Shown: positions 1 through 36,625 of the stretch, piece by piece | How the letters are laid out: each line of letters starts with the position of its first letter | Numbering within the stretch: position 1 is the first letter of the stretch | DNA from: Steroidobacteraceae bacterium | GTDB lineage: Bacteria; Chloroflexota; Limnocylindria; QHBO01 | DNA length: 36,625 nt | Assembly (NCBI GenBank): GCA_025935615.1 | Contig: JAICUY010000010.1 | Span: 1 to 36,625, forward strand | Direction: 5' to 3' | Notes under the pieces: generated by a model | Database searches by the model: none | The model's input: the letters and a program-made list of their open reading frames with translations, nothing else | What the model was told of the DNA's origin: nothing | Translations under genes and position numbers: made by a program

Positions 1-2
1 AG

Positions 3-149
3 CAGCTCACGCACCTCTACGCGCTGAACCGAGGGATCCTGCTGACCCCCTTCCACAACATGGCGCTCATGTCGCCGGCGACGACCGAGACCGATGTCGC
101 GCGGCATACCGCCGTCTTCGCCGAGATGGCGCGCGAGCTGTCTGCCTGA
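3..149 (+). CDS. C-terminal fragment, glutamate-1-semialdehyde 2,1-aminomutase-like class III aminotransferase (5' truncated by window)
   Basis: Frame 3 reads QLTHLYALNRGILLTPFHNMALMSPATTETDVARHTAVFAEMARELSA*, resembling the GSA aminotransferase C-terminus. Confidence 0.6.
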   Translation, partial: QLTHLYALNRGILLTPFHNMALMSPATTETDVARHTAVFAEMARELSA

Positions 150-168
150 GAAGCGGGAAATACACAAC

Positions 169-177
169 ATATCCACA
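169..177 (+). promoter_or_regulatory. DnaA-box-like ATATCCACA (8/9 match to TTATCCACA)
   Basis: Direct reading of thyX upstream region. Confidence 0.45.
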
Positions 178-202
178 TCGGGCAGGCCAAAGCACCACAT
201 GT

Positions 203-211
203 TGTGGATAA
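203..211 (-). promoter_or_regulatory. Perfect DnaA-box consensus (TGTGGATAA on +, TTATCCACA on -)
   Basis: Exact match to the 9-bp consensus in a high-GC background, 44 bp upstream of thyX. Confidence 0.55.
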
Positions 212-254
212 CGCCGCTCTGTGACGGGCGGCTGCGCGGTACACTCCAGCCGAC

Positions 255-1190
255 ATGCCGGCAGCTTCCACCGACCTCTCGGCTCGCCTGATCTTCCCGA
301 CCAAGGAGATCGTGGAGGAGTACTACCTGCCGATCATCTACACCGCCTGCCGCACCTGCTACAGCGAGCAGGTACCCGAGCAGATCTGGGACAAGGCGGT
401 GTCGCGCCAGGTCGCCGATGAAAAACAGCAGAACCTGGTGCGCAAGGTGATGGAATCGGGCCATGGCTCCACCATCGAGCACGTCAACTTCACCTTCGCC
501 ATCTCGGGCGTGACCCGGACCCTGTCCCATCAGCTGGTTCGGCATCGGGCGGGGACCGCCTTCGACCAGCAGTCGCAGCGCTACGTGTCGTTCAAGAAGC
601 GGGACAACTACACCGTCCCCGAGTCGATCACCAAGGGCGAGCTGCCCGACGACCTGGCCGGCCGCTTCCAGCAGGCGATCGATGACAACCTGGAGCTGTA
701 CGGGCAGCTGCTGCAGGCCGAGGTACCGGCCGAGGACGCCCGCTTCATCTTCCCGAATGCCATGCAGACCAACCTGATCATGACCGTCAACCTGCGGCAG
801 CTGATCCATATGTCCGGGCTGCGGCTGTGCACCATGGCGCAGTGGGAGATCCGGCAGTTGTTCAAGCAGATCCGGCACGAAATCTTCCGCGTGTCGCCGT
901 TCTTCGGCTCGTTCCTGGCGCCGAAATGCGTGGCGCTCGGCTATTGCGATGAGATGGGCAACCGCGACGAGCACTGCCGCATCCGCCCGCACCGCGACAA
1001 CGTGATGGCGGTCTGGGAGGCCTACCGCGGCGGACGCCTGTCCGAGACCGATGGACCGGTGGTCGCCGAGACCTCCCCCTTCCGCCCGCGACCGCGGCGC
1101 GTTCCACTGCCGGTCACCGGCGACGACGTCGTGCCCGAGCGCCCCGTGGCGGTGGCCAGCGAGTCGGCAGGAGACGCGGACCGCGTCTAG
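255..1190 (+). CDS. thyX: FAD-dependent thymidylate synthase ThyX
   Basis: RHRAGTAFDQQSQRYVSF signature, YTACRTCYSE N-terminal region, full length 311 aa. Confidence 0.93.
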   Translation: MPAASTDLSARLIFPTKEIVEEYYLPIIYTACRTCYSEQVPEQIWDKAVSRQVADEKQQNLVRKVMESGHGSTIEHVNFTFAISGVTRTLSHQLVRHRAGTAFDQQSQRYVSFKKRDNYTVPESITKGELPDDLAGRFQQAIDDNLELYGQLLQAEVPAEDARFIFPNAMQTNLIMTVNLRQLIHMSGLRLCTMAQWEIRQLFKQIRHEIFRVSPFFGSFLAPKCVALGYCDEMGNRDEHCRIRPHRDNVMAVWEAYRGGRLSETDGPVVAETSPFRPRPRRVPLPVTGDDVVPERPVAVASESAGDADRV

Positions 1191-1245
1191 TCCTCGGGCT
1201 GATGGCCGTCGCCTGGCCGCGGCGCCGCGCCGAAAATGACTGAGG

Positions 1246-1343
1246 GTTCTATGTTCGACGATTGTCGGCGCAGAACCGTCGCTCGCATAACTCTCGGTTC
1301 ATAGCGACAGCCGCTCTACGCCGGAATCGGTCAAACGTAGAAC
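1246..1343. other. 98-nt long imperfect hairpin / nested inverted repeat in convergent intergenic region
   Basis: Outer arms GTTCTATGTTCGAC (1246-1259) and GTCAAACGTAGAAC (1330-1343); further nested pairing GATT/AATC, CGGCG/CGCCG, GTCGCT (1278-1283)/AGCGAC (1303-1308). Confidence 0.65.
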
Positions 1344-1381
1344 GGTGGGTCATGACCGACGCGCCGCCGCGGAGGATTCAT

Positions 1382-1828
1382 TTACCAGTCGGGCCCGGCG
1401 TGGCCCTCATTGAGCGCGAACGAGCGCAGCTCGTCATCACAGGCAGCCAGCAGCCGGCGCGCCTCCGAGACGAAGAACGCGCTCATCTTCGAGGAGTCGA
1501 CGATGAGCAGCGTGTGGCCCCGCTCGTTGCGGTCGAGGATGATGCGGTCCTCGCCGTGGTAGCTGATCGCCCAGTTGGCCTGCAGCTGCACCAGCTCGGC
1601 GAGGAGCACCTTCTCGTTGAAGGCCCAGTCGAGGAAGGCCGCGTTCAGCGCCACCACCACGTCCCGCAGCTGGTGCGTGCTGTTTCGATGCAGCCGCGAC
1701 AGGAAGTGGACCATCCGGAGCTGAGCGAACGGGTCGCCGGCGCGCGCCACCTGTGGCGGCGCCAGGTCGGGATCCGGCATCCCCTCCGGAGCCGGCCCGA
1801 CCAGGGTGGAGGCGGCCGTATCGGTCAA
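1382..1828 (-). CDS. Hypothetical protein; start uncertain, possibly TTG overlapping the stop of the upstream rhodanese
   Basis: ORF with plausible protein composition (RMVHFLSRLHRNSTHQLRDVVVALNAAFLDWAFNEKVLLAELVQLQANWAISYHGEDRIILDRN); immediately downstream of rhodanese. Confidence 0.65.
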   Translation of the reverse strand: MTDTAASTLVGPAPEGMPDPDLAPPQVARAGDPFAQLRMVHFLSRLHRNSTHQLRDVVVALNAAFLDWAFNEKVLLAELVQLQANWAISYHGEDRIILDRNERGHTLLIVDSSKMSAFFVSEARRLLAACDDELRSFALNEGHAGPDW

Positions 1829-2706
1829 TTCTGCGAGCCGTCGCCGGTCTCGATCGGAACGCCGACCAGCGAGCCGTACTCGGTCCACGATCCGTCGTAG
1901 TTGCGCACGTTCGGATAGCCGAGCAGCTGCGACAGCACGAACCAGGTGTGGCTCGAACGCTCACCGATGCGGCAGTAGGCGACGATCTCCTTGTCGGCGG
2001 TGATCCCCCGATCGGCGTAGAGCGACCGCAGCTCGTCGAGCGGCTTGAAGGTGCCGTCCTCGGCGACCGCCGTCGACCACGGCACGTTGACGGCACTCGG
2101 GATGTGGCCCTTCCGCTGCGCGGCCTCCTGGGGCAGCCCTTCCGGCGCGGCCAGCTCGCCGCGGTACTCCGCCGGCGACCGCACGTCGACCAGTCCGCGC
2201 TGTGCCTGACCGATGCCGGCCAGCACCTCGTCCCGGTAGGCGCGCAGCTCCTCGCGGGTCGCCTCACCGATCGAGATGGTGCCTTCGCCGTGAGCGGGCG
2301 TATCGGTCACCAGGGGGAGGCCGGCGGCCTCGATCTTGGCTCGCCCGCCATTCAGCAGGCGAACGTTGTCGATGCCGTGGTAGCGCAGCTGCCAGTAGGC
2401 CCAGGCCGCGAACCAGTTGTGGTTGTCGCCGTACAGCACGATGAGGGTGTCGTCATGAATGCCGCCGGAGCGGAGCAGCTCCTCGAGCTCGGAGCGCGGC
2501 ACGAGGTCGCGGCGCACCGAATCGGTGAGCTGGGTGCGCCAGTTGACGGCGACTGCGCCCGGCAGGTGGCCTGTGTCGTAGGCGCGGGTGTCGACGTCCA
2601 CCTCGAGGAAGCGAACCGCCGGGTCGTCGAGGTGCTCGCGCGCCCACTCGACGCCGACGAGCGCGGCGGGCAGCGAACCGGTGGTAGCGGTGGAGACAGC
2701 GGACAT
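1825..2706 (-). CDS. sseA: Thiosulfate/3-mercaptopyruvate sulfurtransferase (two rhodanese domains)
   Basis: Active-site CRIGERSSHTWFVLSQLLGYPNVRNYDGSWTEYG; N-terminal rhodanese LEVDVDTRAYDTGHLPGAVAVNW. Confidence 0.92.
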   Translation of the reverse strand: MSAVSTATTGSLPAALVGVEWAREHLDDPAVRFLEVDVDTRAYDTGHLPGAVAVNWRTQLTDSVRRDLVPRSELEELLRSGGIHDDTLIVLYGDNHNWFAAWAYWQLRYHGIDNVRLLNGGRAKIEAAGLPLVTDTPAHGEGTISIGEATREELRAYRDEVLAGIGQAQRGLVDVRSPAEYRGELAAPEGLPQEAAQRKGHIPSAVNVPWSTAVAEDGTFKPLDELRSLYADRGITADKEIVAYCRIGERSSHTWFVLSQLLGYPNVRNYDGSWTEYGSLVGVPIETGDGSQN

Positions 2707-2789
2707 GGGGTGAATCGAGACTCCTTCGAGTCCAGGGACGACGGGCGCGCGGGCTGTTGCCGCGCGGGCGGATGTGGTGCGGTCGAATC

Positions 2790-2806
2790 CCGACCGATTT
2801 GGTCGG
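2790..2806. promoter_or_regulatory. Perfect palindrome CCGACC-N5-GGTCGG upstream of the sulfurtransferase gene, candidate operator
   Basis: ccgaccgatttggtcgg in intergenic region about 85 bp upstream of the minus-strand start. Confidence 0.4.
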
Positions 2807-2853
2807 AGTATGCCGCGCCGAGCCCCGGGCTACAAGCCGGGCCGCCGGTTCAG

Positions 2854-3399
2854 CTAGTCGCGGTTCTGGCCGGGGGCGGTATCGCGACCGCGTCCCCCGG
2901 CGTGCGCCTCCGCGCTGTTGCCGTGCCCGCCACTCATGATCCAGCCGATCCCCGGCGACAGCCCCAGTGAGCCATCGGCGTCAAGGTCGTGGGCGATCTG
3001 GCCCCAGCCCGTCCCGTCGGCATGCATCTGCTGCAGGTCGGCGACCGACCGGCCGCTCGCATCGGCCCAGGCCAGCAGCCGGACCGCGCCACCGACGCCG
3101 TTCGCCTCGATCAGCGCGGTGAGGGTCGCGTCGTCGGTGTCCAGGCCTGCCGTCGCCAGGCGATCGTGCAGCTTGGCCAGCAGCTCCGCGCTGGGTGTGC
3201 CGCCGTCCGTCTGGTCCTCGGGCTCATCCTCAGACTCAGGCCCGTCGACGTCGGCTGCATCGGACGATTTCGGTGCGTGCGAAGCGGCCACGGGTGAGCG
3301 GTGGTCGAAGCCTGCCGGGTTGCGCACGGCAAACGCGGTGCCTGCCACGAGCAGCAGGAGAGCGAGGACGGCGAGGATGGGACGGGCGGTTCGGGTCAT
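2854..3399 (-). CDS. Hypothetical secreted or membrane-anchored protein
   Basis: MTRTARPILAVLALLLLVAGTAFA N-terminal hydrophobic segment; remainder of unknown family. Confidence 0.7.
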   Translation of the reverse strand: MTRTARPILAVLALLLLVAGTAFAVRNPAGFDHRSPVAASHAPKSSDAADVDGPESEDEPEDQTDGGTPSAELLAKLHDRLATAGLDTDDATLTALIEANGVGGAVRLLAWADASGRSVADLQQMHADGTGWGQIAHDLDADGSLGLSPGIGWIMSGGHGNSAEAHAGGRGRDTAPGQNRD

Positions 3400-3583
3400 G
3401 TCGTGAGGTTGTAACGCATTTCCAGGCCTCGCGTTACCCCCTGCAGGCAAGATTCGGTGCAGCATGGCACCGCGCTAGTACTCTCGTCTGGTTCTCTCGT
3501 TCGGTTGGGGATGACTCTCGGGGCGGGTACGGTGCGCAGCACGAGCCGCGGAGTGCCCGTGGTGGTTCCCCAAGGAGGGACGG

Positions 3584-4165
3584 TTGACTTTCTGGAACTG
3601 GCGCCGCGGAACTGCCGCCGGCGCGACGGTGGGATCCGCCGCCGTTGCCCTGTCCCCGGAGCTGGCGCCCATCGAGCTCTACACTGCGGATGCCCGGGTG
3701 GTGGGGTGGATCGAGGCCAACGGGCGCCGCGTCACCGACCTGCTCAACGAGCAGGACGAGCTGCGCCTGTGGCAGCCGCGCCCCGGACCGATGGGCGCGG
3801 AGCCTGCCGGCGCGACGCCCCCGCCGGCCGATGCTGATGCGGATGCCGAATGGCAGTCACTCCTGACCGAGTCCATGATCCTGGCCATGCCCCCAGAGTG
3901 GCGGTCCAGCCGACAGCTTCGGCTCCACAAACGGCTGCGCCGCGTCGCGCTCAGCGCCGGCCCGTTCCGCGTCACCGGTAACCTGCACCTGCACCCCGGC
4001 ACCGAGGTCGGTGCGCATCTCCTGACACGCGGCCCGCGCTTCCTGCCGCTGACCGACGCCTACATCCTGCATGAGGGCGAGCCGCCGTTCGAGCACGTTG
4101 TGTCGGTCGTGATCGTGAACACGGCACACATCACCAGCCTCATGTCGCTGGTCACGCTCGCCTGA
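3584..4165 (+). CDS. Hypothetical protein, TTG start
   Basis: Strong SD aaggaggg 7-8 nt before TTG; ELAPIELYTADARVVGWIEANGRRVTDLLNEQDELRLWQPRP. Confidence 0.7.
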   Translation: MTFWNWRRGTAAGATVGSAAVALSPELAPIELYTADARVVGWIEANGRRVTDLLNEQDELRLWQPRPGPMGAEPAGATPPPADADADAEWQSLLTESMILAMPPEWRSSRQLRLHKRLRRVALSAGPFRVTGNLHLHPGTEVGAHLLTRGPRFLPLTDAYILHEGEPPFEHVVSVVIVNTAHITSLMSLVTLA

Positions 4166-4196
4166 CGACGGGCCACATCCCGCCAACGCCCCCGCC

Positions 4197-4835
4197 CTAG
4201 GACCGCTCGCGGTCCGCGGCGAGCACCTCCTCGCGCATCGCCTCCGCTTCGTCGGGCTGCACGCCCTGGGCGTCCTCCTCGCCGAGGTCGACCTCGATCG
4301 CGCCGGCATTCGACAACAGCCGCCCGGCGACCTCCGGCTCGGAGGTGCGGACGGTGATCAGGGAGCGGCCCTGGCGCAGCTGTTCCTCGTGGTACTCGGC
4401 CTTGTGGCGAGGGATCCCGAGACCGAGCAGACCGCCCAGCACGCCACCACCCAGCGCTCCCGCGCCCGCGCCGATCAGCGTTGTCCCGATCGCGCCGGCG
4501 GCCAGGAACGGGCCGATCGCCGGAATGGCCGTCAGCCCCAACCAGGCCAGCGTGCCACCGGCTGCGGCACCGGTCACCACGCCGCCCAGCGCGCCGGGGC
4601 CGGCGGCGTTGCCATGCTCCTCGACCAGCAGCCGGTCGCCCTGCTCGTCGCGGCGGGCGAATCCGATCTGCTCGCGGTCATACCCGGCGTCGCGCAGCTG
4701 GTCGATGGCCGCCTCGGCTGCATCTTGGTCGGCGAAGCTGCCGACCACCACGCGCGGCGCGTCGTAGGCAGGGCTCGCGGCGTAGCCCGGCGTATCGGTC
4801 CTGTCAGGCCGATCGCGCTCGAAGTCCTCGTTCAT
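4197..4835 (-). CDS. General stress protein 17M-like / low-temperature-induced-like protein with Gly/Ala-rich transmembrane segment
   Basis: VVGSFADQDAAEAAIDQLRDAGYDREQIGFARRDEQG followed by glycine-zipper-like segment; SD AGGAGA upstream of ATG. Confidence 0.8.
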   Translation of the reverse strand: MNEDFERDRPDRTDTPGYAASPAYDAPRVVVGSFADQDAAEAAIDQLRDAGYDREQIGFARRDEQGDRLLVEEHGNAAGPGALGGVVTGAAAGGTLAWLGLTAIPAIGPFLAAGAIGTTLIGAGAGALGGGVLGGLLGLGIPRHKAEYHEEQLRQGRSLITVRTSEPEVAGRLLSNAGAIEVDLGEEDAQGVQPDEAEAMREEVLAADRERS

Positions 4836-4937
4836 CTTGGTTCTCCTGCTGTATCGGTCCGAAGCCGGGCCGATCGGGGTCGGTGGGGCAGGTTCGATGC
4901 CAGCCCTCCGGACGCCTCAGGCCCATAATCCGGAGCG

Positions 4938-6522
<1,585 letters not shown>

Positions 6523-6533
<11 letters not shown>

Positions 6534-9500
6534 CCGGGGCGATCTGCAGGTCCGCTTCGAGCCTGGCCACGCGATCGAGGTTGTCGGTGGTCGCCGCGCC
6601 GGCTCGAGCCATGAGGCGGATCGCCTTGGCCGCGCCCCACGGTGCCGGCAGCGCATCGAAGGCGGCCAGTGACGCGCGCGCCAGGTCCGCGGCCGCCGGG
6701 GCGTCGCCGCGAACCAGCGCCAGCCGGCCACGCACCAGCGACTCACTGCCGGTGCGGTACGGCGTCATCCAGCCGGGGCTGCCGTTCCAGGAGTCCATGC
6801 GCTCGACGGCCGCGTCCACCAGGTCGAGCCGTCCGTCGTGCAGCCAGGCATCCAGCACCGTCTCCATCGCCGCGAAGAACGAGGCCATGCCCGGAGCCTC
6901 GGTCCAGATGTCGAGCAGGTCCGGGCCAGGCTCGAACGCCGGAAGCAGGCCGGCCGCCACGAAGCGCAGGTCCATGGCGGCGTGCATGAAGCGTCCGAAG
7001 GGCGAGTCAGGGAAGGTGCCACGCTTGGGGTCGAGCCAGGCCTTGGCCCGCGCCAGCGCATCGGTCCGGCCCTGGGCCAGGGCGATGGGGGTCAGCACCG
7101 TCCAGGTGCGGACCACCGGCCGGTGGTAGGCGTTCGCCTCGCCGATGGCGACGGCGCGCTCACCGGCCGCCCAGGCGAGGATCCAGTCGCCGGTCACGAG
7201 CGTCGCCTCGGCGCGGTCGTAGGCGACCCACGCCTCGTCCTCGCGGACGCCGTGCGCGGTGGCAAGGTCCTCGGCGCGGTCGAGCAGCGGACCGACGTTC
7301 GCCGGGTCGGTCTCGACGCTGAGCATCGCCGCCGAGCGCAGCGCCGCTCCCGCGCGGCGTGGATTGCCGGCCTGCAGCGCCAGCTCGACCAGGCGCAGGC
7401 TGCCGTCCACCAGCTCGTCGCGACCGATGCGGCCGAGCTCGATCAGCACGCCGTCGCGCTGGAACTCGGCGTCGAGCTGCAGGCCGGTCTCGCCCGCCCG
7501 CTCGGCGATGCGGATGACGCGCTCCAGCTCGTCGACCACATCCGTGCTGCCCTGGTACGCGATGCGCGCCCAGGCCCGCGTATAGAGCAGGCGGGCTGTG
7601 GCCAGATCGTCGGCCTCGCCGATGCGCGCCAGCGCCTCCTCCGCCGCCTGCTCGGCGGGCACGAACTGGAGCTGCTCGATCAGCACCTCGCCCAGCGCGC
7701 TGACGCTGCGAGCGAACCCGTCACGCGCCGCGGCACGCGTTTCGCCACCGGCCTCGAGCCGCTCGGCAAAGGCGGCCGCTGCGGCACGGTAGGCAGCCAG
7801 CGCCTCGTCCATGTCGCCGCTGAAGGCGGTCGCGTCGCCCAGCCGATGCAGCCGGCGCGCGGTGACCAGCGGCTCGTCCTCGGCCGCCAGTTCGAGTGCG
7901 CGTCGCAGCTGCGCGGCCGCGGTCAGCGGCGCGGCTGTGGCGAGTGCCTGCTCGGCCGCCCGCTCGAGCCAGGACGCGGCGAGCACGACGAGGTCCGGAC
8001 GGGCCAGGCCGCCCGGGAGGCGAGGCGTCAGCGCCGGGAGCGCCGCGAGTGCATCGTCGAGATGGTGCGCGATCTCGGCCGCGATCAGCGCCACCCGCTC
8101 CCCGGCCGCCTCCTCGAGCCAATGCGCCAGCCGGACGTGGAGGTCGGCGCGCTCCAGGCGAGCGAGGCTCGCATAGCCGGCGTCGCGCAGCAGCGCATGG
8201 CGATACGCGTAGCCGTCACCCAGGAGCGCGGGACGCGGCCCGACCAGCAGGGCGCGGGTGCGCAGCTCATCGAGGGCTGCCGCATCGTCGGCCTCGAGGG
8301 CGGCGAGCGACTGCTCGACGAAGCGCCGTCCGGCGACCGAGGCACGTCGCGCCAGGCGGCGGGCATTCGCGGGCAGGTCGTCGAGCTGGGCGGCGTAGAT
8401 GGCCTGCACCGTCGAGGGCAGCGGCGCATCGGCCGGAGAGGTTGTGAGGCGCCAGCCACGGTCATCGGCGGCCAGCACGCCGACGCTGATCCACGACCGC
8501 AGCAGCTCCTCGATGAACAGCGGGGTGCCGTCCGAGCGCTCGACGATGCGGTCCACCAGCGGCGCCGGCAGCGCCTCGCCGACCAGGTGGGTGACCAGGT
8601 CGCGGGCGTCAAGCGCGGCCAGCGGAGCCAGCTCGAGCCGCTCGACGCAAGGCTCACCGCGCGGCTCGCACCATGGCCCGGCGCGCTCGAGCAGCGCCGG
8701 TCTGGTCGTAACCACCATGGGCCGGCCGGCGTCGAGCGCCGCGTCGAGGAAGGCGAGCAGGTCCGGCTCGGCCCAGTGGACGTCCTCGATCATCCAGGCC
8801 GAGCGTGCGTGTGGCGCCTCCAGGCCGCCGAGGACCTCGAGCCAGGCCGCGAAGCGCTCGTCGCGATCCGTGGGTGGGGCGGCGGCGGCCGAGGGACGCA
8901 CGAGGGCGAGCGCCGCGTCGACCAGGACGGCGCGCCGTGCCTCGCGGATCGCGGCGGCCTCGAGGGCGGTGTGCAGGGCGGCGCGCAGCTCAGCGTCGGT
9001 CGCAGCCCCGGACAGGGCGAGCGCGTCGAGCAGCAGCTGGGCCACCGGCTCAAAGGCCGATGCGCCGTCGGGCCTGACGGAGGCGCGACGAACCTTCACG
9101 CCGCCAGCGTCGAGCGATTCCGCGATCGCGGCCAGCAGCCGGCTCTTGCCGACGCCCGGAGGCGCGACGATCAGCCAGCGCACGCCGGCGCGAGCGGCGG
9201 CAAGGCTGCCGCGGATGCGTTCCAGCTCGGCATCGCGGCCGATGAGCGGAGCACGCAGCGCACCCATCGCCCGGCTGCGCTCGGGACGTGGCAGCAGGCG
9301 GACCGCCACCGCGGCGCGAACCGGCTCGGACTTCCCCTTGAGCGCCACAGCTTCGACCGGCTGCAGCTCGGCCGATGCAGCCAGCGCGAAGGCCGTGAGC
9401 TCGCCGACCAGCACCTGCGACGGCTCGGCGGCGGCCTGCAGTCGCGCGGCGACGTTGACCGTGTCGCCCGTCACGCGGCCGACATCCGGGCCGGATTCGG

Positions 9501-9858
9501 CGGCCACCACCTCGCCGGTGTTGATCCCGACTCGGACCTGGAGGCGGCCGGGCTCGAGGCCGAGCTGCGCGCCCAGCGCCTCGACGGCCGCGATCAGCGA
9601 CAGCCCAGCCGCGACGGCGCGCTCCGGATCGTCGTCGCGGCCACGGGGCAGCCCGAAGACCGCCATGGCTGCGTCACCGATGAACTTCTCGAGCTGCCCG
9701 CCGTGGCGCCGCATCACGTCGCGGACTGCCGCGAAATAAGCATCCTGGATGGTCGCCACGTCCTCCGGGTCGAGCCCTTCGGAGAGCGGCGTGAAGCCGA
9801 CCAGGTCGGCGAACAGAACGCTGACGATGCGGCGCTCGACGAAATTCGGCGGCTGCAT
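6523..9858 (-). CDS. Class III adenylate/guanylate cyclase domain + AAA-type ATPase + TPR-like regulator
   Basis: [33 protein letters not shown] cyclase motifs; Walker A APPGVGKS; long helical repeat C-terminus; 1111 aa. Confidence 0.9.
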
Positions 9859-9864
9859 GGCTGC

Positions 9865-10635
9865 CTACGGAGGCGAAGGCACCGCCTGGTCGATCGCGAA
9901 GCGCACGCCGAACAGCTCGGCGCTGCGGGCAGCGGCATCGGCCGCCAGGGACACGACCACCGGGGCCTCTGCACCCATCTCGGGCAGGAGGCGGACGACA
10001 TGCCCACCCGAGCTCCAGCTGTAGGCATCGCCCACCTTCTGGAAGGACATGCCGAGCTGCTTGGCGTGTTCGGCGGCACTCGCCGCCGGGTCGGCCACGG
10101 CGAGATCGAGGCGCACCAACCGCGCCGGCGAGCCGATCGGATGCCGGTAGCCGGCACGCTCGGACAGCGCCTCCGCGCCCCACTCCGCGCCGGCGCGAAC
10201 GTGCTCGATCAGGAACGGCACTCCATTCGGGCCGATCCGCGGCGGCAATGCCGTCCACCAGCGGACCACGTCGCCGTCAGGGCGACGGCGTGAGCCGGCA
10301 ACCGGGTCACCGATGTCGCTGCCATAGCCCTGCAACGTGCGGACGTCGGGTTCGAGCGGGCGCGCGTCGAGCGCGTAGGCCGCCAGCCCGCCGCCGCGTG
10401 CCAGGGCGGCGACCGCGGCCTCGCCCATCGGCCAACGACCAGCCGCAGCGTCGTCCTCGACGCCGATGAGCTCGAGGTAGGAACCATCGGCCAGCCAGGC
10501 AAGGCGGTTGACCGTCCCGAAGCCCTCGTGCCGGCCGCCGCCGGTGGCAGCCACGCCGAGCACGCGCTCGAGCTCGGTCGCGGCGGCATCCGGATCGGGG
10601 ACGGCGATCGCGAGGTGGTCGATGCCGTGGATCAC
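9865..10635 (-). CDS. VOC/glyoxalase-like domain protein, GTG start
   Basis: IHGIDHLAIAVPDPDAAATELERVLGVAATGGGRHEGFGTVNRLAWLADGSYLELIGVED. Confidence 0.85.
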   Translation of the reverse strand: MIHGIDHLAIAVPDPDAAATELERVLGVAATGGGRHEGFGTVNRLAWLADGSYLELIGVEDDAAAGRWPMGEAAVAALARGGGLAAYALDARPLEPDVRTLQGYGSDIGDPVAGSRRRPDGDVVRWWTALPPRIGPNGVPFLIEHVRAGAEWGAEALSERAGYRHPIGSPARLVRLDLAVADPAASAAEHAKQLGMSFQKVGDAYSWSSGGHVVRLLPEMGAEAPVVVSLAADAAARSAELFGVRFAIDQAVPSPP

Positions 10636-10641
10636 GGCCGG

Positions 10642-10647
10642 ATGCTA
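10642..10647 (-). promoter_or_regulatory. Putative -10 box TAGCAT, 6 nt before GTG of the VOC gene (leaderless)
   Basis: ATGCTA on +; TAGCAT-N6-GTG on -. Confidence 0.5.
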
Positions 10648-10665
10648 GCACCGGGTCGCATCGGG

Positions 10666-10671
10666 TAGGCT
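10666..10671 (+). promoter_or_regulatory. Putative -10 box TAGGCT, 6 nt before GTG at 10678 (leaderless)
   Basis: TAGGCT-N6-GTG. Confidence 0.5.
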
Positions 10672-10677
10672 GCGAGG

Positions 10678-11490
10678 GTGACCTCCCGTTCCAGCGATGC
10701 CGTGCCGCAGTCGGCACCCGCGCCGGGCTCGCACGATCGCGGCACGCCGACCGGGTCGCTCGAGCTGAGTGCCGCCACGCTGTTCGAAACGATGATCGCC
10801 GCGCGCGACGCCGAGGGTACCGACAGCGGCGCGCTGCACGAGTTCTATCGGGCCCTGATGCAGTCGACCCTGCTGCTGCCGGTTCCGCCCGATCACGGCG
10901 AGGACGCCAAACGCGCGCTCGCCTCCGCGGTCAATGACGATGCCGAGGTCGAGATCAGCGTCATGCTGGCTCGCGATCCGGACGGGCAGCCGACGAGCGT
11001 CCTGTTCGCCTCGTTCGCCTCACTCTCCGCCTGGGCACCGTCGGGCACCGGCAACCTGCCACTGCCCGGCCGAATCGTCTTCGGCAACCTGGCGGCCTCC
11101 GGCCTGCCGGCGATCATGGATCCGGCCGGACCGATCCCCTACCGCTTCGAACCAGACGAGCTCGCCGCCCTTGCCGCAGGGCGCGTTCCGGGCAGCGACG
11201 AACCCCTCCTGCAGCCGACCACCCGCTCATCGCTTCGCCTGCGGCTGCCTGGTCCGGACAGCCTTCCGCTCGAGTCCTCCCTGACCGATACGCTGCGCGG
11301 CTCCGGCGTGACCGAGGCCTATCTCGTCCTGTCCGAAACCGATATGGGCTCGCGCCTGATGCTCGGACTCGTCGGCGACGAGGGCGCCGCCGTCACGGTC
11401 GACGTGCCCGAGGGCACCGACGTGGTGTGGCTCGAGGAGCCGCTCCTGTCGTCGGTGCGAGCCCTGGTGCAGCCGTTCTTCGCGGCGTGA
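10678..11490 (+). CDS. SseB N-terminal-domain-like protein
   Basis: LHEFYRALMQSTLLLPVPP...LPLPGRIVFGNLAASGLPAIMDPAGPIPYRFEPDELAALAAG. Confidence 0.7.
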   Translation: MTSRSSDAVPQSAPAPGSHDRGTPTGSLELSAATLFETMIAARDAEGTDSGALHEFYRALMQSTLLLPVPPDHGEDAKRALASAVNDDAEVEISVMLARDPDGQPTSVLFASFASLSAWAPSGTGNLPLPGRIVFGNLAASGLPAIMDPAGPIPYRFEPDELAALAAGRVPGSDEPLLQPTTRSSLRLRLPGPDSLPLESSLTDTLRGSGVTEAYLVLSETDMGSRLMLGLVGDEGAAVTVDVPEGTDVVWLEEPLLSSVRALVQPFFAA

Positions 11491-12281
11491 GCGCCGTGCT
11501 GTCCGTTCGGCGCGACGGACCGGTCGCGCGCGTCAGGCTGGATCGGCCCGAGGTCCACAACGCGTTCAACGCGGAGCTCATCGCCGAGTTGACCGAGGCG
11601 TTCGCCGCCTTCGCCTCCGAGCCGGCGGACCGGCTGCGCGCCGTGGTCGTGGCAGGCAGTGGGCCTTCGTTCTGTGCCGGCGCCGACGTTGCGTGGATGC
11701 GCGCCTCGCTCGACCTTTCCGTCGACGAGAACGAGGCCGACGCCCGGCGGCTGGCCGACATGCTGGGCACGATCGACGCCTGCCCGGCCCCGGTCGTCGC
11801 GCGCGTGCAGGGCGCCGCGCTCGGCGGCGGCATGGGACTCTGCGCGGTGTCGGACATCGTGCTGGCCACGGCCGACTGCCGCTTTGGCTTCACCGAGACC
11901 CGCCTGGGCATCATGCCGGCCGTGATCTCGCCGTTCGTACTGCCCAAGATCGGCGAGTCGGCGGCGCGCGCGCTGTTCCTCACCGGCGAGCGATTCGGCG
12001 CCGAGCGCGCGCGCCAGATCGGGCTGGTGCACGAGGTGCTGCCCGACGAGGCTGCGCTCGATGCTCGGCTGGACGCGGTGGTTGGCGATCTGCTGGCCGG
12101 CGGTCCGACGGCTGTCCGCGCGGCAAAGGCCGTCATCCGTGACCAGCGCGGGCTGGATGCTCGGGAGGCACAGGGGCTGACGGTCGAGCGGATCGCCGCG
12201 CAGCGCAACGGCGCCGAGGGCCAGGAGGGCCTGAGCGCCTTTCTCGAGAAGCGCGACCCGTCCTGGCGCCCGTCGCGTTGA
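11487..12281 (+). CDS. Enoyl-CoA hydratase/isomerase family (possible methylglutaconyl-CoA hydratase by context)
   Basis: GSGPSFCAGADVAWM, AALGGGMGLCAVSDIVLA; GTGA overlap with preceding gene. Confidence 0.9.
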   Translation: MSAVLSVRRDGPVARVRLDRPEVHNAFNAELIAELTEAFAAFASEPADRLRAVVVAGSGPSFCAGADVAWMRASLDLSVDENEADARRLADMLGTIDACPAPVVARVQGAALGGGMGLCAVSDIVLATADCRFGFTETRLGIMPAVISPFVLPKIGESAARALFLTGERFGAERARQIGLVHEVLPDEAALDARLDAVVGDLLAGGPTAVRAAKAVIRDQRGLDAREAQGLTVERIAAQRNGAEGQEGLSAFLEKRDPSWRPSR

Positions 12282-12312
12282 CGCGGAGCGCTTCACCTGC
12301 GACATTCGCGAC

Positions 12313-14324
<2,012 letters not shown>

Positions 14325-14328
<4 letters not shown>

Positions 14329-15230
14329 GCGACGACGGCGTGCGGATCTACGAGGTCGGGCCACGCGACGGGTTGCAGGCCGAGGAGACGGTCGTGGCGA
14401 CCGACGCGAAGCTGACCTTCATCGGGCTGCTGGCTGACGCGGGGTTGCGCGAGATCGAGGCGACCTCGTTCGTCTCGGCGCGCGCCATACCCCAGCTGGC
14501 CGACGCCGACGCGCTGATGTCCCGGCTGCAGCGACGAGCGGGCGTGCGCTACCCGGTGCTGGTCCCGAACGAGCGCGGCATGCAGCGCGCGATCGAGGCG
14601 GGCGTCGACGCCATCTGCCTCTTCACGGCCGCCACCGAGAGCTACGCGCGCCACAACATCAACATGGGCATCGACGAATCGCTGGCCGCCTTCGCGCCGG
14701 TCGCCGCCACCGCCCGCGAGCGCGGCATGTGGATCCGTGGATACGTCAGCACCGCCTTCGGCTGCCCGTACGAGGGCGAGGTTTCGGCCGCCGCCGTGGT
14801 CGACGTCTCGCAGCGCCTGCTGGAGCTTGGCGTGGACCAGCTCGGCATCAGCGACACCGTCGGCGTGGCCACCCCGCGCGACGTGCGCAGGGTCATCGGG
14901 GCGCGGCGCGACGCCGGCATCCCCCCAGCAGCCATCGCCTGTCACTTCCACGACACGCGCGGAACGGCGCTGGCCAACGTGATGACGGCGCTCGAGCTCG
15001 GAGTGCGCTGCTTCGACGCCGCGGCGGGTGGCACCGGCGGATCGCCGTATGCGCCGGGAGCCGCCGGCAACCTGGCCACCGAGGATCTCGTCTACCTGCT
15101 CGATCGCGAGGGCCTCGACAGCGGGGTCGAGCTCGATGGCGTCATCGAGGCCGCGCGCTTCATCGGCCAGCAGCTGCATCGGTCCGTCAGCTCGAAAGTC
15201 GGTCGCGCAGGCGGTTGGCCGCTCGGCTAG
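14325..15230 (+). CDS. Hydroxymethylglutaryl-CoA lyase family protein
   Basis: YEVGPRDGLQAEE; ACHFHDTRGTALANV; GGTGGSPYAPGAAGNLATEDLVYLLDREG; ATGA overlap with mccA. Confidence 0.88.
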
Positions 15231-15233
15231 GAT
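15228..15233 (+). promoter_or_regulatory. Putative -10 box TAGGAT embedded in the stop codon of the upstream gene, 7 nt before GTG 15241
   Basis: TAG stop of HMG-CoA lyase forms first 3 nt of TAGGAT. Confidence 0.45.
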
Positions 15234-15240
15234 CAGCCAC

Positions 15241-16215
15241 GTGAGCGCGGGAACCAGCGGTCGCCCGGTCATCCTCGACGTCGACACCGGGATCGACGAC
15301 ATGATCGCCCTGCTCATCGCCGCCACCGCGCCCGAGCTCAACCTGCGCGGCGTGACCTGCGTCGCCGGCAACGTCGAGATCCACAACGTGGCGCGCAACA
15401 CCGGCAAGATCCTGCGCATGGTGGGGCGCGGCGACGTGCCGGTCAGCATCGGTGCCGCCAAGCCGCTGATGCGGCGGCTGCGTACCGCGCCGGACACGCA
15501 TGGGCCGACGGGCACCGGCTACGTCGAGCTGCGCGGCGAGGACCGCCAGCTGGGGACGACCGAATACACCGCCATCCCGGCCAGCCGCTACCTGGCGGCC
15601 CACGTCAATCGCCACCCGCGCGAGATGACGATCGTGGCCCTCGGACCGCTTACCAACCTCGCCGCGTCGGTGATGGCCGGCACCGACCTCGAGCACGGCG
15701 CGCGCGAGGTGATCTGGATGGGCGGCACGCTGGAGGAGCGTGGGAACACCACCGAGACCGGCGAGTGGAACGCCTGCGTGGATCCCGAGGCCGCGGAGGA
15801 GTGCCTCAGCCACAGCGCCCTCGACCAGATGTTTCCGCTCGACGCGACCCAGGACGTGCTCTTCACCATGGACGACCTGCGCGCCCTGCCGGAGACCCAT
15901 CTCGCGGGCATCGTGCGCGACGCGGTCCGTTTCTACGTGGCCTTCCACCAGAAGGCCGATCACATCGACGGCGCCTATCTCCACGATCCGGTGGCGCTGA
16001 TCGGCGGACTGCTGCGTCCCGACCTGGTGACCGATGCGGTGGACGAACGGCTGGCGTGCGACACCAGCAACGACGTCTACGCCGCCGGCAGCCTGTATCG
16101 GTCCGATGCCGACGACCGCCAGCCGGTGCGCGTGGCGACCGCGCTGGACGCCGAGGGGATGAAGGCCGAGCTCATCGAGCGCCTGTCGCGCGCGGTTGCC
16201 AGCCCTTACGACTGA
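15241..16215 (+). CDS. Inosine-uridine-preferring-type nucleoside hydrolase family protein, GTG start
   Basis: RPVILDVDTGIDDMIALLIAATAPELNLRGVTCVAGN. Confidence 0.92.
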   Translation: MSAGTSGRPVILDVDTGIDDMIALLIAATAPELNLRGVTCVAGNVEIHNVARNTGKILRMVGRGDVPVSIGAAKPLMRRLRTAPDTHGPTGTGYVELRGEDRQLGTTEYTAIPASRYLAAHVNRHPREMTIVALGPLTNLAASVMAGTDLEHGAREVIWMGGTLEERGNTTETGEWNACVDPEAAEECLSHSALDQMFPLDATQDVLFTMDDLRALPETHLAGIVRDAVRFYVAFHQKADHIDGAYLHDPVALIGGLLRPDLVTDAVDERLACDTSNDVYAAGSLYRSDADDRQPVRVATALDAEGMKAELIERLSRAVASPYD

Positions 16216-17030
16216 CCCGCCGCGCGGCGCGCCGCCTCGATCAGCGACGCCTCGGTCGGCGTCGAGCCCAGCCCCATCCGGACCCCGATGCGCGCCGCAA
16301 GCGGCGGGTGCACGAAGGTTGACGCCAGCATCGGCCAGCTGGCCTCCGCGAAGACGTCGTTCGGTGAGCCGTCGAGGACGATCCGACCGGCACGCATCAC
16401 CACGACTCGTGGGAAGTTCTCGGCCACGAACCGCATATCGTGGCTGATGGCGATGACCGTCCGGCCCATTTCGGTCAACGCGTCGACGATGGCCCGCACC
16501 CGAGCGACGCCGCGCGCGTCCTGGCCGGTGGTCGGCTCGTCGAGCACGACGATCGGCGTGCGCATGGCCAGGATGGAGGCCAGGCCCAGGAGCTTGCGCT
16601 GCGAATAGCCGAGGTCGTATGGGTTGGCCGCGCGACTCTCCTCCAGCCCTACCGCGGCGAGCGCGGCGTCGACCCGAAGATCGAGATCGTCGCCGCTGAC
16701 GCCGAGGTTGCGGGGACCGAATCCGACCTCGCGCACGACGGAGGCCGCGAAGATCTGGCGATCCGGGTTCTGAAAGGCGATGCCGACCGCGCGCGCGAGA
16801 TCGGCGACGTGGCGGCCGCCGACCGGTTCCCCGTTGACATTGACGGTGCCCTCTGTGGCGCGCAGCAGGCCGTCGAAGTGGCGCACCAGGGTCGATTTGC
16901 CGGAGCCGTTTTGCCCGATGATCGCCACTCGCCCGCCCGTGTCGATCGACAGGTCGACCGCCTCCAGCGCACGGGTGCCGTCGGGATACGCGAATCCGAG
17001 CCGATGCGTCTCGATGGCGGGTTCGCTCAC
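16206..17030 (-). CDS. ecfA2: ECF transporter ATPase (EcfA), degenerate ABC signature
   Basis: GQNGSGKSTLVRHFDGLL; YDLGYSQRKLLGLASILAMRTPIVVLDEPTTGQD; GTG start. Confidence 0.88.
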   Translation of the reverse strand: MSEPAIETHRLGFAYPDGTRALEAVDLSIDTGGRVAIIGQNGSGKSTLVRHFDGLLRATEGTVNVNGEPVGGRHVADLARAVGIAFQNPDRQIFAASVVREVGFGPRNLGVSGDDLDLRVDAALAAVGLEESRAANPYDLGYSQRKLLGLASILAMRTPIVVLDEPTTGQDARGVARVRAIVDALTEMGRTVIAISHDMRFVAENFPRVVVMRAGRIVLDGSPNDVFAEASWPMLASTFVHPPLAARIGVRMGLGSTPTEASLIEAARRAAGQS

Positions 17031-17833
17031 GCCACGTTCTCCGCGGGAAGGCGGACGCCGGCGGCCTTCGCGGCTCGCTGCAGCCGAACTCCGGAAGGCG
17101 GTTCGACGCCCCATTCGTCGAGCCGTTCGTCGGCGAGCACCTCCTCCGCCCTGCCGTGAGCGAGCACCTGGCCGTTGCCCAGCACGACGACCTCGGCGGC
17201 GAGCCGTGCCAGCAGATCCGTCTTGTGCTCGGCGACGAGTACACCGGCGCCGCTCTGCTCGGCTAGCGCGGCGATCGCGGTCGCCACCAGGTCGGTGCCC
17301 TGCGGATCGAGCTGGCTGGTCGGCTCGTCCAACACGAGATAGGCCGGGCGCATGGCGAGCACCCCGGCCAAGGCGACGAGCTGCGCCTGCCCGCCCGAGA
17401 GCCGCTCCGGATCGCGCGCAGCCAACTCGATGATGGCAAGGGCATCCAGCGCCCACGCCACCCGATCGGCAACCTCGGTGATCGGCATCCCGAGATTGCG
17501 TGGCCCGAACGCGACCTCCTCCCATACGCTGGCCGTGGTCCCGGACAGCTGCGTCGCCGCATTCTGGAAGACGATGCCGCAGCGCTGAGCAAGCTCCCAC
17601 GGCCTGGCGGAGCGGGTCGCCACCCCGTCGATCGTCACCTCCCCGCTCAGCTCGCCGCCGATCGTCGCCGGCGCCAGACCGGCCGCCACGAGGCACAGCG
17701 TCGACTTGCCGGCCTGGTTGGCACCCACGATGCCCAGGACCCGCCCGGCCTCGAGATCGAGGCTGACATCAGTGAGGGCGGTGCGCGCCGCGCCGGCGTA
17801 GCGGTACCCGACCTCGCGAAGTGACAGGCTCAC
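17027..17833 (-). CDS. ecfA1: ECF transporter ATPase (EcfA)
   Basis: GANQAGKSTLCLVAAGLAP; LSGGQAQLVALAGVLAMRPAYLVLDEPTSQLDP. Confidence 0.9.
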   Translation of the reverse strand: MSLSLREVGYRYAGAARTALTDVSLDLEAGRVLGIVGANQAGKSTLCLVAAGLAPATIGGELSGEVTIDGVATRSARPWELAQRCGIVFQNAATQLSGTTASVWEEVAFGPRNLGMPITEVADRVAWALDALAIIELAARDPERLSGGQAQLVALAGVLAMRPAYLVLDEPTSQLDPQGTDLVATAIAALAEQSGAGVLVAEHKTDLLARLAAEVVVLGNGQVLAHGRAEEVLADERLDEWGVEPPSGVRLQRAAKAAGVRLPAENVA

Positions 17834-17840
17834 CGCAGGC

Positions 17841-18662
17841 TCACGGCAGGAACTCGAGCCGGCCCGTCACGGAGAGGCCGACCACCATCACCAGAACCAC
17901 AAGCAGTACCCAGCGCGCGCCTCGCTGCGCGCCGCTGTCCGGGAACGCACGCAGCACGGTGCGCCGCCCGGGCGCCGAGAAGGCACGCGCCTCGAGTGCC
18001 ATGGCCTGCTCCTCGACCTCCGTCAGCGCGCCGAAGATGAGCGGGCCGGCCAGGGGAATCACGCCGCGCACGCGGCGCCACAGGCTGCCCTCGGTGTCCA
18101 TCCCGCGCGCGCGCTGCGCCTCGGTGATCTCGCCGGCTCGCTGCAGGATGCGCGGCACCGTCCGCAGCGTGGCACTCACCACGAAGCCGACCCGGCGGTT
18201 CAAGCCCCGGCGTTCGAGGTCGGCCACCAGGTCGTCCGGCCGAGTCGTCAACCCGAAGACCGCCACCGACAGCGCGAAGGCCACCACCCGCAGTGCCGCC
18301 TGCACCGCGAATTCGAGCCCGGTCCACGTCGGCGCGAACGGACCGATGTGCACGATCGCATCGGTCGCACCCGGATAGAGGAAGGTGTTGACCAGCAGGA
18401 TCGAGGCGATCAGGGGGATGGTCGCGAGCACAAAGGGCAGCATGGCCCGACCGATACGGGCCACCACCGCCGTGGCGACCACCACCGCCAGCACGACGAG
18501 GAGCCCCGTCCAGCCGCGCAGCACGAAGGCGATGAGCGCCTCGACCACCGCGATGACGAGCTTGGTGGTCGGATTCAGCGATCGATAGGCGCCCGTGGGC
18601 GGCTGCTGCACGAAGGCCGGCACCGCCGGCCGCAGGTCGGACCGGTGGCCGGCGGTCGTCAT
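17841..18662 (-). CDS. ecfT: ECF transporter transmembrane subunit EcfT
   Basis: LNPTTKLVIAVVEALIAF; RILQRAGEITEAQRARGMDTEGSLWRRVRGVIPLAGPLIFGALTEVEEQAMALEARAF. Confidence 0.9.
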   Translation of the reverse strand: MTTAGHRSDLRPAVPAFVQQPPTGAYRSLNPTTKLVIAVVEALIAFVLRGWTGLLVVLAVVVATAVVARIGRAMLPFVLATIPLIASILLVNTFLYPGATDAIVHIGPFAPTWTGLEFAVQAALRVVAFALSVAVFGLTTRPDDLVADLERRGLNRRVGFVVSATLRTVPRILQRAGEITEAQRARGMDTEGSLWRRVRGVIPLAGPLIFGALTEVEEQAMALEARAFSAPGRRTVLRAFPDSGAQRGARWVLLVVLVMVVGLSVTGRLEFLP

Positions 18663-18694
18663 GAAGCGGCGCCGGCCCTCGAGGCAGTGAGTGG

Positions 18695-19522
18695 CTACGC
18701 GGACATCGACTCGGGGCTCACCACCCGTTCGCCGAGCGGGTAGCGGGCCACGACCCGGCGCGACAGGCTGGCCAGGACGATGAAGACCACGAAGCTGGTG
18801 ATCGTCTTGTCGATGGGGTCGCTGAACAGGCCCTGCCCCAACGACGCGTTGAAGACGTCCGTGCCGCCCTGCCTGAGTGCGGCGACGAGCACGTCGCTGC
18901 CGCTGCCGGTCACGCCGCCGAAGACGTACGCCGAGATGGGAGCCGAGATGATCGCGGCAACGATGCCGGTGATCGCGCCGGCGACCGCGACCCACGCGCC
19001 TGCCGCGTCACGCCGCGCCAGGATGAAGCCGGCCACCACGACGGCGGCCACGATGGTGATCACAACCGCGGCCACGAAGACCCACTCCGGGTAGCCGCCG
19101 ACGTTCGGGTCGGTGTAGGCCTGGTTGCCATAGATGCGAGACGCGAGCAGGACGATGATGGCCACCGCCACGGCCGCCGCGAACCACAGGCGCGATCCTT
19201 CGGCCGGCCGCGGACGGTAGACGCCGAGATAGCCCCACAGGCCGGCCAGCAGGCCGATCGCGGCGGCGGTGATGGCGAACGGACCGATCGTTCCGCCGCC
19301 AATTCCCGGGGCGTACTGCCAGATCAGATTCGACGCGGCGCCGGTCAGTGCCCCCGCGATCGGTCCGGCCAGCACGCCGACCAGGATCGTGCCGATCGAG
19401 TCGAGGTAGATGGGAAGCTTGAGAACGGTCTGGACGGTGTAGCCCAGCACGATGTTGATGGCGATGGCGACGGGAATGAGCGCGATGACGCGTGTCGGGA
19501 ATTGGTTGGTGAGCCAGGACAT
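18695..19522 (-). CDS. ECF transporter S component
   Basis: Multi-TM MSWLTNQFPTRVIALIPVAIAINIVLGYTVQTVLKLPIYLDSIGTILVGVLAGPIAGALTGAASNLIW; SD GGAGG; adjacent EcfT/A. Confidence 0.85.
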   Translation of the reverse strand: MSWLTNQFPTRVIALIPVAIAINIVLGYTVQTVLKLPIYLDSIGTILVGVLAGPIAGALTGAASNLIWQYAPGIGGGTIGPFAITAAAIGLLAGLWGYLGVYRPRPAEGSRLWFAAAVAVAIIVLLASRIYGNQAYTDPNVGGYPEWVFVAAVVITIVAAVVVAGFILARRDAAGAWVAVAGAITGIVAAIISAPISAYVFGGVTGSGSDVLVAALRQGGTDVFNASLGQGLFSDPIDKTITSFVVFIVLASLSRRVVARYPLGERVVSPESMSA

Positions 19523-19581
19523 TGCGCCCTCCGAACGACTGCCGCGCCCCACCCGGGCGCCGGATCCGCCCCGGCGCTAGG

Positions 19582-20028
19582 TTAGTAGAAGCCGGGAGGC
19601 GGTGGAAGCGGGTTTCCTTCGGCGTCGACACGCTCGGCGGGAGGCAGGTCATCGCGGTGCCGACGCCCCCCGGTCGGACCCGATATCGGCTCGGCCATAA
19701 CGCTCGACGCCACCTCGTCCAGGCGCTGGTCGATGCCGCGCAGGCCCAGCCGCCGCAGAGCCGGGGCGAAGCGTTCCGCGAAGGCGGCATCGCTCAGGAG
19801 CCCGAAGATGAGGGACGGGGCCGCGCGATTCAGCAGCTCGACACCACGCATCGCCGCCGAGGTGCTGATCCGGTTCAAGCCCAGCTGCCCTTCGAGCATG
19901 TCGAGGGCCCGGTTCGCCTCGCGCCGGGTCGAAGGGGTCAGGTGCGGGGTGCGGTTGACGAGCAGCCTCGTCCGATACAGTGCGCTGCGCACCCGATCCT
20001 CGCGGCTCTCATTGCCCTGGAGCGTCAT
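19582..20028 (-). CDS. Hypothetical protein
   Basis: MTLQGNESREDRVRSALYRTRLLVNRTPHLTPSTRREANRALDMLEGQLG; proline-rich tail. Confidence 0.65.
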   Translation of the reverse strand: MTLQGNESREDRVRSALYRTRLLVNRTPHLTPSTRREANRALDMLEGQLGLNRISTSAAMRGVELLNRAAPSLIFGLLSDAAFAERFAPALRRLGLRGIDQRLDEVASSVMAEPISGPTGGRRHRDDLPPAERVDAEGNPLPPPPGFY

Positions 20029-20683
20029 GGACCAGATCTTACGCGGTCGACCCGGATGGCAGGCGGCGATCGCCTCCGCGCTGGCTCGTGCCCCAAGACC
20101 GATTCCGGTCGACCCGCGGTTCACGCCTCGCGCGCGCTCCGTCGTGGTCCCCGACCGAGCGTCCGCGCCGACGCCACGGCCCGCATCGACCCTGCTGCTG
20201 ATCCATCCCGGAGCGGAGGGCGAGCTGGTCGTGCCACTCACCCTGCGTCACGCCGATCTTCGCGCCCATGCCGGCGAAGTGTCGCTCCCCGGAGGAGCCG
20301 TTGAGCCCGACGACCCGAGTCGCGAGGCGGCCGCGCTCCGCGAGGCCTCGGAGGAGGTCGGCCTGAATACCGCGGCCGTCCAGGTGATCGGCGTCCTCGA
20401 TGATGTCTGGATTCCGGTCTCGAACTTCGAGCTCCGGCCCTACGTGGCCGTCTCCGCGTCCCGCCCGGCTCTCACGCCGCAGACCTCCGAGGTGGCTGCC
20501 ATCCTCGAGCTGCCCCTGCGCCTCCTTCTGACCGATGAGATCATCGGCGAGGAGGAATTCTCCGGTCCGGGCTGGCGACTGCGGGCCGGCGTGTACCGAT
20601 ACGGCGGCCAGCTCATCTGGGGCGCCACCGCCCGCACGCTGGCGATGCTCGCCACGGTCCTCAGCGACGCCGACAAGAGCTAG
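20027..20683 (+). CDS. NUDIX hydrolase, CoA pyrophosphatase-like
   Basis: RAHAGEVSLPGGAVEPDDPSREAAALREASEEVGL NUDIX box. Confidence 0.9.
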   Translation: MDQILRGRPGWQAAIASALARAPRPIPVDPRFTPRARSVVVPDRASAPTPRPASTLLLIHPGAEGELVVPLTLRHADLRAHAGEVSLPGGAVEPDDPSREAAALREASEEVGLNTAAVQVIGVLDDVWIPVSNFELRPYVAVSASRPALTPQTSEVAAILELPLRLLLTDEIIGEEEFSGPGWRLRAGVYRYGGQLIWGATARTLAMLATVLSDADKS

Positions 20684-21501
20684 GTCCGCTCCCGCTCCCT
20701 GGCGCCCGCCGCAGTCAGGATCTCGAGCAGCTCCCCGTGGTGGCGCTGCGGAGCGGCAACGATGCTCACCGTCCTGCCGCGGCTGGCCATCTCCCACCAC
20801 TCCCCGCCTTGAAGGTCCGTGACGCGCGCTCCGCTGCGTTCGGCAATCAGCCCGGCTGCCGCCACGTCCCACGGTGAAAGCCCCCCGTTCTGCACGAACG
20901 CATCGAATCGCCCCGATGCCACGTATGCGAGCGATAGCGCCGCACTCCCCATCCGCCGCGGAATTCGCACGGCGCGACTCACCCGCCGCTCCGCGGTCAG
21001 TCCCCCTCGCCCCACGATCGCCAGGCTGATCACCCAGTCCCCCAGCTGGTCCTTGTCCGACGCCTCGACCGCCTCTTCGTTGAGGCACGCCGGTCCGTCG
21101 GCGGTCGCGGTGAACAGGTCATCGCGCGCCGGATCGAAGATCACGCCGACGGCCGGCCGTCCATCGACCACCAGACCGATGCTGACGCAGTAGTACGGGA
21201 TCCCGTTGGCATAGTTCACCGTCCCGTCGAGGGGATCGATGATCCACAGCCGCTGTGCCCCGCGGGCCCCTGCCTTGCTCTCGTGCTTCCCGGATTCCTC
21301 GGCCAGGATCGCATCGGTCGGATATTCCTGGCGAATCGCGTCCAGGACGAGTGCCTCGCTCCGAAGGTCAACGTCGGTGACGACATCGCGCTTGCTCTTG
21401 TAGTCGATCCGCTCGACCTTCTCGTAGCTGTCGCGCAGGAGGGCGCCGGCCTGTCTCGCCAGGTTCACCGCGAAGTCGAGATCCTCCCGCACGCCAATCA
21501 C
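20680..21501 (-). CDS. Inositol monophosphatase family protein, GTG start
   Basis: AILAEESG; WIIDPLDGTVNYANGIPYYCVSIGL; SPWDVAAAGLIAERSGARVTD. Confidence 0.92.
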   Translation of the reverse strand: MIGVREDLDFAVNLARQAGALLRDSYEKVERIDYKSKRDVVTDVDLRSEALVLDAIRQEYPTDAILAEESGKHESKAGARGAQRLWIIDPLDGTVNYANGIPYYCVSIGLVVDGRPAVGVIFDPARDDLFTATADGPACLNEEAVEASDKDQLGDWVISLAIVGRGGLTAERRVSRAVRIPRRMGSAALSLAYVASGRFDAFVQNGGLSPWDVAAAGLIAERSGARVTDLQGGEWWEMASRGRTVSIVAAPQRHHGELLEILTAAGARERERT

Positions 21502-21570
21502 CCGACCGATGCTACCCGCTGGCTACCGGTGGCGGATTCCGTGACGCCTGACGCCGACCGACCAATCGCA

Positions 21571-21597
21571 GTAAGTCCCTGGTAAGGAGCTGGTAAG
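21571..21597 (+). repeat. Three GTAAG copies at exact 11-bp spacing
   Basis: GTAAG at 21571, 21582, 21593. Confidence 0.7.
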
Positions 21598-21604
21598 ACC
21601 TCTC
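21588..21604 (+). promoter_or_regulatory. FadR-subfamily (GntR) operator candidate, core TGGTAAGACCT
   Basis: AGCTGGTAAGACCTCTC; core GGT-N3-ACC palindrome 20-30 bp upstream of a GntR/FadR-type regulator gene. Confidence 0.45.
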
Positions 21605-21621
21605 CTGGCAGACTTCAAAGA

Positions 21622-22359
21622 ATGAATGCCACATGGCAAGAGCTGGAACTCTTTCGTCCGGTTGAGCATCGGCTGCTCGTGCCACAGGTGGTAGACGCCA
21701 TACGCGCCCACATTCAGCTTGGCCAGCTCCGCGACTACGAGCGGTTGCCGCCCGTCGAAAAGCTCGCGAGTCTGCTGGGAGTAAGCGTTGGAACGGCGCA
21801 CAACGCACTCCGGGTGCTGGCCTATCTCGGAATGGTCGAGGCGCGGCCGGGCCGCGGCACGTTCGTGGTGCCGCATCAGCCGGCGATGCGAGCCCAGGCG
21901 GTTGCTCTCGGCCGGGCGAACGTCAGCGAGCTCGTGGAACTGCGTCGCATGATCGAGGTCGAAGCCGCGCGAAAGGCCGCCCGCAACACGGATGGGGCGA
22001 CGGCGATCAAGGTGTTTGACGCGGAGTGGCAGCTGCGGTTTGCGCGGTCGGGCGGCGGCCCACGCGCGGTGCACAAGGCTGACGTGGCATTCCATCGCGC
22101 GGTAGTGGCCCACAGCGGCGAGCCCCTGTTGAGCGCGCTGCACGGCCTGGTCATCGCCCGCTTGGAGCCGATGCTTCTCGTCGGCGCACGACGCTGGGCC
22201 AGGGGACCGGCCAAGGAGGCGATGGTCGAGCTGCACGACCGGCTGGCGTCGATCGTCCATGACGTCGGGCGCGATGGCGACGAGCGTCGCCCCACGCCTG
22301 CCAGCGCAGCGCGCGTCGCGCGACAGATCGCTGATCTGGAGCAGCCGCGCGGACCGTAG
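21622..22359 (+). CDS. GntR family (FadR/FCD-type) transcriptional regulator
   Basis: LPPVEKLASLLGVSVGTAHNALRVLAYLGMVEARPGRGTFVV; C-terminal helical ligand domain. Confidence 0.9.
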   Translation: MNATWQELELFRPVEHRLLVPQVVDAIRAHIQLGQLRDYERLPPVEKLASLLGVSVGTAHNALRVLAYLGMVEARPGRGTFVVPHQPAMRAQAVALGRANVSELVELRRMIEVEAARKAARNTDGATAIKVFDAEWQLRFARSGGGPRAVHKADVAFHRAVVAHSGEPLLSALHGLVIARLEPMLLVGARRWARGPAKEAMVELHDRLASIVHDVGRDGDERRPTPASAARVARQIADLEQPRGP

Positions 22360-22387
22360 GGGTGTGACGGCGGTACGCTACGCGCAG

Positions 22388-23155
22388 ATGCCTCAGATCC
22401 ATCTCCACGCCGAGCCGGGTGATTACGCCCAGCGGGTGCTGCTGCCTGGCGACCCGAATCGGGCGCGGCGTATCGCAGAGCGATTCGACGGCGGTGCGGA
22501 GGCGGTCGAGGCGGGAGAGACGCGGCTGGTGAACGAGAACCGCGGCATGCTCGGCTTCACCGGCACCTACGAGGGCCAGCCGGTGAGCGTGCAGACGACC
22601 GGAATGGGAACCCCGAGCCTCAGCATCGTGGTCGAAGAGCTGCTGCGGCTTGGGGCGAGCGAGTTGATCAGGGTCGGGACCTGTGGCGCGATCGCGCCCG
22701 GGCTGAAGGCCGGCGACCTGGTGATCGCCAGCAGCGCGGCGGCGACCGATGGCGCGACGCAGACCTATCTCCACGGCGAACCGTACGCGCCGGCCCCCGA
22801 TTTCGTGCTGACCGATGCCCTGTACCACGCGGCCCAGGCGGCGGATATTCCGGTGCGGGTGGGCCAGGTCGCATCGGTCGACGTCTTCTACAACCCGGAC
22901 CAGGACTATGCGCGGCGGTGGCGGGAGCGCGGCGTGCTCGCGTTCGAAATGGAGGCGTCGGCCCTCTTCTACCTGGCGGCACGGGCCGGCGTTCGTGCCG
23001 CCGCGCTGCTGACGGTGAGCGACGTGCTCAGCGACGAGGTGGGCTCCGAGGAGAGCTACCTTCCTCCCGGAGAGCTGAACGCGGCCGTCGAGCGCATGAT
23101 CACGCTGGCGCTCAGCGTGCAGACGCTGGACCCAGACAAGGAGGCGACCGGATGA
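22388..23155 (+). CDS. Purine/uridine nucleoside phosphorylase family
   Basis: VLLPGDPNRARRIAERF; TGMGTPSLSIVVEELLRLGASELIRVGTCGAI; FEMEASALFYLAA. Confidence 0.92.
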   Translation: MPQIHLHAEPGDYAQRVLLPGDPNRARRIAERFDGGAEAVEAGETRLVNENRGMLGFTGTYEGQPVSVQTTGMGTPSLSIVVEELLRLGASELIRVGTCGAIAPGLKAGDLVIASSAAATDGATQTYLHGEPYAPAPDFVLTDALYHAAQAADIPVRVGQVASVDVFYNPDQDYARRWRERGVLAFEMEASALFYLAARAGVRAAALLTVSDVLSDEVGSEESYLPPGELNAAVERMITLALSVQTLDPDKEATG

Positions 23156-24318
23156 CCGATACCCTGACGCGCGGAGCCGCAAACCAGGCGGGCGCGCATG
23201 TCAACCCGAACGCCGCGGCCGAGGCGCAGGACTTCCTGCCCCTGAAGGGAATCGACCACGTCGAGTTCTGGGTGGGGAATGCCAAGCAGGCAGCGGCCTA
23301 CTACCGCGCCCTGTGGGGCTTCACTCCGGTGGCGTATGCCGGTCTGGAGACTGGAGTCCGGGATCGGGCGAGCTATGTCCTCGTCCAGAACGACATCCGT
23401 TTCGTCTTCACCGCCCCTCTCACGCCCGACGGTGAGCTGGCCGAGCACGTACGACAGCACGGCGACGGCGTGCACGACATCGCCTTCGCGGTGGACGACG
23501 TCGCATCGGCCTGGGAAGAGACGACCAAGCGCGGCGCGCGATCGGCCCTGGAGCCCACCGATTACGCGGGCCAAAAGGGCACGCTGCGGCGAAGCGCCAT
23601 CCACACCTACGGCGAGGTCATTCACTCCTTCATCGACCGCTCCGACTACCACGGAACGTTTGCGCCGGGCTATCACAAGATCAAGACCCCGGCGGCCGCG
23701 GCGACGGGGCAGAGCCTGCTCGAGGTCGACCACTGCGTCGGAAACGTCGCGCTGGGTGACATGAATCGGTTCGTCGATTTCTACAAGGACGTGCTCGGCT
23801 TCAGCCAGCTCATCCATTACGACGACAAGGTGATCCACACCGAGTACAGCGCTCTGATGTCGAAGGTGATGCAGAACGGCAACGGCCGCATCAAGTTCCC
23901 GATCAACGAGCCAGCGGCCGGCAAGAAGAAGAGCCAGATCCAGGAGTTCCTCGACTGGTACCTCGATGAGGGGACTCAGCACATCGCCCTCCGCACCGAG
24001 GACATCGTCGGCACCGTCCGCGCGCTGAAGGCGCGCGGCGTCGAGTTCCTGGGCATGCCGCACGCCTACTACCAGTCGCTGCCCGAGCGGGTGGGTGACG
24101 TCGGTGTACCGATGCAGACGCTCGAAGAGCTCGGCATCGAGGCCGATCGCGACGAGGAGGGCTACCTGCTGCAGATCTTCACCAAGCCGGTGCAGGATCG
24201 GCCGACCTTCTTCTTCGAGATCATCGAGCGGCACGGGTCGCGCGGCTTCGGCGTCGGCAACTTCAAGGCGCTGTTCGAGGCGATCGAGATCGAGCAGGCC
24301 AAGCGCGGCAACCTGTAG
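23152..24318 (+). CDS. hpd: 4-hydroxyphenylpyruvate dioxygenase
   Basis: IDHVEFWVGNAKQAAAYYRALWGF; VDHCVGNVALGDMNRFVDFYKDVLGF; FTKPVQDRPTFFFEIIERHGSRGFGVGNFKALFEAIE; ATGA coupling to phosphorylase. Confidence 0.95.
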   Translation: MTDTLTRGAANQAGAHVNPNAAAEAQDFLPLKGIDHVEFWVGNAKQAAAYYRALWGFTPVAYAGLETGVRDRASYVLVQNDIRFVFTAPLTPDGELAEHVRQHGDGVHDIAFAVDDVASAWEETTKRGARSALEPTDYAGQKGTLRRSAIHTYGEVIHSFIDRSDYHGTFAPGYHKIKTPAAAATGQSLLEVDHCVGNVALGDMNRFVDFYKDVLGFSQLIHYDDKVIHTEYSALMSKVMQNGNGRIKFPINEPAAGKKKSQIQEFLDWYLDEGTQHIALRTEDIVGTVRALKARGVEFLGMPHAYYQSLPERVGDVGVPMQTLEELGIEADRDEEGYLLQIFTKPVQDRPTFFFEIIERHGSRGFGVGNFKALFEAIEIEQAKRGNL

Positions 24319-24330
24319 CCGCGGCGTCGC

Positions 24331-25353
24331 TCAGCGCCAGCCGAGCTCCGGAGCGACGTAGCGCAGGATCGACTCGATGGCGTGGGCGTTGTAGTCGACG
24401 CCCAGCTGGTTCGGTACCGTGAGCAGCAGCGTGTCGGCCGCGGCGATGGCAGTGTCCTCGCGCAGCTGGTCGACGAGGATGTCGGGCTCGGCCGCGTAGC
24501 TCCGTCCGAAGACGGCCCGCGTCTTCTCGTCGATGTAGCCGATCTGATCGGTCTCCTGCTGGCCGCGGCCGAAGTACATCCGGTCGCGGTCGTCGACCAG
24601 CGCGAAGATGCTGCGGCTGACCGAGACCCGCGGCTCGCGCTCATGCCCCGCTGCGCGCCATGCCTCGCGGAACGCCTCGATCTGCTCGGTCTGTTGGATG
24701 TGCAGCGGAGCGCCGCTCTCGTCGAACTTCAAGGTCGAGGTCTGCATGTTCATCCCGAGCTGCGCGGCCCAGGCTGCCGTCGCGTTCGATCCGGCACCCC
24801 ACCAGATCCGCTCCCGCAACCCCGGGGAGTGGGGCTCGAGGCGCAGCAGGCCGGGCGGGTTGGGGAACATCGGTCGCGGGTTGGGCTGCGCGAAGCCCTC
24901 GCCTGACAGCAGCGACAGGAAGACCTCGGCATGGCGACGGGCCATGTCACCGTCGTCCTCCCCCTCGGCCGGCAGGTAGCCGAAGTGCCGGTACCCGTCG
25001 ATCACCTGTTCCGGTGAGCCGCGGCTGATGCCGAGCTGCAGCCGCCCGCCGGCGATCAGGTCCGCGGCACCCGCGTCCTCGACCATGTAGAACGGGTTCT
25101 CGTAGCGCATGTCGATGACGGCGGTGCCGATCTCGATCGTCTTCGTCCGCGCACCGACCGCCGCCAGCAGCGGGAACGGCGAGCCGAGCTGCTGCGCGAA
25201 GTGGTGGACGCGGAAATAGGCGCCGTCGGCGCCGAGCTCCTCGGCCGCCACCGCCAGCTCGATCGACTGGATGAGCGCATCGGATCCCGAGCGGACCTGC
25301 GAGTACGACGACGCCGACCAGTGGCCGAACGACAGGAACCCGATGCGCTTCAC
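24331..25353 (-). CDS. LLM-class (luciferase-like) flavin-dependent oxidoreductase, GTG start
   Basis: KRIGFLSFGHWS...LAVAAEELGADGAYFRVHHFAQQLGSPFPLLAAVGARTKTIEIGTAVIDMRYENPFYMVEDAGAADLIAGGRLQLGISRGS. Confidence 0.9.
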   Translation of the reverse strand: MKRIGFLSFGHWSASSYSQVRSGSDALIQSIELAVAAEELGADGAYFRVHHFAQQLGSPFPLLAAVGARTKTIEIGTAVIDMRYENPFYMVEDAGAADLIAGGRLQLGISRGSPEQVIDGYRHFGYLPAEGEDDGDMARRHAEVFLSLLSGEGFAQPNPRPMFPNPPGLLRLEPHSPGLRERIWWGAGSNATAAWAAQLGMNMQTSTLKFDESGAPLHIQQTEQIEAFREAWRAAGHEREPRVSVSRSIFALVDDRDRMYFGRGQQETDQIGYIDEKTRAVFGRSYAAEPDILVDQLREDTAIAAADTLLLTVPNQLGVDYNAHAIESILRYVAPELGWR

Positions 25354-25396
25354 GCTCCCGATTCTACGTTCGTGCCCGGCGCTAGACTCAGGATCG

Positions 25397-26395
25397 ATGA
25401 AGATTGCCCACGTCAGGCAGCGCAATGCGCCGGCCGGCGCTGCCTGGCGCCTGGCCGCGGCGCTCGACGACGAGGCGCGCTCCTGGCTGGACCTCGAGGA
25501 GGCACGGCTGGCGTTGGTCGCGGCCGACGCGCGCCGAGCCCACAACTCGCCGCTCTTCCGCCAGCCGCTGACAACCCTGGACGCGCACCTCGCCCGCGGG
25601 CTGCGCATCGAGGCGCTGCGCGAGCTCGTCGATGGCGCCGGCCAGACCGATGCCGATGCGCGGCAGGACGCAGGCGACCTCGATTTCGGGCCGCCGATCC
25701 TCCATCCGCCAAGCCTCAGGGACTTCTACGCCTTCGAGGGTCACGTTCGGACGATGTGGGAGCGCCGCGGCGGGACGGTTCCCGAGGCGTGGTACCGGCT
25801 GCCCATCTTCTATTTCAGCAACGTGAGCGAGATCCGCGGCCCCGGCGACCCGGTCTGGGCGCCGCGCGGCAGCCAGGAGCTCGACTACGAGCTCGAGGTC
25901 GCGGCACTGATCGACACGCCGGTGCGCGATCTCGATGCGTCGCGGGGCGAGGAGGCGATCGGCGGCTACATGATCTTCAACGACTGGAGCGCGCGCGACC
26001 TGCAGCGCGACGAGACGACCGTCCGGCTGGGGCCGGCCAAGGGCAAGGACTTCGCCAGCAGCATTGGCCCATGGCTGGTGACGACCGACGAATTGACCGA
26101 TGCGACGGCGGGAAACGGCTACGACCTGGCCATGACGGCCGCCGTCAACGGCGAGGAGACCAGCCGCGGGACGTGGTCGGCGGCGCAGTTCAGCTTCGGG
26201 CAGATGGTCGAGCGCGCCAGCGCCGACGTGCGACTACGGCCCGGCGACCTGCTGGGCAGCGGGACGGTCGGCAGCGGCTGCCTGCTCGAGATCCGTGAGC
26301 AGACACTGGGACGCTACCTGGAGCCGGGCGACGAGGTGACGCTGCGCATCGAGCGGCTCGGGGAGCTGACGACGCCCATCGTGGAGCGAGGATGA
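25397..26395 (+). CDS. Fumarylacetoacetate hydrolase family protein
   Basis: GSQELDYELEVAALIDTPVRDL...IGGYMIFNDWSARDLQRDE...GPAKGKDFASSIGPWLVT; DLLGSGTVGSGCLLE. Confidence 0.92.
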   Translation: MKIAHVRQRNAPAGAAWRLAAALDDEARSWLDLEEARLALVAADARRAHNSPLFRQPLTTLDAHLARGLRIEALRELVDGAGQTDADARQDAGDLDFGPPILHPPSLRDFYAFEGHVRTMWERRGGTVPEAWYRLPIFYFSNVSEIRGPGDPVWAPRGSQELDYELEVAALIDTPVRDLDASRGEEAIGGYMIFNDWSARDLQRDETTVRLGPAKGKDFASSIGPWLVTTDELTDATAGNGYDLAMTAAVNGEETSRGTWSAAQFSFGQMVERASADVRLRPGDLLGSGTVGSGCLLEIREQTLGRYLEPGDEVTLRIERLGELTTPIVERG

Positions 26396-27825
26396 ACGAG
26401 TACACCGCGCGGCTCGCATCGGTCGAGCACGGATTGCGCGGTCATGCGCGAGCCGGGTTGCCGGGAGGCCTGACCGAGCCCGATCCCGGTGGGGAGGAGC
26501 GCTGGGACGCAGGCCAGGTCTGGGCGCACGTGGCGGAGTTCGGCCCGTTCTGGTTGCGTGAGGTGCGCAAGCTGGCCGACGCGCACAGCGACGAGCCGGT
26601 CCCCTTCGGCCGCACCAAGGCCGATGCCGAGCGCGTGGCGGCCATCGAGCGCGACCGCGGCCAGCCGACCGACGTGCTGCTGGAGCGGATCGTCGGGTCG
26701 ATTGGCGAGGTGCGCGAGACGTTGGCGGCGCTGCCCGACCAGGCGTGGACAGCACGAGGACTGCACTCGCGACTTGGGGAGATGACGATGCCGCAGGTCG
26801 TGGAGCGCTTCCTGGTCGGCCATCTCGAAGAGCATGCCGCGCAGCTCGATCGGCTGGCAGGGCTCGTCTCGCTCGACGACATGCGCGCCGCGCGGCAGCG
26901 AATCCGCGGAGTGGCGGTCCACACCCCGCTCCTGTACTGGGACGACACGACCTGGCTCAAGCCGGAGAGCCTGCAGCCGATCGGCGCCTTCAAGATGCGC
27001 GGCGCCTACAACCGGCTCGCATCCATGGAGGCAGAGGAGCGCGCGCGCGGCGTGATCACCTACTCGAGTGGCAACCACGGGCAGGCCGTGGCCCGCGCGG
27101 CCAGGCTGCTCGGCATGCCGGCGGTGATCGTCATGCCCGCCGACGCGCCGCCCATCAAGGTCGAGGGCGTGCGCCGCGATGGCGCCGAGGTGGTGTGGTG
27201 CGAGACGCCGTCGTCCGACGAGCGGGAGAGGATCGCGCGCGACCTGGCGACCGAGCACGGCTATACGGTCGTGCCCCCGTATGACGACCCCGCCGTCATC
27301 GCCGGCCAGGGAACGGCGGGCCTGGAGATCGCCGAGGACCTCCCCAACGTGACCAGCGTGCTGGTGCCGACCTCGGGCGGCGGCCTGCTGGCCGGGATCG
27401 CCGCCGCGGTCGGGCGCCTCGCGCCACGGGCGCGGATCGTCGGCGTGGAGCCGGAGCTGGCCGCCGACGCCGCCGAGTCGTTGCGCCGCGGCGAGCTGGT
27501 CAGCTGGCCGTCGGAGCTCACGGCGCGGACCATGGCCGATGGCCTGCGGACCCAGAGCCTGGGCCGCCTTCCGTTCGAGCACATTCGCCGCTTCGTCGAC
27601 GACATCGTCACCGTCGCCGAGGACGAGCTGCTCGAGGCGATCCGGCAGGCCGCCGCGCGTGCGCGCCTGGTGGTCGAGCCGAGCGGCGCGGCCGCGCTGG
27701 CGGCGCACATTTCCGGTCGCGTTCCTCGATCCGCCGACGATAATGCGCGCGTGGTCGTGATCAGCGGCGGGAATCTCGACCCGGTCCGCTTCGCCGAGAT
27801 CCTGACCGCCGCCAACGGAGGCTAG
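26392..27825 (+). CDS. Fusion: N-terminal DinB/MDMPI-like domain (about aa 1-158) + PLP-dependent threonine dehydratase/serine racemase-like domain (about aa 160-477)
   Basis: WDAGQVWAHVAEF and VGHLEEHAAQL (HxxxHxxQ) DinB-type histidines; SLDDMRAARQRIRGVAVHTPLLYW, IGAFKMRGAYN, SSGNHGQAVA, TSGGGLLAG. Confidence 0.87.
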   Translation: MNEYTARLASVEHGLRGHARAGLPGGLTEPDPGGEERWDAGQVWAHVAEFGPFWLREVRKLADAHSDEPVPFGRTKADAERVAAIERDRGQPTDVLLERIVGSIGEVRETLAALPDQAWTARGLHSRLGEMTMPQVVERFLVGHLEEHAAQLDRLAGLVSLDDMRAARQRIRGVAVHTPLLYWDDTTWLKPESLQPIGAFKMRGAYNRLASMEAEERARGVITYSSGNHGQAVARAARLLGMPAVIVMPADAPPIKVEGVRRDGAEVVWCETPSSDERERIARDLATEHGYTVVPPYDDPAVIAGQGTAGLEIAEDLPNVTSVLVPTSGGGLLAGIAAAVGRLAPRARIVGVEPELAADAAESLRRGELVSWPSELTARTMADGLRTQSLGRLPFEHIRRFVDDIVTVAEDELLEAIRQAAARARLVVEPSGAAALAAHISGRVPRSADDNARVVVISGGNLDPVRFAEILTAANGG

Positions 27826-27831
27826 AACGCC

Positions 27832-29502
27832 CTGGGCGTCCTGCGCACCTATCGACGCCTGCTCTCCAACCCGGACCTGACCCGGCTGCTGGCCGGGGAG
27901 TTCGTGTCCGGCATCGGTGACTGGCTGTACCTGGTGGCGCTGCTGGTGGTCGTTTACCAGCGCGAGGGCTCGGCGATCGTGCTCGGCATCGTCGGCGCGG
28001 CACGCGTCACGCCCTACATCCTGCTGTCCGTACCGGCCGGGATCATCGTCGACCGGTTCGACCGCCGCATGGTGCTGATCGTCACCGACATCGCGCGCGG
28101 GCTGACCATGCTCGGGCTGGCGGTGCTGGTGGTGATCGAGGCACCGCTGTGGCAGATCGTGCTGCTCACCATCCTGGCCGCCTGCTTCTCCACCTTCTTC
28201 GGTCCTGCCATCGGCGCCCTGCTGCCGAGCCTGACCCGCGACGAGTCGGAGCTCGGGCCGGCCAACAGCGCCTGGGCCACGCTCGACAACCTGGCCTTCG
28301 TCATCGGTCCCGCCCTGGGTGGCGTCCTGATCGCAGCCGGCGGCCTGGCATTCGCCTTCATCCTCAATGCCATCAGCTTCGCGCTGGTGGCGGTGGTGCT
28401 CTGGCAGCTGCCGCGGCGCGTCCCGTCGGCGACGGCGACGGCCCTGGAAGCTGCCGCCGGCGAGCGCGAGGAGCAACCGAAACGGCCATTCCTCGAGGAG
28501 GTGCGCAGCCGGCTGCGCCCGCTGTCCGGCATGACGCTCATCAACGCCGTCGACAGCTTCGTCTTCGGCGGCCTCAGCGTGCTGACGGTGGTCATCGCCG
28601 TCGACGTGCTGCGGCAGGGCGACGCTGCGACGGGCTATCTCAACGCCGCGGTCGGACTCGGCGGCATGCTGGGCGCCATCGCTTCCGGCGTGCTGGTCCT
28701 CGGCCGGCGCCTTGCGCCGCCGCTGCTGGCCGGCGGGATCGTGCTCGGTCTCGGCCTCATCCTGCTCGGACCTTCCGGGAGCCTGATCCCGGCGCTGGTC
28801 GCCATGACGGTGGCAGCCGCCGGCAGCCTGCTGGTTGACGTGGTGAGCACCACGCTGTTTCAGCGCACCGTGCCGGACGAGATCCGGGGACGCACGCTCG
28901 GCATGCTCAACACGGTGTCCGTCACCGCCTATGCCGCCGGCTCATTCCTGCTGCCCTTCTTCTCCGACGTGGTCGGCGTGGTGCCGGTGCTGATTACCGC
29001 CGGGGGACTGATGGTGGTCGCCACCGTGGTCGGCGTCTTCCTGATCGGCCCCGCCGCCATCCGGCCACTTTCGCTGACGCCCGAGCAGGAGCGCTTTGCT
29101 CGGCTGAGCGCCTTCTCGGGCCTGCCGACCGGTCGGCTCGAGGCAGCAGCGCAGCAGGGCCAGGAGGTGGTCGTCGCGCCCGATACGGTGGTGGTCCGCC
29201 AGGGCGACGCGGCCGATCGGTTCTACTACATCCTCGAGGGCAGCTTCGAGGTGACGCAGGTGCCCGATGGTGGCGTGAAGCCGGTCAGCCTGCGGCAGAT
29301 GGGACCGGACGAGGTCTTCGGCGAGATCGGGCTCATCTCCGGCGTGCCGCGGACGGCGACCGTGACGGCAACCACCACCGGCCGCCTGCTGGCACTCGAT
29401 GGCGACGCGTTCCTGGACCTGGTCGGCAGCGCATCGGGCTCGTCGGCCCGCTTCCTGGACCTGCACCGCGGCAGCGTCCCGAGCCGGGCGGCGGCAGGCT
29501 GA
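27832..29502 (+). CDS. MFS transporter with C-terminal cyclic-nucleotide-binding domain; start probably non-canonical CTG at 27832 (first canonical in-frame start is GTG 27904)
   Basis: LRTYRRLLSNPDLTRLLAGEFVSGIGDWLYLVALLVVVY; VPAGIIVDRFDRR; C-terminal FGEIGLISGVPRTATV. Confidence 0.85.
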   Translation: MGVLRTYRRLLSNPDLTRLLAGEFVSGIGDWLYLVALLVVVYQREGSAIVLGIVGAARVTPYILLSVPAGIIVDRFDRRMVLIVTDIARGLTMLGLAVLVVIEAPLWQIVLLTILAACFSTFFGPAIGALLPSLTRDESELGPANSAWATLDNLAFVIGPALGGVLIAAGGLAFAFILNAISFALVAVVLWQLPRRVPSATATALEAAAGEREEQPKRPFLEEVRSRLRPLSGMTLINAVDSFVFGGLSVLTVVIAVDVLRQGDAATGYLNAAVGLGGMLGAIASGVLVLGRRLAPPLLAGGIVLGLGLILLGPSGSLIPALVAMTVAAAGSLLVDVVSTTLFQRTVPDEIRGRTLGMLNTVSVTAYAAGSFLLPFFSDVVGVVPVLITAGGLMVVATVVGVFLIGPAAIRPLSLTPEQERFARLSAFSGLPTGRLEAAAQQGQEVVVAPDTVVVRQGDAADRFYYILEGSFEVTQVPDGGVKPVSLRQMGPDEVFGEIGLISGVPRTATVTATTTGRLLALDGDAFLDLVGSASGSSARFLDLHRGSVPSRAAAG

Positions 29503-29506
29503 CGCG

Positions 29507-30202
29507 ATGCTTCCCAACGGGCAGGGCCTGACCCAGCTGCGCTCCTCGCCGCTCTTCAACCAGTGCGGCGATGACGTGCTGAGGGAGGTCGAGCGACGGC
29601 TGCGCCGCCGCCAGTTCCGCCGCGGAGAGGTGATCTTTCACCAGGGCGACCCCGGCGACGCGCTGCACGTGGTGGGCACTGGATCGGTCAAGATCGTCCT
29701 GCCGTCGTCCGAAGGGGACGAGGCGATCATCGCCACCCTGCGGCCCGGCGATTTCTTCGGGGAGCTGGCGCTGCTCGACAGCGCCCCGCACTCCGCCACC
29801 GCGGTGGCGGTCGAGCCGACCGAGACGTTCACCCTGCCGCGCGATGTCTTTCTCGAGCTGCTCGGCGAGCAACCCGCCCTGCGGGACGCGCTGCTCAAGG
29901 GACTTGCCGTCGAGCTGCGGCGCCTGACCGGGCATGTCGAAGAGCTGCACTTCCTCGACCTCGCCGGGCGATTGGCCATGCGCCTCGCGCGCCTCGCCGA
30001 GGAGCAGGGACGCGACCCGTCGGGCGAGGTGAGCCTCGACTGGCCATATACGCAGTCGGACCTGGCGGCCATGATCGGCGGGACGCGCCAGAGCGTGAAC
30101 CGGCTGCTCAGCGAGCTGGTCGACGACGGCCTGGTGCGCATCGAGCGCGACCGGCTGATCATCGGCGATCTCGATGAGCTCGCGCGGCGAGCCGAGCGCT
30201 GA
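29507..30202 (+). CDS. Crp/Fnr family transcriptional regulator
   Basis: GEVIFHQGDPGDALHVVGTGSVKIV...FFGELALLDSAPHSATA; HTH TQSDLAAMIGGTRQSVNRLLSELVDDGLV. Confidence 0.93.
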   Translation: MLPNGQGLTQLRSSPLFNQCGDDVLREVERRLRRRQFRRGEVIFHQGDPGDALHVVGTGSVKIVLPSSEGDEAIIATLRPGDFFGELALLDSAPHSATAVAVEPTETFTLPRDVFLELLGEQPALRDALLKGLAVELRRLTGHVEELHFLDLAGRLAMRLARLAEEQGRDPSGEVSLDWPYTQSDLAAMIGGTRQSVNRLLSELVDDGLVRIERDRLIIGDLDELARRAER

Positions 30203-30352
30203 GCCTGTCGGCGAATTGACATCGAGCGCGTCACCGAACCGATTCATCCCCTTGCATCGGCTCGGTAAGGTGCAGAGCAACAGGCGGTCGCCCAGCCGGC
30301 GGCCATGAAGCGAACAAACGCTCAGCCCAAACAGAGGAGAGGAATCAAACCA

Positions 30353-30616
30353 ATGGGTAATCTGAAGAGCGGCAACCTGAAGGCCACCGGCGATGACGAC
30401 GTGCAGGGTCACGGCAATCTGAAGTCGGGCAACCTGAAGGCGACCGAGGACGATGACGTCGCCGGTCACGGCAACCTGAAGAGCGGCAACCTGAAGGCCA
30501 GTGAGGACGATGACGTCACCGGTCACGGCAACCTGAAGAGTGGCAACCTCAAGGCGACCGACGACGACGACGTCGAGGGTCATCAGGCCTCGTTCCGCAG
30601 CCACAAGATCAAGTAG
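30353..30616 (+). CDS. 87-aa tandem-repeat mini-protein, four 19-aa repeats GNLKSGNLKA[TS]xDDDVxGH plus basic tail QASFRSHKIK
   Basis: SD gaggagagga upstream of ATG; perfect period; synonymous codon divergence among repeats. Confidence 0.88.
   Translation: MGNLKSGNLKATGDDDVQGHGNLKSGNLKATEDDDVAGHGNLKSGNLKASEDDDVTGHGNLKSGNLKATDDDDVEGHQASFRSHKIK
30356..30583 (+). repeat. 4 x 57-nt in-frame tandem repeat
   Basis: Units 30356-30412, 30413-30469, 30470-30526, 30527-30583. Confidence 0.95.
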
Positions 30617-30628
30617 CCCGAGCGCAGG

Positions 30629-30662
30629 GCGGGGCCATCGTTGAACCGATGAGCCCCGCTTT
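30629..30662 (+). terminator. Intrinsic-terminator-like hairpin, 12-bp stem with one bulge, short T run
   Basis: GCGGGGCCATCG-TTGAAC-CGATG(A)GCCCCGC followed by TTT. Confidence 0.6.
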
Positions 30663-30665
30663 CGC

Positions 30666-31442
30666 ATGACCAGCGCCGATCGGGCGAATCTCGAAGCGAC
30701 GGTCGCCTCCCTCAGGGAGGCGACTCTGCGCGCCGCGGTGGCGGGGCGGCTGCATCCCGACATGGAGCAGCGGCTGCTCCAGTCGATCGTGGACGCCACG
30801 GTGCGTCTGTTCGACGCCGAGGCATCCTCGATCGCGCTCTTCGAGACCGATCCGGACCGGCTCGTCTTCCGTGTGGCGGCCGGCGCGCAGGGTGCCGGCG
30901 CCATCGGCATGTCGATTCCGCCGACCCAGGGCATCGCCGGCTACGTCTTCTCGACCGGCCAGGCCCTGGCCCTCTCCGACGTCGCCTCCGATCCGCGCTT
31001 CAACCGCGCGGCCGCGGAGAAGACCGGCTACGTGCCGCGCTCGATCGCGGCCGTCCCGCTGCTCGACGAGAACGGCACCGTCGGCGTGCTGCAGGTGCTC
31101 GACAAGCGGGGCGAGCCGGCCTTCACCCTGCGCGACATGGATCTGATGGGCGTCTTCGCCCGCCAGGCCGCCACGGCCATCGCCGCCACCCGCGTGCAGC
31201 GCGACCTGCCGTCGCTGCTGCGGGCGGCCCTCAGCGAGCTCGACGGGGAGCTGAACGACGAGCAGCTCGACGAGCTCGTGGGTGCGGCGGCAGCCGAGCT
31301 CGACGCCGCCGAGGAGTCGCCGCTGTGGCGCATCGCCGACGCGGTGGCACGCACCCGCGCCCTCGGCGAGTCTGAGCAGGCTCTGGTGGCTCAGATCCTC
31401 GAGGCGATCGCCGCGCACGCGCGCCAGCGCCGCCGACGCTGA
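30666..31442 (+). CDS. GAF domain protein
   Basis: LLQSIVDATVRLFDAEASSIALFETDPDRLVFRVAAGAQG...TQGIAGYVFSTGQALALSDVASDPRFN...VPLLDENGTVGVLQVLDK. Confidence 0.88.
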   Translation: MTSADRANLEATVASLREATLRAAVAGRLHPDMEQRLLQSIVDATVRLFDAEASSIALFETDPDRLVFRVAAGAQGAGAIGMSIPPTQGIAGYVFSTGQALALSDVASDPRFNRAAAEKTGYVPRSIAAVPLLDENGTVGVLQVLDKRGEPAFTLRDMDLMGVFARQAATAIAATRVQRDLPSLLRAALSELDGELNDEQLDELVGAAAAELDAAEESPLWRIADAVARTRALGESEQALVAQILEAIAAHARQRRRR

Positions 31443-32335
31443 TGCCTCCCGAAGAGGAGGAGCCACTCGCCTGGTCGGAACCGTTCGCCGTCGCCGCACG
31501 GCTGGCCCGACAGTCGAGCCTGCGGACCGTCGACCGCAACTGGGCCTGGGGCGGCGCCACCGGCAAGGGCGTGACGGTGGCGATCATCGACAGCGGTGTC
31601 GAGGGCACGCACCCCATGGTGCGGGGCCGGCTGATCGAGAGCGTGGCGGTGCGCGTCACCGAGGAGAGCGACGTGGTGGTCGAGCCCGAGCCGGATGGCA
31701 CCGACCTGTTCGGACACGGCACGGCCTGCGCCGGGATCATCGTCGGCATGGCACCCGAGGTCGAGATCGTGTCGGTCCGCGTGCTGGGCGCTGACCTGAA
31801 GGGCAAGGGCGCGGCCTTCGCGGCGGGCCTCGAGTGGGCCATCGAGCGCGGGGTGCAGGTGGCGAACCTGTCGCTGTCATCGAAGTCGGAGTCGCTCTTC
31901 CCGATCTTCCACGAACTGGCCGATGACGCCTACTTCCGCAACACGGTGCTGGTCTCGGCCGCCAACAACGTGCCCGTGCCGAGCTACCCGTCGCTCTTCG
32001 CATCGGTCATTTCGGTGGCGGCCCATGCCGAGCCTGATCCGATGCGCTTCTACTACAACCCCTCGCCGCCGGTCGAGTTCGGCGGCTGGGGTGTCGACGT
32101 GCCGATCGCCTGGAAGGACGGCACGCAGATCGTCGCCACCGGCAACAGCTTCGCGGCGCCGCACATCGCCGGGCTGGTGACGCTGATCGTGTCGAAGCAC
32201 CCGGGACTCACGCCATTCGAGGTCAAGACCATCCTGACCGCCACGGCCGACAACCCGATCGGGCCTCAGCCCAGCGACGTCGCGAGCCCGCCCAGGAAGC
32301 CGACGGCCGACTCGCCCAGCACCTCGACCGCGTAG
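31442..32335 (+). CDS. S8 family (subtilisin-like) serine peptidase without obvious signal peptide
   Basis: Catalytic triad motifs AIIDSGVEGTHP, GHGTACAGI, GNSFAAPHIAGL; TGATG overlap with GAF gene. Confidence 0.9.
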   Translation: MPPEEEEPLAWSEPFAVAARLARQSSLRTVDRNWAWGGATGKGVTVAIIDSGVEGTHPMVRGRLIESVAVRVTEESDVVVEPEPDGTDLFGHGTACAGIIVGMAPEVEIVSVRVLGADLKGKGAAFAAGLEWAIERGVQVANLSLSSKSESLFPIFHELADDAYFRNTVLVSAANNVPVPSYPSLFASVISVAAHAEPDPMRFYYNPSPPVEFGGWGVDVPIAWKDGTQIVATGNSFAAPHIAGLVTLIVSKHPGLTPFEVKTILTATADNPIGPQPSDVASPPRKPTADSPSTSTA

Positions 32336-33333
32336 CCGCCCTCCTGCACGACGACCACGCCGCGTCGTCCATGACCGATGCGGTCCCCCAATCGCACATA
32401 GTCCGGTGTCTGCAGCGAGAAACCGCCGATCGGATCCGCGACGTGGGTGTCGAAGCCGAGTGAGACGACCAGCGGGGCGTCCGGCGCGAACGCGTCGATC
32501 CGCCGCAGGGCCGCGTCGAGAGCCTCGGCATACCGAGCCAGTTCGGTGCCGGGCGGCAGCGGAATATTGACCGTTGCTCCTTCTCCCGGCCCGCCGCCGG
32601 TCTCGGCCACGCGGCCGCTGAAGTACGGGTAGCCGTGCTCCGGATCGGCGTGCAGCGAGACGTACAGCACGTCGCCCCGCTCCCAGAACAGCTGCTGCGT
32701 GCCGTTGCCGTGGTGGTAGTCGATGTCGAGGATCGCCACCCGCTCGAAGCGGGCGCGTCGCAGCCACTCGGCCACGATCGCGGCGTTGTTGAAGAAGCAG
32801 TAGCCGCCGTACATGCGCCGCGCGGCGTGGTGCCCCGGCGGCCGGCACAGCCCGTAGGCCAGCGGCGCGCCGTCGACCACCTGCTGCGCGGCGGTCAGGG
32901 CCACGTCGACCGCTGCCCGGGCGGCTGCGTAGCTGCCCCCGACGATCGGGGTGGCGGTGTCGAAGCAGAAGGCGCCCAGCCGCTCCAGGCCGCCGCGCGG
33001 AAGCGCGGTCGGCATCGGTCCCGGATAGGCGCTCAGCAGGAAGGTGTCAGGGATGAGCGGACCCTGATGACCGGCGGCCGCTGCCAGCGGCCACGCGTTC
33101 TCGAGGACCTCGATCAGCTCCGCGTCGTGCACCGCCAGGATCGGCGCGCTGCCGTGGTCGTCAGGCGAGCGGATGCTAAAGCGGCCGTCCGCCTGCAGAG
33201 CTGCCAAGATGGCCTCCGCCCGCTCGGGCGATTCGTAACACGGAACGGTGCGGCCGGCGACGACCTCGGTCAGCCCGCTGTGCGCCAGATGAGCATCCGA
33301 CGCGACGACCGGAACGACCGAGGCCGCCTCCAT
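32266..33333 (-). CDS. Histone deacetylase / acetylpolyamine amidohydrolase family
   Basis: LCRPPGHHAARRMYGGYCFFNNAAIVAEWL; VAILDIDYHHGNGTQQLFWERGDVLYVSLHADPEHGYPYFSG. Confidence 0.92.
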   Translation of the reverse strand: MEAASVVPVVASDAHLAHSGLTEVVAGRTVPCYESPERAEAILAALQADGRFSIRSPDDHGSAPILAVHDAELIEVLENAWPLAAAAGHQGPLIPDTFLLSAYPGPMPTALPRGGLERLGAFCFDTATPIVGGSYAAARAAVDVALTAAQQVVDGAPLAYGLCRPPGHHAARRMYGGYCFFNNAAIVAEWLRRARFERVAILDIDYHHGNGTQQLFWERGDVLYVSLHADPEHGYPYFSGRVAETGGGPGEGATVNIPLPPGTELARYAEALDAALRRIDAFAPDAPLVVSLGFDTHVADPIGGFSLQTPDYVRLGDRIGHGRRGVVVVQEGGYAVEVLGESAVGFLGGLATSLG

Positions 33334-33443
33334 GCCGCGGTCAGGCCGGAACGCCGCAGGCGCCCCAACGGGCAACCTCGGCGTCGAGATCGAGCGGCAC
33401 AACGGTCGCCGGGTGGTTGAGGCGGGTGATGGTCATCGGGCCG

Positions 33444-33593
33444 CTACGGCTCGAGCTTCCAGGCCGAGGTCCAGTTCCAGCCGTTCTTGGCGTTGAGACC
33501 GATGTTGAGGTACGCCATGCCGTCAAGATAGCGCGCCGCGCTCAGCGGGCCGACATCGATGGGCGTCATGCCGATCGACTGCGCCAGGCTCAT
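33444..33593 (-). pseudogene. Putative remnant of NAD(P)-binding F420 oxidoreductase-type protein (C-terminal ~49 aa only)
   Basis: MSLAQSIGMTPIDVGPLSAARYLDGMAYLNIGLNAKNGWNWTSAWKLEP resembles the C-terminal DAGPL..ARYLE.LA.LNI region of that family; no N-terminal Rossmann part in the window. Confidence 0.5.
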
Positions 33594-33628
33594 GGCCCGT
33601 GACGACCACACCGCGTCCGCCGAACCGG

Positions 33629-33634
33629 GATAAT
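33629..33634 (+). promoter_or_regulatory. Putative -10 box GATAAT 6 nt before GTG 33641 of hmgA (leaderless)
   Basis: GATAAT-CGGGAC-GTG. Confidence 0.5.
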
Positions 33635-33640
33635 CGGGAC

Positions 33641-34864
33641 GTGTTCTACGTCCAGCGCGGCCAGGTGCCGCACAAGCGCCACACCCAGTTCCGCAAGCCC
33701 GACGGATCGCTGTATGCCGAGGAGCTGTTCGGGGTCGAGGGCTTCGCCGGCCGCAGCTCGCTGCTCTACCACCACACGCCGCCGACCCAGGCATATGGGA
33801 TCGAGAAGGTGGCCGACGTCGCGCTCGAGGCGTCCGACGAGGACCGCACCGGCCCGCACCGGCACCACCTCGTCAACACCAGGGACCTGGCGCCCCGCGG
33901 CGACGCGGTCAGCGGGCGCGTGCCGCTCTTCTTCAACAACGACGTGACGTTCGGCGTGGTGCTGCCCGCCGAGCCGATGCGGACCTACTACCGCAACGGC
34001 GAGGCGGACGAGATGTTCTTCGTCCACACCGGCAGCGGCGTCCTGGACACGAACTTCGGGCCGATTCCCTACGGCCCGGGCGATTACCTCGTCATCCCGA
34101 TCGGCACGACGTACCAGCTGCGTCCCGGCGACGACGAGCAGCGGATGCTGTGGCTGGAGTGCCCGTCCGAGATCGAGCCGCCCAAGCGCTACCGCAACGA
34201 TTACGGGCAGCTGCTCGAGCACTCGCCCTACTACCAGCGCGATATCCGACCACCCGACGAGGCCGCCGCGCACACCGAGACCGGCGACTTCGTGGTCGAC
34301 GTGAAGACCCGCGGACGGATCACCGCCTACCACTACCGGCACCACCCGTTCGACGTGGTCGGCTGGGACGGCTACCTGTGGCCCTTCGCCTTCAACATCG
34401 GCGACTTCGAGCCCATCACCGGGCGCATCCACCAGCCGCCACCGGTGCATCTCACCTTCCAGCCGCGCAACTTCGTGGTCTGCTCGTTCGTGCCACGCAA
34501 GTTCGACTACCACCCGCTGTCGATCCCCGCGCCGTACAACCACAGCAACATCAACAGCGACGAGGTCATCTACTACGTCGCCGGCAACTTCATGTCGCGA
34601 CGCGGCGTCGACATCAGCTCGTTCACGGTGCACCCGGCCGGCATCGCTCACGGGCCGCACCCCGGGACGGTCGAGGCCAGCATCGGCAAGGAAGGCACCG
34701 AGGAGCTGGCGGTGATGATCGACACCTTCCATCCGCTGCACCTCACGCCGCAGGCATCCGACCTCGAGGACGATCGCTACCCGTACAGCTGGATCCCGCC
34801 GGAGGACGCCGGCGAACACGCTCGAGAGCTGTCGGAACGCGGACCGGAGGCATTCCCGGACTGA
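33641..34864 (+). CDS. hmgA: Homogentisate 1,2-dioxygenase (start taken as GTG 33641; upstream alternative GTG 33599)
   Basis: FYVQRGQVPHKRHTQFRKPDGSLYAEELFG; NNDVTFGVVLPAEPMRTYYRNGEADEMFFVHTGSG. Confidence 0.93.
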   Translation: MFYVQRGQVPHKRHTQFRKPDGSLYAEELFGVEGFAGRSSLLYHHTPPTQAYGIEKVADVALEASDEDRTGPHRHHLVNTRDLAPRGDAVSGRVPLFFNNDVTFGVVLPAEPMRTYYRNGEADEMFFVHTGSGVLDTNFGPIPYGPGDYLVIPIGTTYQLRPGDDEQRMLWLECPSEIEPPKRYRNDYGQLLEHSPYYQRDIRPPDEAAAHTETGDFVVDVKTRGRITAYHYRHHPFDVVGWDGYLWPFAFNIGDFEPITGRIHQPPPVHLTFQPRNFVVCSFVPRKFDYHPLSIPAPYNHSNINSDEVIYYVAGNFMSRRGVDISSFTVHPAGIAHGPHPGTVEASIGKEGTEELAVMIDTFHPLHLTPQASDLEDDRYPYSWIPPEDAGEHARELSERGPEAFPD

Positions 34865-34870
34865 GCCCGC

Positions 34871-34915
34871 GGTAGCATCGGTCTTGCTAGGAGGTCTCCC
34901 ATGACCGATGCGACC
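34871..34915 (+). promoter_or_regulatory. Inverted repeat enclosing SD and including start codon of Hsp20 gene; candidate RNA thermometer or operator
   Basis: GGTaGCATCGGTC-ttgctaggaggtctcccat-GACCGATGCgACC; 12 of 13 arm positions pair. Confidence 0.45.
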
Positions 34916-35299
34916 GCCATCCCCATCAACCTCTTCGAGAGTGACCGCGACCTGGTGGTCGTCGCGCCGATGCCCGGCGTCGAGGCGCACGACATCAGCG
35001 TCGAGATCACGGAGGACGGCCAGATGACGCTGCGCGCCAACCAGCACGGGGCCGGCCAGGAACGGATCGACTACCTGCTGCGCGAATGGAGCTACGGGCC
35101 GTACGACCGCACCATCGAGCTGCCGCGCAGCGTCGATGCGCGGCGCGCGAACCTCAGCTTCGACAACGGCGTGCTGACCGTGGCGCTTCCGAAGGTCCTC
35201 GGCGGCGTGCCGGCCACGCTGCACCTCGATGACCGTGGCAACGGCCGCGGCATCACGCGCGGGCACGTCGGCTCGCGAGGCGGCGCGGCGGCGGATTGA
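34901..35299 (+). CDS. Hsp20/alpha-crystallin family small heat shock protein
   Basis: VVVAPMPGVEAHDISVEITEDGQMTLRANQ...RTIELPRSVDARRANLSFDNGVLTVALPKV; SD AGGAGG. Confidence 0.9.
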   Translation: MTDATAIPINLFESDRDLVVVAPMPGVEAHDISVEITEDGQMTLRANQHGAGQERIDYLLREWSYGPYDRTIELPRSVDARRANLSFDNGVLTVALPKVLGGVPATLHLDDRGNGRGITRGHVGSRGGAAAD

Positions 35300-35778
35300 T
35301 CCTCTACTTCCTGCGTCACGGCGCCGCCGAGGAGCGCTCAACAGGCGGAGTGGATCGAGACCGCCGGCTGACGGCCGACGGCGAGGCCGAGCTGCGGGCG
35401 GCGGCAGCGGTCTGGCGGCGGATCCAGCTGCGCCCCGACGTGGTCCTCTCGTCGCCCTTCCCACGCGCGCTGCGCACCGCGGAGCTGGTGGTGGAAGGCC
35501 TCGGCCTCGACGACAAGCCCGTGGCCGACGAGCGGCTGGCGCCGGGAGCAGCCTGGAGCTCGTTCGCCCAGGCGCTGGCCGAGTACCCGGCCGATCGACG
35601 GGTCATGTTCGTCGGCCACGAGCCGGATCTGTCGTCAGCGATCGAGCTGCTGACGGGGGCCGCATCGGTCCGCATGCGGAAAGCCGGCGTTGCTTGCCTC
35701 GAGTTCTATGGAGTGCCGGAGGCAGGTGGCGGCGAGATCGCCTGGCTGCTGGATCCTGACCTGTACGCTGACAACTGA
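35296..35778 (+). CDS. sixA: SixA-type phosphohistidine phosphatase, TTG start
   Basis: LYFLRHGAAEERSTGGVDRDRRLTADGEAEL; VLSSPFPRALRTAELV; VMFVGHEPDLSS; TTGA overlap with Hsp20 stop. Confidence 0.88.
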   Translation: MILYFLRHGAAEERSTGGVDRDRRLTADGEAELRAAAAVWRRIQLRPDVVLSSPFPRALRTAELVVEGLGLDDKPVADERLAPGAAWSSFAQALAEYPADRRVMFVGHEPDLSSAIELLTGAASVRMRKAGVACLEFYGVPEAGGGEIAWLLDPDLYADN

Positions 35779-35779
35779 C

Positions 35780-36190
35780 ATGGCCGGCCTGGAGCTGCAC
35801 TCCCTGCTGCTGTGCGACTACGCCCTGACCGCCAAGGACGGCAAGATCAGCGCGGTCGGCATCTTCAGCCAGATCAACGTCCCGCAGCTGCCTGCGGTCC
35901 ATGGCAGGCTGTTCGTGGTCGCGGTGCTGGGTGCGGATCCAGGTCCCTATCCGCTCATGCTCCAGATCGTGGCACCCAGCGGCGTCGACATTCTTCCCAA
36001 CCCGCCGCGGCTGCAGATCGAGGTGCCGCCGGCGACGACGACGGCGAACGTCATCGCCGACCTCAATGGCCTCGAGGTGCGCGAGATCGGGCGGCATCAG
36101 CTCGAGCTGCGCAGCGGCGATCAGGTGCTGGGCACCGCGCCCTTCACCGTCAACCTCATCTTCCGGCAGTCGCAGCCCGGCAACGCCTGA
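35780..36190 (+). CDS. Conserved hypothetical protein (DUF6941-like)
   Basis: LHSLLLCDYALTAKDGKISAVGIFSQINVPQLPAVHGRLFVVAVL. Confidence 0.6.
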   Translation: MAGLELHSLLLCDYALTAKDGKISAVGIFSQINVPQLPAVHGRLFVVAVLGADPGPYPLMLQIVAPSGVDILPNPPRLQIEVPPATTTANVIADLNGLEVREIGRHQLELRSGDQVLGTAPFTVNLIFRQSQPGNA

Positions 36191-36259
36191 GCCGCTTCGC
36201 TCCAATCACTCTCCGCTGGCCGACCTCACGGATCGACGCTTCGCGCCGTTGAACGGGTG

Positions 36260-36625
36260 ATGACCTATTCCGCCGTCACCACCACCCGCATCTTCTGCCT
36301 CCCTTCCTGCTCGGCGCGACCGCTTCCCGAGCACGTCATCGCGTACGAGAGCGCGGAGGCCGCCCTGTCGGACGGCTTCAGACCATGCCTGCGCTGCCGC
36401 CCGCTCCCCGAGGCCACGGTGGTGGCCGCAACGCTCCACACGCCGTTGGGACCGATGCTCGGCGCCGCGACCGATGCCGGCGTCTGCCTCCTGGAGTTCC
36501 TCGACCGCCGCATGCTCCCGACGCAGCTCGCGATCGTGGAGCGGCGCCTGGGACGGACCGTCCCGGGACGCCACGCCCATCTCGAGCGAGTGCAGGCGGA
36601 GCTCACCGAGTACTTCGCGGGCAGC
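36260..36625 (+). CDS. Ada zinc-binding domain fused to O6-alkylguanine-DNA methyltransferase domain, 3' truncated by window
   Basis: TTTRIFCLPSCSARP...GFRPCLRCRPLP (four Cys as in N-Ada) followed by ATLHTPLGPMLGAATDAGVCLLEFLDRRML. Confidence 0.75.
   Translation, partial: MTYSAVTTTRIFCLPSCSARPLPEHVIAYESAEAALSDGFRPCLRCRPLPEATVVAATLHTPLGPMLGAATDAGVCLLEFLDRRMLPTQLAIVERRLGRTVPGRHAHLERVQAELTEYFAGS

Follow-up and report, generated by a model that had tools for sequence, protein, structure and literature searches.

A DinB-type domain fused to a dehydratase/racemase-like PLP enzyme is a candidate maleylacetoacetate isomerase of the homogentisate pathway in Chloroflexota

In the window, the whole 36,625-nucleotide stretch of Chloroflexota DNA analysed here, a single gene joins a DinB/YfiT-like domain to a fold-type II PLP enzyme, and the DinB half is probably the homogentisate pathway's missing maleylacetoacetate isomerase. 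It is proposed because the domain shares the fold of maleylpyruvate isomerase, has a putative metal site like that of BstA and is encoded where the pathway's isomerase would be expected. The features concerned are as follows.

23146..24318, + strand: 4-hydroxyphenylpyruvate dioxygenase (HPPD; start codon approximate); TIGR01263 428 bits, cut-off 277
25397..26395, + strand: FAH-like hydrolase (start approximate); Pfam FAA_hydrolase E 2.7e-51
26392..27825, + strand: DinB–PALP fusion gene, 477 aa; one open frame, Pfam DinB_2 and PALP, five full-length orthologues
26392..26862, + strand: DinB/YfiT-like domain, aa 1-157, with proposed metal ligands H46, H144 and H148; Pfam, alignment, AlphaFold model, PDB matches
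26863..26883, + strand: junction LVSLDDM, aa 158-164; DNA comparison with sister genus g4
26863..27822, + strand: fold-type II PLP domain (serine/threonine dehydratase–serine racemase group), aa 158-477; profiles, motifs, structure matches
33599..34864, + strand: homogentisate 1,2-dioxygenase (HGO)-like cupin protein, divergent; HgmA_N 28.4 bits, cut-off 20.2

The fusion gene runs as a single uninterrupted frame from ATG 26392 to TAG 27825, and both Pfam domains exceed their cut-offs, which confirms an earlier sequence-only reading that had placed DinB and PALP in one chain within a tyrosine-catabolic setting; HPPD, the FAH-like hydrolase and the divergent HGO-like gene in the window bear out the latter. 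Specifically, in the whole protein DinB_2 matches residues 30-152 (E 1.8e-7, 32.1 bits against a cut-off of 24.8), MDMPI_N matches residues 37-136 (25.0 bits against 24.2) and PALP matches residues 178-458 (E 1e-78, 265 bits). Searched alone, the N-terminal part does score as DinB, with DinB_2 at 35.9 bits (E 1.2e-8, cut-off 24.8) and the weaker MDMPI_N at 29.1 bits (cut-off 24.2). In the full-length model (pLDDT 93.8, pTM 0.91), the helix spanning residues 133-155 passes almost directly into the first helix of the dehydratase, residues 161-171, and no linker separates the two domains. The sequence-only reading was wrong in stating that the junction has no start codon, as an in-frame ATG is present at 26881 (M164). 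A separate dehydratase start at this position is nonetheless unlikely, because M164 sits within the first helix of the dehydratase, relatives carry Ile there (LDEIR), and among the other fused genes only two offer any start codon there, namely GTG. The join itself reads HAAQLDRLAG-LVSLDDMR in the window and HADQLDGLE-LVTLDEIR in the genes of genera g8 and g3.

Among 101 related genomes searched, the same fusion occurs full-length, at 62-64% identity, in four genomes of genus g8 (G014, G007, G016 and G011) and one of genus g3 (G002); G007 is 99% complete in 7 contigs. All six fused genes, that of the window included, are open across the join, and the join lies at the same place. In the sister genus g4 (G013 and G010), FAH, DinB and PALP are instead three consecutive separate genes, with DinB ending, where the fused genes have their junction, in DQLRAG and a stop and the dehydratase ATG following 16 nt later in a different frame (MANPTGLVTLDQIR); in genus g2 and others, DinB and PALP lie further apart. 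The sequence-only reading had regarded separate genes in close relatives as evidence against the fusion. Such genes do exist in g4, yet five other genomes are fused, and the two observations together indicate that the fusion is real and derived. The idea that a frameshift or a missed stop merged two genes finds support in the separate genes of g4, but a join common to six genomes, at the same place and in open frames, makes it exceedingly improbable, and the five other fused genomes rule out an assembly error or frameshift.

The stop, the 16-nt gap and the new ATG in g4 indicate that the fusion removed a stop and a start, and from these gene comparisons the fusion is read as a lineage-restricted joining of neighbouring genes through loss of the stop and start between them. 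The fusion is seen in three genera only: none was found outside them among 400 genomes of the phylum, a search of genome contigs gave no further fusion among its matches, and the plasmid matches listed are PALP-only, one record covering 80% of the query aside. Trees place the window's gene apart from the fusions of g3 and g8 (p-AU 0.02 for the PALP part, 0.11 for the DinB part and 0.12 for HPPD+FAH+HGO). These values leave room for one or two fusion events, and the fusion possibly arose more than once. NG86 estimates of dN/dS among the fused genes are about 0.2-0.5 for the DinB part and 0.08-0.5 for the PALP part, and both halves are kept by purifying selection. The DinB–PALP pairing is a new domain architecture from an ordinary event. 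The sequence-only reading, which knew of no standard pairing of these folds, took the pairing as the novelty; none was found in the literature searched and the two folds do share one chain, but the halves are mostly separate in relatives, and a fusion of neighbouring genes is a likelier account than a single new enzyme.

AlphaFold predicts residues 1-163 as a four-helix bundle (mean pLDDT 90.7), in line with the DinB-like four-helix pattern first noticed from the sequence and with the DinB_2 score. The best PDB match of this model is YfiT/BstA (1RXQ), at Z 15.5 and with an rmsd of 2.9 over 148 residues, followed by BH0186 (2RD9; Z 13.6) and mycothiol-dependent maleylpyruvate isomerase (2NSF; Z 13.4). 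The candidate metal histidines of the sequence-only reading stood up as conserved: H46, H144 and H148 are invariant in the alignment of 21 relatives and are the putative metal ligands. W38, E49, W54, F72, G73, R74, R81 and Q151 are also invariant in these relatives. By its profile, its predicted bundle topology and its three conserved histidines, the N-terminal domain is assigned to the DinB/YfiT (S-transferase-like) superfamily. It passes the MDMPI_N profile but fails on the His/Glu/His metal site of maleylpyruvate isomerase, its presumed middle ligand being the invariant His144; for this reason, it is not filed as a mycothiol-dependent maleylpyruvate isomerase, and its mode of action may nonetheless be similar.

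For the C-terminal 320 residues, Schizosaccharomyces pombe serine racemase and Salmonella TdcB are matches at Z 48; matches to serine racemase and TdcB structures overall lie at Z 46-48, with 37-41% identity over the whole PLP domain at Z 47-48. This, with the PALP score of 265 bits, agrees with the complete IlvA/serine-racemase-like fold recognised earlier. The PLP lysine is K201, and the motifs SSGNH (225-229), SGGGL (328-332) and SGGN (458-461) are present; K201 and most motif residues are invariant in 41 sequences. On the PALP profile and these catalytic motifs, the domain is classified as a fold-type II PLP serine/threonine dehydratase–racemase. The best NCBIfam match, threo-3-hydroxy-L-aspartate ammonia-lyase (PRK07048), reaches 321 bits, under its curated cut-off of 452; that assignment was therefore rejected and the substrate left unassigned. 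PALP orthologues stand alone in most Chloroflexota of the class, in the other genera of the window's family and in other classes, and also in Acidobacteria, Rubrobacter and Deinococcus. Because PALP lies near HPPD in the window's family but outside the operon cores of family f3, the fusion looks like a tether of two amino-acid-catabolic enzymes rather than one new reaction.

Gene order and co-occurrence tie the DinB half to FAH, HGO and HPPD, and the PALP half is only loosely linked. In the window, the TGA stop of the FAH-like gene overlaps the ATG of the fusion gene (ATGA). In genomes of the same family, a close DinB copy, fused or stand-alone, lies directly downstream of the FAH-like gene, save that G007 has an intervening ORF, which looks acetyltransferase-like by eye. 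In the related family f3, the genes run HPPD–FAH–HGO–DinB on one strand in G163 and G086, DinB being the fourth gene of the operon; the order in G131 is FAH–HGO–DinB, and DinB adjoins HPPD in G088, G031, G092 and G039. Across 177 genomes of the class, with DinB presence set at E<1e-20, DinB is found in 56 of the 62 HGO-bearing genomes versus 36 of the 115 without HGO (Fisher p 1e-14, shared ancestry ignored). DinB and HGO lie on one contig in 40 genomes, within 15 kb of each other in 38 of them. Six of the 62 HGO genomes have no DinB, one of these being 94% complete. The DinB family is, from these counts, not confined to the homogentisate pathway, since 20 of the 36 DinB genomes without HGO belong to genus g13 and three g13 stretches (one from a genome with HGO elsewhere) show no HPPD, FAH or HGO near the DinB relative. 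G088 carries both DinB kinds, which implies at least two paralogous groups, the g13 relative lying away from homogentisate genes. A search of open-access literature turned up no report of the link between DinB and the homogentisate genes: no paper there mentions both DinB and homogentisate, and DinB occurs with maleylacetoacetate isomerase in incidental mentions only.

The HGO-like protein of the window scores 37.4 bits against TIGR01015, far under the cut-off of 510.75. Identity among its orthologues in the class is nevertheless mostly 68-84%, and the motifs HSNINSDE and HGPHP are present; on these observations it is placed in a divergent HGO subfamily. Between HPPD and FAH, on the opposite strand (24331-25605), lies a luciferase-like monooxygenase that is 83-86% identical in relatives, its location not always the same. 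Because the longest ORF of this monooxygenase runs over the FAH start, the true start of one of the two genes lies further in. Downstream of the fusion gene, 27904-29502 (+) encodes an MFS transporter that ends in a cyclic-nucleotide-binding domain; a CRP-type regulator comes next, and both are kept in several relatives. Elsewhere in the window, a 103-aa ORF at 30305-30616 (+) consists of near-identical units like GHGNLKSGNLKATEDDDV with no Pfam match, and two very long ORFs, 6523-9858 (-) and 6838-10293 (+), overlap on opposite strands, at most one of them likely being a gene.

The product of homogentisate dioxygenase is maleylacetoacetate, and its isomerisation precedes the fumarylacetoacetase step. 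A search for the GST-type isomerase MaiA (TIGR01262, E<=1e-3) gave no match in 41 genomes, and the same search was positive in E. coli, Caulobacter and Synechococcus. We propose that the DinB/YfiT-type domain would act here as a cis-trans isomerase converting maleylacetoacetate to fumarylacetoacetate, with a divalent metal held by H46, H144 and H148 and probably with the help of a low-molecular-weight thiol, much as mycothiol-dependent maleylpyruvate isomerase works. Fumarylacetoacetate would then pass to the FAH-like hydrolase from the overlapping upstream gene. The PLP domain would be an ordinary dehydratase/racemase for serine/threonine or another beta-hydroxy amino acid, independent and only tethered, so that the fusion would chiefly fix co-expression and stoichiometry. 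A bifunctional polypeptide of this composition, in which a maleylacetoacetate isomerase that depends on a metal and probably on a thiol is joined to an independent PLP dehydratase/racemase, is the reading we favour by a modest measure. The wider proposal, that a DinB metalloenzyme replaces the GST isomerase across this GST-lacking Chloroflexota class and has also been fused, possibly repeatedly, to an amino-acid dehydratase in three genera to form a bifunctional enzyme of amino-acid catabolism, we rate as evenly balanced. In line with the proposed chemistry, C. glutamicum performs the isomerisation of its gentisate pathway with a zinc enzyme of the DinB type that uses mycothiol (PMC4360819), and the maleylpyruvate isomerase reaction is chemically parallel to maleylacetoacetate isomerisation (PMC4351081, PMC4360819).

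Several observations count against the isomerase reading: the H/H/H metal triad, as in BstA, rather than the H/E/H of maleylpyruvate isomerase, and further the g13 DinB genomes without HGO, the six HGO genomes without DinB and the divergent HGO-like protein. Also against it, the isomerase step can be skipped where FAH takes the maleyl form. The domain might instead be a detoxifying thiol S-transferase that conjugates maleyl- or fumarylacetoacetate off the main path. The characterised single-domain DinB proteins of the YfiT/BstA type act as metal-dependent thiol transferases (PMC5815605), and they have the closest fold and an equivalent site of three histidines. On the other side, the gene holds the isomerase position in the HPPD–FAH–HGO operon and no other isomerase was found with TIGR01262 in the 41 genomes, and we regard such a transferase as unlikely, if the most serious of the alternatives. 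As to the thiol, a further point against the isomerase reading is that no thiol-synthesis gene could be confirmed: bacillithiol was discarded as cofactor, its synthase BshC not being found in 41 genomes. MshC-like proteins score below the cut-off of 485 and higher as cysS, which is ambiguous for mycothiol synthesis. G000 and G007 each carry, beside another cysS, a second, shorter cysS-like protein with 358-375 bits for MshC (cut-off 485), a possible thiol-ligase paralogue.

The direct join without a linker, together with the pTM of the full-length model and the precedent of DinB plus a second domain in LmbV and EgtB (PMC5815605, PMC4351081), could also point to one new step, in which DinB adds a cysteine-type thiol and the PLP domain cleaves the C–S bond by beta-elimination. 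Within the family, DinB stays by FAH even where PALP is elsewhere, the PLP orthologue occurs alone in the family's other genera, in other classes and in Acidobacteria, and serine racemase and threonine deaminase are structurally nearest to the PLP domain; all of this makes a combined reaction improbable. Regulatory additions are common on threonine dehydratases, and DinB could likewise have lost catalysis and now serve the dehydratase in regulation or oligomerisation. This is more improbable still, given that free DinB copies adjoin FAH and that neither fused nor free copies vary at the proposed metal ligands and about ten more residues. Taken together, these considerations leave maleylacetoacetate isomerisation as the preferred role of the DinB half. 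If it is true, maleylpyruvate isomerase would no longer be the only function of DinB proteins in aromatic catabolism; most of these proteins have no known substrate. The isomerisation in tyrosine breakdown has to follow some other route in bacteria that lack the GST-type enzyme, and dozens of genomes encode DinB as a specific candidate for it. What carries over from this analysis is the link between DinB and the homogentisate genes; the fusion gene, with both proposed activities in one gene, offers a natural handle.

The second domain of EgtB is FGE-type. EgtB and LmbV resemble the fusion protein in having an N-terminal DinB domain followed by a second domain in one chain (PMC5815605, PMC4351081), but in neither is that second domain a PLP enzyme. 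Serine racemase and TdcB correspond to the whole PLP domain, with the PLP lysine and the SxGNH, GGGL and SGGN motifs, and differ in having no DinB partner. The zeta-class GST MaiA shares the proposed reaction and pathway position, whereas its fold is unrelated and it gave no match in the 41 related genomes searched. YfiT/BstA (1RXQ) has the closest fold and a three-His site with HxxxH (H67, H160 and H164 in BstA; PMC5815605), but it is a single domain and a bacillithiol user. Maleylpyruvate isomerase of C. glutamicum (2NSF) shares the DinB-type bundle, the pair of helices that bears the metal site (putative in the window's domain) and, for the reaction proposed here, the cis-trans isomerisation of a maleyl compound ahead of a FAH-type hydrolase. 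It is distinct in its 240-residue chain, compared with about 157 residues for the window's DinB domain, in its substrate, the maleylpyruvate of the gentisate pathway, and in its ligands His52, Glu144 and His148 (PMC4351081), where the window's domain has a putative His/His/His site.

Follow-up and report, generated by a model that had tools for sequence, protein, structure and literature searches.

We propose, with a probability of about 0.7, that the 87-aa repeat protein encoded in the window (the whole 36,625-nucleotide stretch of DNA analyzed here) is a multi-unit peptide precursor whose recurring motif is the site of a neighboring subtilase, and that the resulting peptides are exported by a system under CRP/GAF control. 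A sequence-only reading of this DNA had offered a multi-core precursor as one of several suggestions; the conserved gene cassette, the conserved motif and a comparison with leader/core junctions in other genomes make it the favored one.

A Tandem-Repeat Gene under Purifying Selection

The repeat gene encodes Met, four 19-aa units and the tail QASFRSHKIK (table 1), and both its length and its coordinates are exactly those of the sequence-only reading. The 57-bp array was recovered independently by Tandem Repeats Finder (score 284). That reading had described the four repeats as perfect, which overstates the case: the four 19-aa units are present, but three positions vary, and these are the only ones with nonsynonymous differences, as it had itself listed (T/S; G/E/E/D; Q/A/T/E). 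Its claim that the differences are mainly synonymous agrees with pairwise comparison of the four units, in which pooled pS is 0.48 and pN is 0.10; the resulting pN/pS of 0.22 indicates that the peptide is maintained by purifying selection. The repeat is far beyond chance, and its reading frame is under selection. A Shine-Dalgarno-like sequence (GAGGAGAGGA) does lie ~9 nt 5′ of the ATG at 30353, as had been noted, and no comparable site accompanies the in-frame ATG at 30305.

A cationic decapeptide follows the array, and the repeat proteins of relatives likewise have a short basic end after the last GH (e.g., VMNLR, VSKIK, GHKVK). The window protein lacks the N-terminal leader of classical RiPP precursors; searches of NCBIfam and Pfam detected no NHLP/Nif11 leader domain in it and, as the earlier failure to recognize a family would suggest, no family match of any kind. 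A weak match to RsaX20_sORF was judged to be chance, as were weak matches of relatives' repeat proteins to LIC12298 and NOVBLXIJ. Peptide-string, motif-string and topic searches of a PMC subset (with subscription papers and preprints outside its scope) returned nothing relevant.

Table 1. Features of the repeat gene, its cassette and a further motif carrier in the host genome.
Feature	Position	Strand	Evidence or detail
Putative MFS exporter (MFS_1/MFS_3) with C-terminal cyclic-nucleotide-binding domain	27904–29502	+	PF07690, PF05977, PF00027
CRP/FNR-type regulator	29507–30202	+	cNMP_binding, HTH_Crp_2
Putative multi-unit peptide precursor, 87 aa	30353–30616	+	ORF analysis
Unit 1, GNLKSGNLKATGDDDVQGH	30356–30412	+	motif 30392–30412
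Unit 2, GNLKSGNLKATEDDDVAGH	30413–30469	+	motif 30449–30469
Unit 3, GNLKSGNLKASEDDDVTGH	30470–30526	+	motif 30506–30526
Unit 4, GNLKSGNLKATDDDDVEGH	30527–30583	+	motif 30563–30583
C-terminal segment QASFRSHKIK	30584–30613	+	cationic decapeptide 3′ of last motif
Strong stem-loop between precursor and GAF gene	30626–30663	+	−32.1 kcal/mol, z −4.2
GAF-domain protein	30666–31442	+	Pfam GAF, 9.7e-20
S8 subtilase, N-terminal LPAWSEPF-type motif	31442–32335	+	Pfam Peptidase_S8, 6.7e-30
Two-motif membrane protein, host copy	676–1461 (G000 contig 55)		locus L228

A Conserved Subtilase Cassette Surrounds the Repeat Gene

The GAF gene starts 50 nt 3′ of the repeat gene and, across relatives, nearly always adjoins the subtilase gene, whose start overlaps the GAF stop codon in the window. 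The CRP ORF is listed from 29399, with the ATG at 29507 as the more likely start, and most relatives have an orthologue (48–73% identical) that precedes the repeat gene or lies close to it; in many, the MFS-cNMP gene belongs to the cassette or is located nearby, on the upstream or downstream side. The subtilase has no apparent signal peptide or propeptide, and its NCBIfam matches (mycosin and QhpE) both fall below cut-off. Its Asp/His/Ser triad and oxyanion Asn are kept, as they are in its relatives, and a predicted model of moderate confidence (mean pLDDT 72.6) has the subtilisin fold; triad, oxyanion Asn and predicted fold together identify it as an S8 subtilase.

No classic T-rich terminator follows the repeat gene, and hairpins with z ≤ −3.0 were found 3′ of it in seven of the 14 relatives folded, some of them overlapping the GAF start. 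The stem-loop at 30626–30663 may possibly be a transcript attenuator or a 3′ stabilizer favoring an excess of precursor. Two further genes, for a homogentisate dioxygenase-like cupin (33599–34864) and an HSP20 protein (34901–35299), follow the cassette only in several members of the same family and probably lie outside the system. Elsewhere in the window, and not linked to the cassette, a 1111-aa ORF (6523–9858, minus strand) has a class III nucleotide-cyclase-like start and could possibly be a source of cyclic nucleotide.

The named relatives are Chloroflexota MAGs, 'Candidatus Limnocylindrales' among them. ORF clustering of 90 nonredundant subtilase loci placed the subtilase in 88, the GAF gene in 85 and the CRP/MFS-cNMP genes in 82; the family that came next was found in 28. 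With no family beyond the cassette genes exceeding 28 loci, a conserved modification enzyme is lacking within ~6 kb of the cassette across the 90 loci. In a GTDB profile scan, subtilase orthologues were found in Limnocylindrales, Anaerolineales, Thermomicrobiales, Nocardioides, Mycolicibacterium and a few MAGs labeled otherwise, and an IMG/VR scan with the subtilase gave no relatives.

An Acidic Motif Is the Sole Constant Part of the Repeat Units

In the slot between the CRP and GAF genes, or beside them, relatives encode repeat proteins with unrelated units (including VHTRASDDDDVEGH, AHKKAKSRAHKKADSDDVTGH, GVRKGLTDDDDVEGH, RAKLPGAADDTEGH and IASARKATDDDDTEGH), in which the only constant part is the unit end, (D/E)(D/E)D-[VT]-E-G-H; the segments between motifs diverge extremely fast between species. 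The sequence-only reading had taken conservation to extend over all 19 residues of the unit, which the relatives contradict: GNLKSGNLKA is confined to this genome, and DDDVxGH is what they have in common. An encapsulin cargo peptide, considered for the likeness of GNLK to GSLK-type tags, was rejected because relatives replace the GNLK segment entirely.

ORFs with at least two motifs were found at 51 of the 90 subtilase loci, compared with one for a reversed motif and none for reversed DNA. Within this set the motif positions are D in 92%, V in 70% or T in 30%, E in 88%, G in 91% and H in 100% of cases, the last being part of the search rule; in the window protein, the position before GH is not Glu in three of the four units. 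The two-motif criterion gave no precursor at the remaining 39 loci, several of which are short contigs or hold one-motif or divergent versions. At the DNA level, the pattern DD-[VTAIM]-E-G-H has well over 100 matches in 101 relatives, and the reversed pattern has four. Among the matches listed, the clustered ones fall in subtilase-bearing genomes (38 of the 101 have the enzyme); the one exception is in G014, where the contig ends beside the repeat gene. Repeats of EDDVEGH also adjoin the subtilase in Nocardioidaceae. On a tree of 108 subtilases, the repeat-precursor label changes at least 13 times on well-supported branches, a count inflated by loci with missing precursors; the tree has a midpoint root only and so gives no direction between single-core and multi-unit precursors.

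These comparisons also bear on the suggestion that the protein is a stress-protective, hydrophilin-like polyampholyte or a metal-binding repeat protein, its link to the protease being chance or turnover. High Gly content and strong hydrophilicity are the criteria for hydrophilins, and the window protein has both (~15% Gly, GRAVY −1.1), although this likeness is compositional and not diagnostic; the motif, moreover, is rich in Asp and His. Composition thus fits the hydrophilin half of the earlier suggestion but leaves unexplained the conserved neighborhood and the restriction of sequence conservation to D-V-x-G-H, independently of the remaining sequence. The metal-binding half is disfavored because Tyr, Phe or Asn can replace the motif His among subtilase-linked precursors. 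We regard this explanation as very improbable. One DVEGH repeat protein (L289 1682, plus strand, in G124) does have very His-rich units (KHTHHGAPKHVHHGAPRQDE), and may possibly be a metal-binding variant of the repeat family.

The Motif Marks Leader/Core Junctions beside Orthologous Subtilases

In genomes that we label Ktedonobacteria-type (an inferred label; the genomes are large and some nearly closed) and in G108, the orthologous subtilase has a class IV lanthipeptide synthetase as its neighbor, and GAF and MFS genes accompany the two in most cases; NF038150 scores 675.9 bits in L281 (cut-off 650) and 573–603 bits elsewhere. Nineteen of 20 NHLP-like precursors at these LanL loci carry [DE]VxG[YF] (once EVSAY) exactly between leader and core, as in AEELSGEVSGY-LVSDCTVTCILTTCTITSL, NLTDVAGY-SADLTISITICGLSCLLSL and AEVQGY-LSPSCGLTVLF; some of the LanL-linked precursors match NHLP-type families, weakly and below cut-off. 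Precursors of Anaerolineales, Thermoleophilia and Mycolicibacterium have EVxAH, EVAGH, DVAGF or EVEGY in the same place, with DVAGF at the junction in a Thermoleophilia precursor. Two types occur in Anaerolineales, one with a helical leader, EVxAH and a single short core, the other with a leader followed by many EVxAH units; a search for the Anaerolineales leader in 400 genomes of the phylum gave one match, which does not adjoin a subtilase. In Mycolicibacterium the single-core precursor reads SEVEGY-AAICWYYVDDGYGNWVYWEEYC (L208 7833 and L220 7822, both plus strand).

A leader peptidase has to cut between leader and core, which is where the motif sits, and we therefore interpret the D-V-x-G-H copies in the window protein as repeats of this site. 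Val at P4 and an aromatic residue at P1 suit the subsite preference of subtilisins. The sites of known S8 enzymes resemble the motif, which supports its assignment as an S8 site: cleavage by PatA follows G(L/V)E(A/P)S, and AmyP requires (T/S/A)EVE (PMC10885120). QhpE, a cytosolic subtilase, trims a peptide leader before export (PMC7876137).

The gene for the SEVEGY-AAICWYYVDDGYGNWVYWEEYC precursor follows those for the orthologous subtilase and a CRP-type protein, and its core is aromatic-rich, has two Cys and belongs to no known family. In G229, a precursor reading ...EDVQGY-EYYVNWWDRYGDYLYTDIYSNWGVYEGWENIAPL (L291 6473, plus strand), with a striking Tyr/Trp-rich core, lies directly before the GAF gene.

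A lanthipeptide reading of the window protein was rejected, as the protein has no Cys and no LanC-like gene was found: PF05147 (LanC) is present in 0 of 101 genomes, the host included (an assembly of 1.88 Mb that is 67.7% complete). Lanthipeptide-type modification of the window product is thus unlikely, and the lack of LanC-like genes together with that of a conserved modifying enzyme near the cassette suggests that the product may be unmodified. Modification of another kind by an unlinked enzyme is possible. Many RiPP systems use such enzymes, and the protease/GAF pair is the same as in LanL clusters; the product would then be cut as we propose but modified by an enzyme encoded elsewhere, making it a RiPP of unknown class and a sub-case of our preferred explanation. 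Given the missing Cys, the missing LanC-like genes and the absence of a conserved enzyme within ~6 kb, we consider this sub-case rather unlikely.

Other Proteins Carry the Motif

A family of membrane proteins carries two copies of the motif, which are its most conserved feature. It was found in 11 of the 101 genomes, every one of them with the subtilase (estimated p ~1e-5, ignoring phylogeny), and this restriction is evidence that motif and protease are functionally linked; at the same time such proteins are hard to interpret as precursors of secreted peptides, which may mean a broader function for the motif. In its members (relatives at L116, L118, L121, L124, L127 and L129), an N-terminal domain with two D-V/T-x-G-H motifs is combined with a transmembrane segment and with repeats at the C terminus (e.g., GGLVEGADI, SRGLQADI). 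There are also small proteins with one motif (L084, L119, L120, L054 7009 on the minus strand, L068 6215 on the plus strand and L197 4151 on the minus strand), in which a conserved basic C-terminal helix (SML..N..L...I...RARE.....R) follows the GH.

The two-motif membrane family fits a different account, in which the motif tags proteins for degradation or activation, the subtilase performs regulated proteolysis and the fragments are not secreted. The repeat protein would then be a titratable substrate or a competitive inhibitor in a switch under the cNMP/GAF sensors, and the cytosolic type of the protease and the three potential cyclic-nucleotide sensors of the cassette are in keeping with such a switch. 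It accounts poorly for an exporter linked to the cassette, for a motif that marks the leader/core boundary in lanthipeptide-type precursors with orthologous subtilases, and for variable segments that diverge between species as fast as peptide products should. On balance we judge a tag improbable.

Proposed Maturation Pathway

We hypothesize that a short basic segment (GNLKSGNLKAT in this protein) opens each unit, and that D-V-x-G-H, which ends the acidic stretch after it, is recognized and cut by the cytosolic S8 subtilase, whose gene lies two genes downstream. Cutting would probably occur after His (P5–P1 = D-V-x-G-H) and would release three 19-residue peptides of the GNLKSGNLKATEDDDVAGH type, an N-terminal 20-mer and the decapeptide QASFRSHKIK; as a cut after His leaves a long acidic tail, the peptides may require further trimming. 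Export is probably the task of the MFS protein with the cyclic-nucleotide-binding domain, and the system, or peptide synthesis, is probably under the control of the CRP-type regulator and the GAF protein. RiPP-type precursors have segments separated by protease sites and genes linked to a protease and an exporter; the linkage and the motif are observed here, and the cut is predicted. A secreted signal or antagonist would be the most likely class of product.

More broadly, and much more tentatively, the cassette may represent a widespread, undescribed bacterial propeptide system of Chloroflexota, Actinomycetota and perhaps others, in which unmodified tandem peptides are excised at D-V-x-G-H sites by a dedicated cytosolic subtilase, shared with class IV lanthipeptide systems, and exported under cNMP control. 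Multi-core precursors are a known class; this family, its motif and the protease/GAF/cNMP cassette appear to be undescribed in the sources searched, and with them, apparently, a route by which Chloroflexota and Actinomycetota would make and export small peptides. An orphan repeat protein would thereby become half of a protease–substrate pair with a short rule, [DE]-V/T-x-G/A-H/Y/N/F, that predicts where peptides start in dozens of clusters, some in cultured Nocardioides and Mycolicibacterium. The comparison suggests that very different peptides share a single subtilase/GAF maturation cassette, among them class IV lanthipeptides, single-core peptides and multi-unit precursors that are apparently unmodified; genome mining keyed on modification enzymes would miss the clusters that have none.

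Comparison with Known Systems

If this broader proposal is true, the system would be a bacterial counterpart of yeast alpha-factor or of animal neuropeptide prohormones, in which tandem short peptides are likewise split by protease sites. This is an analogy with no claim of homology: the window protein is bacterial, has no signal peptide and would be cut at S8 DVxGH sites instead of dibasic Kex2 sites.

In cyanobactin PatE, processed by PatA and PatG, several variable segments per precursor are each flanked by a subtilase motif, and the PatA site, which ends G(L/V)E(A/P)S before the cut, is comparable to D-V-E-G-H here. The window system differs from cyanobactins in having neither the PatA/PatG DUF architecture nor a heterocyclase or macrocyclase; its motif is acidic and ends in His, and its gene set is CRP, GAF and MFS-cNMP. 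Assignment as a cyanobactin was rejected, the subtilase scoring 16.9 bits for protease_PatA (TIGR03895; cut-off 421) and PatA/PatG/PatD/PatF-type families not being conserved nearby.

QhpE, the maturation protease of quinohemoprotein amine dehydrogenase, is likewise a subtilase without a signal peptide; it processes a ribosomal peptide inside the cytosol, ahead of export (PMC7876137). The window subtilase scores 104 bits for NF049966, below the cut-off of 165, and no qhp genes were seen in the cassette; its putative substrate is small and repeated, whereas that of QhpE is one subunit leader.

Class IV lanthipeptide clusters with NHLP-like leaders (the Ktedonobacteria-type loci L281–L283, L295 and L297) share the orthologous S8 subtilase, the GAF gene and the MFS transporter, and the [DE]VxG[YF] at their leader/core junctions corresponds to the window motif. 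Unlike them, the window system has no LanL, no NHLP leader and no Cys in its units, and it carries the junction motif four times.
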